A DNA stretch of 64,000 bases. Source: Bacteroidia bacterium. GTDB taxonomy: Bacteria; Bacteroidota; Bacteroidia; CAIKAF01. Made by a program: the position numbers and the translations under genes. Location: the NCBI GenBank assembly GCA_016742095.1, contig JACVCJ010000019.1, forward strand, positions 1 through 64,000. Reading direction: 5' to 3'. The notes beneath the pieces are model-generated. The model was not told the DNA's origin. It worked only from the letters and a program-made list of their open reading frames with translations, and searched no databases. Below are positions 1 through 64,000 of this stretch, piece by piece (the first letter of the stretch is position 1; each line of letters opens with the position of its first letter).

Positions 1-92
1 GTGTGTACAACAACCGTCCCGGTATGGGTAACCTGGTGGCGATGCAGCTGGAAAACAGACGCTTATTCATAGCTCCGAACCAGGATATGTAA
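1..92 (+). CDS. C-terminal fragment of an unidentified protein
   Basis: The third frame is open from the window edge (base 3) and ends with TAA at 90-92, giving the last 29 codons of a gene that began upstream. The other two forward frames hit stops within the same stretch. The tail reads VYNNRPGMGNLVAM and ends APNQDM. It is too short to assign a family. The next gene starts 123 bp downstream behind its own promoter-like box, so the two are probably not co-transcribed. Confidence 0.6.
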   Translation, partial: VYNNRPGMGNLVAMQLENRRLFIAPNQDM

Positions 93-215
93 TTGGTACG
101 AAAATTGCATACAATTCCATTTAAGTCTCCATAAAAATTTTTAACGGCCTGGTTTATATTATTTTAAAAAAATGAATCCGGGTTTCAAAAAAAAGCATTT
201 ACTTTGGTAAAGATT

Positions 216-2738
216 ATGCGCACCACATTACACCTGCTAATAACCACAGCTGCGTTCTTCTGTACCCTTAAGGCACGTTCGCAGACCTATGTTTTCGCCC
301 AGTTACAGGGTTTTATTACCATGAACACCACGGGCTGGAATATGAACGGAGCTGCTGCCGTGGGAGATACTCCCGGAGACGTTGACCCGTTTAACAACGA
401 AATGGTACTTACCAATGTAGTACAGAATACCAACGGAGGTATTTTTTACGGTACGCCCATCAACCTGGCCATGTGTACCAGATGGACGGCCGAGTTTGAA
501 TACCGGGTATGGGACGGTACCGGGGCCGACGGACTTGCATTCTGTTTCCTGCCGAACCCGCCCGTAGGCTTCCTGATCGGCAGCGATATGGGTCTTCCGC
601 CCGCCGCGCCGGGACTGAAAGTGGTGTTCGACTCCTTTGATAACTGCGGGAACATGAATCCCGAGCTGCAGATATACGAAGGTACCGGTTACGGGGAATG
701 TATCGCAGGTATTTCCAAGATCGACAATGCCCTGGGCAATATGTGGTTCCTGCGCTCCACCAACTACAACGCCGCCCGCATCACCTATGACAACGGACTT
801 ATCCAGGTATATGTGAACGGCAACCTGATGCTTTCGGCCAATTTCCCCATCAATTATGTAGGTTACATGGGTTTTACGGCCAGTACGGGAAACAGTACCG
901 ACCGCCATTCCATCCGCAACGTGATTATCTATACCGAGCAGGCCACTTCCAATGCCGGCCCGGACGTATCCATCTGTTCCGGCGGTACTACCCAGATCGG
1001 TGCGGCCAATAATGCAAACTATCATTATTCCTGGAGCCCGGTGAACGGCCTGAACCAGACCAATATTTCCAATCCGCAGGTAACTCTTACCAACGGAGCC
1101 AACACGCCGGTAGTAGAGCAGTACATCGTTTCTACCTCCATGGCCAATAATGCCGGGGTATGTCCCACGAACGACACGGTGAACGTTACGGTGAATCCCA
1201 TGCCGCTGGCCGATTTCAGCATAGCGGACGATACCATCTGTCTCAATGTACAGACCGGCATAACCTATACCGGTAATATGACGGGAACAGCCGCCTATAC
1301 CTGGAACTTCGACGGTGGGACCGTGGCTTCCGGAGCCGGGCAGGGGCCTTACCAGGTGTCCTGGGCCACGCCGGGCAACAAAACGGTTACCCTGAGTGTG
1401 AGCCAGTATGGTTGTACCTCCACGTTGTTTACACAGAATATCGAAGTGCTGCCGCAGCCGGTGGCTTCTTTTGCGGCTCCCCCGCAACTCTGTCTCAACG
1501 AAACAGGCAATATAAGCTATAACGGAGCTCCGCTGGGGCCTACGGCAACCTATACCTGGGATTTTGACGGCGGAACGGTCGCTTCGGGTACCGACGGTGG
1601 CCCTTACGATGTATCCTGGGGCACGGCCGGTACCGTAAACGTATCGCTCGAGATTTCGCAGTTCGGCTGTACCTCTCCTGTACAAACACAGGCCATAACC
1701 ATTTATCCCATACCTACGTCTGCCTTTACCGTAGCCCCGGCCATCTGTGAAGGCAAGACCACCACGCTTACCTATACCGGTACGGCCGGAGCAGGCGCCG
1801 GTTACGACTGGGATTTTGACGGGGCCCAGGTAATATCGGGCAACGGACAGGGCCCTTACCAGATGGGCGGTAATACGATCGGTGCTTTCCAGATCACGCT
1901 CAGTGTAACGGAGAACGGCTGTACAAGCCCGGAGACCACGCAACCCTTCGAAGTGCAGGAAGCGCCTTCTGTAGATTTCAGTGCTACCACCGTTACCGGT
2001 TGCAACCCGCTGCCGGTACAATTCAATAACCTTACGCCCGCACAGCCCGGCAATACCTTTCACTGGCTGGCCAGCAACGGCAATACTTCTACGCTGGAAA
2101 ACCCGGTGATCACTTTTCCGCAGACCGGTTCTTTCACCATTTTCCTGAAAGTGACCAATGCCCTCGGATGTGCCGATTCGCTTACACGTACCAACTACAT
2201 CAGTGTCATTCCGCAGCCGGTGGCAGGCTTTAACGTGGTGCCGGTGGAAATTACCATGGCCGATCCGATGGCCACGATCTCCGACGAATCGCAGAATGCC
2301 GATTTCTGGAGCTATACCGTCGGCGATGGCAATACCTACACCGTGCCTTCATTCACGCACAATTACACCGCTCCCGGCGATTATATCATTCAGCAGACCG
2401 TAAGCAATACCATCGGCTGTATGGACGTAATGACCATCCCGGTGCGCGTAATGCCGGCGTCCAGCGCCTATATCCCGAATTCATTCACGCCCGGCGTAAA
2501 CGGTATCAACGACCGCTGGCTGCCTGTGATCTCCTTCATTACCCATTACAACCTGACGATCTTTGACCGCTGGGGCGGGGTAGTGCTGGTGTCTGAAAAT
2601 ATTTACGAAGGCTGGGACGGAACGTACCACAACGCCGGCGATCCGGCCAAAGGCGATGTGTTCAGCTACCGCATCCGTTACACGGAACTTACGGGTAAAG
2701 CCCGCGAATTATTCGGTCACATTACGGTAATACGATAA
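216..2738 (+). CDS. Secreted PKD-repeat protein with lectin-like N-terminus and T9SS type B C-terminal domain
   Basis: Probable cell-surface adhesin of 840 aa. An N-terminal signal peptide (MRTTLHLLITTAAFFCTL) ends near SQ. A region of about 200 residues follows that resembles legume/L-type lectins (ADGLAFCFLP, VYVNGNLMLSANF). Several PKD-like modules with FDGGTVASG-type strands and CTSP turns occupy about residues 330-745. The last 90 residues form a gliding-motility-associated C-terminal domain (IPNSFTPGVNGINDRW, LTIFDRWGG, YEGWDG), the T9SS type B sorting signal. ATG 216 is chosen over TTG 204 because a near-consensus -7 box (TTACTTTG, 199-206) overlaps the TTG. Export through T9SS and surface anchoring are inferred from family knowledge; the ligand is unknown. 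Confidence 0.88.
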   Translation: MRTTLHLLITTAAFFCTLKARSQTYVFAQLQGFITMNTTGWNMNGAAAVGDTPGDVDPFNNEMVLTNVVQNTNGGIFYGTPINLAMCTRWTAEFEYRVWDGTGADGLAFCFLPNPPVGFLIGSDMGLPPAAPGLKVVFDSFDNCGNMNPELQIYEGTGYGECIAGISKIDNALGNMWFLRSTNYNAARITYDNGLIQVYVNGNLMLSANFPINYVGYMGFTASTGNSTDRHSIRNVIIYTEQATSNAGPDVSICSGGTTQIGAANNANYHYSWSPVNGLNQTNISNPQVTLTNGANTPVVEQYIVSTSMANNAGVCPTNDTVNVTVNPMPLADFSIADDTICLNVQTGITYTGNMTGTAAYTWNFDGGTVASGAGQGPYQVSWATPGNKTVTLSVSQYGCTSTLFTQNIEVLPQPVASFAAPPQLCLNETGNISYNGAPLGPTATYTWDFDGGTVASGTDGGPYDVSWGTAGTVNVSLEISQFGCTSPVQTQAITIYPIPTSAFTVAPAICEGKTTTLTYTGTAGAGAGYDWDFDGAQVISGNGQGPYQMGGNTIGAFQITLSVTENGCTSPETTQPFEVQEAPSVDFSATTVTGCNPLPVQFNNLTPAQPGNTFHWLASNGNTSTLENPVITFPQTGSFTIFLKVTNALGCADSLTRTNYISVIPQPVAGFNVVPVEITMADPMATISDESQNADFWSYTVGDGNTYTVPSFTHNYTAPGDYIIQQTVSNTIGCMDVMTIPVRVMPASSAYIPNSFTPGVNGINDRWLPVISFITHYNLTIFDRWGGVVLVSENIYEGWDGTYHNAGDPAKGDVFSYRIRYTELTGKARELFGHITVIR

Positions 2739-2787
2739 GTAATTTCACAACGGTTTTTTGTACGTTTATACTTCCAAAAATGTACAT

Positions 2788-3645
2788 ATGAAATCAGGGA
2801 TCATTTTTCTGTTACTGGCCCTTCAGGCCGTATCCGGCATCTATGCACAAAAAAGCGTTTCCTGCTGCGCTGTGGCTTCGGTACACGGCGAGGTGGCCAT
2901 GCTCAGTAAAGACAGCGGCTTTGTAGCTTCGCACCTGCCGCCCGCGCCCCTGGCTTTTACAGCCGGCACGGGAGAAATGGTCCGTTTTGCCACCAAAGGC
3001 GCCGAAGGACAGGCTTTCCTGGTAAGGTCGCCCGAACCTTCTGAAAAATACATCTTTGTTTTCCACGAATGGTGGGGACTGAACGATTACATCCGCCGGG
3101 AGGCCGAAGCCCTGCAGGAGGCGCTGGGTAACGTGAACGTGCTGGCCATAGACCTGTACGACAGGCAGGCCACCAATAACTCCGATTCAGCCGCTAAACT
3201 TATGGGAGCCGCCAAACCGGAACGTTGTACGGAAATTATCGACGGAGCCCTGGCCTATGCCGGCGGGGATGCACAGATAGCCACCCTGGGCTGGTGTTTT
3301 GGCGGAGGCTGGTCTTTACAGGCCGCCCTACACCTGGAGAAACACGTAAAAGCCTGCGTGATCTATTACGGAATGCCCGAAACCGATGCCACCGTGCTGA
3401 AAAAGCTGAACTGCGACGTACTCGGTATTTTTGCTACCCAGGACAAATGGATATCGCCCGAAGTGGTAGCTAAATTCGAGGCCGGTATGAAAGAGGCCGG
3501 GAAAAAACTGACTGTGAAAAATTACGATGCCGGGCACGCTTTTGCCAATCCGAGCAACCCGAAATACAATGCTGAATACGGCAAAGACGCCATGAAGCAT
3601 GTGGTAGCTTTCCTTTCAGAAAAACTGCGTACGGCTAAAAAATAG
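2788..3645 (+). CDS. Secreted dienelactone hydrolase family protein
   Basis: An alpha/beta hydrolase of 285 aa. ATG 2788 begins a clean signal peptide (MKSGIIFLLLALQAVSG...YAQ); the open frame upstream adds only an unlikely hydrophilic stretch. Family features are the FHEWWGLNDYIR segment, the nucleophile elbow GWCFGGGW with Cys170 in place of the usual Ser (typical of dienelactone hydrolases), the acid in ATQDKWIS and the His in DAGHAFANP. The family hydrolyses dienelactones and other esters; the real substrate here is unknown. A TACGTTTA box at 2761-2768 may be its -7 element. The signal peptide places it in the periplasm or outside the cell, unlike classical cytosolic members. Confidence 0.88.
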   Translation: MKSGIIFLLLALQAVSGIYAQKSVSCCAVASVHGEVAMLSKDSGFVASHLPPAPLAFTAGTGEMVRFATKGAEGQAFLVRSPEPSEKYIFVFHEWWGLNDYIRREAEALQEALGNVNVLAIDLYDRQATNNSDSAAKLMGAAKPERCTEIIDGALAYAGGDAQIATLGWCFGGGWSLQAALHLEKHVKACVIYYGMPETDATVLKKLNCDVLGIFATQDKWISPEVVAKFEAGMKEAGKKLTVKNYDAGHAFANPSNPKYNAEYGKDAMKHVVAFLSEKLRTAKK

Positions 3646-3709
3646 TCAGCTATACTGTATGTAAGAGGTCGCATACGGAGGCGGGAAGTCCGGTATGGCG
3701 GAAAACTGC

Positions 3710-3717
3710 TAAATTTA
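3710..3717 (+). promoter_or_regulatory. Candidate -7 box of recQ (TAAATTTA)
   Basis: It matches TAnnTTTG at seven of eight positions and lies 4 nt before the GTG start of recQ. An in-frame TAA at 3710-3712 rules out any start further upstream, so GTG 3722 is the first plausible start and the transcript would be leaderless or nearly so. Confidence 0.45.
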
Positions 3718-3721
3718 CAGC

Positions 3722-5632
3722 GTGCAGCCACGCGATATTCTGAAAAAATACTGGGGTTTTGATGCATTCCGTTACCCGCAGGACCTGGTGATCGATGAGA
3801 TCCTGGCCGGGCGGGATACGCTTGCGCTTTTGCCTACGGGCGGCGGAAAATCGGTTTGTTACCAGGTGCCGGCCCTCGCCATGGAGGGCATCTGCATCGT
3901 TATTTCGCCCCTGATCGCCCTGATGAAAGACCAGGCCCAGGGTCTCAGCGATAAAGGCGTTAAAGCCGTTACCCTGTACTCCGGGCTTAACTATGCACAG
4001 ATGGACGGTATCCTGGACAATGCCGTACAGGGCTATTACAAATTCCTGTTCTGTTCGCCCGAACGGGTGCAGACCGACCTGTTCATCAGTCGTTTTCAGC
4101 AGATGCAGGTTTCCCTGATCGCGGTGGACGAAGCGCACTGCATTTCACAGTGGGGCTACGATTTCCGGCCGGTGTACCTCAAGGTAAGCGAACTGCGCAG
4201 GTACCACCCGAAAGTTCCGGTACTGGCGCTCACGGCTACGGCCACGGACGAGGTGGTTACCGACATCATGGAAAAACTGGCTTTCCGTAAGCCCAATGTG
4301 CTCCGCAAGAGTTTTGTACGTCCCAACCTGGTGTATGCGGTGGCCTATCACGAAGACAAACTGCGTTTTATAACCGATATATTGCAGCGCACCCGGGGCT
4401 CTTCCATCATTTATACCCGCAACCGCCGCCGCACCATGGAAATTGCCGAATACCTCGAAACAAAAGGCATTTCGGCCTCGTATTACCATGCCGGGCTGGA
4501 CCAGGAAACGCGGAACCGCCGGCAGGACGACTGGATGAAGAACCGCTTCCGGGTAATGGTGGCTACGAACGCCTTCGGGATGGGGATCGATAAACCGGAC
4601 GTACGCTGGGTGTTGCATGCCGATACGCCGGATACGCCGGAAGCCTATTTCCAGGAAGCCGGAAGAGCCGGACGTGACGGCAATACGGCCTTTGCCATCC
4701 TGCCTTACTCCCGCTATGACACACGACAGCTGCGCGACTTTTTTGAACAGGGATATCCACCTGCTGAAGAGGTAAAACGGGTGTATGCCGCCCTCGGAAA
4801 TTACCTGGGCATTGCTGTCGGCGGAGGGGCCGGTGCCGAATTCCGCCTGGATATGAACGTACTTTCGGCCAACTACAACCTGCCGCTAAATCTCGTATAC
4901 CGCAGCATTAAGATACTGGAAAAGGAAGGCTACCTGCTTTTTGACGAGAGCAGCTATGCCCCGCCGCGCCTGCATTTTACGGCATCTTCCGAAGATGTGT
5001 ATGCATTCGGCGTGCAACAGCCGGCCTATCGTTCCCTGATCCAGGCCCTGCTGCGTTCTTACCCGGGTTTGTTCAACGAGCCCGTTAAAATTTCCCTGTT
5101 TGCCATGGCCCAGCGCACGGGCAAATCCGGAGACGATGTGGAAAAACAGCTGTTACAGTTGCAGAGAACGGGCCTGCTGCGCTACGAACCCGAGTCGGAA
5201 CTACCGGCCCTGGTATTCCTGAAAGAACGTTTCTCGCAGGACAACTTTACCCTGAGCCGCGCTATCTACGGCTCGCTGAAAGAAAAGGCTCGGGCCCGTA
5301 TGGAGGCCATGATCGCCTATGCCGAACGCACGGATAAATGCCGGAGCCGCCTGCTGACCGAATATTTCGGCGAAAACGACACCAGCGACTGCGGCATGTG
5401 CGATATCTGCAAGAAGAAGGACCGGCTGGAATTTTCGTTACAGGAATGCGAAGTGATGTACGGCCGTGCCCGCGATGTGTTTGACGGAGAGCCGCTTTCG
5501 GCAGCCGGGCTCCTGGAACGGATCGGGTACCCGCTTTCAAAAAAAAACCTGCATTTAGTTCGTAATTGCGTAGAAAAAGGTTTTTTTGTACTTGACAATG
5601 ATCTAATAACCCAGATAACCGAAAGAAAATGA
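3722..5632 (+). CDS. recQ: ATP-dependent DNA helicase RecQ
   Basis: A 3'-5' superfamily 2 helicase acting in recombination and fork repair. Visible are Walker A (GGGKS, residues 40-44), the DEAH box at 136-139 followed by CISQWGYDFRP, motif VI in QEAGRAGRDG, and the RQC zinc site built from Cys residues in DKCRSRLLTEYF and DCGMCDICKK. A winged-helix region follows; no HRDC domain is evident within the 636 aa. The start is a GTG, forced by an in-frame stop four codons upstream. Its stop overlaps the ATG of fabH (ATGA), so the two are translationally coupled. Confidence 0.96.
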   Translation: MQPRDILKKYWGFDAFRYPQDLVIDEILAGRDTLALLPTGGGKSVCYQVPALAMEGICIVISPLIALMKDQAQGLSDKGVKAVTLYSGLNYAQMDGILDNAVQGYYKFLFCSPERVQTDLFISRFQQMQVSLIAVDEAHCISQWGYDFRPVYLKVSELRRYHPKVPVLALTATATDEVVTDIMEKLAFRKPNVLRKSFVRPNLVYAVAYHEDKLRFITDILQRTRGSSIIYTRNRRRTMEIAEYLETKGISASYYHAGLDQETRNRRQDDWMKNRFRVMVATNAFGMGIDKPDVRWVLHADTPDTPEAYFQEAGRAGRDGNTAFAILPYSRYDTRQLRDFFEQGYPPAEEVKRVYAALGNYLGIAVGGGAGAEFRLDMNVLSANYNLPLNLVYRSIKILEKEGYLLFDESSYAPPRLHFTASSEDVYAFGVQQPAYRSLIQALLRSYPGLFNEPVKISLFAMAQRTGKSGDDVEKQLLQLQRTGLLRYEPESELPALVFLKERFSQDNFTLSRAIYGSLKEKARARMEAMIAYAERTDKCRSRLLTEYFGENDTSDCGMCDICKKKDRLEFSLQECEVMYGRARDVFDGEPLSAAGLLERIGYPLSKKNLHLVRNCVEKGFFVLDNDLITQITERK

Positions 5633-6633
5633 AACATGCCAGGATAACAGGAGTGGGGCATTACGTGCCCGAACGCGTCGTACCCAACGCCGAACTCGAA
5701 AACTATATGGATACCACCAGCGAGTGGATCATCGAACGTACCGGTATCGAGGAACGCCGCTTCGTGGACTACGGACGAGAAACCAATACCTATATGTCGG
5801 CACGCGCCTCGGAAATGGCCCTGAAAAGAGCGGGGCTGCAGGCTACCGATATCGATTGTATCGTTTTTGCAACCCTCAGTCCCGATTATTATTTCCCGGG
5901 CAACGGCGTACTTTTACAGCGCGAACTGGGCATTGCCTCCACGCATATTCCCTGCATCGACCTGCGCGCGCAGTGCGGCGGTTTTATCTACGCCCTGTCG
6001 GTGGCCGATCAGTTCATTAAGTCGGGCATGTACCGCAATATACTGGTGGCCTGTTCCGAAGTACAGTCGAACCTGATGGAACTGAGCGACCGTGGCCGCA
6101 GCATGAGCGTGATCTTCGGCGATGGCGCGGGATCGGTGGTATTGCAGGCGCACGACCAGGAAGGCCAAGGCATTTTATCCACGCACCTGCATTCCGACGG
6201 TACCCTGGCCGAAGAACTGATCATGAAAAACCCGGGTACCCTGCAGGAAAAGCGAATGACGCCCGAAATGCTGGAAGACGGTTCCATGCTGCCTTATATG
6301 AACGGCAACCTGGTATTCAAGCATGCCGTGGTACACTTCGAGAACGTGATCCGCGAAGCGCTTGAGCATAATAAACTGGGTGTGGACGACATCAGCCTGC
6401 TGATACCCCACCAGGCCAACCTGCGTATATCGAAATACATACAGGGTAAACTGGGCCTGCCCGACGAGCGGGTCTTCAACAATATCCAGAAATACGGAAA
6501 CACAACGGCCGCATCCATTCCTATTGCACTGAGTGAAGCCTGGGAAGCCGGCCGTGTAAAAGAAGGCGATCTGCTTTGTTTTGCGGCTTTCGGCAGCGGT
6601 TTCGTGTGGGGATCGACCCTGGTACGGTTCTGA
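5629..6633 (+). CDS. fabH: Beta-ketoacyl-ACP synthase III
   Basis: It condenses an acyl-CoA primer with malonyl-ACP to begin fatty acid synthesis in the cytoplasm. The catalytic triad is visible: Cys116 in LRAQCGGFIYAL, His in LLIPHQANLRI and Asn in QKYGNTTAASIP. The length of 334 aa fits the family. It is coupled to recQ by a 4-bp overlap, although the functions are unrelated. The convergent SGNH hydrolase gene ends 5 bp downstream. Bacteroidota often carry several FabH-like paralogues, so this copy may act in fatty acid or specialised acyl synthesis. Confidence 0.92.
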   Translation: MKHARITGVGHYVPERVVPNAELENYMDTTSEWIIERTGIEERRFVDYGRETNTYMSARASEMALKRAGLQATDIDCIVFATLSPDYYFPGNGVLLQRELGIASTHIPCIDLRAQCGGFIYALSVADQFIKSGMYRNILVACSEVQSNLMELSDRGRSMSVIFGDGAGSVVLQAHDQEGQGILSTHLHSDGTLAEELIMKNPGTLQEKRMTPEMLEDGSMLPYMNGNLVFKHAVVHFENVIREALEHNKLGVDDISLLIPHQANLRISKYIQGKLGLPDERVFNNIQKYGNTTAASIPIALSEAWEAGRVKEGDLLCFAAFGSGFVWGSTLVRF

Positions 6634-6638
6634 CCGTT

Positions 6639-7397
6639 TTATTTTTCGAGATGGGGTTTCAGACGTTCCGTTACTTTTTCGGCCCAGCGTAAGGCGGTTT
6701 TGCCATAGAAATGTGCCGAAGTGAGTGTATCGTTACCCACTACATCGTCGCTGCGCACCAGCGGAATTTTATATTTGGTGGTGGTACGGATAATGGGATC
6801 GATGCGTTCGGAAAAACGACTCCTGCGGAAAGGTCCTACCCATATAATGTGCGTGGAAGGCGCATTGGTCTGTATGATCTTGATGAGATCGTCGTGTGCA
6901 TTGGTGTAATTACTGCCGAGCGCAATGATCAGGTAATCGGGCAGCAGCACCTTAAGGTAGGAACCCAGCTTGCCGCCGTGATTTTTCAGGATGACTTCGC
7001 CGGTGTATACGCCCGAACGTTCCAGCACGCGTACCTTGGCTTTGTCCGCAATGATCTCGCCTTTTCTACTTTCCCGGATCTTATAGCCGCAGCAGAAATT
7101 TTTAAGTGTCTGTGTAAAATGCATGGTGCCCGCGCCGCCGATGCCCAGTGAGATCACATCGAACATATCGAGCTTATGGATCTTACGGTGCAGGTATTCC
7201 CCGAAATCGCCCACCAGGTGGGAGTCACCGATGATCAGTACCCGGGGTGCCACCGCCGAATCTGCCGGTATCAGCGCGTCCTGGGCATACAGGGCCGGCT
7301 GTATCAACATACAGAACAGCAGGGGCAGCAGACGCGTGGAAAGCGCATGTTGCTTTGCAGTTACGGATCGCGGAAGGCATTTCTGGAGGAAAATCAT
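6639..7397 (-). CDS. Secreted SGNH/GDSL hydrolase family protein
   Basis: Protein of 252 aa with a hydrophobic N-terminal signal (LLPLLFCMLIQPALYAQ). The catalytic block VLIIGDSHLVGDF supplies the Ser, IIALGSNYTN resembles the Asn block, and TSAHFYGKTA near the C-terminus could supply the Asp/His pair. ATG 7397 is preferred over the TTG at 7421, since a TTATTTTG box lies on this strand at 7419-7426, across that TTG. Family members are esterases, including O-acetyl peptidoglycan or glycan esterases; the substrate here cannot be read from sequence. It is divergent from the subtilase gene. Confidence 0.75.
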   Translation of the reverse strand: MIFLQKCLPRSVTAKQHALSTRLLPLLFCMLIQPALYAQDALIPADSAVAPRVLIIGDSHLVGDFGEYLHRKIHKLDMFDVISLGIGGAGTMHFTQTLKNFCCGYKIRESRKGEIIADKAKVRVLERSGVYTGEVILKNHGGKLGSYLKVLLPDYLIIALGSNYTNAHDDLIKIIQTNAPSTHIIWVGPFRRSRFSERIDPIIRTTTKYKIPLVRSDDVVGNDTLTSAHFYGKTALRWAEKVTERLKPHLEK

Positions 7398-7469
7398 AGA
7401 CCAAAGGGTTTCTGAATGCAAAATAATGTAATTTTATCCGACTAATTCAACATTGAATTCAAATTATTT

Positions 7470-10028
7470 ATGCCCTGTACAAAACTGCTGGACCTGAAAC
7501 AGATCCTTACCCTTACGGCCTTTACGCTGACCCTGCATGCCGCCGCGCAGGTAAAGACCCATATTTTCCGTTTTCATCCGTATTGGCTCGATCAGCCGCA
7601 GGCGGTGAAAAATAACGAAGAACGTAAAAAAGAGATATTCCGCCAGATGTATACGCAGGCCCGCTCTTCGCAGGAGGCTCTGCTTGCAAAAATGGAACTC
7701 TATCCCGGAGTGTCGGCCATACGTCCGCTTACCGTGATAAACGCCGTACTGGCGGATTGCAGTCCGCAGACGGCCGCGCTCCTGGCACAGGAGTTTCCCT
7801 ATGTGGATATTACAGATATCAGCGAATACCGTTATAAAATGCACGAACCCGTAGCTATGCGCCCCGATGAAGGTAACGCTGCAGAAAAGGCGGCCGGCGC
7901 TGCGGAACCCGGCGTTCTTGCCATTGGTACCCGCGCCATGTGGCAGATGGGCTATACGGGAAAAGGTGTAAAAGTGCTGAGTTTCGATACAGGCGTGTGG
8001 CCCGAACATCCTGCACTGGGTGGTCGCTTCATGGGGAATTTCTACCGTTATTCCCAGACCTGGACCGGTTATTTTGCCGAAGAACCCCGCGATAAAAGCA
8101 GCAGTCACGGTACGCACACGCTGGGTACCATGCTGGGCCTGCAGGCGCAGAATGCCGACACGCTGGGGATCGCCTTCAAAGCCTATTTTATGTCCACCGA
8201 CCCCATTGTTTCAGACCTCGCCGATCTGCTGCCTTTTGCCACCATTATTGCCGCGTACGACTGGGCCCTGAACCCGGACAACGATACCTCCACCGTATCC
8301 GATATGCCCGATGTGATCTGCAATAGCTGGGGCTGGGTAGACCCGCCCGATGCGGCGCTCTGCACCGGTTTTGTGCTGGATATGCTCGAGAATATTGAGA
8401 ATGCCGGTATCGCCAGTGAATTTTCGGCCGGTAACGAAGGCCCGGGTTCTACCACGGTAGGCGCTCCGGCATTTGTTACCTCGAACCTCGTAAATGCCTT
8501 TGCCGTGGGTGCCATCAACGGGAATACGCCTTCGTACCCGATCGCCTCTTTTTCGAGCCGAGGTCCGGGCGTATGCGGCGGTGCAGGCGGACTTGCCATT
8601 AAACCCGAAGTGGTGGCGCCTGGTGTGAACGTACGTTCCTGCATCGGTACCAACAGCTATGCTTTTTACGACGGAACGTCCATGGCCGGTCCGCACGTGG
8701 CGGGCGCGCTCATGCTGCTGCGCGAGGCCTTCCCGGCGGCTACCGCTAAAGAACTGAAGGAATCGCTTTATTTTACGGCGGTCGATCTCGGCACTCCCGG
8801 CGAAGACGATACCTACGGAATGGGCATCATACACCTGCCATCGGCCTTTACGTACCTGCAGGGCCTGGGTTATACGGCGGCCACACCGGCAGATCAGACC
8901 AGCGACCTGGCCGTGGAACTGCTCGATCATCCCGGGAACTGGGCCTGCGACGCCACCTGGCAACCTATATACGAATTTCACAACGACGCTGCCATACCGG
9001 TTTCCGCCTTCCGTTATAAAATTGTACACAATGATGTAGTGGTGGATTCAGGCACCATAACCCAGACCATTGCCGCGGGGGCCGACTGGACCTTCAATAC
9101 CGGCACCACGATCACCTGGGCGGCCGGCCGCAACGAAGTATGGCTGCACGTAGAGAACCTTTCGTATACAGAACGCGATATCATCAATAACAACTCCAAC
9201 TTCCGTACCACCTACCAGCCGGATGAAGTTTTGCCTTATTCCATGCCTTTTAATTCGGTACAGGGCGAATGGGCCGACTGGGAGATCCGGAACCCCGATG
9301 GCCTGCGCACCTGGGAAATGCTGCCTTCGAACGGTATGCTGTATTGTGACAGTAGTGTGGTGATGCGTTTTCCGCTGTACGTGAACGGCGCCGGCGCGGC
9401 CAAAATGGATTACCTGGTGAGTCCGCCGGTGTTTATACCGAATACGGCCGATACCGTGTATGCCTCGTTCTGGGCGGCGTACCACCTGCGCCTCACGAAC
9501 CAGAGAGATACCGTGCAGCTGCTGGCGGCCACGGACTGCAAACAGAATTTCAATACCGTACTTTTTACCGGTGATAAAAGCAACCTGACCACCTATACGG
9601 CCACTACGCCGGTGCTGTTCATTCCCTCGCTGGAAGAACACTGGAAGCACCACCTGGTGCCCCTGCACGATACGCTGAAGGGCCGTACGCTGTATTTTGC
9701 CTTCCGCACAAAGAACTACCAGGGCGGCAATTACTATATGAACAAGTTTGCCGTACACACGGGCAGCAATTACACAGGGCTGGAAACAGTTGTGGACGGC
9801 ACCTTTGATGTATATCCGAACCCGGCTGCCGATGTAGTGAACGTGCGCGCTAATAACCAGGGTTTTGACGAACTGCAGCTGAGCGATATGCAGGGTAAAA
9901 CGGTGTATATACTGAAAACCCCGGGAGCACAAACGGCACAGCTGCCAGTACACGCACTGGCGCCGGGTATGTACCTGTTAACGGTGAAACATAAACAGGG
10001 ACGGTCTGTATACAAAATAATACACTAA
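7470..10028 (+). CDS. Subtilisin-like serine protease (S8) with T9SS type A sorting domain
   Basis: Secreted protease of 852 aa. The catalytic triad is clear: Asp173 (LSFDTGVWPEH), His213 (SSHGTHTLGTM) and Ser404 (DGTSMAGPHVAGA). The oxyanion region includes SAGNEGPG. An N-terminal propeptide (about residues 25-150) precedes the catalytic domain. A CARDB-like/beta region and a jelly-roll-like segment follow. The last 75 residues are a T9SS type A domain (VYPNPAADVVNV, LSDMQGKTVY, APGMYLLTV). It is probably exported by T9SS and either surface-attached or released. Its end overlaps the convergent waaA by 4 bp. Confidence 0.93.
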   Translation: MPCTKLLDLKQILTLTAFTLTLHAAAQVKTHIFRFHPYWLDQPQAVKNNEERKKEIFRQMYTQARSSQEALLAKMELYPGVSAIRPLTVINAVLADCSPQTAALLAQEFPYVDITDISEYRYKMHEPVAMRPDEGNAAEKAAGAAEPGVLAIGTRAMWQMGYTGKGVKVLSFDTGVWPEHPALGGRFMGNFYRYSQTWTGYFAEEPRDKSSSHGTHTLGTMLGLQAQNADTLGIAFKAYFMSTDPIVSDLADLLPFATIIAAYDWALNPDNDTSTVSDMPDVICNSWGWVDPPDAALCTGFVLDMLENIENAGIASEFSAGNEGPGSTTVGAPAFVTSNLVNAFAVGAINGNTPSYPIASFSSRGPGVCGGAGGLAIKPEVVAPGVNVRSCIGTNSYAFYDGTSMAGPHVAGALMLLREAFPAATAKELKESLYFTAVDLGTPGEDDTYGMGIIHLPSAFTYLQGLGYTAATPADQTSDLAVELLDHPGNWACDATWQPIYEFHNDAAIPVSAFRYKIVHNDVVVDSGTITQTIAAGADWTFNTGTTITWAAGRNEVWLHVENLSYTERDIINNNSNFRTTYQPDEVLPYSMPFNSVQGEWADWEIRNPDGLRTWEMLPSNGMLYCDSSVVMRFPLYVNGAGAAKMDYLVSPPVFIPNTADTVYASFWAAYHLRLTNQRDTVQLLAATDCKQNFNTVLFTGDKSNLTTYTATTPVLFIPSLEEHWKHHLVPLHDTLKGRTLYFAFRTKNYQGGNYYMNKFAVHTGSNYTGLETVVDGTFDVYPNPAADVVNVRANNQGFDELQLSDMQGKTVYILKTPGAQTAQLPVHALAPGMYLLTVKHKQGRSVYKIIH

Positions 10029-11248
10029 CGGGTATTTTCCCAGATAAAACGGGTGGCCCCGGCGTGCGTTTCTACGTATTCGCGGGCCTGTTTGCCCATG
10101 TACCTGCGTTCTTCGTTATGCGCAAGAAGCGTACGAATGCATTCCGCTATTTCGGCCTGGGTGGCAAAAGCGGCTCCTCCCTTGCATTTGCGCAGGTTTA
10201 CGGCTTCGTAGAACCTGGTATGTACCGGTCCGAATAATACCGGGTTCCCGAAAACGGCCGGTTCCATGGTGTTGTGCACCGCTTTGCCGAAGCCGCCGCC
10301 TACGTACACGATGTCGCCATAGTAATAGGCCGCCGCCAGCTGCCCCATGGTATCGAGCACCAGCAGTTCGGCAGAGGCCAGTTCTGCGGAACCGGCACGG
10401 GTGTAGCGTACGCCGTTAAAGCCCATATTGTGGCAGAGCTTTTCTATAAAAGCTTCGTCCAGGTTATGCGGGGCCACCAGTATACAAACTTCGTTACGGA
10501 TGGAAAGCAGGCCGCTTAATACAGCTTCGTCCGCAGGCCACATACTGCCCAGGATCACCAGGGGTTTATCCCGTTTGAACTGCCGTATCTTTTCATTTTC
10601 CTGCACCTGGTCGCGGATCTCGATCACGCGGTCGAGCCGGGTATCGCCGCAGACCTTTACCTGTTCAATACCGTACCGTTCCAGCAGACCGCGGCTGCGT
10701 TCATCCTGCACAAAAAGCAGGCGGAAACCGCTCAGGCATTTGCGGAACCAGGCCCCGTAGGAGCGGAAGAACACCTGCTGCGGCCGGAAAAGCCCGGAGA
10801 TAAGGTACAGCGGTATTTGACGTTCCTGCACGGCATACAGCATGTGGAACCAGAATTCATATTTCACGAACCACACCTCATCGGGCCGGAACAGGTCCAG
10901 GAAGGCCCGGGCACGCGCCGGTGTATCGTGGGGCAGGTAGCCCACCCAGTCGGCATGCGCATAGTTCTTACGTACCTCATATCCCGAAGGCGAGAAAAAG
11001 GTCAGAATGATCTGCACGGAAGGTTCCTCTCGTTTATACAGCTCGATCAGGGGCCGGGCCTGTTCAAATTCGCCCAGGGACGCGCAGTGGAACCAGACCG
11101 TTTTTCCTTTTTTTTCGAAGGTAGCCGGGTAGGCCTGTTTCTTACGTCCGGCCGTCCACAGCGCCGCTTTTTTTACAAAAGGCGAGGCCAGTTGCAGGGC
11201 GGTGGAATAGGCCCGTACCGAACAGCTGTAAAAAAAGGGGATCAGCAT
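10025..11248 (-). CDS. waaA: 3-deoxy-D-manno-octulosonic acid (Kdo) transferase
   Basis: GT30 enzyme of 407 aa that adds Kdo to lipid A precursor at the inner membrane. Recognisable family blocks are WFHCASLGEFEQARPLIE (family HxxSxGE-type motif), FSPSGYEVRKNYAHAD, KYEFWFHMLY, VCGDTRLDRV, GSMWPADE and the C-terminal YVGGGFGKAVHNTMEPA. An N-terminal hydrophobic stretch probably anchors it. It starts inside the end of the upstream AlkD-like gene (7-bp overlap), so the two form one transcript. The other lipopolysaccharide genes in the window are the fusion gene at 12.1 kb, the GT9 gene and lptD. Confidence 0.94.
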   Translation of the reverse strand: MLIPFFYSCSVRAYSTALQLASPFVKKAALWTAGRKKQAYPATFEKKGKTVWFHCASLGEFEQARPLIELYKREEPSVQIILTFFSPSGYEVRKNYAHADWVGYLPHDTPARARAFLDLFRPDEVWFVKYEFWFHMLYAVQERQIPLYLISGLFRPQQVFFRSYGAWFRKCLSGFRLLFVQDERSRGLLERYGIEQVKVCGDTRLDRVIEIRDQVQENEKIRQFKRDKPLVILGSMWPADEAVLSGLLSIRNEVCILVAPHNLDEAFIEKLCHNMGFNGVRYTRAGSAELASAELLVLDTMGQLAAAYYYGDIVYVGGGFGKAVHNTMEPAVFGNPVLFGPVHTRFYEAVNLRKCKGGAAFATQAEIAECIRTLLAHNEERRYMGKQAREYVETHAGATRFIWENTR

Positions 11249-11943
11249 TTTACCGTCTTTTTCTTTTTGGTATAACTACCCCGGGCAATGGCTTTATCGA
11301 TATACGTAACCACCTGCGGTACTTCGCAGCTGGTCTTGCCCAGGTCTACATGAACTTCCCCGATATCGGCCGCCGCTTTTTTACAGGCATCCGTGAACGC
11401 GGGATCGGCAGCCCCGGTAGTGATCAGGAAATTGTTCATGGAATAACGGGCCCGGTTGGGCGCCTGTTGCAGCGTTTCCCGTACCCGGCCGATCAGGCTG
11501 AGGTAGAGGTCCTTGTCGATGGGAATATTCAGCTGGGTACGATAGGCGAGTGTGTACCAGCCGGCAGAAAGCAGCAGTTCAGAATTGGAATCGATCCATT
11601 CCAGCGCACATTCCTGACCGGCCGTGCTTTCAGCGGCATTCCAGGCCACACTGTAATCGCTGATCATATGCCAGGACGCATGATCGGCCCAGTAGCGCAG
11701 TTCGTTCCCGTCCATTTTTTTCGGGTCGGCGATCAGTCCGGCATAATACTGGGCATCCGAAATGCCCGTGCGGTAAAGCTCCAGGGCCAGCACATGATCT
11801 TTGCCGGTCAGTTTCATCAGCGTTTTCATATCGCCTATTTTTACACCCATCAGGGATTCGGGTGCGCCGTGATTACTCAGCACGTTCTTTATCGTAGCGC
11901 TGCTGTGGTCTTTCAGCCATTGCATTACTTCCGCTGTATTCAT
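11242..11943 (-). CDS. DNA alkylation repair protein, AlkD-like
   Basis: HEAT-like all-helical protein of 233 aa related to AlkC/AlkD DNA glycosylases (MGVKIGDMKTLMK, ADHASWHMISDYSVAWNAAE). The Trp and Asp in SWHMISDYS fit the aromatic/acidic cleft of AlkD, which excises N3- and N7-alkylated bases. It ends in a basic KKKKTVKC tail. It overlaps waaA by 7 bp. A second, divergent member of the same broad family lies at 37941-38585. Substrate range is inferred from family only. Confidence 0.8.
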   Translation of the reverse strand: MNTAEVMQWLKDHSSATIKNVLSNHGAPESLMGVKIGDMKTLMKLTGKDHVLALELYRTGISDAQYYAGLIADPKKMDGNELRYWADHASWHMISDYSVAWNAAESTAGQECALEWIDSNSELLLSAGWYTLAYRTQLNIPIDKDLYLSLIGRVRETLQQAPNRARYSMNNFLITTGAADPAFTDACKKAAADIGEVHVDLGKTSCEVPQVVTYIDKAIARGSYTKKKKTVKC

Positions 11944-12064
11944 AACCGGATCGTTTTAACTGCGAAGTTCCGATTTTATCGTTAATCGACCAATTTCCGG
12001 CCGAATTATCAGCCGGCGTTCATAAATGGAAGCGGCAGGCATCCGATCTCTGCGGAAATTTGAG

Positions 12065-12072
12065 TAGGTTTG
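12065..12072 (+). promoter_or_regulatory. -7 box TAGGTTTG before the fusion gene
   Basis: Exact match to the Bacteroidota TAnnTTTG consensus, 11 nt before ATG 12084. It supports that ATG rather than the upstream TTG at 12060, which lies before the box and so would not be transcribed from it. No convincing TTTG -33 element is seen. Confidence 0.6.
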
Positions 12073-12083
12073 CACACAGCAAG

Positions 12084-14000
12084 ATGAAAGCAGCGATAAT
12101 TGCCGGCGGAAAAGGCACCCGTTTACAGCATCAGTATACCGTACCCAAACCCCTGGTTCCGGTGGCGGGTAAACCTGTATTGCAATACCAGCTGGAACTG
12201 CTTTCCCGCTTCCAGATCACGGAAGTGGTGCTGCTGCTCGGGCATGGCTCGGAACAGATCATGGATTTCTGCGGCGACGGTTCGCGCTGGGGCCTGCACA
12301 TCGAGTATTCCATAGAACCTGAGCCCCTCGGTACGGCCGGGGCGGTACGCTATGCCGCGGAGCATTTCAGCGACGATTTCCTGGTGATGCATGCCGACAT
12401 GGCCATCAATATGGACCTGCGCCGCTTTATCCGTTACCACCGCAACAACAAGGCCGAAGCCACCCTGGCGGTGCATCCGGCTGAATTTCCATCGGAGAAC
12501 GATCTGCTCGACTGTGACGGGAATGGCCGCATCACGGCCTTTTACCCGCAGCCGCACCGGAACGGCAACTGGTACCGGAACTTGGCCGCCGCATCGGTAT
12601 ACATACTGAGTCCGGCCATTGTACAGGGCATTCCGGAAGGCCCGCAGGACTTTATGCAGGATGTGTTCCCGGCCCTGTACCATAAACACACGCTTTTTGC
12701 CTACAATACGGTGGAATACATTCGCGAAATGCCTACGCCCGCGAGGGTGGAGCAGGTGGCCCGCGACATGGAATCGGGCCGTTTCAGCCTGGCTTCCTAT
12801 GAACATCAGCAGAAAGCGATCTTCTTTGACCGCGACGGAGTGCTGAACCTGGACCCCGGTTTTGTAAAGCATCCCGACGAACTGCTGCTGTATCCCTTTA
12901 CCGCGGAGGCCGTGCGCCTGGCCAACCAGAGCGTATATGCATCCGTGGTGGTCACGAACCAGAGCGGAATTGCCCGCAATATGTATACCGAACAGGACCT
13001 GCGCCAGATCCACAATAAGCTGGAATGGCTGCTGGGACAGGAAGGCGCCCGGCTGGACGCGATCTACTACTGTCCGCACCATCCGGACCTGACGCCGGAG
13101 GGCGGTGATCCGCAGTTCCGCCAGGTGTGCGACTGCCGCAAACCTAAGCCGGGTATGCTGCTGAAGGCGGCCCGCGCGTTCTGCATAGACCTGCGCGAGT
13201 CCTGGATGATCGGCGATACCCACCGCGATATAGAAGCCGCCAAAGCCGCCGGCGTAACACCCGTAGGCGTACGCACCGGCCATTCGCTCTCGGATACCGA
13301 CGAAAAACCCGATTTTTTCTTCGATAATGTACTCGATGCGGTGGACTTTATCGTGAACAATCCCTGCGAAGAACTTTTCATCGAAATATACAGGCAGTAC
13401 CTGCAACACCGGAACGAGCGGGGCGACCGGCCTTTTATCATTGCCATGGGCGGCAACAGCGGCTCCGGCAAGAGTACGGTGGCGGCCTCGCTGCGCAAAA
13501 AGTTCAACGATATCGAAGAAACGGCGCTCACCATACATCTCGATCACTGGATAAAACCGGCCCACCTGCGCCATGCGAACGAGAACGTATTTTCGCGTTT
13601 CCGCCTCGACGACCTCGACGAAGATATGGAAGCCCTGCTGCAGGGCGAGATCATCAGCATTCCCAAGTACGATATGCAGAGCCGGGCGCATAAAGGCCAT
13701 ATACTGTACGGACTGGGCGCTTCGCGCATTGTGATCGTCGAAGGAGTGCCGGCCCTGGCTTCGGCCGTGTGTAATGCACATGCCCACCTGAAAATATTCT
13801 GCGATGTGCCCGAAGAACTGTACCGGCAGCGCTTTTTTGCCCGCTATATCTGGAAAGGGCTCGATGAACAGATCATACAGCAGCTTTTCGAAGAACGCAA
13901 GAACGACGAACGTCCCTTTATCGATCCCCTGCGTGCCAACGCAGATATTATATTTACACTAAATGCAGAAAATCATGACAGATTCCGGCGTAATAGCTAA
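12084..14000 (+). CDS. Three-domain fusion: sugar-phosphate nucleotidyltransferase, GmhB-type HAD phosphatase, P-loop kinase
   Basis: Protein of 638 aa with three enzymes in line. Residues 1-235 are a nucleotidyltransferase (AIIAGGKGTRL, VPKPLVPVAGKP, MHADMAINMD). Residues 245-420 are a HAD-IIIA phosphatase like GmhB, with DRDG (Asp249/Asp251), TNQSGIAR, the zinc-binding CPHHPD...CDC and RKPKPGML. Residues 450-638 hold a uridine-kinase-like P-loop domain (GGNSGSGKST, Lys463; Asp in IHLDHW). The first two domains match nucleotide-heptose synthesis: GmhB removes the 7-phosphate of heptose bisphosphate and the transferase would activate heptose-1-phosphate. The kinase could supply the phosphorylated sugar, but its substrate is unknown. 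It overlaps dapD and lies one gene from a heptosyltransferase-like gene. Confidence 0.85.
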   Translation: MKAAIIAGGKGTRLQHQYTVPKPLVPVAGKPVLQYQLELLSRFQITEVVLLLGHGSEQIMDFCGDGSRWGLHIEYSIEPEPLGTAGAVRYAAEHFSDDFLVMHADMAINMDLRRFIRYHRNNKAEATLAVHPAEFPSENDLLDCDGNGRITAFYPQPHRNGNWYRNLAAASVYILSPAIVQGIPEGPQDFMQDVFPALYHKHTLFAYNTVEYIREMPTPARVEQVARDMESGRFSLASYEHQQKAIFFDRDGVLNLDPGFVKHPDELLLYPFTAEAVRLANQSVYASVVVTNQSGIARNMYTEQDLRQIHNKLEWLLGQEGARLDAIYYCPHHPDLTPEGGDPQFRQVCDCRKPKPGMLLKAARAFCIDLRESWMIGDTHRDIEAAKAAGVTPVGVRTGHSLSDTDEKPDFFFDNVLDAVDFIVNNPCEELFIEIYRQYLQHRNERGDRPFIIAMGGNSGSGKSTVAASLRKKFNDIEETALTIHLDHWIKPAHLRHANENVFSRFRLDDLDEDMEALLQGEIISIPKYDMQSRAHKGHILYGLGASRIVIVEGVPALASAVCNAHAHLKIFCDVPEELYRQRFFARYIWKGLDEQIIQQLFEERKNDERPFIDPLRANADIIFTLNAENHDRFRRNS

Positions 14001-14796
14001 GATCGAGGCCGCATGGAACGACCGCAGCCTCTTACAGGATAAAGAAACACAGGTAGCCATCCGCGACGTGGTGGATGCCCTGGACAGGGGAACCCTGCGC
14101 GTGGCCGAACCCTCGGAGAACGGCTGGAAAGTGAACGACTGGGTGAAAAAAGCCGTGATCCTGTACTTTCCCATACAGAAAATGCAGGTGATCGAAGTGG
14201 GGCCTTTTGAGTTCCACGATAAAATGAAACTGAAAAAAAACTATGCCGGACTGGGTGTACGTGTGGTACCGCATGCCGTGGCCCGTTACGGGGCCTTCAT
14301 CGCTTCGGGTACCATACTGATGCCGAGTTATGTGAACATCGGTGCGTATGTGGACAGCGGTACCATGGTGGATACCTGGGCTACCGTAGGTTCCTGCGCG
14401 CAGATCGGCAAAAATGTACACCTGAGCGGTGGTGTAGGCATCGGCGGTGTGCTGGAGCCCGTGCAGGCGGCCCCGGTGATCATCGAGGACAACTGTTTCA
14501 TCGGTTCGCGCTGTATCGTGGTGGAAGGCGCCCTGATCGAAAAAGAAGCCGTACTGGGCGCCAATGTGGTCATTACCGGTTCTACCAAAATTATTGACGT
14601 TACAGGGCCGGAACCGGTAGAATATAAAGGCCGGGTACCTGCGCGCAGCGTGGTGATACCGGGTTCCTACACCAAAAAATTCCCGGCCGGCGAATACCAG
14701 GTGCCCTGCGCCCTGATCATCGGTCAGCGCAAGGAAAGTACCGACCTTAAAACCTCGCTCAACGACGCGCTCCGCGACCATAACGTAGCCGTATAA
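13963..14796 (+). CDS. dapD: 2,3,4,5-tetrahydropyridine-2,6-dicarboxylate N-succinyltransferase
   Basis: Acyl-CoA-dependent step of lysine and diaminopimelate synthesis. Left-handed beta-helix repeats are plain (VNIGAYVDSGTMVDTWATVG, GGVGIGGVLEP, NCFIGSRCIVVEGALI), with the C-terminal PARSVVIPGSYTKKF typical of DapD. The length of 277 aa fits. The start lies inside the end of the upstream fusion gene (38-bp overlap); ATG 13975 is an alternative. A TATATTTA box at 13949-13956 inside the upstream gene could be an internal promoter. Confidence 0.93.
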   Translation: MQKIMTDSGVIAKIEAAWNDRSLLQDKETQVAIRDVVDALDRGTLRVAEPSENGWKVNDWVKKAVILYFPIQKMQVIEVGPFEFHDKMKLKKNYAGLGVRVVPHAVARYGAFIASGTILMPSYVNIGAYVDSGTMVDTWATVGSCAQIGKNVHLSGGVGIGGVLEPVQAAPVIIEDNCFIGSRCIVVEGALIEKEAVLGANVVITGSTKIIDVTGPEPVEYKGRVPARSVVIPGSYTKKFPAGEYQVPCALIIGQRKESTDLKTSLNDALRDHNVAV

Positions 14797-14798
14797 AG

Positions 14799-15776
14799 GT
14801 GAAGATACTCATTATCCAGACCTCGTTCCCCGGTGATGTGATCCTGGCGACGGCCCTGCCGGAAACGCTCCGGCGCTGTTTCCCGGAGGCAGAACTGCAT
14901 TTCCTGGTACGGAAGGGGAACGAATCGCTTTTGCAGGGACATCCCTTCCTGCACAACGTGTGGATATGGGACAAAAAACGGAAGTGGAGCAGTGCCCTGG
15001 AACTGGTACGGGCCTTCCGGCGAGAAAAGTTCGACCGCGTAGTGAACGTGCAACGCTTTTTTATGACCGGCCTGATGACCATATTGAGCGGCGCTCCCGA
15101 CCGACGCGGGTTCGATAAAAATCCCCTCTCCTTCCTGTATACGAAAAAAGTACCGCATGTGTTTCAGGAAGGGTTGCATGAAGTGCAGCGGAACCAGCTG
15201 TTGATCGCTGATCTCTGCGGTACGGAGCCGGAACTTCCCCGCCTGTATCCGCCCGCCATGACCTTACCCACGGATAAGCCCTATATTGTACTGGCCCCGG
15301 CTTCGGTATGGTTCACCAAACAGTGGCCCGAGGCCTACTGGAGCGAACTGGCCGATATACTGGATACTGAGCTCGACATTGTGCTCAGCGGTGGCCCGGC
15401 CGACCGCGCACTCTGCGAACGTATTGAAAAAGCCACCCGGCGGCCGCTTATCAATACCTGCGGCCAATACAGCCTGCTGCAGTCGGCGGGTATTATACAG
15501 GGCGCAAGGGCCATTGTGTGTAACGACAGCGCGCCGGCGCACCTGGCCACGGCGGTGAATACGCCCACGGTACAGATCTATTGCAGTACCGATACACGTT
15601 TTGGTTTTTCGGCCCTGGCCTCGCCGCATATCCTACTCGAAACGCCGGAACCGCTTTCCTGCCGTCCCTGCACCACGCACGGCCGCGAAGCCTGTCCGCT
15701 GGGACATTTCCTCTGTGGGAAAAATGTTACACCGGCACTGGTGGCAAAGGCAGTTACAGAGCTTTTGAAGGCGTAG
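14799..15776 (+). CDS. Glycosyltransferase family 9 (heptosyltransferase-like)
   Basis: GT-B enzyme of 325 aa, similar to ADP-heptose:LPS heptosyltransferases. Family blocks are the N-terminal KILIIQTSFPGDVILATALP, the donor-site block VLAPASVWFTKQWPEAYW and the C-terminal CNDSAPAHLATAVNTPTVQIY. It begins with GTG two bases after the dapD stop, so it is in the same operon. Together with the heptose-phosphatase fusion two genes upstream it suggests a heptose-containing lipopolysaccharide core. The exact acceptor is not readable. Confidence 0.88.
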   Translation: MKILIIQTSFPGDVILATALPETLRRCFPEAELHFLVRKGNESLLQGHPFLHNVWIWDKKRKWSSALELVRAFRREKFDRVVNVQRFFMTGLMTILSGAPDRRGFDKNPLSFLYTKKVPHVFQEGLHEVQRNQLLIADLCGTEPELPRLYPPAMTLPTDKPYIVLAPASVWFTKQWPEAYWSELADILDTELDIVLSGGPADRALCERIEKATRRPLINTCGQYSLLQSAGIIQGARAIVCNDSAPAHLATAVNTPTVQIYCSTDTRFGFSALASPHILLETPEPLSCRPCTTHGREACPLGHFLCGKNVTPALVAKAVTELLKA

Positions 15777-15783
15777 AGAATAT

Positions 15784-16137
15784 TTACAGCAGGGCGTCCA
15801 GCAATTCGGCAGGGCGGGCAATCAGCGCTTTATTTCCCTTAATGACCACGGGGCGTTCGATCAGCTGCGGATGCTCGCTCATGGCCTGCAGCAGTTCTCC
15901 TTCGCCGGGAGTACGGTCGCCAAACAGTTCGCCGTAGATGCTTTCCTTTTTACGCACCCAGTCGGCCGCTTTCAGACCCAGCTTTTTCAGCACGCTTTTC
16001 AGTTCGTCCGTGCCTGGTTTTTCCTGCATATAACTGCGGATATGGAAGGGTATCCCTTTTTCTTCCAGGCGTTTGATCGCTTCCCGGCTTTTGCCGCAGC
16101 GGTTGTTATGCCATACGGTAATTTCTGTGGAACTCAT
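15784..16137 (-). CDS. ArsC/Spx-family protein (arsenate reductase-like)
   Basis: Thioredoxin-fold protein of 117 aa. The motif HNNRCGKSREAIKRLEEKG carries the single catalytic Cys of ArsC/YffB proteins, and the C-terminal block ERPVVIKGNKALIARP is characteristic. The start at 16137 is set by the family N-terminus and by a TACCTTTG box on this strand at 16143-16150, only 5 nt from the ATG. No arsenic transporter or regulator is nearby, so general redox or YffB-like roles are as likely as arsenate reduction. Confidence 0.85.
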   Translation of the reverse strand: MSSTEITVWHNNRCGKSREAIKRLEEKGIPFHIRSYMQEKPGTDELKSVLKKLGLKAADWVRKKESIYGELFGDRTPGEGELLQAMSEHPQLIERPVVIKGNKALIARPAELLDALL

Positions 16138-16142
16138 ACCCG

Positions 16143-16150
16143 CAAAGGTA
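16143..16150 (-). promoter_or_regulatory. -7 box TACCTTTG of the ArsC-like gene
   Basis: Exact TAnnTTTG match read on the minus strand, 5 nt from the ATG at 16137. The transcript would begin at or within a base or two of the start codon. The divergent photolyase gene starts 66 bp away. Confidence 0.6.
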
Positions 16151-16203
16151 AAAATATCGGCGCAGCTAAACATTTGATGGCAACCGTTTGTTTTGGACGG
16201 GAT

Positions 16204-17538
16204 ATGGCTTTTACACAGCAGGGAAAAACGGCGGTATTCTGCTTCCGCAGGGATCTGCGCCTGTACGACAATGCAGGCCTGTACCATGCCCTCCGGGCCA
16301 ACCGGGTCGTACGCTGCATCTTTATTTTCGATACGGAGATACTCCATAAACTCGAATTAACGGACGACAGCCGGGTGAGTTTTATCTGGCAGCAGCTCCG
16401 TGCCCTGAAACAGGAATTGCGTCAACTGGGCAGCGATCTGCTTGTTTTACACGGTAGACCGGCCGACGTGTGGAAGAATCTGCTGGAAAGCGATGCGGTA
16501 AGCGCCGTATACGCCAATAGAGACTATGAACCGGACACCCGGCGCCGCGACCGCGAAATAGCAGCCCTGCTGAAGGAAAAGGGCATTCCCCTGCACCTGT
16601 ACAAAGACCATGTAATTTTTGAAGAGAACGAAGTGCTCTCCAATGCCGGCACACCGTATACCGTGTTTACACCCTATGCCCGCAAATGGCAGGAGCGGCT
16701 TACCCGTTTTTACCTGGAACCCTATCCCGTTGAGAAATACCTGCAGGCCCTGGAACCGGTGCCGGACGAATATCCCTTTCCCTCCCTGGAACAGCTGGGC
16801 TTTACACCCTGGCAGGGCAGTTTTCCGCCGGTGGAGCCGGCCGAAGGCGTATTGCGTACCTATGAGCAGACCCGCGATCTTCCGGCGCTGGAGAACGGCA
16901 CCTCGCGCCTGGGCATACACCTGCGCTTTGGTACGTTGAGCATACGAAAACTGGCCGCCGAAGCCCTGAAACAGAACGCCACTTACCTGAAAGAGCTGAT
17001 CTGGCGCGATTTTTTCATACAGGTCCTCTTTCATTTCCCCGACGTAGTGCAACATTCCTTTCGCAAAGAGTACGATGCCATACCCTGGCGCAATAACGAA
17101 GCCGAATTTGAACGCTGGTGCCGCGGTGAAACGGGTTATCCGCTCGTGGATGCGGGCATGCGCGAACTGAATGCCACAGGCCATATGCACAACCGCGTAC
17201 GTATGGTTACGGCCTCCTTTCTGTGCAAACACCTGCTGATCGACTGGCGCTGGGGCGAACGTTATTTTGCATCGCGTCTGCTCGATTATGAACTGGCCTC
17301 CAATAACGGGAACTGGCAGTGGGCCGCCGGCACAGGTTGTGATGCAGCCCCGTATTTCCGCGTGTTCAACCCGGCCGAACAGCTCAGAAAGTTCGATCCG
17401 CAGGGCATTTATGTGCGCAAATGGGTTCCGGAATACGATACTATTTCGTATATTTCTCCTTTGGTAGAACACCGGGCCGCCCGCGAAAGAGCCCTGCAAG
17501 CCTATAGGACCGCTCTGTCTGCCGCGGCCGGCGCTTAA
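16204..17538 (+). CDS. phr: Deoxyribodipyrimidine photolyase (class I family)
   Basis: FAD-dependent light-driven repair enzyme of about 444 aa. The N-terminal Rossmann domain starts TAVFCFRRDLRLYDNAGL. The FAD domain shows LGIHLRFGTLSIRKL, ELIWRDFFIQVL, GYPLVDAGMRELNATGHMHNR and ASNNGNWQWAAGTGCD, all typical of CPD photolyases. The gene is divergent from arsC. ATG 16177 is an alternative nine codons upstream; 16204 is preferred because of family length and a TTGTTTTG box at 16188-16195. A cryptochrome role cannot be excluded. Confidence 0.92.
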   Translation: MAFTQQGKTAVFCFRRDLRLYDNAGLYHALRANRVVRCIFIFDTEILHKLELTDDSRVSFIWQQLRALKQELRQLGSDLLVLHGRPADVWKNLLESDAVSAVYANRDYEPDTRRRDREIAALLKEKGIPLHLYKDHVIFEENEVLSNAGTPYTVFTPYARKWQERLTRFYLEPYPVEKYLQALEPVPDEYPFPSLEQLGFTPWQGSFPPVEPAEGVLRTYEQTRDLPALENGTSRLGIHLRFGTLSIRKLAAEALKQNATYLKELIWRDFFIQVLFHFPDVVQHSFRKEYDAIPWRNNEAEFERWCRGETGYPLVDAGMRELNATGHMHNRVRMVTASFLCKHLLIDWRWGERYFASRLLDYELASNNGNWQWAAGTGCDAAPYFRVFNPAEQLRKFDPQGIYVRKWVPEYDTISYISPLVEHRAARERALQAYRTALSAAAGA

Positions 17539-17550
17539 ATTTCTCACGCA

Positions 17551-17581
17551 TTTTGGGAATTCTTCAGAAGTATTACTTTTG
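17551..17581 (+). promoter_or_regulatory. Promoter of the bifunctional nuclease gene: TTTTG, 18 bp, TACTTTTG
   Basis: TTTTG at 17551-17555 and an exact TAnnTTTG box at 17574-17581, with 18 bp between. This is close to the canonical -33/-7 arrangement of the Bacteroidota primary sigma factor. The start codon at 17626 gives a leader of about 40 nt. Confidence 0.7.
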
Positions 17582-17625
17582 TAGGAAAATAGCAAAACAA
17601 AAACCCGCACGAAAGTGCTTTGCAC

Positions 17626-18249
17626 ATGGCAATGAGAAAAGTACCCATACATGTAGTCGGATTAAGTTACAGTTCTACACAAACCGGTGCCTACGCACTG
17701 GTCTTAGGCGAAACAGGCGGAAAAAGGCGCCTGCCGATCATCATAGGGAGCTTTGAGGCACAGGCCATTGCCATGAAAATGGAGAACGTAAGCGCATCCC
17801 GTCCGCTCACGCACGACCTGTTCCAGACCTTTGCCGACTCCTTCGGCATCCGTGTAAAGGAAGTGATCATCTACAACCTGCACGAAGGGGTCTTCCATTC
17901 GAAAATTATCTGTGACGACGGGCTCAAGGAAGTGGAGCTGGACAGCCGCACTTCGGATGCCATAGCCATTGCCCTGCGTTTCGACTGTCCTATTTTCACC
18001 TACGAATTCATTCTCTCTTCCGCCGGTATCGTAATGGACGATACCAGTGAAGAAACCGAAAGCAGTACGCCCGAAGAACCCGAGGCCGAAGAGGCCGAGA
18101 TCACCGGGCAGACCCCTGTATCTCCCGATTCCTATGAGACCATTCCCATGGCCGAACTGGAATCCGAACTGCGCAAGGCCATTGCCGAAGAAGCTTACGA
18201 ACGGGCTTCCAGGATTCAGAAAGAGATCGACCGCAGAAAAAGCAATTAA
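17626..18249 (+). CDS. Bifunctional nuclease family protein (DUF151) with UVR motif
   Basis: Protein of 207 aa. Residues 1-130 match the bifunctional nuclease/DUF151 fold (GLSYSSTQTGAYALVLGE, RRLPIIIGSFEAQAIA, SRTSDAIAIALRFDCPIF). An acidic linker follows, and a UVR helical-hairpin motif closes the protein (ELRKAIAEEAYERASRIQKE), as in UvrB/UvrC. The family has reported RNase/DNase activity, though its role in Bacteroidota is unclear. The start could be ATG 17626 or 17632. The nucleoside transporter begins 6 bp after its stop, so the two are co-transcribed. Confidence 0.88.
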   Translation: MAMRKVPIHVVGLSYSSTQTGAYALVLGETGGKRRLPIIIGSFEAQAIAMKMENVSASRPLTHDLFQTFADSFGIRVKEVIIYNLHEGVFHSKIICDDGLKEVELDSRTSDAIAIALRFDCPIFTYEFILSSAGIVMDDTSEETESSTPEEPEAEEAEITGQTPVSPDSYETIPMAELESELRKAIAEEAYERASRIQKEIDRRKSN

Positions 18250-18255
18250 AACACC

Positions 18256-19746
18256 ATGATGAAAATACTTACCACACTGGCGCTGGCCCTGCTGGCATTG
18301 TGCCTTCCCGGCAACATATCGGCCACACAGGACACCCTGCGCACAGACAGCGTGCCTGTGGCGGGCGGGCAACAGGCCGTAGCCGTTACCGATACCATAC
18401 AGGCCGTCGTGGTACCGCCTTTCCAGGTGGCCGGTGAAGGTATCAGCCTCATGAGCGTCAGCCGTGGTATGCTGGGTATCCTCATCTGTGTCATTATCCT
18501 GTTCCTGTTCAGTAACAACCGCGCCAGGATCAACTGGAAACTGGTTATTTCGGGCATTATTCTGCAGCTGTTCCTGGGCATACTGGTGCTGAAGGTGCCT
18601 TTTGTAAAGAACGTATTCGAATACCTGGCCAACGGTTTTGCCAAACTGATCGGTTTTGCCGATTCGGGCGTGGCTTTCCTCTTCGGCAGCTTTGCCTCCG
18701 GGCAGACCATCGTAGAGCAGCCCCTGGTGAACTTTGCCATAAAGATACTGCCTACCGTGATCTTCTTCAGCGCGCTCACCAGCGTACTCTTTTACTTCGG
18801 CATTCTGCAGAAAGTGGTGTACGCCCTGGCCTGGATACTGAAAAAAATTATGCGTCTCAGCGGTGCGGAAGCCCTGGCTGCATCCGGTAATATCTTCCTC
18901 GGACAGACCGAAGCGCCCCTGCTGGTGCGTCCCTATATTGAAAAAATGACCCGTTCAGAGATCATGTGTCTCATGACGGGCGGTATGGCCACCATTGCCG
19001 GTGGGGTACTGGCGGCCTATATCGGTTTCCTGGGCGGCGACGACAAGGCCCAGCAGACCTTTTATGCCATGCACCTGCTCACCGCTTCGGTAATGAGCGC
19101 CCCGGCCGCTATTGTGGCTGCCAAGATACTGGTGCCGGAAACAGAACCCTATATCGAAGACTTGCAGGTAAGCAAGGAGCGTATCGGTTCCAATTTCCTG
19201 GAAGCCATCAGTAACGGAACTACCGACGGACTGAAACTGGCCGTGAACGTAGGCGCCATGCTGCTGGTATTCACCGCGCTGGTTACCCTGGTGAACGCTT
19301 TGCTGGACGACGGACTGGGCAGCGTTACCGGTCTGAATGCCGAAATTACACAGATCACCAATGGCCGTTACAACGGTCTGAACCTGCAGTTTATACTGGG
19401 TTGTATCTGTTCTCCCATAGCCTGGTTACTGGGCGTACCCACCGAAGATATGATGGCCGTAGGCCAGCTGCTGGGCGAAAAAACGGCCATCAACGAGTTT
19501 TATGCCTATACGCAGATGGGTAAAATGAAGAATGCCGGCACTTTCACCTATGAAAAATCGCTGGTAATGAGTACCTATATCCTTTGCGGGTTCTCCAACT
19601 TTGCCTCCATCGGTATCCAGATCGGGGGTATCGGTTCCCTGGCGCCGTCTAAAAAAGCCCTGCTTTCCGAATTCGGTTTCCGTGCCATGCTGGGCGGTAC
19701 CATTGCCTGTCTGCTTACAGCTGCCATTGCCGGTATGTTCTACTAA
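18256..19746 (+). CDS. Concentrative nucleoside transporter (NupC/CNT family) with N-terminal signal-like extension
   Basis: Inner-membrane Na+- or H+-coupled nucleoside importer of 496 aa. CNT features are the gate motif GNIFLGQTEAPLLVRPYI, TGGMATIAGGVLAAYIGFLGG, SVMSAPAAIVAAKI and LGWLLGVP-like LGVPTEDMMAVGQLLG. Unusually it starts with a cleavable-looking signal (LTTLALALLALCLPGNISA) and about 40 polar residues before the first CNT helix. It sits 6 bp downstream of the DUF151 gene. The pairing of a nuclease with a nucleoside importer may be a salvage link, but this is only inference. Confidence 0.9.
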   Translation: MMKILTTLALALLALCLPGNISATQDTLRTDSVPVAGGQQAVAVTDTIQAVVVPPFQVAGEGISLMSVSRGMLGILICVIILFLFSNNRARINWKLVISGIILQLFLGILVLKVPFVKNVFEYLANGFAKLIGFADSGVAFLFGSFASGQTIVEQPLVNFAIKILPTVIFFSALTSVLFYFGILQKVVYALAWILKKIMRLSGAEALAASGNIFLGQTEAPLLVRPYIEKMTRSEIMCLMTGGMATIAGGVLAAYIGFLGGDDKAQQTFYAMHLLTASVMSAPAAIVAAKILVPETEPYIEDLQVSKERIGSNFLEAISNGTTDGLKLAVNVGAMLLVFTALVTLVNALLDDGLGSVTGLNAEITQITNGRYNGLNLQFILGCICSPIAWLLGVPTEDMMAVGQLLGEKTAINEFYAYTQMGKMKNAGTFTYEKSLVMSTYILCGFSNFASIGIQIGGIGSLAPSKKALLSEFGFRAMLGGTIACLLTAAIAGMFY

Positions 19747-19893
19747 GAACGGTTTTAGGAACTCTGCCGTCTGCCACGCAGCGCGCTGAGGTACGAAGCG
19801 CCGGAACAAGCCCGTAGGGACACGGCCTTTAAAAGAGGAACGGGCCTTGCCTGCGCCCGGAAAATGTGTATCTTTCCGTTTTACCCCTTTAGT

Positions 19894-20259
19894 ATGGCAT
19901 TACACAACAAACTGGGCCGGGCCGGTGAAGAGGCTGCCCTTGCGTTCCTGCAACAGGCCGGCTTACAGGTATTACACAGCAACTGGCGCACGCATCCCTG
20001 GGAAGTGGACATTGTGGCCCTCGACGGCAAAATACTGGTATTTGTGGAAGTAAAGACCCGGGCCGATCTGCGGCACGGACTGCCCGAAGAGGCTGTTACC
20101 CGGCGCAAGGAACAGCATCTGTACAGTTCGGCCGAGGCCTACCTGGAAAAATATGGTATGGAAAATGAGGTCCGTTTTGATATCATGGCCGTGCTGCCGA
20201 AAGACGGAGGCTGGCAGATACGGCATATTCCCGGCGCCTTTAGCGCATTTGGAGGTTAA
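19894..20259 (+). CDS. YraN/UPF0102 family endonuclease-like protein
   Basis: Protein of 121 aa with the restriction-endonuclease-like fold of YraN. Visible are NKLGRAGEEAALAFL, the core WEVDIVALDGKILVFVEVKTR (Asp and ExK catalytic-type residues) and RRKEQHLYSSAEAYL. ATG 19894 matches the family N-terminus. A TATCTTTC box at 19869-19876 may drive it. Function is uncertain; the fold implies DNA or RNA cleavage, possibly linked to Holliday-junction processing. Confidence 0.88.
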   Translation: MALHNKLGRAGEEAALAFLQQAGLQVLHSNWRTHPWEVDIVALDGKILVFVEVKTRADLRHGLPEEAVTRRKEQHLYSSAEAYLEKYGMENEVRFDIMAVLPKDGGWQIRHIPGAFSAFGG

Positions 20260-20263
20260 GCGC

Positions 20264-20271
20264 TAAATTTG
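20264..20271 (+). promoter_or_regulatory. -7 box TAAATTTG of the lipase gene
   Basis: Exact TAnnTTTG match starting 5 bp after the yraN stop codon and 14 nt before ATG 20286. The lipase therefore probably has its own promoter in spite of the short gap. Confidence 0.55.
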
Positions 20272-20285
20272 TAGCATTGTAGTAA

Positions 20286-21119
20286 ATGCAGGCTATGGAA
20301 AATTTCACATTCACATCGCGCGACGGGCTGCAGCTGGCGGCCTCCTTCCAGAAAACGGAATTTACCCCTTATGTGGTCGCTATTGTGCACGGTATGGGCG
20401 AACACAAGGGTCGTTATGCCCATGTGGCCGATTTTTTCCTGCACAGCGGTTACTCGGTGGCCCTGTTCGACCAGCGCGGACACGGGAATTCGGGCGGTAA
20501 ACGCGGGCACACGCCTTCGCTGGACGCCATGCTGAACGATGTGGACGATTTCCTGGCCGAAGTGCGCAAACGCATGCCGGGACAAAAAATAGTACTGTAC
20601 GGGCACAGTATGGGCGCCAATATCGTGCTCAATTATACGCTGCGCCGCAAGCCGGACATTGCCGCGGTGGTGGGTTCATCGCCTTACCTGCGCCTGGCCT
20701 TTGAACCGCCCGCATTCAAGCTGTTCCTGGCCAGAACGGTGGGAAAGCTGTTGCCCGAACTGCAACAGAAGACCGGGCTGGAGGTCACGGCCATATCGCG
20801 CGATGCACGCGTGGTAGAGGCGTATAAGAACGATCCCCTGGTGCACGAATTTATAACGTCTTCTTTCTTTAATTCGGTGCATTTTGCCGGTGTATACCCG
20901 ATCGAACATGCGGCTGAATTCCAGGTACCCTGCCTGCTGTTCCACGGTACCGAAGACCGCCTTACCAGTTACAAAGCCACGGTAGAATGTGCAGAGAACG
21001 CAAAGGGCAAGGTAGAACTGAAACTCTGGAACGGCCTGTACCACGAGTGCCACAACGAGCCCGAACAGCACGAGGTACTCAGTTATGTGAACAACTGGCT
21101 GAAGAATACGCTGAAGTAA
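20286..21119 (+). CDS. Monoacylglycerol lipase-like alpha/beta hydrolase
   Basis: Cytosolic hydrolase of 277 aa in the serine aminopeptidase S33/MAGL group. The nucleophile elbow is GHSMGANIVL, with Ser; the acid lies in LLFHGTEDRLTSY and the His in WNGLYHECHNEPE. The HG oxyanion block is AIVHGMGEHKGRYAHV. There is no signal peptide. It probably hydrolyses mono-acylglycerols or lysophospholipids; the substrate is not proven by sequence. ATG 20295 is an alternative start. Confidence 0.88.
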   Translation: MQAMENFTFTSRDGLQLAASFQKTEFTPYVVAIVHGMGEHKGRYAHVADFFLHSGYSVALFDQRGHGNSGGKRGHTPSLDAMLNDVDDFLAEVRKRMPGQKIVLYGHSMGANIVLNYTLRRKPDIAAVVGSSPYLRLAFEPPAFKLFLARTVGKLLPELQQKTGLEVTAISRDARVVEAYKNDPLVHEFITSSFFNSVHFAGVYPIEHAAEFQVPCLLFHGTEDRLTSYKATVECAENAKGKVELKLWNGLYHECHNEPEQHEVLSYVNNWLKNTLK

Positions 21120-21146
21120 GTTAGCTTTAAGCTATTAGCTCACAGC
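21120..21146. repeat. Short AGCT-type intergenic repeat
   Basis: The segment after the lipase stop holds TTAGCTTTAAGCTATTAGCT, a chain of AGCT tetranucleotides with TATTAG/TTTA spacers. The same motif style recurs at 27770-27985 and 32326-32338. It reaches into the last codons of the HicB-like gene on the other strand. Confidence 0.4.
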
Positions 21147-21520
21147 TCTGTGATGGCAGCTTCCAGTTCCTGGGGAACAATAGAAGAGGGCTCAAAACCT
21201 CTTAATACGCCGTCCTTATCTACGTATACTTTAGAATAATTCCTGGTCTGGAATTTTTCTGCCTTGAAGCCCAGCGAGATCAGGTATTTACTTCTCTCTT
21301 CCGGGTCTTCTTTTGCCAGGTCATGGCAGAATACGTCTATATTATGCCGGAAAGATTCTTCCGCCTCTTCGGGCGTATCACCGTAACCACTCACTAAGAT
21401 AGACGGGGCAATCACTATATAGTGATCTCCTTCTTTCCCGGAAGCAGTAAGAATGTTAACGGTAACGGACCGGGCTTTGATCCGGATGTGTTCTACGATG
21501 TTTTGGGGCTGTAATTCCAT
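21140..21520 (-). CDS. HicB-like antitoxin family protein, orphan
   Basis: Protein of 126 aa. The central block DHYIVIAPSILVSGYGDTPEEAEESFRHNI matches the partial RNase-H fold of HicB-like proteins. The C-terminal part (KAEKFQTRNYSKVYVDKDG) is not a recognisable DNA-binding ribbon-helix-helix. No HicA toxin (small double-stranded-RNA-binding-like protein with a GSH motif) was seen on either side. It is either a solitary HicB-like regulator or a remnant of a toxin-antitoxin pair. Confidence 0.7.
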   Translation of the reverse strand: MELQPQNIVEHIRIKARSVTVNILTASGKEGDHYIVIAPSILVSGYGDTPEEAEESFRHNIDVFCHDLAKEDPEERSKYLISLGFKAEKFQTRNYSKVYVDKDGVLRGFEPSSIVPQELEAAITEL

Positions 21521-21671
21521 GAAATAAGCTGTTGGTATGTTTATACAAATAAACGGATTTTTTCGGAAAGTTAGGCCCGGTATACTCTATCAGGCCTTAT
21601 TTCAAGAAATGAAAGAATGATTCTGTCCTGAGTGAAAAAATAATAACCGGTACTTCAGAATAAAACAAAAA

Positions 21672-21697
21672 ATCCGCCGGCGTAAACCATGCGGATC
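21672..21697 (-). terminator. Terminator of tRNA-Cys
   Basis: On the minus strand, ATCCGC (21696-21691) and GCGGAT (21677-21672) form a stem with a 13-nt loop, followed by a T run. It lies just downstream of the tRNA. Confidence 0.65.
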
Positions 21698-21703
21698 TTG
21701 TTG

Positions 21704-21774
21704 AGGTATCGAGCGGATTCGAACCGCTGTAGCAGGTTTTGCAGACCTGAGCCTAGCCCCTCGGCCACGATACC
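21704..21774 (-). tRNA. tRNA-Cys (GCA)
   Basis: A full cloverleaf is readable on the minus strand: acceptor stem GGTATCG/CGATACC (seven pairs), anticodon stem CAGGT/ACCTG with loop CTGCAAA (anticodon GCA), and T arm AGCGG-TTCGAAT-CCGCT. The discriminator is T (U73), as expected for tRNA-Cys. The next bases are CAA, so the CCA end is not encoded and must be added by a nucleotidyltransferase. Confidence 0.95.
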
Positions 21775-21825
21775 GTTTTGGGACTGCAAATATAATGGTG
21801 TTTCCACAAAAACCAAAAAAATACG

Positions 21826-22023
21826 CTAATTGCCCCTAAGATCGCGGTATGCATCCAGGCAACCCGGGCATAAACAGTCTATATATGTGCAGCGTAACTC
21901 CTTCAGGGCCTCCCGCGGAATGTACAATTTTTCGCACCAGCAGCCCGCTTCTACCGTACAGTAAAAGTCTTTACCGCATCGGGGACAGGTTTTCCGGTCC
22001 GTTCTTTTCTCTGTATTCTGCAT
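21826..22023 (-). CDS. Cysteine-rich CWC-type small protein
   Basis: Protein of 65 aa with TCPRCGKDFYC, AGCWCEKL and DCLCPGCLDAYRDL, the pattern of the Cys_rich_CWC family. The spaced Cys pairs suggest a zinc- or metal-binding knuckle; function is unknown. Its start overlaps the end of folB by 53 bp in another frame, so it is probably translated from the folB-gltX transcript. Confidence 0.78.
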   Translation of the reverse strand: MQNTEKRTDRKTCPRCGKDFYCTVEAGCWCEKLYIPREALKELRCTYIDCLCPGCLDAYRDLRGN

Positions 22024-22378
22024 ATGTACTTCCTAAAGTAACCGATACCGACCCGGCTTTACTGCCGAAAGGCGGGTCCATTTTTTCTACCCGCACTTCC
22101 AGGTCCAGTATCTCCGGGAACTGTATCCGTATGGAATGAACAATCTTTGCGGCCAAATGTTCCAGCAGGCGGCAGGGTGTTTGCATGATCTCCGATACCA
22201 GGCCGTGTATGCGCTGGTAGTCCACGGTATGTTCCAGCTCGTCGGAAAGGGCGGCCCGGGCCATATCGTAGGTGTAGCTTATGTGCACACGGAAGGTATT
22301 GCCCTTTTCGCGTTCAAAGGCGTGCCAGCCGTGAAAGGCAAAGAATTCAAGTGCATTCAGCTGAACCCGGCCCGTCAT
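21971..22378 (-). CDS. folB: Dihydroneopterin aldolase
   Basis: Folate pathway enzyme of 135 aa that converts dihydroneopterin to hydroxymethyl-dihydropterin. Family blocks are QLNALEFFAFHGWHAFEREKGN, DYQRIHGLVSEIMQTP and RLLEHLAAKI. ATG 22378 matches the family start and lies 4 bp after the gltX stop. The C-terminal 17 codons overlap the CWC gene. Confidence 0.9.
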   Translation of the reverse strand: MTGRVQLNALEFFAFHGWHAFEREKGNTFRVHISYTYDMARAALSDELEHTVDYQRIHGLVSEIMQTPCRLLEHLAAKIVHSIRIQFPEILDLEVRVEKMDPPFGSKAGSVSVTLGSTYAEYREKNGPENLSPMR

Positions 22379-22382
22379 GGTA

Positions 22383-23918
22383 TCAGATAAAAAGTGAATG
22401 GAAACGGTCCATACCTGCCCGTATGCGCTGTGCCGAAGCATCGGCGCCGATCAGGGCCACCATATCGAAAATACCCGGTCCGGTGCTCTCGCCGGTAAGC
22501 AGTATGCGGAATACGGGCATAATAGCCCCGAAACCGATCTTGTTCGCCTCCATCCATTCTTTGGCTTTAGCCTCCATTTCGGCGGCATTATGGCCATGCT
22601 GAAGGGTAATGACCAGCAGTTGCTCCAGCTGGGCGCGGGTATCGGGTTTTACCTTTTTCTGCAAAGCGGCTTCGTCGAAGCGGGTGGGTGTACTGAACAG
22701 GAATTTGCCATTGTCTACCAGGTCGGCAATGAACTCGGCACGTTCTTTCATCAGTCCGCATACGCCGGCCAGGAATTCCTTTTCCACCGTATAACCGGCA
22801 CGCAGGGCATACGGCATGGCGGCATCGGCCAGTTCTTCGTTGCTCATGCTGCGCAGGTACTGCTGGTTGAACCAGAGGGCTTTTTTATAGTCGAACTTGG
22901 CGCCGGACTTGCTTACGCGCTCCAGGCTGAACTGCTGGCAAAGCTCTTCCAGGCTGAATATCTCCTGGTTTTCTTCCGGGTGCCAGCCCAGCAGGGCCAG
23001 GAAATTGATCACCGCTTCCTTAAAATACCCTTTTTCGCGGTAGCCCGAAGATACTTCGCCGGAGAAAGGATCGGTCCATTCCAGCGGGAATACCGGGAAG
23101 CCCAGGCGGTCGCCGTCGCGTTTGCTCAGTTTTCCGTTGCCTTCGGGTTTCAGGATCAGGGGCAGGTGGGCAAAGGCCGGCATAACGGATTCCCAGCCCA
23201 GGGTGCGGTACAGCAACACGTGCAGGGGAGCCGAGGGCAGCCATTCCTCCCCGCGGATCACGTGTGTGATGCCCATGAGGTAATCGTCCACGATATTGGC
23301 CAGGTGATAGGTAGGCATACCGTCAGACTTGAACAGTACCTTATCGTCCATATTGGCGGTATTTACCACCACTACGCCGCGGATAATGTCCTCGAAGCGT
23401 ACTTCTTCGTTGCGCGGCACTTTGAAACGAACCACATAGGCTTCGCCTGCGGCGAGACGGCGCTGCACCTCTTCGGCCGGAAGGGTGAGCGAGTTCTTCA
23501 TGCTCATGCGGGTAATGAAATTATAGGCAGGCGAGGTATTACCGGCTTTGGTCATACGTTCGCGCATTTCTTCGAGTTCTTCGGGGGTATCGAAGGCATA
23601 GTAGGCATGCCCGGCGCTGATCAGCTGCTCGGCATACCGGCGGTACATGGGCTTGCGTTCGCTCTGGCGGTAGGGGGCATGTTCGCCTTCTTTGCCCGGG
23701 CCTTCATCGTAACCGATGCCCAGCCAGTTAAGCGCTTCGATAATGTACTCCTCGGCGCCCGGTACAAAACGGGTCTGGTCGGTATCTTCGATCCGAAGCA
23801 GAAAATCGCCTCCGTGTTTTTTAGCAAAGAGGTAATTGAACAGGGCCGTACGCACTCCGCCGATATGCAGCGGACCGGTAGGACTGGGGGCAAAACGTAC
23901 ACGGACTTTTCTTTCCAT
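22383..23918 (-). CDS. gltX: Glutamyl-tRNA synthetase
   Basis: Class I aminoacyl-tRNA synthetase of 511 aa. The N-terminal FAPSPTGPLHIGGVRTALF contains the HIGH-type motif and KLSKRDGD is the KMSKS-type loop. LRIEDTDQTR and VIRGEEWLPSAPLH are also typical. It charges tRNA-Glu; whether it also charges tRNA-Gln cannot be read here. It is the first gene of the gltX-folB-CWC operon and has an exact -7 box 24 nt upstream. Confidence 0.97.
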   Translation of the reverse strand: MERKVRVRFAPSPTGPLHIGGVRTALFNYLFAKKHGGDFLLRIEDTDQTRFVPGAEEYIIEALNWLGIGYDEGPGKEGEHAPYRQSERKPMYRRYAEQLISAGHAYYAFDTPEELEEMRERMTKAGNTSPAYNFITRMSMKNSLTLPAEEVQRRLAAGEAYVVRFKVPRNEEVRFEDIIRGVVVVNTANMDDKVLFKSDGMPTYHLANIVDDYLMGITHVIRGEEWLPSAPLHVLLYRTLGWESVMPAFAHLPLILKPEGNGKLSKRDGDRLGFPVFPLEWTDPFSGEVSSGYREKGYFKEAVINFLALLGWHPEENQEIFSLEELCQQFSLERVSKSGAKFDYKKALWFNQQYLRSMSNEELADAAMPYALRAGYTVEKEFLAGVCGLMKERAEFIADLVDNGKFLFSTPTRFDEAALQKKVKPDTRAQLEQLLVITLQHGHNAAEMEAKAKEWMEANKIGFGAIMPVFRILLTGESTGPGIFDMVALIGADASAQRIRAGMDRFHSLFI

Positions 23919-23942
23919 CTTGGTGTATTGAATTTAAGGGAG

Positions 23943-23950
23943 CAAAGGTA
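23943..23950 (-). promoter_or_regulatory. -7 box TACCTTTG of gltX
   Basis: Exact TAnnTTTG match on the minus strand, 24 nt upstream of the gltX ATG at 23918. It would drive gltX-folB-CWC. Confidence 0.6.
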
Positions 23951-23993
23951 ATAAATTCCCGCGCGTAAACCGCAGCCCGCACGCGTAAAAACA

Positions 23994-24023
23994 AAAAGGC
24001 CACCGCGCTTGCGATGGCCAAAA
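23994..24023 (-). terminator. Terminator of the YceI lipoprotein gene
   Basis: The hairpin GGCCACCGC/GCGATGGCC (23998-24006, 24011-24019) has a 4-nt loop and one mismatch. Reading on the minus strand it is followed by a T run (23997-23993). It lies 30 bp past the stop of the yceI-like gene. Confidence 0.7.
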
Positions 24024-24052
24024 ATTCAAAAAAGAAAAACGATCTGTGATTG

Positions 24053-24727
24053 TTATTTTTTCGGTGTAGCCTTCAGGTTCAGGTCGAACTCCACTTCGTT
24101 GTTGATCACACGGTCGCCCAGGATCTTCGGATCGAACTCCACAGAACCGTATTTTACGTTCCAGTCCTGGCGGTTGATATTGAATTTGGCAGCAGCCTCG
24201 AATTTGGTGCTGTCAATAACCACTTTCGACGGGATCGTGATATTTTTGGTGATGTCTTTAATGGTCAGGTTCCCCATTACGTCCACGCTGTCCGGGCTTT
24301 TACGCTTGGTTCCGGTGATCTCGAATTTAGCGGTGGGGTATTTGCTCACGTTAAAGAAGTGATCGGCAGCTTCGGGTTTGCCGGTACCTTTCAGGTGGGC
24401 TTCCAGGTCGGCCTTGCCGGTTTCGGGCGTAAGGTCGGTGCTCTGGATGGTTTCCATGTTGATGATGAAGTTACCGGCGGTAATTTCGTTGTTCTCTACG
24501 TTGATGGTACCTTCGCTCAGCTGTACGTTACCGTTGTGTCCGCCACCTACTTTTTTGGTCGCTTTCCAGTTCAGAACAGAACCGGCTGCGTCTACGGTAA
24601 AGGCTTTGCTTAATGAGGTTGCGGCAGCTACGTTCTGTGCTTCGCCCGCGTTATTGGCTTTATTTCCGCATGATGCAATACTGAATGCAACAGCTGCCAC
24701 GAATACCGGAATAGTTACTTTTTTCAT
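24053..24727 (-). CDS. YceI family lipoprotein
   Basis: Protein of 224 aa. ATG 24727 begins a lipoprotein signal (MKKVTIPVFVAAVAFSIASC) with the lipidated Cys at residue 20. The YceI lipocalin-like barrel follows (GSVLNWKATKKVGGGHNG, DLEAHLKGTGKPEAADHF, GNLTIKDITKNITIPSK). YceI proteins bind polyisoprenoid or similar lipids; here it would be attached to a membrane facing the periplasm. A cytosolic-looking paralogue is at 47050-47574. Confidence 0.88.
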   Translation of the reverse strand: MKKVTIPVFVAAVAFSIASCGNKANNAGEAQNVAAATSLSKAFTVDAAGSVLNWKATKKVGGGHNGNVQLSEGTINVENNEITAGNFIINMETIQSTDLTPETGKADLEAHLKGTGKPEAADHFFNVSKYPTAKFEITGTKRKSPDSVDVMGNLTIKDITKNITIPSKVVIDSTKFEAAAKFNINRQDWNVKYGSVEFDPKILGDRVINNEVEFDLNLKATPKK

Positions 24728-24891
24728 TTTCGTATTATAATTTCTGTGTTGCAAAGATTACAAAACAGAAGGCATACATTCTAACAGGTTCTGTATTTTT
24801 ACATGATAATCCGTAAAAAATTCACCATGTTGATTAAACCTGTCCCGACCGGGAATGTCCTATACATGAAACCGAACTAAAAAGGCTTTGC

Positions 24892-25407
24892 ATGCAGGAG
24901 AGAGATAAGGAAGCTTTGTTCGCCGGCTGGATGAGGGAATACACCCCGCAGGTATACGCCGTGGCGCGTAAGATGACGGGCAACCACCACGATGCCGATG
25001 ATATAGTGCAGAACGTGTTTGTGAAAGTGTGGCGGAATATGGACCGCTTCCGGAACGAAAGTAAACCCGGTACCTGGATATACCGCATCAGTATGAACGA
25101 AAGCCTGAACTACCTGAACCGGAAAAAACGCTTTTCCTGGCTGCGCTTTTCTGACTTCGGCAGTGAAAAACCCGGGGTGCCCGAAGTGGCCGACGAGCAG
25201 AAGACCGACTATTCGCAGCTGGAAGCGCACTTTGAAAAAGCCGTACAAAGCCTGCCCGAAAAACAGAAGGCCGTATTCGTACTGCGGTTCTACGAAGAAA
25301 AATCGTACGAGGAAATGGAAGAAATATTCGGCACCAGTGTAGGCGCGCTCAAAGCATCGTACCACCATGCCGTAAAGAAAATAGAAAAAATGATCGGCGG
25401 GGATTAA
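24892..25407 (+). CDS. ECF-type RNA polymerase sigma factor
   Basis: Sigma-70 family factor of 171 aa with only regions 2 and 4. Region 2 is DADDIVQNVFVKVWRNMDRF with WIYRISMNESLNYL; region 4 is LPEKQKAVFVLRFYEEKSYE and GTSVGALKASYHHAVKKIE. It leads a likely operon with a membrane protein that looks like its anti-sigma factor (48 bp on) and a Spy-like protein. No clear TAnnTTTG box is seen upstream, which would fit autoregulation, but this is unproven. Confidence 0.93.
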   Translation: MQERDKEALFAGWMREYTPQVYAVARKMTGNHHDADDIVQNVFVKVWRNMDRFRNESKPGTWIYRISMNESLNYLNRKKRFSWLRFSDFGSEKPGVPEVADEQKTDYSQLEAHFEKAVQSLPEKQKAVFVLRFYEEKSYEEMEEIFGTSVGALKASYHHAVKKIEKMIGGD

Positions 25408-25454
25408 ACCCGGCAACGAAACAAATGTCTTACTAATAACATACTCAACTTGCT

Positions 25455-25916
25455 ATGGACTTCGAAAATAAATACCGGCACCTGCGCAGCAACAAGGCCA
25501 ATATGCCCGAAGGCTACCTGGAAGAACTGCCGCAAAAGGTAAACCGTAAAAAAGAACTGAAAAAGGTATCGCTTACCCCGTATATCGTGGGTACAGGCAT
25601 CGCGGCCATGCTCATTATCGGGCTGTTCGTGGCGCTGCCCGGGAACGAAGATCCGGAAAAAGTGGCCCTTACCGATACCGTAAGCAGCGAAATGGCCGAC
25701 CAGTATGTACGTACCCTCATGGACGATGACAACCTGCTGGCCCAGAACACGGCCCCGGTTAAAAATACGGTGTCCGCCGACAGTCCCGGTACGGATATAC
25801 GCATACCCACGGTCGTACAGTCTGCCACAGCCCCGGCCGATGTATTTGCCGACAGCAGCTTCAGCGAGGACGAACTCTTTGAATACCTCCTGGAAGAAGG
25901 CTTTGAAGAAATTTAA
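25455..25916 (+). CDS. Putative anti-sigma factor (single-pass membrane protein)
   Basis: Protein of 153 aa. A charged cytoplasmic N-terminus (about 38 residues, including ENKYRHLRSNKANMPEGYLE) precedes one membrane helix (YIVGTGIAAMLIIGLFVAL) and an acidic periplasmic tail ending in SEDELFEYLLEEGFEEI. The topology and position directly after an ECF sigma gene are those of anti-sigma factors, although no zinc-binding HxxxCxxC motif is present. Function is inferred from context only. Confidence 0.6.
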   Translation: MDFENKYRHLRSNKANMPEGYLEELPQKVNRKKELKKVSLTPYIVGTGIAAMLIIGLFVALPGNEDPEKVALTDTVSSEMADQYVRTLMDDDNLLAQNTAPVKNTVSADSPGTDIRIPTVVQSATAPADVFADSSFSEDELFEYLLEEGFEEI

Positions 25917-25954
25917 TACATGCAACAAACGCTCCCCATATAAAACAAGATAGA

Positions 25955-26488
25955 ATGAAACAGAAAATCGTAATGATCGCAATGGTACTGATGTTACCAT
26001 TGGCCACTCTGATGGCACAGACACCCCAGGGCGAGGGCCCGGGCCGCGGAAAAGGTGAAAAATTCCGGGAAAAAGTGATCGAAATGCGTGTGAACTACGT
26101 AAAAGAGAACCTCGGGCTCAGCGACGCCCAGAGCGATAAGTTTATCCCGGTGTACAAGGAATATCTTCAGAAAGCGGCCGACCTCATCAAAGAATCCCGC
26201 GCTATTAAAAAAGAGCTGAAGGATAACTTTGAAATGAAGTCCGACCAGGAACTGGAAGTCCTGCTCCAGAAGCAGTACGACCAGGAACTGAAGCAGCTGA
26301 ACCTGAAAAAAGAGGCCCAGGATGCGTATAAAAAACTCATCCCGCTGAAAAAGGTAGCCAAACTGCAGTTGGTAGAAAAAGAATTTAACCGTACCATGCT
26401 CCGTAAAGCAGCCGAGCGTATGCGTAAACCCGGCGAGCCGCCTCATGCCCCGGCACCGCCGGCACCACCAGCCGGTGACGGAAAATAG
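25955..26488 (+). CDS. Spy/CpxP-like periplasmic helical protein
   Basis: Protein of 177 aa with a signal peptide (MIAMVLMLPLATLMAQ) followed by a highly charged all-helical body (VKENLGLSDAQSDKFIPVYK, ESRAIKKELKDNFEMKSDQE) and a Pro/Ala-rich tail. The pattern matches Spy/CpxP-like LTXXQ chaperones and Bacteroidota proteins that commonly accompany ECF sigma/anti-sigma pairs. It probably buffers envelope stress or senses misfolded proteins. It is third in the sigma operon, 38 bp after the anti-sigma gene. Confidence 0.7.
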   Translation: MKQKIVMIAMVLMLPLATLMAQTPQGEGPGRGKGEKFREKVIEMRVNYVKENLGLSDAQSDKFIPVYKEYLQKAADLIKESRAIKKELKDNFEMKSDQELEVLLQKQYDQELKQLNLKKEAQDAYKKLIPLKKVAKLQLVEKEFNRTMLRKAAERMRKPGEPPHAPAPPAPPAGDGK

Positions 26489-26561
26489 TACCGTTTGCTT
26501 AGACAGCCGCCCGATTTTGTAAAGTTTGCAATTTCGGGTGGTTTCTCTGACAATATTTAGG

Positions 26562-26569
26562 TAACTTTG
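26562..26569 (+). promoter_or_regulatory. -7 box TAACTTTG of a candidate non-coding RNA
   Basis: Exact TAnnTTTG match in the 412-bp gap. No coding frame follows; instead there is about 180 bp of hairpin-rich sequence ending in a strong terminator. A TTTC at 26542-26545 is a weak -33 candidate, with only 16 bp between. Confidence 0.6.
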
Positions 26570-26575
26570 TCGTTA

Positions 26576-26787
26576 TATTGAGAAATGAGCGGAGTCTTGT
26601 AAAACCGAAAAACGTACTCCGGCAAAAAAGGAAAGGGCCTTCACCCGGCCATATGCCCCCCACACCGGAAATACGCATTTCAGTTTTTCGTTAAGATAAA
26701 CTTTTTACAATTCAGCTTCCCTGGTTTCATAGTTTCTCGCTTACTTTTAACCATCCGTTTTGGTCCACCCCAAAACGGATTTTTTTT
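26576..26787 (+). ncRNA. Candidate structured small RNA, about 210 nt
   Basis: The stretch has its own -7 box upstream, no plausible ORF, and a perfect terminator at its end. By eye it can form a closing helix GAGAAA/TTTCTC (26580-26585 with 26733-26738) and hairpins CGGAGT/ACTCCG (26590-26595, 26616-26621), GGCC/GGCC (26636-26639, 26647-26650) and GAAAT/ATTTC (26668-26672, 26677-26681). The loop of the first hairpin carries CGAAAAAC (26606-26613), an exact complement of GTTTTTCG (26683-26690), which could make a pseudoknot or alternative fold. tmRNA, RNase P and SRP signatures were not found. A 6S-type or regulatory RNA is possible. The RNA start is inferred from the box. Confidence 0.5.
26753..26787 (+). 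terminator. Strong intrinsic terminator of the candidate RNA
   Basis: Perfect 11-bp stem ATCCGTTTTGG/CCAAAACGGAT (26753-26763, 26770-26780) with a 6-nt loop and seven Ts after the stem. The nearest upstream gene ends 264 bp before it, so it most likely ends a separate transcript. Confidence 0.85.
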
Positions 26788-26877
26788 GTCCGGGCCTTTT
26801 GTAAGCCTCGTCCGGAAAGGAATGTATTAGTTTTTTGTTAAAGCCCCGGCGCCATTCGGCAGAACCGTTGTATTTTA

Positions 26878-26885
26878 TAGTTTTG
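26878..26885 (+). promoter_or_regulatory. -7 box TAGTTTTG of the 26.9-kb gene
   Basis: Exact TAnnTTTG match, 15 nt before ATG 26901. It lies after the strong terminator, so this gene is transcribed independently of the candidate RNA. Confidence 0.6.
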
Positions 26886-26900
26886 TAAAAAAGAATCCGT

Positions 26901-27701
26901 ATGAAACAGATCATTCTACTTCTCACCCCGGCCCTGCTCGCGGCGGGCACCCTCACGGCCCAGAAACCTCTGAAATCCAAAGCCGTTTTTTATGAAACCG
27001 TTGCAGAGGACGATAACTATAAGATCCACCTCGTGGACGTGGTAGCTACCAAAAGTTATACCAAAATGAAGGTGCGTATACAGAATAAAACCAAGGACTT
27101 CCTGGTGTTTAAACCTTCTGAGACCTTTATGGCCCTGCCTGCCGGCGAACTGGCCGCTTCGGCCAGACTGCTGCAGATAAAACCCTTCGATATAGAGAAC
27201 CGTGTGGTGGAAGTACTTTCCAGCGGACTGGTATACGACTTTAAATACCTGATCAAAGGCCTGTACCGTGTTCCGGCCGGCGGAAACGTGCTCAGCGCAC
27301 CCGATTTCCTGCTGCCTGCCGCCACCAATTCCTTTACCGCAGGCCCGTTCGAAGTAATGTATTTCCCGCAGCACAGCTCCAAGGAAACACAACTTACCGA
27401 TGTATCGTTCCAGGTAACCTACAAAGGCACCAAGATCGGTATCTCTGACCATACCAAGGCCATCTGCCGCCTCGACAACGGCCAGGAATTCAGCATTGTG
27501 AACGCCGGTGATAAATCGGAGCTGCTGTATCCCGGCGAATCGAAGAAATTCCGCCTCAAATGGACCATTCCGGCCAATATCGCCGATATGCAGTTTGCCA
27601 ATATGACCATCATCTGGCGCGAAGCTTTCCGCGAAACGGAAGAGAAAAAAATGCCGGAACTCTCGTTCGATCTTAAATACAATCCGGCCGAATCGAAATA
27701 A
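26901..27701 (+). CDS. Secreted protein of unknown function
   Basis: Protein of 266 aa with a signal peptide (MKQIILLLTPALLAAGTLTAQ). The rest is predicted beta-rich (KMKVRIQNKTKDFLVFKPSE, GPFEVMYFPQHSSKETQLTD, LYPGESKKFRLKWTIPAN), suggesting one or two immunoglobulin-like sandwiches. No catalytic motif or lipobox is visible. I do not recognise the family. It is a single gene with its own promoter and terminator. Confidence 0.7.
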   Translation: MKQIILLLTPALLAAGTLTAQKPLKSKAVFYETVAEDDNYKIHLVDVVATKSYTKMKVRIQNKTKDFLVFKPSETFMALPAGELAASARLLQIKPFDIENRVVEVLSSGLVYDFKYLIKGLYRVPAGGNVLSAPDFLLPAATNSFTAGPFEVMYFPQHSSKETQLTDVSFQVTYKGTKIGISDHTKAICRLDNGQEFSIVNAGDKSELLYPGESKKFRLKWTIPANIADMQFANMTIIWREAFRETEEKKMPELSFDLKYNPAESK

Positions 27702-27726
27702 GATCCTGTCTGAAACGATCGATCTG

Positions 27727-27760
27727 AAAGGCTGTTTCGTTTAGCGCGGGACGGCCTTTT
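27727..27760 (+). terminator. Terminator of the 26.9-kb gene
   Basis: AAAGGCTGT (27727-27735) pairs with ACGGCCTTT (27751-27759), with one G-T wobble, followed by TTTT. Its 5' part is almost the same as the terminator at 33381-33425. Confidence 0.65.
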
Positions 27761-27764
27761 CTGG

Positions 27765-27985
27765 TTATAGCCAATAGCTGTGAGTCCGGGTTCGTAGTAT
27801 AGAGTCCGGCTGTTAGCTAATAATGGTAAAGAGTCCGAAGTATAGAGCCAGGCTATGAGCTATCAGCTAATAGTCCGTAGTCCGCAGTTCAGAGCCCGGC
27901 TGTTAGCTATGAGCTAATAGTTAAGCCCGGGATCGGGAGTGATACGTTTTGGACGAGAAGTAGCTATAGGCTATCAGCTTATAGC
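27765..27985. repeat. Cluster of degenerate AGCT / AGTCCG intergenic repeats
   Basis: The whole gap between the 26.9-kb gene and terC is made of short degenerate units: AGAGTCCG or AGAGCCCGG, followed by GCTGTTAGCTA, GCTATGAGCTATCAGCTAATAG and similar. CGGCTGTTAGCTA occurs twice exactly 90 bp apart (27807-27819 and 27897-27909). The AGCT-centred units are self-complementary. No ORF is supported. Related pieces lie at 21120-21146 and 32286-32338. Confidence 0.75.
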
Positions 27986-28780
27986 TTACAGCATAGGGTG
28001 CTTTCGGGCGTAGCGTATGCGCAGCCATTCGCACAGCAGGGCAAAGCCCAGGGCTATGTACAGGTGCACCTTGTTGATGACCTCGAGGTGGATACCTTCG
28101 AAGATGAGGTAGGCTCCGATGAACACCAGGAAGGTGAGGGCAATGATCTTAACGCCCGGGTACCGCTCGATGAAATCGCTTACGTATTTGGCGGCAAATA
28201 CCATAAAGATCATCGAGGCCACTACGGCGGCGATCATGATACGTACGTCGTCAACGAGTCCGACGGCGCTCAGGATACTGTCGAACGAGAAGATCAGGTC
28301 GATGAAAATGATCTGGGCAATGGTGCCGGGAATGGACACGAGCTTGCGTGGTTTTACCACTCCCGAAGCGTCCGGTTCCGGTTTGGGTTCGTCCTTGATC
28401 TTGTGGTACAGTTCGATAATGGTCTTAACAACGAGGAAGATACCCCCGAAGAGCAGGATCAGGTCCTTGCCCGATACGGGATGTCCGTTGGGATCGAAAC
28501 CACAGGACGGGTCCAGGTTCACATGCGTGCCCGGGATATGGAAGGGCAGTTCGAACAGCGGACATTTGAGACTTACGATCCAGCCGATGAGCATCAGCAG
28601 CAGAATACGCATAACAAGGGCAAAGGTAAGACCGATGATACGTGTGGAATTCTGCTTTTCTTTGGGCAGTTTGCCGGTAAGAATGGATATGAAGATGATA
28701 TTATCCACCCCGAGGACGATCTCCATCAGGGTAAGCGTAAAAAAGCTCACCAGGGCATCCGTAGTGAAAAGTTCAGCCAT
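27986..28780 (-). CDS. TerC family integral membrane protein
   Basis: Protein of 264 aa with about seven membrane helices. Family marks are LMEIVLGVDNIIFISILTGKLP near the N-terminus and the repeat IDLIFSFDSILSAVGL, both carrying the conserved Asp in a membrane segment. A charged loop (DEPKPEPDASGVVKPRK) separates the halves. TerC proteins are tied to tellurite resistance, metal (manganese) export and assistance to secretion; the exact role here is unknown. It lies downstream of the OmpH-like gene on the same strand, 30 bp apart, so they may share a transcript. Confidence 0.9.
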   Translation of the reverse strand: MAELFTTDALVSFFTLTLMEIVLGVDNIIFISILTGKLPKEKQNSTRIIGLTFALVMRILLLMLIGWIVSLKCPLFELPFHIPGTHVNLDPSCGFDPNGHPVSGKDLILLFGGIFLVVKTIIELYHKIKDEPKPEPDASGVVKPRKLVSIPGTIAQIIFIDLIFSFDSILSAVGLVDDVRIMIAAVVASMIFMVFAAKYVSDFIERYPGVKIIALTFLVFIGAYLIFEGIHLEVINKVHLYIALGFALLCEWLRIRYARKHPML

Positions 28781-28810
28781 TATCGTAAATATTCGCTCTG
28801 TGTGTACAGA

Positions 28811-29446
28811 TTATTTTTTCGCGGGAGTGGAAGCGGCCGGTGTTTCGGTGGCAGAAGGCTTGTAGCGGTCGTTCAGACGCTTGGTGGCATCGAGGGTGAT
28901 GTCGAGCGTGGGATTATAGTACAGGGCCACGGGCAGGGTCTCGCCAACGGGGATTACAAAATCGGCTTTTTTCTCGATCGCGATCTCCTGGGCCACTTTT
29001 TTCAGGGAGTCGGTAATGGTGGTGGTAAGGGCCTGCTGGTCCAGCATGGTCTCCTGCTGAAGTTCCTGTTGCATCTGCATCAGTTCGCCCTCGAGGCGCT
29101 GGAGCTTTTCGATCAGCGGCTGCAGCTGGCGTTCGGTGTCGGTACGCTGGCGTACTTCCAGTTCGCGCACGGCGGCGGTATAGGCACCCTGTTTGGCCTG
29201 GAACTTCTGGGCTCTTTCATTGGCCTTGGCTTCCAGAAACCTGCCTTTTTCTTCGGTGAGGTGATAATTCTGAGCCACGCTGTCGATATTTACAAAGAGG
29301 TACTGGGCCGTTTCAGCCGTTTTAACGCCGGTAACCGGGTCCACGGTGGCCGTACGGGTGCCATCGGCTTTAAAATGTAAATAAAAGAGTACGCCGACAC
29401 AGATCAGCAGCACAACGACCAGGGCAGTCAGGATGTTTTGTTTCAT
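28811..29446 (-). CDS. Skp/OmpH-like periplasmic chaperone
   Basis: Protein of 211 aa. ATG 29446 begins an uncleaved-looking N-terminal helix (ILTALVVVLLICVGVLFYLHF), then a long coiled coil (VRELEVRQRTDTERQLQPLI, LEGELMQMQQELQQE) and a C-terminal block KADFVIPVGETLPVALYYNP that is typical of OmpH proteins. Family members hold unfolded outer-membrane proteins in the periplasm. An exact TACTTTTG box lies 24 nt upstream. Confidence 0.85.
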   Translation of the reverse strand: MKQNILTALVVVLLICVGVLFYLHFKADGTRTATVDPVTGVKTAETAQYLFVNIDSVAQNYHLTEEKGRFLEAKANERAQKFQAKQGAYTAAVRELEVRQRTDTERQLQPLIEKLQRLEGELMQMQQELQQETMLDQQALTTTITDSLKKVAQEIAIEKKADFVIPVGETLPVALYYNPTLDITLDATKRLNDRYKPSATETPAASTPAKK

Positions 29447-29470
29447 TTCTTCAGTTTCGAATATACGAGG

Positions 29471-29478
29471 CAAAAGTA
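29471..29478 (-). promoter_or_regulatory. -7 box TACTTTTG of the OmpH-like gene
   Basis: Exact TAnnTTTG match on the minus strand, 24 nt before the ATG at 29446. It confirms that ATG over the longer open frame reaching 29503. Confidence 0.6.
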
Positions 29479-29543
29479 TACAATTCATTCGGGAATCGGG
29501 CAACTTTACTAAATTTCCCGTTGTTGTTTTAGATCATAAATAA

Positions 29544-29551
29544 TATATTTG
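29544..29551 (+). promoter_or_regulatory. -7 box TATATTTG of the THX gene
   Basis: Exact TAnnTTTG match, 32 nt before ATG 29584. Confidence 0.6.
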
Positions 29552-29583
29552 TTACTAATCAGTTAACTTAAACGATAAATTGT

Positions 29584-29835
29584 ATGGGAAAAGGAGACAA
29601 AAAATCCGCTAAAGGAAAGCGGGCGAGGGGGTCGTACGGCGTACGCAGGCCCCGCAAGAAAGAAGCTCCCGCGGTTAAACCAGAACCTGCGATCAAAGAG
29701 CCGAAACCGAAGAAAGTGACGGAACCCAAAGCGGAAAAGACCAAGGCCGAAAAACCGGCCAAAGCCGCTGCTGATAAACCTAAAAAAACAAGCACCGCCA
29801 AAAAGACCAAAGAGCCTAAAGACGCTGCAGAATAG
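29584..29835 (+). CDS. 30S ribosomal protein THX with long basic tail
   Basis: Small basic protein of 83 aa. The first 28 residues (MGKGDKKSAKGKRARGSYGV then RRPRKK) match the THX family of Bacteroidota and Thermus, a peptide that stabilises the 30S head. THX is usually only 25-40 residues. Here about 55 further residues of Lys/Ala/Pro/Glu repeats (EPKPKKVTEPKAEKTKAEKP) follow, resembling histone H1-like tails. The frame is clean and is followed by a strong terminator. The tail is probably disordered and may bind nucleic acid. Confidence 0.82.
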   Translation: MGKGDKKSAKGKRARGSYGVRRPRKKEAPAVKPEPAIKEPKPKKVTEPKAEKTKAEKPAKAAADKPKKTSTAKKTKEPKDAAE

Positions 29836-29836
29836 C

Positions 29837-29876
29837 AAAAAGCCCCCCTCGCCATGGCAAGGGGGGCTTTCTTTTT
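29837..29876. terminator. Bidirectional terminator between THX and accC
   Basis: The 11-bp stem AAAGCCCCCCT/AGGGGGGCTTT (29839-29849, 29860-29870) has a 10-nt loop, a T-rich tract on the plus side and an A run (Ts on the minus strand) on the other. It serves both the plus-strand THX gene and the minus-strand accC. Confidence 0.9.
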
Positions 29877-31363
29877 CAGGTACGTTTGATCTGCCAGGCG
29901 CTTTTGCCGACGGGCAGCGGACTTTCAGGCTGTGTGGCCCTGCGGAAGAAATAGCCGGCGCTGAGCGCAGCCGCTTCGTCCATGGCCGTATTGCCCTGTG
30001 TACGCAGTACGTCGGGCGTAAAATATTTCTCTACGAATTTAGTGGTAAAGCTGGTATCGCGGAAGGCCTCGTGATCAATGGCGAATTTACAGAAACGTAA
30101 GGTGGTCTCGATACCCCCGATGATATAGTTGTCGATGGCGTCCAGGGTCTTTTCAATGGCCTGGTCGCGGTCGGCCGCATGCACCACCATTTTGGCGATC
30201 ATGGGATCGTAATACACCGGTATGTCCATCCCGCGTTCAAAACCATCGTCAACACGTATGCCTTCGCCTTCGGGAATGCGGTATTCGATCAGGCGGCCGA
30301 TATCGGGCAGGAAGTTATTGGCCGGGTCTTCGGCATACACACGCACTTCGAGGGCATGGCCGTTTATTTTCAGGTCGTCCTGCGTAAAGGGCAGCGCTTC
30401 TCCCTGTGCCACGAGGATCTGCTGGCGTACCAGGTCCACCCCGCTGATCATTTCCGTTACCGGGTGTTCCACCTGCAGGCGGGTGTTCATTTCCAGGAAG
30501 TAATAGCTGCGGTCGGCAGGATCGTAGATGAATTCCACCGTACCGGCCCCTGAATAATCACAGGCGCGGGCCACGTTCACGGCATGGGCACCGATCTCGG
30601 CACGCTCGGCCGGTGTAAGCACGCTGCTGGGCGCTTCTTCGATCACTTTCTGGTGACGGCGCTGTATGGTGCATTCACGTTCGAACAGGTGCAGGTAATT
30701 ACCGTGATTGTCGCACAGTACCTGCACTTCGATGTGTTTACTTTCGGCAATGTATTTTTCCAGGAACACGCTGTCGTCGCCAAAGGCCGAACGGGCCTCG
30801 CTCTGGGCGCGCTGCAGGGCTTCGGCGAACTCGTCTTCCTTCCATACCACACGCATGCCTTTTCCACCGCCGCCGGCAGAGGCTTTAATGAGTATGGGAA
30901 AACCGATCTCCCTGCCTTTGGACAGGGCTTCTTCGTAAGAGGCTATGGCATAGTCCGTACCGGGCACCAGCGGAATATCGAAGGCTTTTACGGCTTTTTT
31001 GGCTTTGATCTTGTCGCCCATGATCTCCATGCTTTCCGGAGAAGGACCGATGAGCGTGATCCCTTCTTCTTTCAGGCGGCGGGCAAACTGTGCGTTCTCC
31101 GAAAGAAAACCGTAACCGGGATGTATGGCCTGTGCGCCCGTTTCCTTGGCCGCAGCAATGATCTTGTCCATCACCAGGTAACTCTGTGCCGATGCCGGCG
31201 GACCGATAAACACAGCTTCGTCGGCCATTTTTACATGCTTGGCGTTCCGGTCGGCTTCCGAAAAAACGGCCACGGTGGCAATGCCCATTTCACGGCAGGT
31301 ACGCATTACCCGGCAGGCGATCTCCCCGCGGTTGGCGATCAGTATTTTTGAAAAAGGACTCAT
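29876..31363 (-). CDS. accC: Biotin carboxylase subunit of acetyl-CoA (or acyl-CoA) carboxylase
   Basis: ATP-grasp enzyme of 495 aa that carboxylates biotin on its carrier protein. Visible are ILIANRGEIACRVMRTCREM, the glycine loop KASAGGGGKGMRVVW, HIEVQVLCDNHGNYLHLFER and the catalytic EMNTRLQVEHPVTE. ATG 31363 fits the family start. About 45 extra C-terminal residues compared with E. coli AccC are present. No biotinyl carrier gene is adjacent, so the subunit may serve acetyl-CoA or propionyl-CoA carboxylase. Confidence 0.93.
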   Translation of the reverse strand: MSPFSKILIANRGEIACRVMRTCREMGIATVAVFSEADRNAKHVKMADEAVFIGPPASAQSYLVMDKIIAAAKETGAQAIHPGYGFLSENAQFARRLKEEGITLIGPSPESMEIMGDKIKAKKAVKAFDIPLVPGTDYAIASYEEALSKGREIGFPILIKASAGGGGKGMRVVWKEDEFAEALQRAQSEARSAFGDDSVFLEKYIAESKHIEVQVLCDNHGNYLHLFERECTIQRRHQKVIEEAPSSVLTPAERAEIGAHAVNVARACDYSGAGTVEFIYDPADRSYYFLEMNTRLQVEHPVTEMISGVDLVRQQILVAQGEALPFTQDDLKINGHALEVRVYAEDPANNFLPDIGRLIEYRIPEGEGIRVDDGFERGMDIPVYYDPMIAKMVVHAADRDQAIEKTLDAIDNYIIGGIETTLRFCKFAIDHEAFRDTSFTTKFVEKYFTPDVLRTQGNTAMDEAAALSAGYFFRRATQPESPLPVGKSAWQIKRT

Positions 31364-31450
31364 AGCGTTGTTCAATAAGGTGCAAAGGTTAATAAAATTT
31401 AGGGTTCCGGAAGCGTTTCCATAGCATTTTAGCAAGATATGTACTCGTAC

Positions 31451-31483
31451 TTTCAGGTAGAGCGCTCACCTGAAAAGGTGAAA
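31451..31483. promoter_or_regulatory. Near-perfect palindrome, candidate operator
   Basis: TTTCAGGT (31451-31458) and ACCTGAAA (31468-31475) are exact inverted repeats around a self-complementary GAGCGCTC (31460-31467), with only one unpaired A. A third half-site, AGGTGAAA (31476-31483), follows directly. It lies between the divergent accC and LuxR-type genes, 65 bp upstream of the -7 box of the latter. No T run follows, so it is more likely a protein-binding site than a terminator. Confidence 0.55.
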
Positions 31484-31539
31484 ATAGAAATTTTCCTCCC
31501 CTTTTTCAGGGTTCTTATTTAAAATAATTCTAAATAATG

Positions 31540-31547
31540 TACTTTTG
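31540..31547 (+). promoter_or_regulatory. -7 box TACTTTTG of the LuxR-type regulator gene
   Basis: Exact TAnnTTTG match, 8 nt before ATG 31556, predicting a leader of only a few nucleotides. Confidence 0.6.
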
Positions 31548-31555
31548 ATGTCGTT

Positions 31556-32197
31556 ATGGTAAAAGAAATAGGCACAGACACCGTAGACCTGGTGATTGCA
31601 GAAGGCAATTTCCTTGTACGCCAGGGACTGCAGGCCATTTTTAAAGAAGAGGACGGTTTCAGCATTGTAGGGGAGACCGAGAATTACGATCAGATGCTGG
31701 AAATGGTATCGGTACGTAAGCCGGATGTACTCATTATCGGCATCAATTTACAGAGCGAGTCCATTATTACATATATACAGCAGGTACGCATCCTGCATCC
31801 CGAGGTAAAGATCCTGGTGATCGATATCAAGGAAGAGGTCTCGGAGATCGTAAGCATCCTGAAAGTGGGCGTACAGGGCTATATCCTGAAACAGTGCGAC
31901 AAGGGCGAGATCATGGACGCCATGCGGGCCATCCTGCGCGGTTCCAATTTCTTCTGCCACAATGTAATGAAGCTCAATAAGACCCTCAGCGAACGTACGG
32001 TGACCCTTACCCAGCGCGAGCTGCAGGTGCTGAACCTGATATCGGAAGGGCTTACCAATAAAGAGATCGCCGACCGTATCTTTCTTTCGGACCATACTGT
32101 GGCCTCGCACCGCAAGAACCTGATGAAGAAATTCGAAGCGACCAATAACGTGGACCTGGTGATCAAAGCCATCAAGGAACGCATTATTTTTCCCTAA
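31556..32197 (+). CDS. NarL/LuxR-type response regulator with degenerate receiver
   Basis: Protein of 213 aa. Residues 8-125 have a receiver fold, but the acidic pair is Glu16-Gly17 rather than Asp-Asp and the phospho-acceptor position is Gly62 (DVLIIGINLQS, where NarL-type proteins have an Asp). The conserved Lys (GYILKQ) is kept. Residues 145-210 are a GerE helix-turn-helix (LTQRELQVLNLISEGLTNKE, FLSDHTVASHRKNLMKKFEA). No histidine kinase is adjacent. It should bind DNA without classical phosphorylation. A palindrome upstream may be its own operator. Confidence 0.88.
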   Translation: MVKEIGTDTVDLVIAEGNFLVRQGLQAIFKEEDGFSIVGETENYDQMLEMVSVRKPDVLIIGINLQSESIITYIQQVRILHPEVKILVIDIKEEVSEIVSILKVGVQGYILKQCDKGEIMDAMRAILRGSNFFCHNVMKLNKTLSERTVTLTQRELQVLNLISEGLTNKEIADRIFLSDHTVASHRKNLMKKFEATNNVDLVIKAIKERIIFP

Positions 32198-32241
32198 ACA
32201 CGGGTGTAAACTACCATCATAGATTAATTAAAAGAAACAGC

Positions 32242-32274
32242 AAAGCATTCCATTAGACCGGGATGCTTTTTTTT
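32242..32274 (+). terminator. Terminator of the LuxR-type gene
   Basis: AAAGCATTCC/GGGATGCTTT (32242-32251, 32260-32269) with one T-G wobble, an 8-nt loop and eight Ts. Confidence 0.8.
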
Positions 32275-32285
32275 GCGTATGCGGG

Positions 32286-32338
32286 TAGTGACGAGTCCGT
32301 AGTTCATAGTCCGGGGAATAGGGAATAAGCTTATAGCA
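32286..32338. repeat. AGTCCG / AGCT intergenic repeat fragment
   Basis: The stretch contains GTAGTGACGAGTCCGTAGTT, CATAGTCCGGGG and AATAAGCTTATAGC, the same kinds of unit as the cluster at 27765-27985. It sits between two terminators and holds no ORF. Confidence 0.55.
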
Positions 32339-32340
32339 AA

Positions 32341-32371
32341 AAAAGAAGGCATCCGTTATTGAACGAATGCC
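32341..32371 (-). terminator. Terminator of the desaturase gene
   Basis: On the minus strand GGCATTCGTT (32371-32362) pairs with AACGGATGCC (32357-32348), with one wobble and a CAAT loop, followed by TTC and a run of Ts. Confidence 0.8.
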
Positions 32372-32395
32372 CTCACACACAATTAAAATGCGGTA

Positions 32396-33139
32396 TTAAG
32401 CTCTGGCCAGGCGTATAATGCGCATGCTGTGCATTACACGGATCACCAGGTAGGTAGGATCGAGTTCGAACCACTTAACGCCGAAACGCGGACGGTTAGG
32501 CAGTTTGTGATGGTTGTTCTGGAACAGTTCGCCCATGCAGAGAAAATCGAACACCAGGGTGTTCTTGCTCTGGTCATGGTTATCGAAGTTCTGGTAACCG
32601 TACTTGTGTCCGCTCCAGTTTACAATGGCTCCGTGGATAGGACCCATGAACCAGTGGATAGGCAGCAGTAAGAAGAAGGCCCAGTGAAAATCCCAGATCA
32701 GGTAGGCAATGATGTAAATAACGGTGTACAGAACGCCCCATGCGATGCGGGAGAAATAGCCTTCGGCAAAGGAATCGAGACGTTGTTTCTCAGGGAAGGC
32801 CTTTTCGAATTCCACGTCCGTTTTAAAGATACGGCGGTACACCTTCATGTAATGGTCTTTGGTCTTCCACATCATGCTGAAGGGATTATTGCTGTTGTGC
32901 GGGGAGTGCGGGTCCTTGTCTGTATCGCTGTGTGCATGGTGCAGGCGGTGCAGAATGGCATAGGCCCGTGGAGTAAGGTACGATGAACCCATTGTGATAT
33001 AGGTTAACCAGTAGAAGAATCGTTCCCAGCCTTTAGTCATGGTAAACATGCCGTGCGCCGCGTAACGGTGCAGGAAGAACGACTGGAAGAAAAGGCTGCC
33101 ATACCAGTGCAGCACAAAGAAGATGATTATAAACCACAT
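32396..33139 (-). CDS. Membrane fatty acid desaturase (acyl-CoA desaturase type)
   Basis: Protein of 247 aa with four membrane helices and the three His boxes of di-iron desaturases: HRYAAH, HRLHHAHSD and NNHHKLPN. The loop DKDPHSPHN supports the delta-9-type subgroup. It introduces a double bond into membrane acyl chains using O2. It is a single gene with its own promoter (33165-33172) and terminator. Confidence 0.9.
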   Translation of the reverse strand: MWFIIIFFVLHWYGSLFFQSFFLHRYAAHGMFTMTKGWERFFYWLTYITMGSSYLTPRAYAILHRLHHAHSDTDKDPHSPHNSNNPFSMMWKTKDHYMKVYRRIFKTDVEFEKAFPEKQRLDSFAEGYFSRIAWGVLYTVIYIIAYLIWDFHWAFFLLLPIHWFMGPIHGAIVNWSGHKYGYQNFDNHDQSKNTLVFDFLCMGELFQNNHHKLPNRPRFGVKWFELDPTYLVIRVMHSMRIIRLARA

Positions 33140-33164
33140 ATTTTTTTATTCAAACAAACTTATG

Positions 33165-33172
33165 CAAATATA
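33165..33172 (-). promoter_or_regulatory. -7 box TATATTTG of the desaturase gene
   Basis: Exact TAnnTTTG match on the minus strand, 25 nt before the ATG at 33139. Confidence 0.6.
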
Positions 33173-33383
33173 GCCACTATCTGTCAATGCCCGCGTGAGC
33201 ATTGTGTTAAATCGGACTTAACGTGCATAAATATACCATAAACGGGGGAGTCCGGAAATAGTTTACAAAAGCCTTGTGCTGATACTGAGTTTTTTACGAA
33301 AAAAGTGAAGAAACGTTTAAACCTTTACCCCAGAGCCGGGTCTAACTGTTATAATAGAGAATAAACACCTCTCCTCTATAAAA
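33173..33383 (+). other. Intergenic stretch of about 210 bp ahead of an orphan plus-strand terminator
   Basis: It lies between the desaturase promoter and the terminator at 33384. No ORF with a plausible start is seen on either strand. No exact TAnnTTTG box is found on the plus strand, so the origin of the transcript that the terminator would end is unknown. It may be an unrecognised small RNA or the leader of the META lipoprotein gene with an attenuator. Confidence 0.3.
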
Positions 33384-33425
33384 GGCTGTCTCATTCTGCA
33401 CCGCGGGATGAGACGGCTGTTTTTT
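33384..33425 (+). terminator. Strong terminator with no assigned upstream gene
   Basis: GGCTGTCTCAT/ATGAGACGGCT (33384-33394, 33408-33418) forms an 11-bp stem with two wobble pairs and a 13-nt loop, followed by a G and six Ts. The only upstream gene is on the other strand. The next gene starts at 33473. Confidence 0.75.
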
Positions 33426-33472
33426 CGCAGGCGGGGAATAATCCGTACCTTTCGGCTGTAAACTTGTATGCT

Positions 33473-33958
33473 ATGAGACCAACGATCGTTTTTTGCTTTT
33501 TTTGCGCCGCGGCGCTGCTGTTTGCCTGTAAGAGTACCTCAAAAACGAAGCGCGGTGAAGCTGCCGCCGAAGAACAGCCCACCGGGGGTATAAAACCGCT
33601 GAAACCGTCCAACTATACGAAACTGGAAGGCAGCTGGGAACTGAATTACATCAGCGGGCCGCGTATTGCGTTCGATGGCCTCTATCCCGACCGCAAGCCC
33701 GAGATCACCTTTGAAACGGCCGCAAAACGGGTAAGCGGCCATAACAGCTGTAACAGTTTCAACGGGCCGCTGAATGCCGATGATGTAAAGATCAGCTTTA
33801 ACGAACCGATGGCCGTTACCAAAATGGCCTGTCCCGGCGACGGCGAACGCGTGTTCATGGAAACGCTGAAGACCGTTACGTCTTACGATGTAAGCGACGG
33901 AAAGACGCTGAACTTTATCTCGGGCGATATTGCCGTGATGCGTTTTACAAAGAAATAA
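33473..33958 (+). CDS. META domain lipoprotein (HslJ-like)
   Basis: Lipoprotein of 161 aa with signal MRPTIVFCFFCAAALLFAC and lipidated Cys19. The META/HslJ domain follows (LEGSWELNYISGPRIAFDG, KRVSGHNSCNSFNGPL, TKMACPGDGERVFMETL, TLNFISGDIAVMRF), including the conserved SGxxxCN turn. ATG 33473 is used because the TTG at 33464 would precede the hydrophobic signal by only three residues; a TACCTTTC box lies at 33447-33454. HslJ-like proteins are outer-membrane or periplasmic and linked to novobiocin or heat resistance in E. coli. Function here is not known. Confidence 0.86.
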   Translation: MRPTIVFCFFCAAALLFACKSTSKTKRGEAAAEEQPTGGIKPLKPSNYTKLEGSWELNYISGPRIAFDGLYPDRKPEITFETAAKRVSGHNSCNSFNGPLNADDVKISFNEPMAVTKMACPGDGERVFMETLKTVTSYDVSDGKTLNFISGDIAVMRFTKK

Positions 33959-33982
33959 AGACCTTTTATACTGTGATGCAAG

Positions 33983-34015
33983 AGCCTGTTTCCCTGTGGG
34001 GGAGCAGGCTTTTTA
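33983..34015 (+). terminator. Terminator of the META lipoprotein gene
   Basis: AGCCTG/CAGGCT (33983-33988, 34005-34010) closes a G/C-rich loop and is followed by Ts. It lies 24 bp after the stop. Confidence 0.65.
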
Positions 34016-34071
34016 CGTTGCGCTAACAGATTTTTCACGTTTGGGTGCCGCTTTTTCGCTGTTCCCTTTTG

Positions 34072-34079
34072 TACTTTTG
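34072..34079 (+). promoter_or_regulatory. -7 box TACTTTTG of the MATE gene
   Basis: Exact TAnnTTTG match, 7 nt before ATG 34087. It supports that ATG and an almost leaderless transcript. Confidence 0.6.
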
Positions 34080-34086
34080 TGCCCGT

Positions 34087-35433
34087 ATGTCATTCAGAGC
34101 GGAAACAACACGTACCTGGAAATTATCGGGCCCTATCATTCTCGGCGAACTTACGCAGATGGCGCTGGGCATCATCGACAATATGATGGTGGGCGCTATT
34201 TCGTATAAACACCTGGCCGCTGCGGCCCTGGTACTGAGTGTGATGAATATTCCCTTTGTACTGGGCATCGGCATTACCATGTCGGTCTCACAGCTGGTTT
34301 CCATGGCGCATGGCCGCCGCGACGGACAGCAGGTATCGCATTACCTGTACAACGGTTTCTGGATGTGTACGGTTACGGCCCTGCTCATAGCTATAATTCT
34401 GCATACCGGCAGCGATATCCTTTTTTACCTGAAGCAGGACCCCGAAGTAGCCGCCCTGGCCAAACCCTACCTTATTATTATGGGCTGGTCTACCGTGCCC
34501 ATGCTCATGTTCATGGCCATTAAACAGTTCACGGACGGACTGGAATATACGCGTACGGCCATGATCCTGTCGCTGGTGGCCCTGCCCATGAACATTTTCC
34601 TGAACTGGATCCTGATCTACGGAAACCTGGGTATGCCCCGCCTCGAACTGGTGGGAGCCGGCATCGGTACCCTGGCCACCCGCGTCATTATACTCATTGC
34701 CCTGGCCCTGATCGTGTTCCGGCACCGCACCTTCCGGCGTTACATTGCGGTACGCCGCAACCAGTGGGCCCTGAAGTGGAAAACCGTAAAAGAACTGCTG
34801 CATATCGGCATTCCCAGCAGCCTGCAGGCGGGCATGGAATCGGGCGCCTTTGCCGTATCGGGTATTATTATCGGTACGCTCGGTGCCTTGGAACAGGCGG
34901 CACACCAGATCGCGCTGAGCTGTGCGGCCTTTACCTTTATGGTGTCCATGGGGCTGGCACAGGGTGGTTCCATACGCATCAGCAATGCCTGGGGACGCCG
35001 CAACTGGGCCGATATTTCGCTCATCGGGCGCAGTACCCTGGTCAGCGGACTGGCGTATGGCATCTTCTGTTCCCTCTTCTTTATAAGTGCACGCAATTAC
35101 CTGCCCCTGGCCTTTAACGACGACACTACCGTGGTGGCCATAGCCTCCGTGCTGATGTTCTATGCGGCGGTATTCCAGATATCCGACGCCACACAGGCCA
35201 TCGGCGTGGGTATACTGCGCGGTATCAAAGATGTAAAGGTGCCTACCATTTACGTGGCCCTGGCCTATTGGGTCATCGGCATCCCGGTGGGTTGCCTCAT
35301 GGCTTTTGTATTCAAAATGGGAGCGGCCGGCATGTGGATCGGCTTTGTGACCGGTCTTACGGCGGTTTCGATATTGCTCAACAAACGCTTCTTTAACCGG
35401 CTGCGCCGCGAAAAGGCCGCCGGTAATCTATAA
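34087..35433 (+). CDS. MATE family multidrug/cation efflux transporter
   Basis: Inner-membrane antiporter of 448 aa with about twelve helices in two similar halves. Typical blocks are LSGPIILGELTQMALGIIDN with MMVG, MAIKQFTDGLEYTR, LNWILIYGNLGMPRLELVGA and SDATQAIGVGILRGIKD. It exports drugs or organic cations using an ion gradient; the substrate is unknown. It converges on the Crp/Fnr gene, with 2 bp between stops. Confidence 0.92.
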   Translation: MSFRAETTRTWKLSGPIILGELTQMALGIIDNMMVGAISYKHLAAAALVLSVMNIPFVLGIGITMSVSQLVSMAHGRRDGQQVSHYLYNGFWMCTVTALLIAIILHTGSDILFYLKQDPEVAALAKPYLIIMGWSTVPMLMFMAIKQFTDGLEYTRTAMILSLVALPMNIFLNWILIYGNLGMPRLELVGAGIGTLATRVIILIALALIVFRHRTFRRYIAVRRNQWALKWKTVKELLHIGIPSSLQAGMESGAFAVSGIIIGTLGALEQAAHQIALSCAAFTFMVSMGLAQGGSIRISNAWGRRNWADISLIGRSTLVSGLAYGIFCSLFFISARNYLPLAFNDDTTVVAIASVLMFYAAVFQISDATQAIGVGILRGIKDVKVPTIYVALAYWVIGIPVGCLMAFVFKMGAAGMWIGFVTGLTAVSILLNKRFFNRLRREKAAGNL

Positions 35434-35435
35434 GA

Positions 35436-36032
35436 TCAGCTGTTTTTCAGCATGCGCTTCTTCATTTTGCTGAAGAATTCGGGCGTAACGCCTATATACG
35501 AAGCAATGTGCTTATTGGGAATGCGGTGTACGAGTCCCGGGAATTTCCGTTCAAAGTTGAGGTAGCGTTCTTCGGCGCTCAGGCTCAGGTTATCGTGGAT
35601 ACGCTGCAGGGTAGATACGTAGGCGTTTTCCATCAGCACCCGGAAATAGCGTTCCATACGCGGGTATTTATCGTAGATGTCCCATTGTTTTTCGCGCGGC
35701 ATTACCAGTACTTCGGAGGCTTCAAGGCATTCGATGGTATAATTGCCGGGCTTGCGGGTGATGAGGCTGTACATATCGGTGATCCACCAGTCGTTGGTGG
35801 CCAGGTGCATCACATGTTCATCGGCCTTGTTGTCGAGGGTATAGGCACGTATGCAGCCTTCGAGCACAAAGTAGGATTCATTGGCTATATCGCACTGGCG
35901 CAGCAGTATTTCCCGGGCTGTGGTGGAGCGGTGGCTTACCAGCGAAACAAAGTATTCCGCTTCTTCTGCGGGCAGCTGTACATAGCGGCCGATGTGGGCC
36001 AGCAGGCGTTCGCGGTATTCAGGCTTGATCAT
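35436..36032 (-). CDS. Crp/Fnr family transcription regulator
   Basis: Protein of 198 aa. Residues 25-125 form the cyclic-nucleotide-binding-like barrel (ILLRQCDIANESYFVLEGCI, IECLEASEVLVMPREKQ). The C-terminal segment ERYLNFERKFPGLVHRIPNK plus HIASYIGVTPEFFSKMKKRM is a winged-helix DNA-binding domain. The RxS phosphate-binding signature of true cAMP receptors is not evident, so the ligand is unknown. No Cys cluster for Fe-S sensing is present. Confidence 0.88.
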   Translation of the reverse strand: MIKPEYRERLLAHIGRYVQLPAEEAEYFVSLVSHRSTTAREILLRQCDIANESYFVLEGCIRAYTLDNKADEHVMHLATNDWWITDMYSLITRKPGNYTIECLEASEVLVMPREKQWDIYDKYPRMERYFRVLMENAYVSTLQRIHDNLSLSAEERYLNFERKFPGLVHRIPNKHIASYIGVTPEFFSKMKKRMLKNS

Positions 36033-36065
36033 GGGTATGCAAGATAGGGGGAATTGCCGGATAAT

Positions 36066-36097
36066 AAAAAAGTCCCGGACCTGCGTCGGGGACTTTT
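36066..36097 (-). terminator. Terminator of rplS
   Basis: AAAAGTCCC/GGGACTTTT (36068-36076, 36089-36097) with a 12-nt loop. On the minus strand it is followed by further Ts, 26 bp after the rplS stop. Confidence 0.8.
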
Positions 36098-36123
36098 AAA
36101 CCAAAACCTTTATAAAAATGAAA

Positions 36124-36480
36124 TTATCTTGCTACTTTCTTTTCTTTGATACGGGCGTTCTTACCGATGGCATCACGCAGGTAGAACAGACGGGCACGGC
36201 GAACCTTACCACGTTTAACTACTTTAATTTCGCTGATAAATGGAGATTTAACCGGGAAGATACGTTCCACACCCACACCGTCAGAAATCTTACGTACAGT
36301 GAATGTTTCGGTAGTACCCTGGCCACGACGCTGAATAACAACACCCTGGAAGTTCTGGATACGCTCTTTGTTACCTTCTCTGATCTTATATGATACGATT
36401 ATAGTATCGCCTGCATTGAACTGGATAAGTTCGTTTTTGGAAACAAACTGCTGCTCAACAAATTGTACTAAATTTTCCAT
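36124..36480 (-). CDS. rplS: 50S ribosomal protein L19
   Basis: Protein of 118 aa at the 30S-50S interface. Family blocks are the central [50 protein letters not shown] and [13 protein letters not shown] 36480 fits the family start. A TATGTTTG box lies 34 nt upstream. It is transcribed alone, with a strong terminator. Confidence 0.96.
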
Positions 36481-36514
36481 TTTCAAAATATGTTTAGCCC
36501 GTATTTTGGGGGTG

Positions 36515-36522
36515 CAAACATA
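36515..36522 (-). promoter_or_regulatory. -7 box TATGTTTG of rplS
   Basis: Exact TAnnTTTG match on the minus strand, 34 nt before the ATG at 36480. Confidence 0.6.
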
Positions 36523-36561
36523 CGACATTAATTTTAAAATAAAAACCTTTTTGTGAAAATA

Positions 36562-37230
36562 TCAGGCATTTCGCTTAAAAAATTCTTCTTCAAGCAAGTC
36601 GGGCTTTTTCAGCACGCTGCGGATCCAGCGGTGCATGGTTTCGGTCTGTTCTTCTTCGCTGAGGCCGGGGAAGCTTTCGCCGCTGCGCAGTTTCCAGGTG
36701 GCGTGGTGCATACACACCGCTGCGCATACGCTTATGTTCAGGCTTTCGGTAAAACCTACCATGGGCACTTTGAGCCAGGCATCGGCATGTTCGATGGCCT
36801 CGGGGGTAAGTCCCTGCAGTTCGGTACCAAAGACCAGGGCGGTCTTCTGACTGAAGTCGTATTCTTCGAGGTTCACGTCGTCTTTGTGCGGGGTGGTGGC
36901 CACAATTTTATAGCCCTGTTCGCGCAGGGCGCGGTAACAGTCGAGTGTATTGTTTTCGCCGCCTTTGTAGTGTTTTACGTCCAGCCACTTACTGGCGCCG
37001 AGGGCCACTTCATCGTTCACCCGGTACTGGTAACCGCGCTCGATCACGTGTACGTCCTGCACCCCGAAACAGTCGGCGGTACGCAGCACGGCACTGATGT
37101 TGTGTTCCTGGAACAGGTTTTCCACCACCACGGTAAGCTGCCGGGTACGCTGCCCGATCTTTTCGCGGAAAAGCTCCATTTTGTGCTCCGTAATAAACCC
37201 GCCCAGGAATTCTACCAGTTCTTTACTCAT
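36562..37230 (-). CDS. TrmH/SpoU family RNA 2'-O-methyltransferase
   Basis: SPOUT-fold enzyme of 222 aa that uses SAM. Motif 1 is NISAVLRTADCFGVQDVHVI, motif 2 is TALVFGTELQGLTPEAIEHA and motif 3 is VPMVGFTESLNISVCAAV. The C-terminal extension (WKLRSGESFPGLSEEEQTE) resembles TrmH, which methylates G18 of tRNA, so that role is likely but not certain. The start at 37230 is only 12 nt past the T run of the terminator of the upstream gene. Confidence 0.88.
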   Translation of the reverse strand: MSKELVEFLGGFITEHKMELFREKIGQRTRQLTVVVENLFQEHNISAVLRTADCFGVQDVHVIERGYQYRVNDEVALGASKWLDVKHYKGGENNTLDCYRALREQGYKIVATTPHKDDVNLEEYDFSQKTALVFGTELQGLTPEAIEHADAWLKVPMVGFTESLNISVCAAVCMHHATWKLRSGESFPGLSEEEQTETMHRWIRSVLKKPDLLEEEFFKRNA

Positions 37231-37242
37231 ATGGCTGTACAA

Positions 37243-37280
37243 ATAAAAAATGTGCAAAGGGCTGTTACCATTTGCACATT
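37243..37280 (-). terminator. Strong terminator of the DUF4920 gene, abutting trmH
   Basis: On the minus strand AATGTGCAAA (37280-37271) pairs perfectly with TTTGCACATT (37258-37249), followed by a T run to 37243. Only 12 nt separate it from the trmH-like ATG, so that gene either has a promoter overlapping the hairpin or depends on read-through. Confidence 0.85.
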
Positions 37281-37300
37281 CGCAGTATCGTTTTACGTAA

Positions 37301-37828
37301 TTATTTAATGATCACGCCGCTGGCCTCGAAGCTGTACTCCGTTTTAGGCCCGGTGATGGCGGCAATTTCCTCTTTGCTTTTACCGGCATCTTCGGCATAG
37401 TGCTTCTGCATGTCCACGCTCAGCACTTCTTTGTAAGCTTTACCCTGAACAACGGCCGTTTTTCCGGCAGCGTCCTTCGGTACAAAAAAGGCATAGTCTT
37501 TAAAAGAAACGCGGATGGGTTCTCCGGCAGCGTTCTTCAGTTTCATCCAGCAGCCTTTTACCTGGCATACGGATTCGATCTCGGCGGTCAATTTAATATT
37601 TTCGAGGCTGTCGTGACTTCCCAGCTGGGCCAGGATATCGGCGGTGGTAATGGCTCCGGCCGCAGAGATCTTCTCACCGAAATGTTCTTCTTTGGCTTTG
37701 CCGTGTCCGTCGTGTCCGTCGTGCGTTTCGGCGTTGTTGATCACGGGAAAGTTCGCATTGTTACCGTTGTAGCATGAACTAACGGCAAATGCAGCGGCTG
37801 CCAGTACAGGGATAAAAAGCCTTTTCAT
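37301..37828 (-). CDS. DUF4920 lipoprotein
   Basis: Protein of 175 aa with lipoprotein signal MKRLFIPVLAAAAFAVSSC. A His/Asp-rich stretch (HDGHDGHGK) follows, then the DUF4920 domain: EHFGEKISAAGAITTADIL, ESVCQVKGCWMKLKNAAG with a CxxxxC pair, and RVSFKDYAFFVPKDAAGK. The His stretch and Cys pair suggest metal binding; function is unknown. An exact TAGGTTTG box lies 41 nt upstream. Confidence 0.85.
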   Translation of the reverse strand: MKRLFIPVLAAAAFAVSSCYNGNNANFPVINNAETHDGHDGHGKAKEEHFGEKISAAGAITTADILAQLGSHDSLENIKLTAEIESVCQVKGCWMKLKNAAGEPIRVSFKDYAFFVPKDAAGKTAVVQGKAYKEVLSVDMQKHYAEDAGKSKEEIAAITGPKTEYSFEASGVIIK

Positions 37829-37869
37829 ATTCAATAAATTCTGTTGTTGTTGAATGATCGTTTCGGGTG

Positions 37870-37877
37870 CAAACCTA
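37870..37877 (-). promoter_or_regulatory. -7 box TAGGTTTG of the DUF4920 gene
   Basis: Exact TAnnTTTG match on the minus strand, 41 nt before the ATG at 37828. Confidence 0.6.
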
Positions 37878-37940
37878 CATATTTTTTTCAGAAAAAACAG
37901 TTAATACTGCCTGTCCGTTCACCTATATCTTCCGGCCGTG

Positions 37941-38585
37941 TCAGGTATTCAGTTTTTTTACCTGTATGGCGATCAGTTCAGGCAGGTAGTTCGGTGTGCA
38001 GCCCTTATGTACGATCTCATTTTTGTACAGGCCGGTCCGTTCCCCGAGTGCAATGCAGCGGGCGCGGAATTCCGGCTGAAAGATGCCGATCTGTGCGGCC
38101 GTAAAGTTCATCGCCCACTGTACTTCCGGACTTTCGTGCTCTATGTGTTCTTCAATGGATGTAAGCAGCGTTTCCGTATTGGGCGGAGGCGTTTGTCCCA
38201 CCCAGCGCAGACGGCCCTGGTAATACCAGAACACCCGCCGCTGAAGTACGGAGGGACTGTGCTCCCAGGATCCCATCAATGCGATCGTTTTTTTGTTTTT
38301 GGAAAGCTGGTTCGCCAGTAGCCAGTCGATGAGCGGCAGCTTTTCTTCCTGCGGATGTCCGCCCATGTCCGCATCCAATCGGTCGATGAGTTCCTGGGTG
38401 AGCAGCTTGTTGTCCATGATCAGTATGGCCAGTTGCCGGGCCAGGTATTCGCCTGTTTCCCAAAGCTCCATGGCCAGGTCATGGTCTTTTTTTATGCTTT
38501 TGGCCAGTATTCGTAAGTCGCCCAGCCGGGTCGTATCCTTATGAAGCTGTTCGAGAATCTGTTGAGCTTTAATGCTGCGTACCAT
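37941..38585 (-). CDS. DNA alkylation repair family protein (second AlkD-like)
   Basis: All-helical HEAT-like protein of 214 aa (RLGDLRILAKSIKKDHDLAM, QLAILIMDNKLLTQELIDRL, ENIVHKGCTPNYLPELIA-like end). It resembles the DNA alkylation repair/AlkD family but is clearly different from the copy at 11242-11943. The catalytic cleft residues cannot be assigned by eye: Trp is present in MGSWEHSPS and in RRVFWYYQG. It may be a glycosylase or a non-catalytic DNA-binding relative. Confidence 0.72.
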   Translation of the reverse strand: MVRSIKAQQILEQLHKDTTRLGDLRILAKSIKKDHDLAMELWETGEYLARQLAILIMDNKLLTQELIDRLDADMGGHPQEEKLPLIDWLLANQLSKNKKTIALMGSWEHSPSVLQRRVFWYYQGRLRWVGQTPPPNTETLLTSIEEHIEHESPEVQWAMNFTAAQIGIFQPEFRARCIALGERTGLYKNEIVHKGCTPNYLPELIAIQVKKLNT

Positions 38586-38615
38586 AGCTGTCTGTCTGAG
38601 AAACCGGTCGGCCGA

Positions 38616-39704
38616 TCAGTTTGTTTCTTTCTTTTTATCGCCTTTGGGCTCCTTCGGCTTTTTCACCACCTTAGGCATCGGGCCCAGTTTTACGTTGAGC
38701 GTGATCACATTGGGCGAACCGGCCAGGTGATAGGCCGAACGGCTGTAATTCAGCTCGAAACGGTGTATACGTAAACCCACACCCCAGCTCAGTCCTACCG
38801 TGCCGCCGCGGGCATCGGCCTTCATTTCGTAACGGCGCATAAAATCGTAGGCCACACGCACGGAGATCAGCTTTTTAAAGGGGAATACTTCGGCGCCGAT
38901 CACAAAGTGACGCAGGATCTTGCTGCTGAGACTTACCTTATTTTCTACGGGCTGACCGCTGAGGTCCACCTGGTTGTTGTTCTGCGGATTGATGTACGAA
39001 AGATCGGGCTGCTGCAGGTTATGCGCCACTACGCTGAGGCGCACCGGCACTTTGCCGAACTCGTGCGAGGCCCCGATGCTGAACTCGAAGGGCAGGGGCT
39101 CGCGTACGCCCTGTGTAAATACCTTGAGCGGCATGCCCACATTGCGCAGTACAATAGAGGTAACAAAGAGTTTGCTTTTACTCACATAGGCCGCACCCAG
39201 GTCAAAACCCAGGGCTATGGCCGAATAGGACTCGTATTGCGAAACGGCGAACTTGGTGTTGAGGCCCACCGTAAAGAACTTGCCAAAGCTGCGCGAAAGT
39301 CCGGCCGAGATCATATAATCTGCCGCGTTGAACTTACCGGTGATATTCCCGTTCTCGTCCGCCGCGGTAAAATTACCGTAATTGATGTACTGGATGCCGC
39401 CGGCAAAGGTGCCCACCTTATCAAAATGGCGTGCGTAGGCGGCCGAACCCATATTGATGCCCGAAAAGAAATTCACGTAGGTGAAGGAGGTGCGGTGGTG
39501 CATCCTGGGATTGATCATGGCCGGGTTCTGGGTATAAAGCGACACATCATCGTCGAGCACGGAGTACACTCTTCCGCCCAGGGCTTCGGTACGGGCCGAA
39601 AAAGGCATTTTCATGAAGGCAAAGGCCGAACTGCCGCCGATCTGGGCATACAGGCCGTTAAAGCCGCACAGTAAGGTACATAGGAGTAGAAAAGAGTGCT
39701 TCAT
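38616..39704 (-). CDS. porQ: Type IX secretion system protein PorQ
   Basis: Outer-membrane beta-barrel protein of 362 aa in the PorV/PorQ group. After the signal (LLLCTLLCGFNGLYAQ) comes IGGSSAFAFMKMPFSARTEA with LGGRVYSV, then YTQNPAMINPRMHHRTSFTY and many amphipathic strands. PorQ works with PorZ and PorU in the attachment complex that cuts and links T9SS cargo to the surface. The C-terminus is a Lys/Pro-rich tail (KKPKEPKGDKKKE). It fits the T9SS cargo at 216 and 7470; no other T9SS component is in the window. Confidence 0.88.
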   Translation of the reverse strand: MKHSFLLLCTLLCGFNGLYAQIGGSSAFAFMKMPFSARTEALGGRVYSVLDDDVSLYTQNPAMINPRMHHRTSFTYVNFFSGINMGSAAYARHFDKVGTFAGGIQYINYGNFTAADENGNITGKFNAADYMISAGLSRSFGKFFTVGLNTKFAVSQYESYSAIALGFDLGAAYVSKSKLFVTSIVLRNVGMPLKVFTQGVREPLPFEFSIGASHEFGKVPVRLSVVAHNLQQPDLSYINPQNNNQVDLSGQPVENKVSLSSKILRHFVIGAEVFPFKKLISVRVAYDFMRRYEMKADARGGTVGLSWGVGLRIHRFELNYSRSAYHLAGSPNVITLNVKLGPMPKVVKKPKEPKGDKKKETN

Positions 39705-39756
39705 CCGCTACGAAAATAACAAAACCCTGTCAAAACGTTAAAAAAAGTGTTTTATT

Positions 39757-41091
39757 TTATTCCAGGGCTTTTACAAAGCAGCGTATCCGTGCGGAAAGCA
39801 GTTCCGGATCCGTGTCTGTGCCGGGTTCCAGTCCTTCGGGAATAAAATATACAATACCTTCGGGATGCCCTTCGTAAAAACTGACGCCTACGGTTTTGGC
39901 CTTAATAAGCCAAAGATCGCTGCGGAAGCCTTCGGCATACAAAGGTTCATCGGGGCGGAAGCCGAAAAACACCTCGTCTTCCTGCAGCCAGTATTTTTCG
40001 CTGAGCAGTCCGCGCAGGTGTACCTCCGTTCCCGAAGCCAGGCCGCGTTCTACCACCAGTACTGGTTTATAGAGCATGGTAGACAGGGCCATCTCTACCG
40101 GGGTATCGATGCGCAGGTTGTACATCGGACTGGAGAACCGGGTATTATCGCGGTTGGGCCGGAAGCCGGACACCTTCAGGGTATTCAGCAACTGTACGTG
40201 AAAAGGAAAGATCTTGCCGGGAATAAGGCGCAGGTTGGCGAACTTGCTCATGATCATCAGCATGGGAACGGCAAACAGCAGGGTGATCTGCAGGGTGTAG
40301 CCCAACCAGCCGGAGGACTGCCCGCGGGCATTGAATTCCATGCCTATTTCCAGGCCGGTGAGCAGTATAAAACCCGTGAGCAGGCGATTGCGTATACTTT
40401 TGAAATTGGGCACGGCCTGGCGGTTGAACCAGGGCGAGAGGTTCAGCAGGTTGTTCAGCTGGGTAAGCCACACTTCGATCAGCACGAAAAAGAGGAAAAA
40501 AGCGAGGATAAAAAGCCCGCTTACGAGGAAAAAATCGTAGAGTCCGTGTGCGGCAACGGCCAGCAGGAAGCCGGAAAAGCTCTGCAGAAAAATGGTTATG
40601 GCATCCCGGCCCAGGCTGCGTCCCAGGATAAAGGCGTACACCGGCAGCGCGGTAAAGGCCATGTGCATAAATACGGAAATAACGGCCCGGCTGCGGAGTA
40701 CGTCGATCCCGAACTGTTTACTATACAAAATATTTTCCACAGCGGCAAATCCGCAGGCCACGGCGGCGGCGTGCACCAGGTAATCCACCGGCTCATCGGT
40801 ACGCACCAGGAAACGCAGCATCAGGAAAACGATCAGCAGTTTGCCGCTTTCTTCCACCAGGCCGATATCCACTATAAAATAGAGAAAACTGTCCGGAACG
40901 AACAGGGACGACTGCAGGAATACGGTGCCCAGGGCCGGCAGCACGGAAAACCAGCCGGCAAAGAAAGACAGCAGCAGTTTTTTCCAGGAATCGGGCCGGA
41001 ATACGTCCACGGTCTTGAGGTAGGAGAGCCAGAGAAAGGCCACTCCCGCCGTAACCAGGAAGAACAGGATGTATTCGAACGTCAGCTGCAC
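39757..41091 (-). CDS. PrsW family intramembrane metalloprotease
   Basis: Membrane protein of 444 aa. The N-terminal half carries the PrsW motifs: GLVEESGK (EExxK), FAAVENILY (second Glu) and VFMHMAFTALPVY (His), each in a membrane helix. The C-terminal 200 residues form a soluble region of unknown fold. PrsW in Bacillus cuts an anti-sigma factor; the target here is unknown, although a putative ECF anti-sigma is at 25455. The start is GTG, 8 bp after the aldehyde dehydrogenase stop, so the two are coupled. Confidence 0.88.
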   Translation of the reverse strand: MQLTFEYILFFLVTAGVAFLWLSYLKTVDVFRPDSWKKLLLSFFAGWFSVLPALGTVFLQSSLFVPDSFLYFIVDIGLVEESGKLLIVFLMLRFLVRTDEPVDYLVHAAAVACGFAAVENILYSKQFGIDVLRSRAVISVFMHMAFTALPVYAFILGRSLGRDAITIFLQSFSGFLLAVAAHGLYDFFLVSGLFILAFFLFFVLIEVWLTQLNNLLNLSPWFNRQAVPNFKSIRNRLLTGFILLTGLEIGMEFNARGQSSGWLGYTLQITLLFAVPMLMIMSKFANLRLIPGKIFPFHVQLLNTLKVSGFRPNRDNTRFSSPMYNLRIDTPVEMALSTMLYKPVLVVERGLASGTEVHLRGLLSEKYWLQEDEVFFGFRPDEPLYAEGFRSDLWLIKAKTVGVSFYEGHPEGIVYFIPEGLEPGTDTDPELLSARIRCFVKALE

Positions 41092-41099
41092 AGAGACGT

Positions 41100-42491
41100 T
41101 TACAGTACGTGTTTCAGCAGTTTACGCATAAAGTTGAGACTAACCTTGTTGTAAGGCGGATAGCGCAGGGGTGCGTCCAGCCAGAAGGCACGGGTAAGTA
41201 CCGGCTTTTTGTGGCTGAAGGTATCGAAGGAAAAACGGCCGTGATAGGCTCCGATACCGCTGTCGCCCACACCGCCGAAAGGCAGGTGCGCACCGCTCAT
41301 ATGCATCACCGTATCGTTTATCGTAACACCACCGGCAGAAGTATGTTTCAGGATACGGTTGCGGAATTCGCTGTTGTTACTGAAGATATACATGGCCAGG
41401 GGCTTGGGGCGCGCATTTACTTCGGCGATCACCTCATCGGCATTTTTAAAGCTGATCACGGGCAGCACCGGTCCGAAGATCTCGTCCTGCATAACGGAGG
41501 ACGTGCTGTCGGGCTCCACGATGGTCGGCGCTATTTTGCAGCGGTTGCGGTCGGTCTTTCCGCCGGAAAGTATACGGGTATCGGCCAGCAGGGACTCCAG
41601 GCGTTCGAAATGCCGTTCGTTGATGATCCTGCCGTATTCGGGATTGCTGACGGGGTCTTTGCCGTACGATCTTTCAATTTCGGCTTCCAGGGCCTGTACA
41701 AAGGGGATCTTCACCTGTTCGTGCACCAGGATATAGTCGGGCGCTACGCAGGTTTGTCCGGAATTCAGGAATTTACCCCAGGCTATGCGGCGTGCGGTAA
41801 GTTCCAGCGGACTGTCCTTATCCACGATGGTCGGACTTTTACCGCCCAGTTCCAGTGTTACCGGTGTCAGGTGACGGGCCGCGGCCTCGTACACGATCTT
41901 ACCCACTTTGGTACCGCCGGTGAAGAAGATGTAATCCCATTTCTGTTCCAGCAGGGCGGTGGTTTCCTGTACACCGCCTTTTACCACATGCAGCAGGCCT
42001 TTATCAAAGTTCTTATTGATCAGTACTTCGAGTACGGCCGCGGTATGCGGGGCCAGTTCCGAAGGTTTTATCACCATGGTATTACCGGCCGAAATAGCGC
42101 CGATGGCCGGGGCCAGGGCCAGCTGAAAGGGATAGTTCCAGGGGGCGATGTTCAGCGTAACGCCAAAGGGTTCGCTATGGATGCGGCTTTTCCCGGGGAA
42201 ATTGATCCAGCCGGTTTTGGCGCGTTTGGGGCGCATCCAGCCGCGCAGTTTTTTCAGGGTATGGTGTATATCGGCCTGTACAAAGCCCACTTCGGTGGTA
42301 TAGGCTTCCATGGCGCACTTGCCCAGATCGGCCTCCAGGGCCTTGTAGATCTCGGTCTCATGGGCCGTGATCAGCCCCTGCAACTTCAGCAGGGCAGCGC
42401 GGCGGCTTTCGTAGCTGAGCGTTTTGCCCTGTTCAAAATAACTGCGCTGTGCCTGCACCTCTGTTTTTCCCGATCGTATCGTGGCTTCCAT
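41100..42491 (-). CDS. NAD(P)-dependent aldehyde dehydrogenase
   Basis: Protein of 463 aa that oxidises aldehydes to acids. Visible are NIAPWNYPFQLALAPAIGAI, the coenzyme loop FFTGGTKVGKIVYEAAA, the general base in VTLELGGKSPTIVD and the nucleophile in NSGQTCVAPDYILV. The C-terminal SFDTFSHKKPVLTR is like the fatty aldehyde dehydrogenase (ALDH3) group. It lies between DUF962 and PrsW on one transcript; a link to lipid aldehydes is plausible. Confidence 0.93.
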   Translation of the reverse strand: MEATIRSGKTEVQAQRSYFEQGKTLSYESRRAALLKLQGLITAHETEIYKALEADLGKCAMEAYTTEVGFVQADIHHTLKKLRGWMRPKRAKTGWINFPGKSRIHSEPFGVTLNIAPWNYPFQLALAPAIGAISAGNTMVIKPSELAPHTAAVLEVLINKNFDKGLLHVVKGGVQETTALLEQKWDYIFFTGGTKVGKIVYEAAARHLTPVTLELGGKSPTIVDKDSPLELTARRIAWGKFLNSGQTCVAPDYILVHEQVKIPFVQALEAEIERSYGKDPVSNPEYGRIINERHFERLESLLADTRILSGGKTDRNRCKIAPTIVEPDSTSSVMQDEIFGPVLPVISFKNADEVIAEVNARPKPLAMYIFSNNSEFRNRILKHTSAGGVTINDTVMHMSGAHLPFGGVGDSGIGAYHGRFSFDTFSHKKPVLTRAFWLDAPLRYPPYNKVSLNFMRKLLKHVL

Positions 42492-42497
42492 AATATA

Positions 42498-42971
42498 TCA
42501 ATATTTTATACCCGCTTTTTTGTACAGAAAATGCATGAGCCATGCCGGACCGATCAGCAGGAACTGCAGGTCCTTCAGGAAAGAGGGTTTCTTCCCTTCG
42601 ATCTTATGCCCCCAGAACTGACCGATCCAGGCCAGCACAAAGGCGATGAGCGCCACCAGCCAGACCTTCCCGGGCCATATATGGGTATCTATTATATAGG
42701 AAAGGAAGAGGCAGCCTGTGGCATAGAGTAAAAGGCCGAAGGAAAGCGGTATACTGAGCGTAATGTAGTAGATGAGTGCGCCGATGAGGGCCAGTATGGC
42801 GGCATTCAGCGGTACTTCCGTCCCCGGGATGTTCCAGGGGAACTGTATACTCCACAACAGTCCGGTGACCGTCCAGAAAATGACGGGCACACAGATCCAG
42901 TGTACCAGTTTGTTGGTAGGGTTCTGGTGACTTTCGCCGTATTCATTCAGCAATTTGTCGATGGCGCGCAT
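42498..42971 (-). CDS. DUF962/Mpo1-like membrane protein
   Basis: Protein of 157 aa with about four membrane helices. The N-terminus (LLNEYGESHQNPTNKLVHWI with the His pair) and GQFWGHKIEGKKPSFLKDL match the DUF962 family, whose yeast member Mpo1 is an Fe2+-dependent dioxygenase that shortens 2-hydroxy fatty acids. It lies 6 bp before the aldehyde dehydrogenase gene. Together the two could process fatty aldehydes, but this is inferred. Confidence 0.85.
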   Translation of the reverse strand: MRAIDKLLNEYGESHQNPTNKLVHWICVPVIFWTVTGLLWSIQFPWNIPGTEVPLNAAILALIGALIYYITLSIPLSFGLLLYATGCLFLSYIIDTHIWPGKVWLVALIAFVLAWIGQFWGHKIEGKKPSFLKDLQFLLIGPAWLMHFLYKKAGIKY

Positions 42972-43018
42972 GATCAGATTTTCTCCATGTTAAGTTTAGT
43001 CGAAATATACGGATTTTT

Positions 43019-43050
43019 TTTGCAAAAAAAGGTATGCATGCATATTTTTG
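43019..43050 (+). promoter_or_regulatory. Promoter of the acylase gene: TTTG, 20 bp, TATTTTTG
   Basis: TTTG at 43019-43022 and an exact TAnnTTTG box at 43043-43050, with 20 bp between, an almost ideal Bacteroidota promoter. ATG 43059 is 8 nt after the box. Confidence 0.75.
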
Positions 43051-43058
43051 TTTGCCCT

Positions 43059-45176
43059 ATGAATCAAGTATATATGTTTCAGCGATTTCTTTTACTCCTG
43101 GCCCTGCCTTTAGGCTTCGGCGCGTCTTTTGCCCAGAAGAACACGACGGTCATTCCCGATTTTATCCGCAGGGATAGTATACAGATCGTACGCGATCAGT
43201 GGGGCGTACCGCATATTTATGCGCCTACCGATGCCGAAGCGGCGTACGGACTGGCCTGGGCCAATGCCGAGGACGATTTTGTGACCATGCAGAGCATCCT
43301 GCTCATAGCCAAAGGCATGAACGGCCTGGCCAGCGGGGTGGACGGCGCTAAGATCGACTATGCCGTGGGACTGCTGGGTGTACAGAAAGAGATCGATAAA
43401 CGATACAACGAGGTGGTGAGCCCGGCTTTCGACCGCTACCTGCAGGGGTTCTGCGCGGGGGTGAACCGTTATGCCGAGCTGCATCCCGAAGAAGTACAGG
43501 TAAAAAAAGCATTTCCCGTAGGACCCAAAGACATCCTGGCCGGTTACACACTGGGGCTGGCACTGATGAGCGACCTGCAGGAAGGACTGACCCAGATACT
43601 GGACAATAAACTGCCGCCGATCACGGAACAGAAGCCCGAAGGATCGAACGGTTTTGCCCTGGCCCCGCATAAGACCACGGACGGCAAGGCTTACATCGCC
43701 ATCAACTCACACCAGCCGCTGGATGGCGTGTTCTCCTGGTACGAAGCCCATATGGTAAGCGGCGAAGGCATGAATATCCTCGGCGGCGTGTTCCCGGGGG
43801 CCTGCGTGATCGGGCACGGGGTGAACGAAAACATCGCCTGGGCACATACACTGTCGTATCCCGATTCCTACGATATCTACAAGCTGGACATGCACCCGCG
43901 TAAAAAGAACTGGTACCGCTACGACGGGGAATGGAAAAAATTACAGAAGAACAATATAAAACTGCGGGTGCGCTTCCCGAAGTCCGGCATACGTCTGGGT
44001 ATCAGCAAAGCGGCCTTTCGCTCGGAACATGGCCCGGTAATGAAGACCAAGCACGGAGCCTATGCCATACGGATGCCCGCTTTTTTCAAACTGAATGCGG
44101 CCGAGCAGTGGTTCAGGATGAACAAGGCCCGCAGCCTGTCTGAGTTCCGTTCGGCACTGCAGATGCAGGGATTGCCCTGTTTCAATATTATTTATGCCGA
44201 TAAGGGCGGAAACATCATGTACCTGAACAATGTACTGCTGCCGCACCGAAAACCGGGTTACGACTGGAAAAAAGTACTGCCCGGCAACAGTTCCGAGCTG
44301 GTATGGAAACCGGCCTTTATCCCGATCGACAGTCTGCCCGCCGTGGTGAACCCGGTAAGCGGTTACGTATACAATGCCAACAGCACGCCCTTCCGTTCCA
44401 GCGGGGAGCGCGATAACCCGGACCCTGCGGCCTTCCCGCGCGAAATGGGTTTACAGACCCAGCACTGGAACCGGGCCCGCCGCCTGGAAAAACTGTTCGG
44501 CGAAAAAGAACAGTTCAGTTACGAGGATTTCGTGAACATTAAATACGACCGTACGTATCCCGATACATTGTTCTTCTTTTCGACCATCGACTCCCTGTTT
44601 GCCCTGGACGAAAAACAATACCCCGATATTGCCGACGCCATCGGTATGCTGAAGCGCTGGGACAAAAAAGGGGATACCAGCAGCGTGGAAGCGTCCATGT
44701 TCTACCTGTCCTGGGTATATTTTAACAAACGCACGGGCAGCGTACATTTCAATGAGGAAAAGATCACCACGCACAGCTGTGCCTATTATGCCGAATGCCT
44801 GCGTGATGCAAAAAAACACTTACTTACCTATTTCGGTACAATAAATGTGCCCCTGGGCCGTTTACAAAGATTAAGAAGGGGAAATGTGGACCTGCCCCTG
44901 GGCGGAATGCCCGATATGCTGCGGGCCATGTACTCTTCGCCGCGTGCCGACGGAACACTGGCTCCCTGGGCAGGCGACAGTTACATAATGCTGGTTAAAT
45001 TCGGAGCGGACGGACCGGAAATAGAAACGGTGAACGCTTACGGAGCTTCGGCCCGGCCGGGAAGCGAGCATTATACAGACCAGATGCAGCTGTTTGTGAA
45101 CCAGCAATGCAAACCGATGACACTGGACTGGAAGAACGTTCTTAAAAATGCGGTAAAAGTGTACAATCCTGAATAA
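43059..45176 (+). CDS. Penicillin acylase family hydrolase
   Basis: Ntn-hydrolase precursor of 705 aa. A signal peptide (FLLLLALPLGFGASFAQ) is followed by the alpha chain (RDQWGVPHIYAPTDAEAAYG), a spacer and the autoprocessing site at Gly195-Ser196 (KPEGSNGFALAPHKT), which frees Ser196 as catalytic nucleophile. The beta chain shows GVFPGACVIGHGVNENIAWA. The family cleaves amides such as penicillins, acyl-homoserine lactones or other N-acyl compounds; the periplasmic substrate is unknown. The promoter position fixes the start at 43059 or the in-frame ATG at 43074. Confidence 0.92.
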   Translation: MNQVYMFQRFLLLLALPLGFGASFAQKNTTVIPDFIRRDSIQIVRDQWGVPHIYAPTDAEAAYGLAWANAEDDFVTMQSILLIAKGMNGLASGVDGAKIDYAVGLLGVQKEIDKRYNEVVSPAFDRYLQGFCAGVNRYAELHPEEVQVKKAFPVGPKDILAGYTLGLALMSDLQEGLTQILDNKLPPITEQKPEGSNGFALAPHKTTDGKAYIAINSHQPLDGVFSWYEAHMVSGEGMNILGGVFPGACVIGHGVNENIAWAHTLSYPDSYDIYKLDMHPRKKNWYRYDGEWKKLQKNNIKLRVRFPKSGIRLGISKAAFRSEHGPVMKTKHGAYAIRMPAFFKLNAAEQWFRMNKARSLSEFRSALQMQGLPCFNIIYADKGGNIMYLNNVLLPHRKPGYDWKKVLPGNSSELVWKPAFIPIDSLPAVVNPVSGYVYNANSTPFRSSGERDNPDPAAFPREMGLQTQHWNRARRLEKLFGEKEQFSYEDFVNIKYDRTYPDTLFFFSTIDSLFALDEKQYPDIADAIGMLKRWDKKGDTSSVEASMFYLSWVYFNKRTGSVHFNEEKITTHSCAYYAECLRDAKKHLLTYFGTINVPLGRLQRLRRGNVDLPLGGMPDMLRAMYSSPRADGTLAPWAGDSYIMLVKFGADGPEIETVNAYGASARPGSEHYTDQMQLFVNQQCKPMTLDWKNVLKNAVKVYNPE

Positions 45177-45322
45177 AAAACAGGTTCCGGAGGCGGAGAA
45201 TAAAAAATTTAAGAAAAAATTAGCAAAAAAAATGCATCACCTTCGGATTTTTTAACTACTTTTACATCATGATAGTCGGCAACGACTTTTAACCAAGGCA
45301 GAGAGAAACCCAAACAAAGAAG
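45177..45322 (+). other. Intergenic stretch, possible short RNA
   Basis: This is the first part of a 308-bp gap. It is A-rich, with no ORF. A TACTTTTA box (7 of 8 matches) lies at 45257-45264, and a terminator follows at 45323, so a transcript of about 75 nt could start near 45270. Alternatively the acylase mRNA simply extends to that terminator. Confidence 0.3.
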
Positions 45323-45346
45323 AAGGGCTGTCCTTCAGCCCTTTTT
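45323..45346 (+). terminator. First of two tandem terminators after the acylase gene
   Basis: AAGGGCTG/CAGCCCTT (45323-45330, 45336-45343), with a 5-nt loop and a T run. Confidence 0.8.
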
Positions 45347-45371
45347 CCTGGTTGGGTCCACAAAATACTTT

Positions 45372-45402
45372 AAAGAGGCATCACTACGGTGCCTCTTTTT
45401 TT
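45372..45402 (+). terminator. Second tandem plus-strand terminator
   Basis: AGAGGCA/TGCCTCT (45374-45380, 45390-45396), with a 9-nt loop and a long T run. Only 25 bp separate it from the first terminator. Confidence 0.8.
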
Positions 45403-45428
45403 GTGTCTAAAAGCCTGACAGCGCGCAC

Positions 45429-45458
45429 AAAAAACCGGTCTCCCTGCGGAAACCGGTT
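45429..45458 (-). terminator. Terminator of the E2 gene
   Basis: On the minus strand AACCGGT (45458-45452) pairs with ACCGGTT (45439-45433), followed by Ts to 45429. It lies 26 bp after the stop of the E2 gene. Confidence 0.8.
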
Positions 45459-45484
45459 GTGTATTTTCTCGTAAACGTACTTGT

Positions 45485-46852
45485 TTAGAATGTTCTGTTC
45501 GGATCGAACTGCTCCAGGTAATCGGCCACACGGCGTACGAAGCTTCCGCCCAGGGCTCCGTCTACCACGCGGTGGTCGTAGGAGTGGGAGAGGAACATCA
45601 TATGACGTACCGCGATCACGTCGCCGTATTCGGTCTCGATCACGGCCGGGCGCTTACGTACCGCACCCAGGGCCAGGATGGCCACCTGCGGCTGGTTGAT
45701 GATGGGCGTACCCATTACATTGCCGAAGGTACCCACGTTGGAAACGGTATAGGTACCGCCGGCGATATCGTCCGGGGTAAGTTTACCGGCACGGGCACGG
45801 GCAGCCATATCGTTTACGGCTTTGGTGAGGCCGGTCAGGTTCATGGTATCGGCATTTTTGATCACCGGAACGATCAGGTTGCCGCTGGGCAGGGCCGTGG
45901 CCATACCTACATTGATATTTTTACGCATAATGATGCGGTCGCCGTCCACCGAAGCGTTCACGCCCGGGAAGTCTTTAATGGCACGCACCACGGCTTCCAT
46001 AAAGATAGGGGTAAAGGTGAGTTTTTCACCGGTCATCTTCTGGAAGGCGTCTTTTACTTTGTCTCTCCACAGTACGATATTGGTAACATCGGCTTCCACG
46101 AAAGATGTTACGTGCGGCGATACACGTTTGCTCATCACCATGTGATCGGCGATCAGTTTGCGCATACGGTCCATTTCAATGATATCGTCACCGGCATTTG
46201 CGGAAACGGGTGGACCCTGCACCGGTTTTTCCTGCACCACTTTGGCCTGTTGTGCTGCGGGCTGTGCCTGTGTGGCGGGTTGCTGCGCGGCCGCAGTCTG
46301 TGTCTGTGCCGGGGCTGTAGCCGGCTTACGGCCCTGTTTCAGGTAGGCCATGATATCGTCTTTGGTCACACGGCCATCTTTACCGCTGCCGGCAACGGCA
46401 TCCAGTTCTTCCTGGGTAATGCCTTCCTCGCGGGCGATGCTTTTTACGAGCGGACTGTAAAAACGGTCGCCGGTAGAAGAAACGGACGTATGATTATCGG
46501 AAATAGTACGGATTTCGTTCTCGATCCCGGCAGCCTGGGCCGGAGCGGCTTCGGCAGGAGATGTTTCGGCAACGCTGGCCGAAAGGGTCACGGTTGTTCC
46601 GGGGTTATCGGCATCGGTCTCGATGATGGCAAATGCATCCCCGATCTGTACCACGGCGCCTTCTTCGTGCAGGCGTTTTACCAGTACCCCGCGGGCTGTA
46701 GACGGAACTTCGCTGTCTACCTTATCGGTAGCGATCTCTACGATGGTCTCATCCATATCCACCGTATCGCCTACATTTTTACTCCATTTGGTAATGGTAG
46801 CCTCCATTACGCTCTCGCCCAGTTTAGGCATTAATATCTCAACCTGTGCCAT
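45485..46852 (-). CDS. 2-oxo acid dehydrogenase E2 (dihydrolipoyl acyltransferase)
   Basis: Protein of 455 aa with one lipoyl domain (residues 1-80, lipoyl Lys in EIATDKVDSEV), an E1/E3-binding domain (SPLVKSIAREEGITQEELDA), an Ala/Gln/Pro linker (QTQTAAAQQPATQAQPAAQQ) and a catalytic domain with active-site HSYDHRVVDGALGG. It transfers acyl groups to CoA in pyruvate, 2-oxoglutarate or branched-chain complexes; which one is unclear because no E1 or E3 gene is adjacent. ATG 46852 matches the family start. Confidence 0.92.
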   Translation of the reverse strand: MAQVEILMPKLGESVMEATITKWSKNVGDTVDMDETIVEIATDKVDSEVPSTARGVLVKRLHEEGAVVQIGDAFAIIETDADNPGTTVTLSASVAETSPAEAAPAQAAGIENEIRTISDNHTSVSSTGDRFYSPLVKSIAREEGITQEELDAVAGSGKDGRVTKDDIMAYLKQGRKPATAPAQTQTAAAQQPATQAQPAAQQAKVVQEKPVQGPPVSANAGDDIIEMDRMRKLIADHMVMSKRVSPHVTSFVEADVTNIVLWRDKVKDAFQKMTGEKLTFTPIFMEAVVRAIKDFPGVNASVDGDRIIMRKNINVGMATALPSGNLIVPVIKNADTMNLTGLTKAVNDMAARARAGKLTPDDIAGGTYTVSNVGTFGNVMGTPIINQPQVAILALGAVRKRPAVIETEYGDVIAVRHMMFLSHSYDHRVVDGALGGSFVRRVADYLEQFDPNRTF

Positions 46853-47001
46853 ATTAATCAAAATTTGCGCTGCAAAAATAATATTTCCCGCCGATATCGC
46901 CCGTCTAAAATGTATATTCCTGTAAGTGGGGCAGAATCCGCTTTTTACACAAAGGCCGCATTTCTTAACCTGGATTAAGTGGTTATACGCCGCGGTCGCC
47001 C

Positions 47002-47009
47002 TACCTTTG
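47002..47009 (+). promoter_or_regulatory. -7 box TACCTTTG of the second yceI-like gene
   Basis: Exact TAnnTTTG match, 40 nt before ATG 47050. The leader is A-rich with no Shine-Dalgarno sequence. Confidence 0.6.
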
Positions 47010-47049
47010 TCCTGTTCTTAAAATAAAAACCAAAAACAAATTGATAGTT

Positions 47050-47574
47050 ATGTCAACGTGGAACTTAGACAAATCGCACAGCGAAATTAACTTTAAGGTA
47101 AAACACATGATGATCACCAATGTAACCGGAAGTTTTACCGATTTTGACGTGAACGCCGAAGCGGGATCCGACGATTTCAGCGGGGCAAAGATCAGCTTTA
47201 CGGCCCGCACGGCTTCTGTGAATACGGCCAACGAACAACGCGACGCCCACCTGAAAAGTGCCGATTTTTTTGATGCAGAACAATTCCCCGAACTGAAATT
47301 CCAGAGCACGGCTTTCAACAAAAAAGGCGGCGATCTGTATACGCTCGAAGGCAACCTGACCATTAAGGACGTTACCCGCCCGGTGACGCTGAACGTAGAA
47401 TTCGGCGGTATCAACACCGATCCCTGGGGCAATGTAAAAGCCGGTTTCAGCCTGGCTGGCGTGATCAACCGCAAAGACTTCGGACTGAGCTGGAATGCCT
47501 CCCTGGAAACCGGTGGCGTACTGGTTGGCGAAGAGGTAAAACTGCTGGCCGAGATCCAGCTGGTTAAAGGATAA
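47050..47574 (+). CDS. YceI family protein without signal peptide
   Basis: Protein of 174 aa covering only the YceI barrel (WNLDKSHSEINFKVKHMMIT, NEQRDAHLKSADFFDAEQFP, EGNLTIKDVTRPVTLNVEFG). ATG 47050 leaves no room for a signal peptide, unlike the lipoprotein paralogue at 24053-24727, so it is probably cytosolic. It may bind isoprenoid-type lipids. It is a single gene with its own promoter. Confidence 0.9.
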   Translation: MSTWNLDKSHSEINFKVKHMMITNVTGSFTDFDVNAEAGSDDFSGAKISFTARTASVNTANEQRDAHLKSADFFDAEQFPELKFQSTAFNKKGGDLYTLEGNLTIKDVTRPVTLNVEFGGINTDPWGNVKAGFSLAGVINRKDFGLSWNASLETGGVLVGEEVKLLAEIQLVKG

Positions 47575-47669
47575 GCTCTAATACGTCTACTTCACATAGA
47601 CCGGGTCCGGGACTTTTGTTCCGGGCCTCTTCGTATTCTAATGTATTCATCCTGAAAGGGATTAATTTA

Positions 47670-47677
47670 TATCTTTA
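47670..47677 (+). promoter_or_regulatory. Candidate -7 box TATCTTTA of the LigB-family gene
   Basis: Seven of eight matches to TAnnTTTG, 6 nt before ATG 47684. Confidence 0.45.
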
Positions 47678-47683
47678 TAGTGT

Positions 47684-48571
47684 ATGACGCGTAAGGATTT
47701 TCTGCAACTGGGTCTTGCCGGCGGCGGAGCGGCTGCGCTCGGAACGCTGGAAGTACTGGCCCGCACGCTGGACAACAGCGATACGGTGATGCCGGCTTAC
47801 TTTATCGGGCACGGCTCGCCCATGAATGCCATTGAAGACAACCGGCATTCCGAAGAGTGGAAACACATTAAAACGGGAACTGAGGCCCCGCGTATGATCC
47901 TCTGCGTATCAGCACACTGGCTTACCCGGGGCACCTATATCACCTCGAACGTAACGCCGCCTACCATACACGATTTCGGCGGATTTCCCCAGGCGCTTTT
48001 CGATGTGCAGTACCCGGCTCCGGGCAGTCCGGAACTGGCAAAGGAAGTAGCGTCTGAGATATACAGCGTACAGGCGCAGCTCACGGAGGACTGGGGCCTG
48101 GACCACGGTACCTGGTCGGTGCTGAAACACATCCGTCCGCAGGCAGATATACCCGTGCTGCAGCTCAGCATCGACTATAAGGAACCGGCTTCGTTTCACT
48201 ATGCCCTGGGCCGCGAACTGGCCAAACTGCGCCGCAAAGGCGTACTTATCATCGGCAGCGGCAATATGGTGCACAACCTGCGCATGGTGGCCTGGGACCA
48301 CACGGCCGAGCAGGATTACGGGTACGACTGGGCCCTGCAGATGAACGAAACCTTCAATGAGAAACTGCTCAACCGCGATTTCGACGCCCTGGTCAACTAC
48401 CAGCAGTGGGGCGAAGCGGCCCGCAATGCCATTCCCACGCCCGACCATTATTATCCTATGTTGTACACGCTGGGCCTGGTGGAGAAGGACGATGAACTGG
48501 CGTTGTTCAACAATTCCGTGATCATGGGTTCGTTGTCGATGACCTCCTTCTCGCTGACACAAAAATTCTGA
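47684..48571 (+). CDS. LigB-family extradiol dioxygenase (YgiD-like)
   Basis: Protein of 295 aa related to 4,5-DOPA extradiol dioxygenase. Metal-ligand regions are YFIGHGSPMNAIEDN, CVSAHWLTRGTYITS and LDHGTWSVLKHIRP, with IGSGNMVHNLR near the C-terminus. The first 25 residues (DFLQLGLAGGGAAALGTL) look like a signal or Tat-like extension absent from E. coli YgiD, but the twin Arg is not present. It would open catechol-type rings; the physiological substrate is unknown. Confidence 0.88.
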   Translation: MTRKDFLQLGLAGGGAAALGTLEVLARTLDNSDTVMPAYFIGHGSPMNAIEDNRHSEEWKHIKTGTEAPRMILCVSAHWLTRGTYITSNVTPPTIHDFGGFPQALFDVQYPAPGSPELAKEVASEIYSVQAQLTEDWGLDHGTWSVLKHIRPQADIPVLQLSIDYKEPASFHYALGRELAKLRRKGVLIIGSGNMVHNLRMVAWDHTAEQDYGYDWALQMNETFNEKLLNRDFDALVNYQQWGEAARNAIPTPDHYYPMLYTLGLVEKDDELALFNNSVIMGSLSMTSFSLTQKF

Positions 48572-48598
48572 TACTGTAAATTTTTTAGAAAAATGGTG

Positions 48599-48628
48599 TT
48601 TCAGGCCCGGTAAAAAATCGTAAATTTG
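48599..48628 (+). promoter_or_regulatory. Promoter of the 48.65-kb gene pair: TTTC, 18 bp, TAAATTTG
   Basis: An exact TAnnTTTG box at 48621-48628 and a TTTC at 48599-48602, 18 bp apart. The first ATG is 21 nt after the box. Confidence 0.6.
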
Positions 48629-48649
48629 GGGTATTAAACCCTTGTTACG

Positions 48650-48874
48650 ATGAAGAAATACACCAAATTTCGCAGTAGTTTCCGGTTTCCCAGAACGTCT
48701 TTTTTAACCGGAGCCGGCAGCGCTTTCAATATTGCCGGTAATTATTATCGTTTTACTTTTCCGGAAAATGCCGCAGAGGCCGATGCAAAAGCGTTGGAAG
48801 CAGACTGGAATGCCATCGGGAATGATCTGCGCAGGGCAATGGCCAGTTTCGATGAAATAGTGCAACGAGACTAA
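48650..48874 (+). CDS. Small protein of unknown function paired with a DUF2335 gene
   Basis: Protein of 74 aa. The segment SFLTGAGSAFNIAGNYYRFT is followed by acidic EADAKALEADWNAIGNDLRR. No signal peptide or membrane helix is evident. It lies 8 bp before the DUF2335 gene behind a good promoter, so the two are co-transcribed and probably act together. I do not recognise a characterised family. Confidence 0.7.
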   Translation: MKKYTKFRSSFRFPRTSFLTGAGSAFNIAGNYYRFTFPENAAEADAKALEADWNAIGNDLRRAMASFDEIVQRD

Positions 48875-48882
48875 ACTCAGGC

Positions 48883-49389
48883 ATGAACGAAGATACCAGC
48901 CCCTTGTATTCTGATCCTGAAGAATCGGACAGATCTGCTATTCCCGAAACTTTCAGTGGCGAAATGCTGAAATCCTTTTCTTCAGAGCCGGCAGGGGAAA
49001 AAAAGACTGAAATGCTGCAGGCTTTTGTGCGCACATCCGTAAGAGAAGCCTTCCGGGGGCCTTTGCCTCCTCCGGAGCAACTGGAGAAATATAACAAAGC
49101 GGTAAAAGACGGTGGCGAGCGTATCGTAGTGATGGCTGAAAAACAGGTGTTTCACCGTATACAGCTGGAAGACCACATGATAAAGGAAGAACTGAAACAA
49201 AGCCGGAACGGGCAGCTATTCGGATTTATTTTAGGATTAACGGGCCTTTGCCTGGCTACACTGCTGGCTATATATGGGCATGAAACCACCGCCGGAATTT
49301 TTGGTACGACCACGGTGATCGGACTGGTAACGGTTTTTGTGATCGGAAAACGTTCACAGCGGAATGATTCGCAGGATGTAAAAGAATAG
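48883..49389 (+). CDS. DUF2335 family membrane protein
   Basis: Protein of 168 aa. A disordered acidic N-terminus is followed by the DUF2335 signature FRGPLPPPEQLEKYNKAVKD with GGERIVVMAEKQ and FHRIQLEDHM, then two membrane helices (GFILGLTGLCLATLLAIYG and AGIFGTTTVIGLVTVFVIG) and a charged tail. The family has no established role. The position behind a small partner gene and before a propeller-like protein suggests an accessory module. Confidence 0.78.
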   Translation: MNEDTSPLYSDPEESDRSAIPETFSGEMLKSFSSEPAGEKKTEMLQAFVRTSVREAFRGPLPPPEQLEKYNKAVKDGGERIVVMAEKQVFHRIQLEDHMIKEELKQSRNGQLFGFILGLTGLCLATLLAIYGHETTAGIFGTTTVIGLVTVFVIGKRSQRNDSQDVKE

Positions 49390-49413
49390 TTCCTGAATGT
49401 ATCGAAAAAAAAG

Positions 49414-49504
49414 AACAGGGATACTATCATTACCGGAGGTCTGCTTTCCGGAATGGTTAATGGCTGTCAGAGCCTGCCTGATACGGTACATTCCCTGTTT
49501 TTCC
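49414..49504 (+). terminator. Branched terminator-like structure after the DUF2335 gene
   Basis: AACAGGGA (49414-49421) pairs with TCCCTGTT (49492-49499), followed by Ts. Inside the long loop are two further hairpins, CCGGA/TCCGG and GGCT/AGCC. The minus strand also ends the stem in a T run, so it may act in both directions. Confidence 0.5.
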
Positions 49505-49623
49505 GTCCGGTAACAAAAAGCATCCGCTGCGTTTGCATGTATAATTTTTTGATATTCCTGAGAACATCTTAAATTTACAGGAGCAGACCACTTTGTGGAT
49601 GCATTTAAAACAAGCAATATCGG

Positions 49624-50907
49624 ATGTGGAACGTACCTGAAAAAGAAGAAAACGAAGACCTTCGGAAAGAATGGTTTGAAAAAGGCGAAAAATATGCCGT
49701 GGCAGTGAATGAAATGGTTGAATTCGGGGAAAAGAACGGCTGGGAAAACTGGCAGGGACAGGAACCGGAAGACAAAAGGGAACATCTGACCACGGAGATC
49801 CTGCAGCGGCTGAGGACCGCGAACCTGAACAATTCCGTAAGCGATTTCCGGGAACAGTTCCCGCCTGCACATGTACCTTTTATTCCGCTCCTGGAAAAAA
49901 AAGCACAAAGCATCGAGCAGCTACATTTTATAGATGCTGAAAAAATTGTATTTCTCACGGGTACTTCCTACCAGAAAAGAAAGGCCTACCTGCTCGAAAA
50001 CGATACGATAACGGAGCTGGATGAAAAGATAGATGCCATCGGGAAATCGAAACAGGGTACTGTTTTTGCCATTGCGGCAGCCGGTAAAATATCCACTTTT
50101 GATGGCTGGGAAGGCACGTTGATCCATGAATTCACTTTAACGGAAATGGCCGGTATCGGAATTACCGACCTGGTACCGTTCAATGATGGCAAAAAGGTTC
50201 TCCTGGTTACTTCGGAAGGTATATATCTTGTCTCGGAAGACGGAGAAAAAAAGATACATCCCGTACCGGAGGCCAATGAAGGGGAGGACGAAGAGGATGG
50301 CGACAACGGGTCTGAACTTTCGATGGAAAACGCGGCCCTGTCCAACAACAATAGGTATATCGTAGTGGGCGACCAGGACACAGACCACCGGATACTGGAC
50401 CCCGACGGAAATACGGTAGGTACGGTTGGTCCGCAGTCTTCGTATCCGCATTTCTGCCTCTTTTCAAAAGATGACGATCAGCTGATAACCAATTCCTGTC
50501 ACTTTTATAATGGGATTACGATAGGGATAGATTCCGATAAATACATGGGAGCCGCCGTTGAAGCATATACCGAAAGTGAGGAATATACGCTTATAGACGA
50601 AGAAATGCGGGTATACGCCGGCCTGGCAAGCTCAGATTATTACATACTGGGCGATGCATACGGTTATATAAAGGCCGTGGATAAGCAGGGAAACAGGATG
50701 TGGAGACATTTTTTAGGTTCAACGATCAGCGGAATGACGATATCGGACGACGGGCAGACCCTGTGGGTCGGGTCCAGTTCGGGGATGCTGCATAAGCTGA
50801 AGCTGAGCCAGGGACACCGGGATACGCATACGATCGGGAACGGGCAGCATTACGAGGAATTCCGGCTGCTGATCTGGAAAGAAGAGCCACAGATATGGAA
50901 ATGGTAA
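49624..50907 (+). CDS. Propeller-like protein of unknown function
   Basis: Protein of 427 aa with no signal peptide. A charged helical N-terminus (about 90 residues) is followed by repeated four-strand-like blocks (EQLHFIDAEKIVFLTGTSYQ, ITDLVPFNDGKKVLLVTSEG, SGMTISDDGQTLWVGSSSGM) that suggest a WD40/YVTN-type beta-propeller of about seven blades. An acidic loop (EGEDEEDGDNG) interrupts it. Base composition looks lower in GC than its neighbours. I do not recognise the family. A TAAATTTA box near 49569-49576 may be its promoter. Confidence 0.65.
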   Translation: MWNVPEKEENEDLRKEWFEKGEKYAVAVNEMVEFGEKNGWENWQGQEPEDKREHLTTEILQRLRTANLNNSVSDFREQFPPAHVPFIPLLEKKAQSIEQLHFIDAEKIVFLTGTSYQKRKAYLLENDTITELDEKIDAIGKSKQGTVFAIAAAGKISTFDGWEGTLIHEFTLTEMAGIGITDLVPFNDGKKVLLVTSEGIYLVSEDGEKKIHPVPEANEGEDEEDGDNGSELSMENAALSNNNRYIVVGDQDTDHRILDPDGNTVGTVGPQSSYPHFCLFSKDDDQLITNSCHFYNGITIGIDSDKYMGAAVEAYTESEEYTLIDEEMRVYAGLASSDYYILGDAYGYIKAVDKQGNRMWRHFLGSTISGMTISDDGQTLWVGSSSGMLHKLKLSQGHRDTHTIGNGQHYEEFRLLIWKEEPQIWKW

Positions 50908-51012
50908 GCTGCCGCACGTGATAAACCCGGTGTTTTCTGCCTTGCCTGAGGAGATCGCAAGGCATTGGGATTTCCCGCAAAAATCTGTTTCCTTTGTGCA
51001 AAATTTACAGGC

Positions 51013-51825
51013 ATGAACTGGAAAGACAAAGTGGTGATCGTAACGGGAGCGAGTTCGGGTATAGGAAAGGCCTATGCCGAAGCATTTGCCGCCGCCGGGG
51101 CCGCCGTGGTCATGGCCGCGCGTAACGCGGAAGCCATGGAGGAGATCCGCAGAAACCTGGAACAGAAAGGTACCCGTACCCTGGTGGTAAAAGCCGATGT
51201 AAGCCTGGAAGAAGACTGCCGTATTCTGATCGAAAAAACCCTGGAGGTCTTCGGCCGCATCGATATCCTGGTGAACAACGCGGGCATTTCCATGCGTTCC
51301 CTGCTCGAAGAGACCGACCTTTCGGTGATCCGCCGCCTGATGGACGTGAATTTCTGGGGTATGGTGTACTGCACCAAATACGCCCTGCCACACCTGCTGG
51401 CCAGCAGGGGGAGTGTGGTAAGTATTTCTTCGATAGCCGGTTACAAAGGTCTGCCGGCACGCAGCGGTTACAGCGCCTCCAAGTTCGCCATGCAGGGTTT
51501 TATGGAAAGTCTGCGCATCGAGAACCTGAAAAGGGGCCTGCACGTACTGATCGTATGTCCCGGCTTCACAGCCAGTAATATACGCAATGTGGCCCTGAAA
51601 GGGGACGGCAGCGCCCAGGGAGAGACCCCGCGCGACGAAGCCCGCATGATGCAGCCCGAAGAAGTGGCCGCCTGTACGCTGCGCGCCATCGTTCGCAGAA
51701 AAAATACACTGATACTTACCGGTCAGGGCAAAATGACCGTTTTACTCAATAAATTTTTTCCTAAGTTTATGGATAAAATGGTGTACAACACCATGGCCAA
51801 AGAACCCGATTCACCCTTTAAATAA
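51013..51825 (+). CDS. Short-chain dehydrogenase/reductase
   Basis: NAD(P)-dependent oxidoreductase of 270 aa. Rossmann motif VTGASSGIGKAYAEAF, NNAG in DILVNNAGISM, catalytic Ser in SISSIAGYKG and YSASKFAM with Tyr and Lys. The C-terminal extension (LILTGQGKMTVLLNKFFPKF) resembles DHRS7-like SDRs and may touch the membrane. ATG 51013 fits the family. The next gene begins at the base after its stop. Confidence 0.9.
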   Translation: MNWKDKVVIVTGASSGIGKAYAEAFAAAGAAVVMAARNAEAMEEIRRNLEQKGTRTLVVKADVSLEEDCRILIEKTLEVFGRIDILVNNAGISMRSLLEETDLSVIRRLMDVNFWGMVYCTKYALPHLLASRGSVVSISSIAGYKGLPARSGYSASKFAMQGFMESLRIENLKRGLHVLIVCPGFTASNIRNVALKGDGSAQGETPRDEARMMQPEEVAACTLRAIVRRKNTLILTGQGKMTVLLNKFFPKFMDKMVYNTMAKEPDSPFK

Positions 51826-52395
51826 ATGCAGAAGAAGCCTTTTCTTACAGACCGTATCCGTTACCGTTACCGCAAGTTCCTACTGTGGTTCATACCGGTG
51901 CGCGTGTACGTGCTGCATACCCCGCTCGATCCGGATGAGATCAGCAAAAGGCTTACCCGCATCATAAAGGTGTACCGATGGTATTTTCTGTGGGCCCCCG
52001 ATGCGGGCGACAAAAAATATTCCGGGCGTTTTGAGCCCAATGCCTTTACGGCCATCAAGACCAATCCCTACGGCGTAAACCGCAGCATCAAGATCATCGG
52101 GAATTTTTTCATGGTAGACGAAAAGATCTACGTACGCCTTATTCTTTCCAACCCCTTTGGTATACTCAACATTACCCTGCTGGGTATTGTTTACATACTG
52201 CTGCTGCTGTTCCGGGTGGCGCCCTTTCATTCGCTGCTGGCCAATATGGGCCTGTACCTGCTGCCCCTGCTCATGGTCTATTTTGCAACCAATATTTCCT
52301 TCCAGCGTATATATAAGAAGGAGAAAGTGAATTTTTTCAAGCTTTTTAAAGGCCGCCGGCTGAAAGACGATGAAATTACCCGGCTTGGAATCTGA
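51826..52395 (+). CDS. Membrane protein of unknown function
   Basis: Protein of 189 aa. A basic cytoplasmic N-terminal region (RIRYRYRKFLLWFIPVRVYV) and a mixed domain are followed by two membrane helices (ILNITLLGIVYILLLLFRVA and MGLYLLPLLMVYFATNISFQ) and a basic tail. It starts directly after the SDR stop and overlaps aroK by 26 bp, so it is translated within this operon. No family is recognised. Confidence 0.7.
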   Translation: MQKKPFLTDRIRYRYRKFLLWFIPVRVYVLHTPLDPDEISKRLTRIIKVYRWYFLWAPDAGDKKYSGRFEPNAFTAIKTNPYGVNRSIKIIGNFFMVDEKIYVRLILSNPFGILNITLLGIVYILLLLFRVAPFHSLLANMGLYLLPLLMVYFATNISFQRIYKKEKVNFFKLFKGRRLKDDEITRLGI

Positions 52396-52891
52396 ACGCA
52401 TATGGATCACGGGCATGCCCTTCAGCGGTAAAAGCTCTGCCGCCCGTAAACTGGCTTCGCTGCTGCACTGGCAACGGACCGATACCGATGCACAGATCGA
52501 AAAGGACAGCGGCATGAGCATTCCTGAAATTTTTGCTTCCCTGGGCGAACTGGAATTCCGCCGTAAAGAAAAGGAACTGACCGACCTGTTATGTTCTGCG
52601 CAACACCGGGTTATTTCCACCGGGGGCGGACTGCCCGTTTTTTACGGGAATATGGACACCATGCTGCAGAACGGTACGGTAGTATTCCTGAATACATCGG
52701 TGGAGATCATTGCACAACGTTCCCTGGAACATAAGGACCGGCCTTTGGTACATGCGGTGGAGGAAACACAGGAAGCCCGGGTCGATTTTTTCCGCAAGAT
52801 GCTGTTCGAGCGTCTGCCCTACTACGGGAAAGCGCACCATACCTTCGGCTCCGAAAAAGCCCTGCTGGAATGGGCCCAGACCCTGCTGTAG
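52370..52891 (+). CDS. aroK: Shikimate kinase
   Basis: Cytosolic kinase of 173 aa that phosphorylates shikimate in chorismate synthesis. The P-loop is GMPFSGKSSAARKLA, Asp-containing DTDAQIEKDSGMSIPEIF is the shikimate site, the Walker-B-like VISTGGGLPVF follows, and the lid Arg lies in EHKDRPLVH. The start overlaps the upstream membrane protein gene by 26 bp. Confidence 0.9.
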   Translation: MKLPGLESERIWITGMPFSGKSSAARKLASLLHWQRTDTDAQIEKDSGMSIPEIFASLGELEFRRKEKELTDLLCSAQHRVISTGGGLPVFYGNMDTMLQNGTVVFLNTSVEIIAQRSLEHKDRPLVHAVEETQEARVDFFRKMLFERLPYYGKAHHTFGSEKALLEWAQTLL

Positions 52892-52911
52892 TATTATTGA
52901 AGGGAATATCG

Positions 52912-52919
52912 TAGGTTTG
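52912..52919 (+). promoter_or_regulatory. -7 box TAGGTTTG before the 52.9-kb gene
   Basis: Exact TAnnTTTG match, 4 nt before ATG 52924, predicting a leaderless transcript. Confidence 0.6.
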
Positions 52920-52923
52920 AAAA

Positions 52924-53397
52924 ATGAAAAACATCCTTTTTTTCCTGCTGCTTTTGCTTATGCCAGCCGTATATGCCCAAAAGGCGGTGCCCGTACTGCA
53001 GCTGATCGTGATACAGAACGGAGATACCCTGTCCGGCAGCGGGGATGAGCCTAAGCTGCTTTTTTCAGGAGGCGGGGAAACGGATGTGTACGAGCGCCAT
53101 GTATCGTATTTCGAACCGGAAAAAATAAGAGGCAAAAAATACAATATCCTGCGTATTTTAACGGCCACACTGGACCTGCAAATTTCTACGGCCAGGCCCG
53201 ACGAATATTTCGATGCTTACTTTCCGCCGATCTACCCGGTGAACAAGCTCATTGTAAAATACTACCCCCGGGCGGACGAGAAAACCTGGAAGCGCCTGGT
53301 AAAAACACAGGCCTGGACGGGCACACAGGACATCGTTGTCTGGTCCACCGCTTTTTCAGATGCCGAAGTGATCAATCTACGTACTTCTTCCCGCTGA
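52924..53397 (+). CDS. Small secreted protein of unknown function
   Basis: Protein of 157 aa with a signal peptide (ILFFLLLLLMPAVYAQ). The mature part is mixed (VLQLIVIQNGDTLSGSGDEP, IVKYYPRADEKTWKRLVKTQ) with no recognisable motif. It ends 2 bp before the convergent propionyl-CoA synthetase gene. Family not recognised. Confidence 0.65.
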   Translation: MKNILFFLLLLLMPAVYAQKAVPVLQLIVIQNGDTLSGSGDEPKLLFSGGGETDVYERHVSYFEPEKIRGKKYNILRILTATLDLQISTARPDEYFDAYFPPIYPVNKLIVKYYPRADEKTWKRLVKTQAWTGTQDIVVWSTAFSDAEVINLRTSSR

Positions 53398-53399
53398 GC

Positions 53400-55265
53400 T
53401 CAGGCCAGGGCGGCGATCTCGCTTAATACCTGTACATCTTCAATAGTCCCGGGAATCGTATATGCAGTATGATTCATGATGGCCCGCATAATATTGCGTA
53501 ATATTTTACCGCTGCGGGTCTTGGGCAGTCGTTTTACGAACAGCACTTTTTTCAGGGCGGCCACCGGGCCTATATCCCGGCGTATGGACTGCAGGATCTC
53601 CTGTTCCAGCACAGCAGGATCGGCTTCTATACCGTCCTTCAGTATAACAAAGGCCAGGGGTACCTCACCTTTCAGGTCGTCGTGCACGCCGATCACCGCA
53701 CATTCGGCCACGGCGGGATGCGCGGCCACAATTTCCTCCATTTCGGCCGTGGAAAGGCGGTGCCCGGCCACGTTGATGATATCGTCTACCCGGCCCGTGA
53801 TGTAAAAATAGCCTTCTTCATCGGCATAGCCGCCGTCACCGGTAAAGTAATAGCCCGGGAAACGCGTCAGGTAGCCGTTCACAAAACGGGTATGGTTCTG
53901 CCACAGGGTTTGCAGGCAGCCGGGCGGTAGTGGCAGTTTGATGGCCAGGTAACCGGCTTCTCCGGCAACGGCTTCTGTGCCGTCCTCGCGCAGGATGCGT
54001 ATATCGTAGCCGCATACCGGACGTGCGGAAGAACCGGGCTTCACGGGCGAAAGTTCCAGTCCGGCCATATTGGCCAGCATGGGCCAGCCGCTTTCGGTCT
54101 GCCACCAGTGGTCGATCACGGGGCGTTGCAGCAGTTCCTCTGCCCATTGCAGGGTAGCTACGTCGCAACGTTCGCCGGCCAGGAACAGCAGGCGCAGCGA
54201 GGAAACATCGTAACGGCGGAAGAGTTGAGCTTCCGGGTCTTCCTTGCGTATGGCGCGTATGGCCGTGGGTGCGGTAAAGAACACGTTTACCCGGTGCTGT
54301 TCGATCACCCGCCAGAAAGCGCCTGCGTCGGGTGTACGTACGGGTTTGCCTTCATACAGTATGCCGGTGGCGCCCATCATCAGCGGACCGTATACAATGT
54401 AGGAGTGTCCCACGACCCAGCCTACGTCCGAAGCGGCCCAGAAAACATCGTCGGGGTTCAGTGCATATACGTATTTCATGGAATAGTGCAGGGCTACGGC
54501 ATGTCCGCCGTTATCGCGCACAATGCCCTTGGGCTTGCCCGTGGTGCCGGACGTATACAGTACGTACAGCGGGTCTGAAGAGGCCACTTCGGTACAGGGG
54601 ACCGGCTGTGAACGGGCTTCCAGCTCTTCAAAATCGAGAAAGTAGGAGGGCGGTGTTTCCTGCAGCCCGGGCCGGTTGTAACTGATGATATGCTGCGGTT
54701 TGTGTTCCGCTTCATCAACAGCCTTAAAGACCATGGGATGATAAGGAACGATCTTGTCGATCTCTATACCAAAATTAGCCGTGATGATGAGTTTGGGCCG
54801 GGCATCGTCGATGCGTATGGCCAGTTCCCGTGCTGCAAAACCGCCGAAGACCACCGAATGTACGGCTCCGATCCTTGCGCAGGCCAGCATGGCCACGGCC
54901 GTTTGCGGGACCATGGGCATGTAAATAATTACGCGGTCGCCTTTTTCCACACCCAGGGACGTAAGTGCGCCGGCAAAGCGGGAAACCTTGTCCAGCAGGG
55001 CGGCATAACTGTAATGTGTTACCGTGCCGGTCACGGGCGAATCGTAGATCAGGGCGGTCTTTTCGCCCAGTCCGCGCTCCACGTGGCGGTCCAGGCACTG
55101 GTAAGCCGTATTCAGCGTGGCGCCGCGGTACCATTCCCAGCGGTCGCCTTCGCTGCGCAGTATCTCTTCCGGTTCGCGGTACCAGCTTACGGCCCCGGCC
55201 TGTTCTTTCCAGAAATCCTGTGGATCGGCAATACTTTTCGTATAGGTGTCTTTATAGGTGCTCAT
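53400..55265 (-). CDS. prpE: Propionyl-CoA synthetase-like acyl-CoA ligase
   Basis: ANL-family ligase of 621 aa. Visible are LYTSGTTGKPKGIVRDNGGH (AMP-binding), HWWQTESGWPMLANMAG, YFTGDGGYADEEGYFYITGR and the acetylatable Lys in RLPKTRSGKILRNIMR. The N-terminal DPQDFWKEQAGAVSWYREP and NTAYQCLDRHVERG are those of PrpE rather than Acs. It activates propionate, and perhaps acetate, to the CoA thioester. ATG 55265 fits the family start. Confidence 0.88.
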   Translation of the reverse strand: MSTYKDTYTKSIADPQDFWKEQAGAVSWYREPEEILRSEGDRWEWYRGATLNTAYQCLDRHVERGLGEKTALIYDSPVTGTVTHYSYAALLDKVSRFAGALTSLGVEKGDRVIIYMPMVPQTAVAMLACARIGAVHSVVFGGFAARELAIRIDDARPKLIITANFGIEIDKIVPYHPMVFKAVDEAEHKPQHIISYNRPGLQETPPSYFLDFEELEARSQPVPCTEVASSDPLYVLYTSGTTGKPKGIVRDNGGHAVALHYSMKYVYALNPDDVFWAASDVGWVVGHSYIVYGPLMMGATGILYEGKPVRTPDAGAFWRVIEQHRVNVFFTAPTAIRAIRKEDPEAQLFRRYDVSSLRLLFLAGERCDVATLQWAEELLQRPVIDHWWQTESGWPMLANMAGLELSPVKPGSSARPVCGYDIRILREDGTEAVAGEAGYLAIKLPLPPGCLQTLWQNHTRFVNGYLTRFPGYYFTGDGGYADEEGYFYITGRVDDIINVAGHRLSTAEMEEIVAAHPAVAECAVIGVHDDLKGEVPLAFVILKDGIEADPAVLEQEILQSIRRDIGPVAALKKVLFVKRLPKTRSGKILRNIMRAIMNHTAYTIPGTIEDVQVLSEIAALA

Positions 55266-55345
55266 GCGTAGTTCTTCCGTACCAAGGTAGAGCAATGGCC
55301 GCGTAAACAGAAAATAAATCGTGCTAAATTACTATAGCCAGGTTC

Positions 55346-58099
55346 TCAGTTCCCGATGGGGTAGTAGCTGCCCCGCCGCACATTGGCTTTCAGGTCCTGT
55401 AGCAGCCCGGGTTTGGCGCGTATGGTAAACAGTACGCTCGACAGGTTCCCGAAGGGGATCCAGTTCAGGTCCATCTGCCAGCAGTGCAGGTTACGGCTGA
55501 TGCCGATGGACGTAGGGGCAAACTTATTGGTCTGGAAATCGAAACCGGTCTGGAAATCTACTTTCCAGTTGGGCGTTATCGAGAAGTCGCCGCGCAGGCC
55601 CAGGGCATTGGACACGGTAGCCGAGTCGAAGGCATTGCTGATGTTCAGGTTGTAATTGACCGTCAGGTTGTAAGGTATCGTAAAATCGAGGTACAGGTGC
55701 TGGTTCTGCTGGTAATATTGTATCTCGGCCGGGGTGGTGGTATTGGGGTTGATCACGGGTGATTCCTTGCGTTTACCCACCAGGGCGTAGGTTACGCTCA
55801 CCACGGCGCTGGTAAGACGGCCTATCCGTTTATCGGCCTTGTATTGTAATGTGTTGATGCGGTACTTGTTGCCGTATACGTCGCTGGAATAGGCGTAGGG
55901 GTCGAGTATGGCGCTGGCTACCACGCCCAGTTTGCCGTCCAGGTACGAGGTGCGAAAACTGAAGGAGAAGGGCTGCAGGCGCAGACTGTCCGCCAGGAAG
56001 TTATAGGCCCCGCCGATGGAAAAGGCCTCGATGATCTTGATCTTCTTTTCACCCGTAAGCGTGTCTTTCGGCGCCCGTACCTTGGCTTCCAGGTTGTTGT
56101 TTATGGAGAAGGTAACGGAACCCTGCCGTCCCCGCTTGGCCATGCCGTATACGGATTGCAGGTAGGGATCGAAGGTGCTGAAGGCCCCGTTGGTACCGAA
56201 AAATCCGTAGATATTGGTGTTGAAGTCCGGGTTGTATACAAAACCCACGGTAGGGGTGGCCAGGTAACGGATGGCCTTTATTTTTTCGCTGTTGAACTTA
56301 AAGAAGGCAAATACGTTGGTATTTACGTCGGCGCGCAGGTCCCACTCGCCCGAACGGTAAAAGCCGCGGGTGGTGTCACGGTCGAACTGCTGGGTCATCT
56401 GGTTGAACACCGGGTTGAACTTCATGGAGTTCCAGTATTCGTAGTAGTTAAAGGCCGGCGTTACGCTGATGTACTTGGCAATTTTAAAGCTGTTGGATAC
56501 CGAAACCTGGTGCCTGGCGCCCCATTTGAAGGAGTTGCGGAAACCGTTGTTCCATTCCTGGCGCAGCAGCGTGTCCTGGGTGGCGATACGTGCCCCGATG
56601 ATACTCTGGTGGTTGATACCGATGCCCTCGTACAGCTGGTTGATCCAGCGGGCCGGTCTCTTGCGCTGCTTGGGTTTAAAGGGGAAAAAACGGTTGGTAT
56701 TGAGGGTAACCTGGGGCAGGGTCATGTCGAACACGCGCGACTGGGTATTCTGGGAGTGACTCAGGGCAATGGCCACGTTGAACGGTGTGCGCGGGATCAC
56801 GAAGCCGTAATTGATGTTCGACTGGAAACCGCTCTGTACGTAGTTGTTGATGTCGAGCGTAGAGTTTTTGTTGAAGCCGTTGGTCACAATGTTCACGTCG
56901 GCCGAAAAACTCTGTCCCGGTATACTTTTCGGGTCCTGTATGTGTTTCCACTTAAAGCTGAACTCCCTCGAAATAAAGAAGTTCGCAGTGTCTTTGCGGT
57001 CGTTCCCGTTGGCGGCCTCAAAATAGTTGAAGCTCAGCGAGCCGTTCATTTTGTACAGCTGGTTGTAATTGGTGGTGATGCCCGCGCCCCAGGAACCGTT
57101 CATGTAGATGGTCCCGTAAAATGCCGCGTCTATCTTGGGTGAAATGGCCCAGTAATAACCCAGTTTGTCCAGTCCGAAGCCGCGCGACTGCAGGTTCACG
57201 AACTTGGGCAGGATCAGGCCCGAGGCCCGGTTCTCCTGGTTTGGAAAGAAAGCAAAGGGCAGTATCACAGGCGTGGGCACACCTTCCACGCAAAAGACCG
57301 ACGGACCTGCGATCACCCGCTTTTTCGGGATCACCTTGATCTTGTTCGAGGCAATGTGAAAGTGCGGCTCCGCCAGGTTACAGGTGGTGATGCGGCCTTT
57401 GTAGGTGTAGATCACGTCCACCGTATCGCCCTTGTAGTACTCTTTGGAATATTTAACCCGTTCGCCGTGCAGGAAAGCGTCGCTCTCCTCGGTGATCACT
57501 TCGGTGACCAGCCCTTTTTTGGTATCGAAATTATAGTCGATGGTGCGTGCCGAGAACTGTTTGTCGGCATCGCGGAAATCTGCTTTTTTAAGGATGTTGC
57601 CCAGGGAATCGAGCTCACTTTCGGCATGCAGGGTCTTGGTCTTCATGTCGATCTCGATGTAATGGGCCTTCAGGTTGATGGTACCGTAGGTGACCTCGGC
57701 ATTCTTGTACAGGTAGATCTTGCGCTGCCGGGCATCCAGGATGATGCTGTCCTCGGCGTTATAATCCACCGGGTTGTCGAGGAATTTTTTCTGTGGCGGA
57801 ATAGAAAGGCTGTCCTTCCCGGTCCTGAGGCTGTCGGTCATGGCCAGTGAATCGTTGGCCAGACCGGTGGAATCGGTGTTCCCGCCCCGGGTAATAACCA
57901 GCGGACCTTTGCTTTTGGCCGTGTCGGTTGCGGCAACGGGTTTTCCTCCTCTGCCGCTGACATTCCGTGAGGTTTTACACGAAAATGCCAAAAACAGAGT
58001 TATTAATATACAGATATGGAAAACTCGTTTATGTATATAGTATACCTTTCGCAAATTGCGGGTTATTTTGTATTCTGAATTTTCGCCAAAACTAAACAA
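55346..58099 (-). CDS. lptD: LPS-assembly protein LptD (predicted lipoprotein form)
   Basis: Outer-membrane barrel of 917 aa that inserts lipopolysaccharide into the outer leaflet. A periplasmic OstA-like domain (ILDARQRKIYLYKNAEVTYG, KADFRDADKQFSARTIDYNF) is followed by LAEPHFHIASNKIKVIPKKR, PFAFFPNQENRASGLILPKF and many barrel strands. The N-terminal signal ends LITLFLAFSCKTSRN, a lipobox-like site. The start ATG lies only 14 bp from that of the divergent amidase. Two nearby Cys in CNLAEP and FCVEG could form a disulfide. Confidence 0.88.
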   Translation of the reverse strand: MFSFGENSEYKITRNLRKVYYIHKRVFHICILITLFLAFSCKTSRNVSGRGGKPVAATDTAKSKGPLVITRGGNTDSTGLANDSLAMTDSLRTGKDSLSIPPQKKFLDNPVDYNAEDSIILDARQRKIYLYKNAEVTYGTINLKAHYIEIDMKTKTLHAESELDSLGNILKKADFRDADKQFSARTIDYNFDTKKGLVTEVITEESDAFLHGERVKYSKEYYKGDTVDVIYTYKGRITTCNLAEPHFHIASNKIKVIPKKRVIAGPSVFCVEGVPTPVILPFAFFPNQENRASGLILPKFVNLQSRGFGLDKLGYYWAISPKIDAAFYGTIYMNGSWGAGITTNYNQLYKMNGSLSFNYFEAANGNDRKDTANFFISREFSFKWKHIQDPKSIPGQSFSADVNIVTNGFNKNSTLDINNYVQSGFQSNINYGFVIPRTPFNVAIALSHSQNTQSRVFDMTLPQVTLNTNRFFPFKPKQRKRPARWINQLYEGIGINHQSIIGARIATQDTLLRQEWNNGFRNSFKWGARHQVSVSNSFKIAKYISVTPAFNYYEYWNSMKFNPVFNQMTQQFDRDTTRGFYRSGEWDLRADVNTNVFAFFKFNSEKIKAIRYLATPTVGFVYNPDFNTNIYGFFGTNGAFSTFDPYLQSVYGMAKRGRQGSVTFSINNNLEAKVRAPKDTLTGEKKIKIIEAFSIGGAYNFLADSLRLQPFSFSFRTSYLDGKLGVVASAILDPYAYSSDVYGNKYRINTLQYKADKRIGRLTSAVVSVTYALVGKRKESPVINPNTTTPAEIQYYQQNQHLYLDFTIPYNLTVNYNLNISNAFDSATVSNALGLRGDFSITPNWKVDFQTGFDFQTNKFAPTSIGISRNLHCWQMDLNWIPFGNLSSVLFTIRAKPGLLQDLKANVRRGSYYPIGN

Positions 58100-58113
58100 A
58101 AACGTCCGGGTGT

Positions 58114-59292
58114 ATGAAAAATAGGAGAAAGATTGCCGTATCGGCTGCCGTTATTTTTTTGTTAAGTGCCTGCGGACTGATCATTTCGGTGTTTTCTGCC
58201 GGAAAGAACGGAGTTCAGGAAGAAATATTGCCGAACGACGATAAAGTGAACGTGGTATGTATCGATCCGGGCCACGGTGGGCACGATCCGGGCTGTCACG
58301 GCGCTTCGGTGCATGAAAAGAACATTGCCCTGGCCATTGCGCTGAAACTGGGCGCACAGATCGAAAAACAGTACCCCGATGTAAAAGTGATCTATACCCG
58401 TAAAACGGACGTGTTCGTAGAACTGCACAAACGTGCCGAGATCGCCAATAAGGCCGGCGCCGACCTGTTCATTTGCATACACTGCAATGCGGGCCCGTCC
58501 GAAGCCAGCGGCAGCGAGACCTACGCGCTCGGGCTGCACAAGACCGAGGCCAACCTGGCCGTGGCCAAACGCGAGAACGACGTGGTGATGATGGAAGGCG
58601 ACTACCAGAAGAATTACGAAGGCTTCGACGTAAACTCACCCGAAGGTTCCATTATTTTTTCGCTCTACCAGAACGCCTACCTGAACCGCAGTCTTTCCTT
58701 CGCGGCCAAATGCCAGAAATATTTCAAGCAGGATGCCCAGCGTAACGACCGCGGCGTAAAACAGGCCGGGTTCCTGGTGCTGTGGAAATCGGCCATGCCT
58801 GCCGTACTCATCGAAACCGGTTTCCTCACCAATGTAAAAGAAGAAAAATACCTGATGGAGAGCGCCAACCAGGACGTAATGGCTACCAGTATCTTCAAGG
58901 CGTTCTCTGAATACAAGGCCGAGATCGAAGGCAGTGTGGTCACCGTAAAACCGCCGGTAAACAACGATAAACCCAAAGAGAACGACAATAAAGGACAGAA
59001 AACCGAGGTAAAACCCTCCGCAGAGAACGAGGTTACGTACCGCGTTCAGTTCATGTCCATTCCGGAAAAACTGCCTTCTACCGACAGCCGCATCCGCAAC
59101 CTGGAAGACGTGGTCATGTACCGCAACGGAAACCTGTACAGCTATACCTCGGGTCGTTTCGAAAATATGGAAAAGGCCACTCAGCACCAGGTAGTTGTGC
59201 GCAAAAGCGGCTACAAGGACGCCTTTGTGGTGGTGTTTAAGGGCGAAACGCGCATTACCCTGCGGGAAGCTCAGGCCATGTCGGCAAATTAA
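58114..59292 (+). CDS. N-acetylmuramoyl-L-alanine amidase (Amidase_3) with SPOR-like tail
   Basis: Periplasmic zinc amidase of 392 aa that cuts the stem peptide from peptidoglycan. A signal anchor (IAVSAAVIFLLSACGLIISV) is followed by the catalytic domain with all four key positions: IDPGHGGHDPG, VHEKNIALAI, FICIHCNAG and LIETGFLTN. A Lys/Asp-rich linker leads to a SPOR-like C-terminal domain (EVTYRVQFMSIPEKLPST, GRFENMEKATQHQVVVRKSG). Divergent from lptD; the MCE gene follows 63 bp later. Confidence 0.92.
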   Translation: MKNRRKIAVSAAVIFLLSACGLIISVFSAGKNGVQEEILPNDDKVNVVCIDPGHGGHDPGCHGASVHEKNIALAIALKLGAQIEKQYPDVKVIYTRKTDVFVELHKRAEIANKAGADLFICIHCNAGPSEASGSETYALGLHKTEANLAVAKRENDVVMMEGDYQKNYEGFDVNSPEGSIIFSLYQNAYLNRSLSFAAKCQKYFKQDAQRNDRGVKQAGFLVLWKSAMPAVLIETGFLTNVKEEKYLMESANQDVMATSIFKAFSEYKAEIEGSVVTVKPPVNNDKPKENDNKGQKTEVKPSAENEVTYRVQFMSIPEKLPSTDSRIRNLEDVVMYRNGNLYSYTSGRFENMEKATQHQVVVRKSGYKDAFVVVFKGETRITLREAQAMSAN

Positions 59293-59355
59293 CCCGTTCT
59301 ATTTGCGTTTTAGCCCGGAATCTCCTATAATTGTGCTACCAATAAACATTACGCC

Positions 59356-60390
59356 TTGAAAATTTCAAAAGAGTTTAAGATCGGACTGGTTGTAATTATA
59401 GCCCTGGCCACTACTTTCTGGGGATTTAATCTGCTTAAGGGACGAAATATTTTCAAAAAAACCATGAAATTATATGCCGTTTACCAGAACGTGAACGGAC
59501 TTACACCGTCCTGCCCCGTAAAGGTGAACGGTTACAAGATCGGTATGGTGGAAGAAGTGGGCTTTTTGCCCGGCGATCCCGACGGACGCCTGCTGGTGAC
59601 CATGCGTATCGACGAAAAGGATTTCATCATCACCAAAGGTACCCTGGCCCGTATCGGGGGCGATCTGCTGGGCAGCAAGGAAGTGACCCTGGAGCCTTCC
59701 GAATCGCGTATACCCGTTATCTCCGGCGATACCCTGTATTCCGGCATCGAAATAGGCCTGGAACAGCAGGTGAACGAGATCATTGCACCGCTTAAAGTGA
59801 AGGTGGAGAACCTGATCTCTTCCGTGGATACCATCGTGGTTTCGTTTAAAGAGATCTTCGACGACGACGGTATGCGCAACGTGAAGACCGGTCTGAACTC
59901 CCTGCGCGCTACCATTCAGGGCGTGGAAACGGCCATCGGTCAGGTGAACGGACTGCTTTCGAGCGAATCGCCCAAAATTGCCAATATCATCACCAATGTG
60001 GAAAGCATTTCGGGTACCATCAAGAACAATAATGCCGAGATCAAGAATATCATCGAGAACCTTTCCAGCTTCTCCGACAGCCTTAAAATGGTGGAGATCA
60101 GGAAAACGGTGAACCAGATCGACCGTACCGTGGCCGAACTCGACTCCGTGGTGGCCAAGATCAACCGGGGCGAAGGTACGGTGGGTGAACTCATCAATAA
60201 CCGCGGCCTGTACAACAAGCTCGACAGCGCGGCCAACAACCTGAACGTGCTCATCGAGGACATCAAGGAAAATCCCGGCGATTATGTGCACATCAACCTG
60301 ATAAAGATCGGCGACGGCAAGAAAAAAGAAGAGAAGCAGAAGAAGAAAGAGGCTGCCCGCATCGAGGCCGAGCGCAAGAAAAAGGAATAG
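59356..60390 (+). CDS. MlaD/MCE family lipid-transport protein
   Basis: Protein of 344 aa with one N-terminal membrane helix (FKIGLVVIIALATTFWGFNL), an MCE domain (LYAVYQNVNGLTPSCPVKVN, IGGDLLGSKEVTLEPSESRI) and a long coiled-coil tail ending in a Lys/Glu-rich stretch. MlaD proteins form hexameric pores that carry phospholipids between the membranes. The start is TTG 59356, since no ATG occurs before the membrane helix; TATAATTG at 59326-59333 is a candidate -7 box. The ATPase and permease partners are not in this window. Confidence 0.88.
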   Translation: MKISKEFKIGLVVIIALATTFWGFNLLKGRNIFKKTMKLYAVYQNVNGLTPSCPVKVNGYKIGMVEEVGFLPGDPDGRLLVTMRIDEKDFIITKGTLARIGGDLLGSKEVTLEPSESRIPVISGDTLYSGIEIGLEQQVNEIIAPLKVKVENLISSVDTIVVSFKEIFDDDGMRNVKTGLNSLRATIQGVETAIGQVNGLLSSESPKIANIITNVESISGTIKNNNAEIKNIIENLSSFSDSLKMVEIRKTVNQIDRTVAELDSVVAKINRGEGTVGELINNRGLYNKLDSAANNLNVLIEDIKENPGDYVHINLIKIGDGKKKEEKQKKKEAARIEAERKKKE

Positions 60391-60428
60391 CATTTATCAC
60401 GGAAGAACATTAAAAAAAGAGCGGAATC

Positions 60429-61760
60429 ATGGACGCATTGAAATATTTACCACAGATACTCTTCAGCGTATTGTTCCTGGCCGGCATCGGTTTATTCGGC
60501 AGGAACGTACTGAAAGTGGTACGTAACATACGTTTGGGCAAGACCGAAAACCGGAACGACAATAAGGGCGAACGCATAAAGACCATGGTACTGGTGGCCC
60601 TGGGACAGTCTAAAATGGTAACCCGGCCCCTCGCTGCCGTGATGCACATTTTTGTGTACGTAGGTTTCATCATCATTAACCTGGAAATGCTCGAGATCGT
60701 GATCGACGGCGTTTTCGGCACACACCGCATCTTTGCCTTCATGGGCGGTTTTTACAGTTTCCTGATCGCCACCTTCGAGGTACTGGCCTTCCTGGTGATC
60801 CTGGGTTGTGCGGTCTTCCTGGCCCGTCGTAATTCGGGTGCGGTAAAACGTCTGCTGTCTACCGGAGACCTGAAAGGCTGGCCCTCCCGCGATGCCAATA
60901 TGATCCTCGTGACCGAGATACTGCTCATGTGCGCCTTCCTGAGCATGAACGCCGCCGATGCCCTGCTGCAGCAGCGTGGCGAAGCACACTATATCACGGC
61001 CGGAAGTTTCCCGGTATCCCAGCTGATCCAGCCGCTGTTCAGTGGTCTGGGCAACGATGTACTCATTGGCATCGAACGTTTCGGCTGGTGGTTTCACATA
61101 CTGGGTATCCTGTGTTTCATGAACTACCTGCCGTATTCCAAGCACTGGCACATCATCATGGCCTTCCCGAATACCTATTTCAGCAAACTGACGCCCAAAG
61201 GCGAGTTCACGAACCTGGAAAGCGTGACCAAAGAGGTAAAACTGATGCTCGATCCCTCGGCCGATCCTTTTGCGGCCGCCGATCCGGATGCGCCCCTGCC
61301 GTCCTTCGGCGCCAAAGACGTGACCGATCTCACCTGGAAACAGCTGATGGACGCATACACCTGCACGGAGTGCGGCCGCTGTACCAGCGAATGCCCGGCC
61401 AATAACACGGGTAAACTGCTGTCGCCGCGTAAGATCATGATGGACACCCGCGACCGTCTTACCGAAGTGGGCAACAACATCGACAAACACGGTAAAGACC
61501 ACAAGGACGGCAAAACCCTGGTGAACGATTACATTACGCCGGAGGAACTCTGGGCCTGCACTACCTGCAACGCCTGCGCACAGGCCTGCCCGGTGAACAT
61601 CGACCCGGTTTCGATCATCATTGACCTGCGCCGCAGCCTGGTGATGGAAGAAAGCGCCGCCCCGGGCTCACTCAATGCCATGTTCTCCAATATTGAGAAC
61701 AATGCCGCGCCCTGGCAGTTCTCACAGGCCGACCGTTTAAACTGGGCACAGGAAAATTAA
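60429..61760 (+). CDS. Membrane-bound 4Fe-4S protein, HdrC/GlpC-like with cytochrome b domain
   Basis: Protein of 443 aa. The first 260 residues carry about five membrane helices with His residues (VMHIFVYVGFIIINLEMLEI, WWFHILGILCFMNYLPYSKH), suggesting a NarI-like haem b domain. Two 4Fe-4S motifs follow: CTECGRCTSECPANN and CTTCNACAQACPVNI. The layout matches membrane heterodisulfide-reductase-related proteins that pass electrons between quinones and a partner subunit, here the next gene. The electron donor is unknown. Confidence 0.85.
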   Translation: MDALKYLPQILFSVLFLAGIGLFGRNVLKVVRNIRLGKTENRNDNKGERIKTMVLVALGQSKMVTRPLAAVMHIFVYVGFIIINLEMLEIVIDGVFGTHRIFAFMGGFYSFLIATFEVLAFLVILGCAVFLARRNSGAVKRLLSTGDLKGWPSRDANMILVTEILLMCAFLSMNAADALLQQRGEAHYITAGSFPVSQLIQPLFSGLGNDVLIGIERFGWWFHILGILCFMNYLPYSKHWHIIMAFPNTYFSKLTPKGEFTNLESVTKEVKLMLDPSADPFAAADPDAPLPSFGAKDVTDLTWKQLMDAYTCTECGRCTSECPANNTGKLLSPRKIMMDTRDRLTEVGNNIDKHGKDHKDGKTLVNDYITPEELWACTTCNACAQACPVNIDPVSIIIDLRRSLVMEESAAPGSLNAMFSNIENNAAPWQFSQADRLNWAQEN

Positions 61761-61814
61761 GACGAATCAAGAACAAGACTTCATACAGGTTGTAAAAGCA
61801 TAATACGTTAGGGT

Positions 61815-62603
61815 ATGAGCGAATTGAATGTACGAACAATGGCCGAAATGGCCGCTTCCGGCGAAAATCCCGAGATCCTCTTCTGGGTGGGCTGCGCCGG
61901 TAGTTTTGACGATAAAGCCAAGAAGGTGACCAAAGCCTTCGTAAAAATACTGAACAGCGCCGGTATCTCTTTTGCCGTACTCGGCACTGAAGAAGGCTGC
62001 ACGGGCGATCCCGCCAAACGTTCGGGCAACGAGTTCCTGTTCCAGATGCAGGCCATGCAGAACATACAGGTAATGAATGCCTATGGCGTTAAAAAAGTGG
62101 TGGCCGCCTGTCCGCACTGCTTCAACACACTCAAGAACGAATATCCCGAACTGGGAGGCGAATACGAAGTGCTGCACCACACACAGTTCCTGCAGAAACT
62201 GATCGACGAAGGCCGCCTGAAGATACAGGGCGGCGCCTACCAGGGAAAACGCATTACCTACCACGATGCCTGTTACCTGGGCCGCGGAAACGACGAATAC
62301 GAAGCCCCGCGCAGCCTGATCGAAAAACTGGATGCCGCCCTGGTGGAAATGCCCCGCAACCGTAAACGCGGTTTTTGCTGCGGAGCCGGCGGCGGACAGA
62401 TGTTCAAAGAGGCCGAACCCGGTAATAAAGAAGTGAACGTGGAACGCGCCGAAGAGGCCATTGCCCAGGATCCGGCCGTAATTGCCGTGGGCTGCCCCTT
62501 CTGTAAGACCATGATGGCCGACGGCGTGAAACACTTCGAAAAAGAAGACGAGATCAAAGTAATGGACCTGGCCGAACTGATTGCCTCGGCGCAGGATTTG
62601 TAA
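61815..62603 (+). CDS. HdrB-like (Fe-S)-binding protein with CCG domains
   Basis: Protein of 262 aa with two cysteine-rich CCG-type modules: VGCAGSFD with EEGCTGDPAKRSGNE and ACPHCFNTL, then YHDACYLGRGNDEYEAPRSL, GFCCGAGGGQMF and GCPFCKTMM. This is the heterodisulfide reductase subunit B/GlpC family layout. It is 54 bp after the membrane Fe-S gene and probably forms one complex with it. Confidence 0.85.
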   Translation: MSELNVRTMAEMAASGENPEILFWVGCAGSFDDKAKKVTKAFVKILNSAGISFAVLGTEEGCTGDPAKRSGNEFLFQMQAMQNIQVMNAYGVKKVVAACPHCFNTLKNEYPELGGEYEVLHHTQFLQKLIDEGRLKIQGGAYQGKRITYHDACYLGRGNDEYEAPRSLIEKLDAALVEMPRNRKRGFCCGAGGGQMFKEAEPGNKEVNVERAEEAIAQDPAVIAVGCPFCKTMMADGVKHFEKEDEIKVMDLAELIASAQDL

Positions 62604-62605
62604 AC

Positions 62606-63088
62606 ATGGAAACACAACAGATCTTACATACGATAGAAGAAATGCCTGCCACCACACGGGTGTGGGTATACAAGGCCGACCGTTTTCTTACGGAGGCCGA
62701 AACACAACAGGCCGAACAGCGGGCCCTGGCCTTTACGGCACAGTGGGCCGCACACGGCAAAGCGCTTACTGCGACCGCTTTTGTGCAGGATAAGCTCTGG
62801 CTGGTATTTGCCGTGGACGAATCGAAGGAAGGCGCTTCGGGTTGCTCCATCGATAAGGTATTCCGCCTGGTGCAGGAGCTGGAACAGGACCTGCGCGTAC
62901 GCTTTACCGACCGCCTGCTGCTGGCCTGGGAAAAGGACGGAAATATTCAGCTTACCCCGCTTTCAGAACTGGCCGCTGCCGGCGTTACCGCCGATACCCG
63001 GATATTTGACGATACCGTACAAAACCTGGGCGACTGGCATACACGGCGCAAAAAAGCCTCGGAAAGCTGGGTAAAACGCTACCTCTGA
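62606..63088 (+). CDS. Conserved Bacteroidota protein often labelled ABC transporter ATPase
   Basis: Protein of 160 aa, 2 bp after the HdrB-like gene and so in its operon. Diagnostic blocks are RVWVYKADRFLTEAETQQAE and VDESKEGASGCSIDKVFRLV. There is no Walker A or B motif, so the usual database label of ATPase is not supported. No known domain is visible. Genomic context suggests a link with the Fe-S/MlaD locus. Confidence 0.72.
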   Translation: METQQILHTIEEMPATTRVWVYKADRFLTEAETQQAEQRALAFTAQWAAHGKALTATAFVQDKLWLVFAVDESKEGASGCSIDKVFRLVQELEQDLRVRFTDRLLLAWEKDGNIQLTPLSELAAAGVTADTRIFDDTVQNLGDWHTRRKKASESWVKRYL

Positions 63089-63160
63089 TCCCCGTTCTTT
63101 CTGCATCCCTGCTATACCTGACTTTCATTTAGTATATTTATCAGTATAAGGGTTGCCGAT

Positions 63161-64000
63161 ATGCATAAAAAATTCCTATTCACTGTTTTTATGGTCCTGC
63201 TGGCGGGACTTACCGCCACGTCCTGCAAAAAGCTGAAAGAACCTACGGGCGACATCGAAAAACAATATGCGGCTGCGGGCGGACATAGCATGAACGCCAT
63301 CGAGATCAAGGACGCTGCAGGCAATAAAATGTACAAGATCCATTATCCTTCGCCGCTGCCGGGGCCTTGTCCCGTAGTGGTATGGGGCAACGGAACAGGT
63401 GGTACGCCCGAGAACTACGAGGGGGTTATGAGTCACCTGGCCGGCTGGGGATTTATCGTGATCGGCAGTTACGAGGGCTACGTAGGCACGGGCCAGGCCA
63501 TACTGACCACCGTAGATTTCATGAACATCCTGAATACGGACACTTCCGGCATTTTTTACGGTAAGGCGGATATGGCCCGGGTGGGCGCCGTGGGACATTC
63601 ACAGGGAGCTGCGGGTATACTCAACGCACATACCGATTTTCCGGCGGGAAGCATTTTCAGGACCCTGGTGCCGGTGAACCTGCCCACGCCCAAATGGACC
63701 GCCCCGGAACATATATACGATCCCGAACTGGTGCAGGTACCGGTATTCCTGATGAGCGGCAAGGCCGACGGACTTATTTCACCGGTAAAGAGCAACGGCG
63801 AGACCTTCGATGCCCTGCCTCCGGGTTTACCCGCTGTCATGGGCCTGGCTGCGGGCGCCGGACACCTGGCATTTACCAAAAGCGGCGGACGGCATGTAGG
63901 CTACCTTACGGCCTGGCTGCGCTACCAGCTGTTCAGCGATACCGTGGCCGCGGGAGCGTTCACAGGTGCGGATGCCGAAATAAAGAACAATTCCGGCTGG
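63161..64000 (+). CDS. Lipoprotein alpha/beta hydrolase, partial at the window edge
   Basis: The frame is open from ATG 63161 to the last base (280 codons) with no stop, so the gene continues outside. Lipoprotein signal LFTVFMVLLAGLTATSCKK with the lipidated Cys in TSC. The hydrolase shows WGNGTGGTPENYEGV (oxyanion region), nucleophile elbow VGHSQGAAG, Asp in MSGKADGLISP and His in GAGHLAFTK, as in chlorophyllase- or cutinase-like lipases. It is outer-membrane or periplasmic; the substrate is unknown. Confidence 0.82.
   Translation, partial: MHKKFLFTVFMVLLAGLTATSCKKLKEPTGDIEKQYAAAGGHSMNAIEIKDAAGNKMYKIHYPSPLPGPCPVVVWGNGTGGTPENYEGVMSHLAGWGFIVIGSYEGYVGTGQAILTTVDFMNILNTDTSGIFYGKADMARVGAVGHSQGAAGILNAHTDFPAGSIFRTLVPVNLPTPKWTAPEHIYDPELVQVPVFLMSGKADGLISPVKSNGETFDALPPGLPAVMGLAAGAGHLAFTKSGGRHVGYLTAWLRYQLFSDTVAAGAFTGADAEIKNNSGW

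Follow-up and report, generated by a model that had tools for sequence, protein, structure and literature searches.

The segment between positions 26574 and 26787 of the window (the whole stretch of 64,000 nucleotides of Bacteroidia contig JACVCJ010000019.1 that was analyzed) is, on the evidence of the sequence, probably a lineage-specific, separately transcribed gene for an intergenic small RNA (sRNA) of ~214 nt. This segment lies in a gene-free gap of 412 bp (26489-26900) with plus-strand genes on both sides, a gene for a 177-aa Spy-like protein, which is the last one of an ECF sigma-factor operon, upstream, and a gene for a 266-aa protein downstream. The initial annotation proposed a non-coding RNA gene with a promoter and terminator of its own, and both the position of the segment and the statistics of the promoter box support this as a prediction. 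The relevant features of the locus are as follows.

24892-26488, plus strand: upstream operon (Pfam matches on the sigma factor; same gene order in loci L023-L026 and L028)
24892-25407, plus strand: ECF-type sigma factor (Pfam Sigma70_r2 and Sigma70_r4_2)
25455-25916, plus strand: 153-aa protein in the anti-sigma position (no Pfam match)
25955-26488, plus strand: 177-aa Spy-like protein (name taken from the initial annotation; no Pfam match)
26504-26543, plus strand: hairpin of 10 + 6 pairs, ~15 nt after the stop codon of the Spy-like gene (fold z -6.9)
26562-26569, plus strand: -7 box TAACTTTG (TAnnTTTG), the only one of 15 intergenic copies that does not precede a gene
26574-26787, plus strand: predicted non-coding RNA of ~214 nt between the box and the terminator, a single-copy segment without coding signal
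26577-26733, plus strand: predicted body of the RNA, with a closing stem and two internal arms (minimum-free-energy fold of the single sequence)
26753-26787, plus strand: intrinsic terminator with a stem of 11 perfect pairs at 26753-26780 and a T tract behind it, identified from the sequence
26878-26885, plus strand: -7 box TAGTTTTG (TAnnTTTG) that lies 16 nt upstream of the ATG of the 266-aa gene

The trio that consists of an ECF sigma factor, a small protein in the anti-sigma position and a Spy-like protein is kept across the family (24053-26488 in the window; L023-L026 and L028 in relatives). The divergent gene that adjoins this trio here as well as in L025 and L026 is presumably YceI-like.

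The case for a separate promoter rests on the distribution of the TAnnTTTG pattern, which occurs in the window in 37 copies, 15 of them intergenic. Fourteen of these 15 lie 5-39 nt before the start of a same-strand gene, tRNA-Cys included, with two of the 14 counted only after the small ORFs behind them had been accepted (the genes of the window were called with a simple codon-usage script, and three missed features, namely tRNA-Cys and two small ORFs, were added). When the letters of the pattern were permuted (30 arrangements, the real one included), the mean numbers of gene-proximal and non-proximal intergenic sites were 1.6 and 5.5, respectively, so that the real pattern is depleted where no gene follows. 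Judging by this placement, TAnnTTTG has promoter function in this genome, which makes the sole non-proximal intergenic copy, the one at 26562, noteworthy. The -7 box reported at 26562-26569 in the initial annotation is present and, with 14 of 15 boxes being gene-proximal, significant in its context; a single orphan box could also be due to chance. There is no clear -33 motif upstream of the box, and, according to work cited in PMC7366714, such a motif is likewise not identifiable in Flavobacterium johnsoniae. Given that the Flavobacterium box spans positions -12 to -5 (PMC9723704), the predicted transcription start falls near 26574. Under the preferred reading, the housekeeping sigma factor would read the box at 26562, and transcription would start near 26574 and stop at the strong terminator near 26787, yielding the RNA of ~214 nt.

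Two small ORFs that were missed by the codon-usage caller, 48650-48874 (74 aa) and 29584-29835 (83 aa), have a TAnnTTTG box 22-33 nt upstream and probably are real small genes.

The perfect 11-bp terminator described initially is found at 26753-26780, where the stem ATCCGTTTTGG-TCCACC-CCAAAACGGAT is followed by eight T; among the terminators listed in its 10-kb stretch, this stem is the longest. Elsewhere in the window, the most stable intergenic fold (45257-45424, z -6.5) comprises consecutive terminator-like hairpins, two of which are followed by T runs.

No coding signal is detectable between the flanking genes, in agreement with the description of the gap as free of genes: the longest plus-strand ORF, of 38 aa and with a TTG start, has non-coding codon use (-0.25 per codon, compared with ~0 at the 5th percentile of true-frame stretches), and a small protein was rejected on this ground. 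A decayed gene was rejected because there is no translated similarity to the loci of relatives, and a repeated element because the genome contains one copy. As already noted in the initial annotation, tmRNA, RNase P RNA and SRP RNA signatures are missing from the segment, with no match obtained by Rfam or ARAGORN. By analogy with the Bacteroidota sRNA class, the RNA would most likely base-pair with mRNAs via its unpaired A-rich and U-rich stretches, and it is perhaps connected with the adjoining sigma/Spy-like operon; a scan for targets among the genes of the window, with up to 57 tests, gave no value more extreme than z -2.7.

The structure of the RNA beyond the terminator is weakly supported by fold prediction. 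The fold z of the predicted RNA is ~-4.2 with the terminator and ~-2.2 without it (4.5% of shuffles being as stable), and similar values are reached by several intergenic segments elsewhere in the window. Two internal complementarities had been emphasized in the initial annotation. The pairable ends of the RNA, GAGAAA at 26580-26585 and TTTCTC at 26733-26738, do exist, but a 6-mer end pairing is found in 11% of shuffles, which is near chance, and GAGAAA could pair equally well with another TTTCTC, which precedes the box at 26542. The 8-nt complement that was thought to suggest a pseudoknot or a switch between two folds also exists, with CGAAAAAC at 26606-26613 and GTTTTTCG at 26683-26690, but the two 8-mer complement pairs observed in the RNA are again near chance, at least two being present in 11% of shuffles, that is, about one in nine. 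Because these complementarities are near chance, a pseudoknot or switch has no support beyond chance.

Homologues of the RNA were sought in several ways. BLAST over 100 relatives, a single-sequence covariance model run on 40 relatives (16 of the same family) and the same type of model run on 295 genomes of the class all recovered the window itself only. Plasmids and phages contained no homologue, and an exact 35-mer search of viral contigs gave no match. Small BLAST matches were rejected as chance, the best one being located inside a coding frame of genome G014. Synteny followed via the 266-aa protein, the Spy-like protein and gltX revealed neither a shared RNA nor a close relative, gltX being at most ~62% identical to that of any named genome found. 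No conservation is therefore seen for the RNA, and in a comparison of the neighborhood of the gap with relatives, of the kind that the initial annotation had proposed as a check, no shared RNA was seen. These searches covered a genome set that contains no other genome of the same genus, the genome being isolated within Bacteroidia, and, as a single-sequence model is weak over long distance, distant homologues may have been missed.

The main rival of a separate sRNA gene, possible although unlikely, is a long 3′ UTR of the sigma/Spy-like operon, in which transcripts would read through the first hairpin to the terminator at 26753 and any sRNA would be processed from them. The hairpin at 26504-26543, which is equaled in stability by 0 of 200 shuffles, is probably the end or terminator of the operon; its U tail is weak (UUUCUCU), with no good U tract, so that read-through is possible, and the terminator at 26753 is the next good one downstream. 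Against a 3′ UTR, relatives with the same operon have a terminator or a close next gene directly after the Spy-like gene (in L023, L024 and L028, an intrinsic terminator occupies the place where the hairpin without a good U tract is found here), and a promoter box of a type otherwise depleted in such positions sits between the operon and the terminator. Behind the operon of these relatives, no RNA was found. With the upstream operon apparently closed by the hairpin and the downstream gene equipped with its own box, the segment resembles a unit of its own. Neither this hairpin nor the box of the downstream gene figures in the initial annotation. The same arrangement bears on the improbable case of a 5′ leader or riboswitch-like attenuator of the 266-aa gene, which would account for a structured RNA and a terminator in front of a same-strand gene and in which the complementarities could give alternative folds. 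Between the end of the terminator and the ATG, however, there are ~113 nt, and with a box of its own the gene does not need the RNA as its leader; furthermore, the orthologue of this gene in genome G005 lacks such a leader, Rfam yields no riboswitch match, and the complementarities are those found to be near chance. That the segment encodes no functional RNA at all, the box and the terminator having arisen by chance in a drifting spacer, is very improbable: the lack of conservation, the modest fold and the chance-level complementarities would fit a spacer of this kind, whereas the statistics of the box and the good quality of the terminator speak against it.

The suggestion that the RNA could be the 6S RNA of this lineage fails with the Rfam models (6S, 6S-Flavo and Bacteroidales-1) as well as with two Bacteroidia-wide models, and the hallmarks of 6S are absent. 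With the three Rfam models, no match in the window reached the gathering score, the gap gave none even at E values of up to 10, and the whole genome likewise contained none. The core model R1, built from the matches of two Bacteroidota 6S models in other families, detects new members outside its training set (L087-L090, 40-55 bits), as does the full-length model R3 (L183-L185, 60-71 bits), which was built from 11 sequences with the apical loops shortened for alignment. Of the 24 genomes of other families that were searched, 12 match R3 clearly; nine of these 12 contributed to the model (G023, G036 and G037 did not). The shared 6S structure is strongly supported, with 30 of 42 pairs varying on both sides and a covariation score of the R3 alignment of 0.585, against which shuffles score 0.25 and slid versions 0.19 at most. 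On the window RNA, R1 scores 11 bits only, and the 19.5 bits of R3 fall on the terminator alone. The inner-stem motifs of 6S, AACTCAAC, AACTTAAC and AACCTAAC (AACYYAAC/GRGUUU), do not occur in the gap, this motif being variable in a few true 6S members (a first, looser motif was too unspecific for use). Nor is there a 6S-type closing stem with a 3′ strand ending in a U tract, the ends of the window RNA being predicted to pair before a separate terminator hairpin. The three Rfam models, R1, R3 and the motif search found no recognizable 6S in the genome or in the 16 genomes of its family; the first look with R3 gave scores for just some of the candidates, and this result is therefore not proof of a missing 6S, which might be lost, highly diverged or passed over by the search filters. 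A 6S RNA diverged beyond recognition is the least probable of the readings considered here. A length of ~200 nt, ends able to pair and the lack of any other recognizable 6S in the genome or family speak for it; opposed to it are the low scores from models that reach further Bacteroidia families, the missing AACYYAAC, a terminator that is a hairpin separate from any closing stem, and same-family genomes without a copy, which is unexpected for a housekeeping RNA. It is highly improbable, too, that the RNA founds a new family of structured RNAs, restricted to an unsampled genus within an isolated family and possibly replacing 6S where none can be found.

The Bacteroidia 6S RNAs themselves (L007-L011, L032, L034, L036, L038, L087-L090 and L174-L185) share one covarying architecture, which combines a closing stem, CCCGCAU...AUGCGGGUUUU, that also serves as the terminator with the AACYYAAC/GRGUUU inner stem and unites the 6S-Flavo and Bacteroidales-1 families of Rfam. 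The models built here find members in families in which both Rfam models stay below their cut-offs. The 6S RNA of Bacteroidia is wider than the two separate Rfam families suggest, and this is the larger by-product of the analysis.

Among known systems, the 6S families (RF00013, RF01685 for 6S-Flavo and RF01693 for Bacteroidales-1) resemble the window RNA in length class and pairable ends, but the latter has neither the AACYYAAC...GRGUUU stem nor the closing stem that serves as terminator, and it is predicted to be branched whereas 6S is a single rod. Cis-regulatory leaders, such as riboswitches and attenuators, are similar in that a structured segment and a terminator precede a same-strand gene; here, in contrast, a separate promoter box precedes the downstream gene, and no Rfam riboswitch matches. 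In Bacteroides thetaiotaomicron, high-confidence intergenic sRNAs have been defined by a start site together with an intrinsic terminator, and 27 of the 49 are strain-specific (PMC7366714); independent transcripts of Flavobacterium psychrophilum have a median length of 176 bp (PMC9723704). The segment combines the features by which intergenic sRNAs are operationally recognized in Bacteroidota, namely a promoter box (with a predicted start), an intrinsic terminator and no coding potential; of the supporting feature, conserved sequence or structure, there is no sign among the 16 genomes of the family and the 295 of the class, the RNA being seen in itself only. GibS and other BTnc RNAs of B. thetaiotaomicron and the Rfp RNAs of F. 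psychrophilum, to which the window RNA, known from its sequence, was compared via Rfam only, are likewise intergenic, with a TAnnTTTG promoter and an intrinsic terminator, ~200 nt long, often strain-specific and devoid of coding potential (PMC7366714, PMC9723704). If transcribed, the predicted RNA would be one more orphan sRNA of a little-studied lineage, adjoining a conserved sigma/Spy-like operon, and most likely it is ordinary for this phylum, of a kind known from the transcriptomes of Bacteroides and Flavobacterium.
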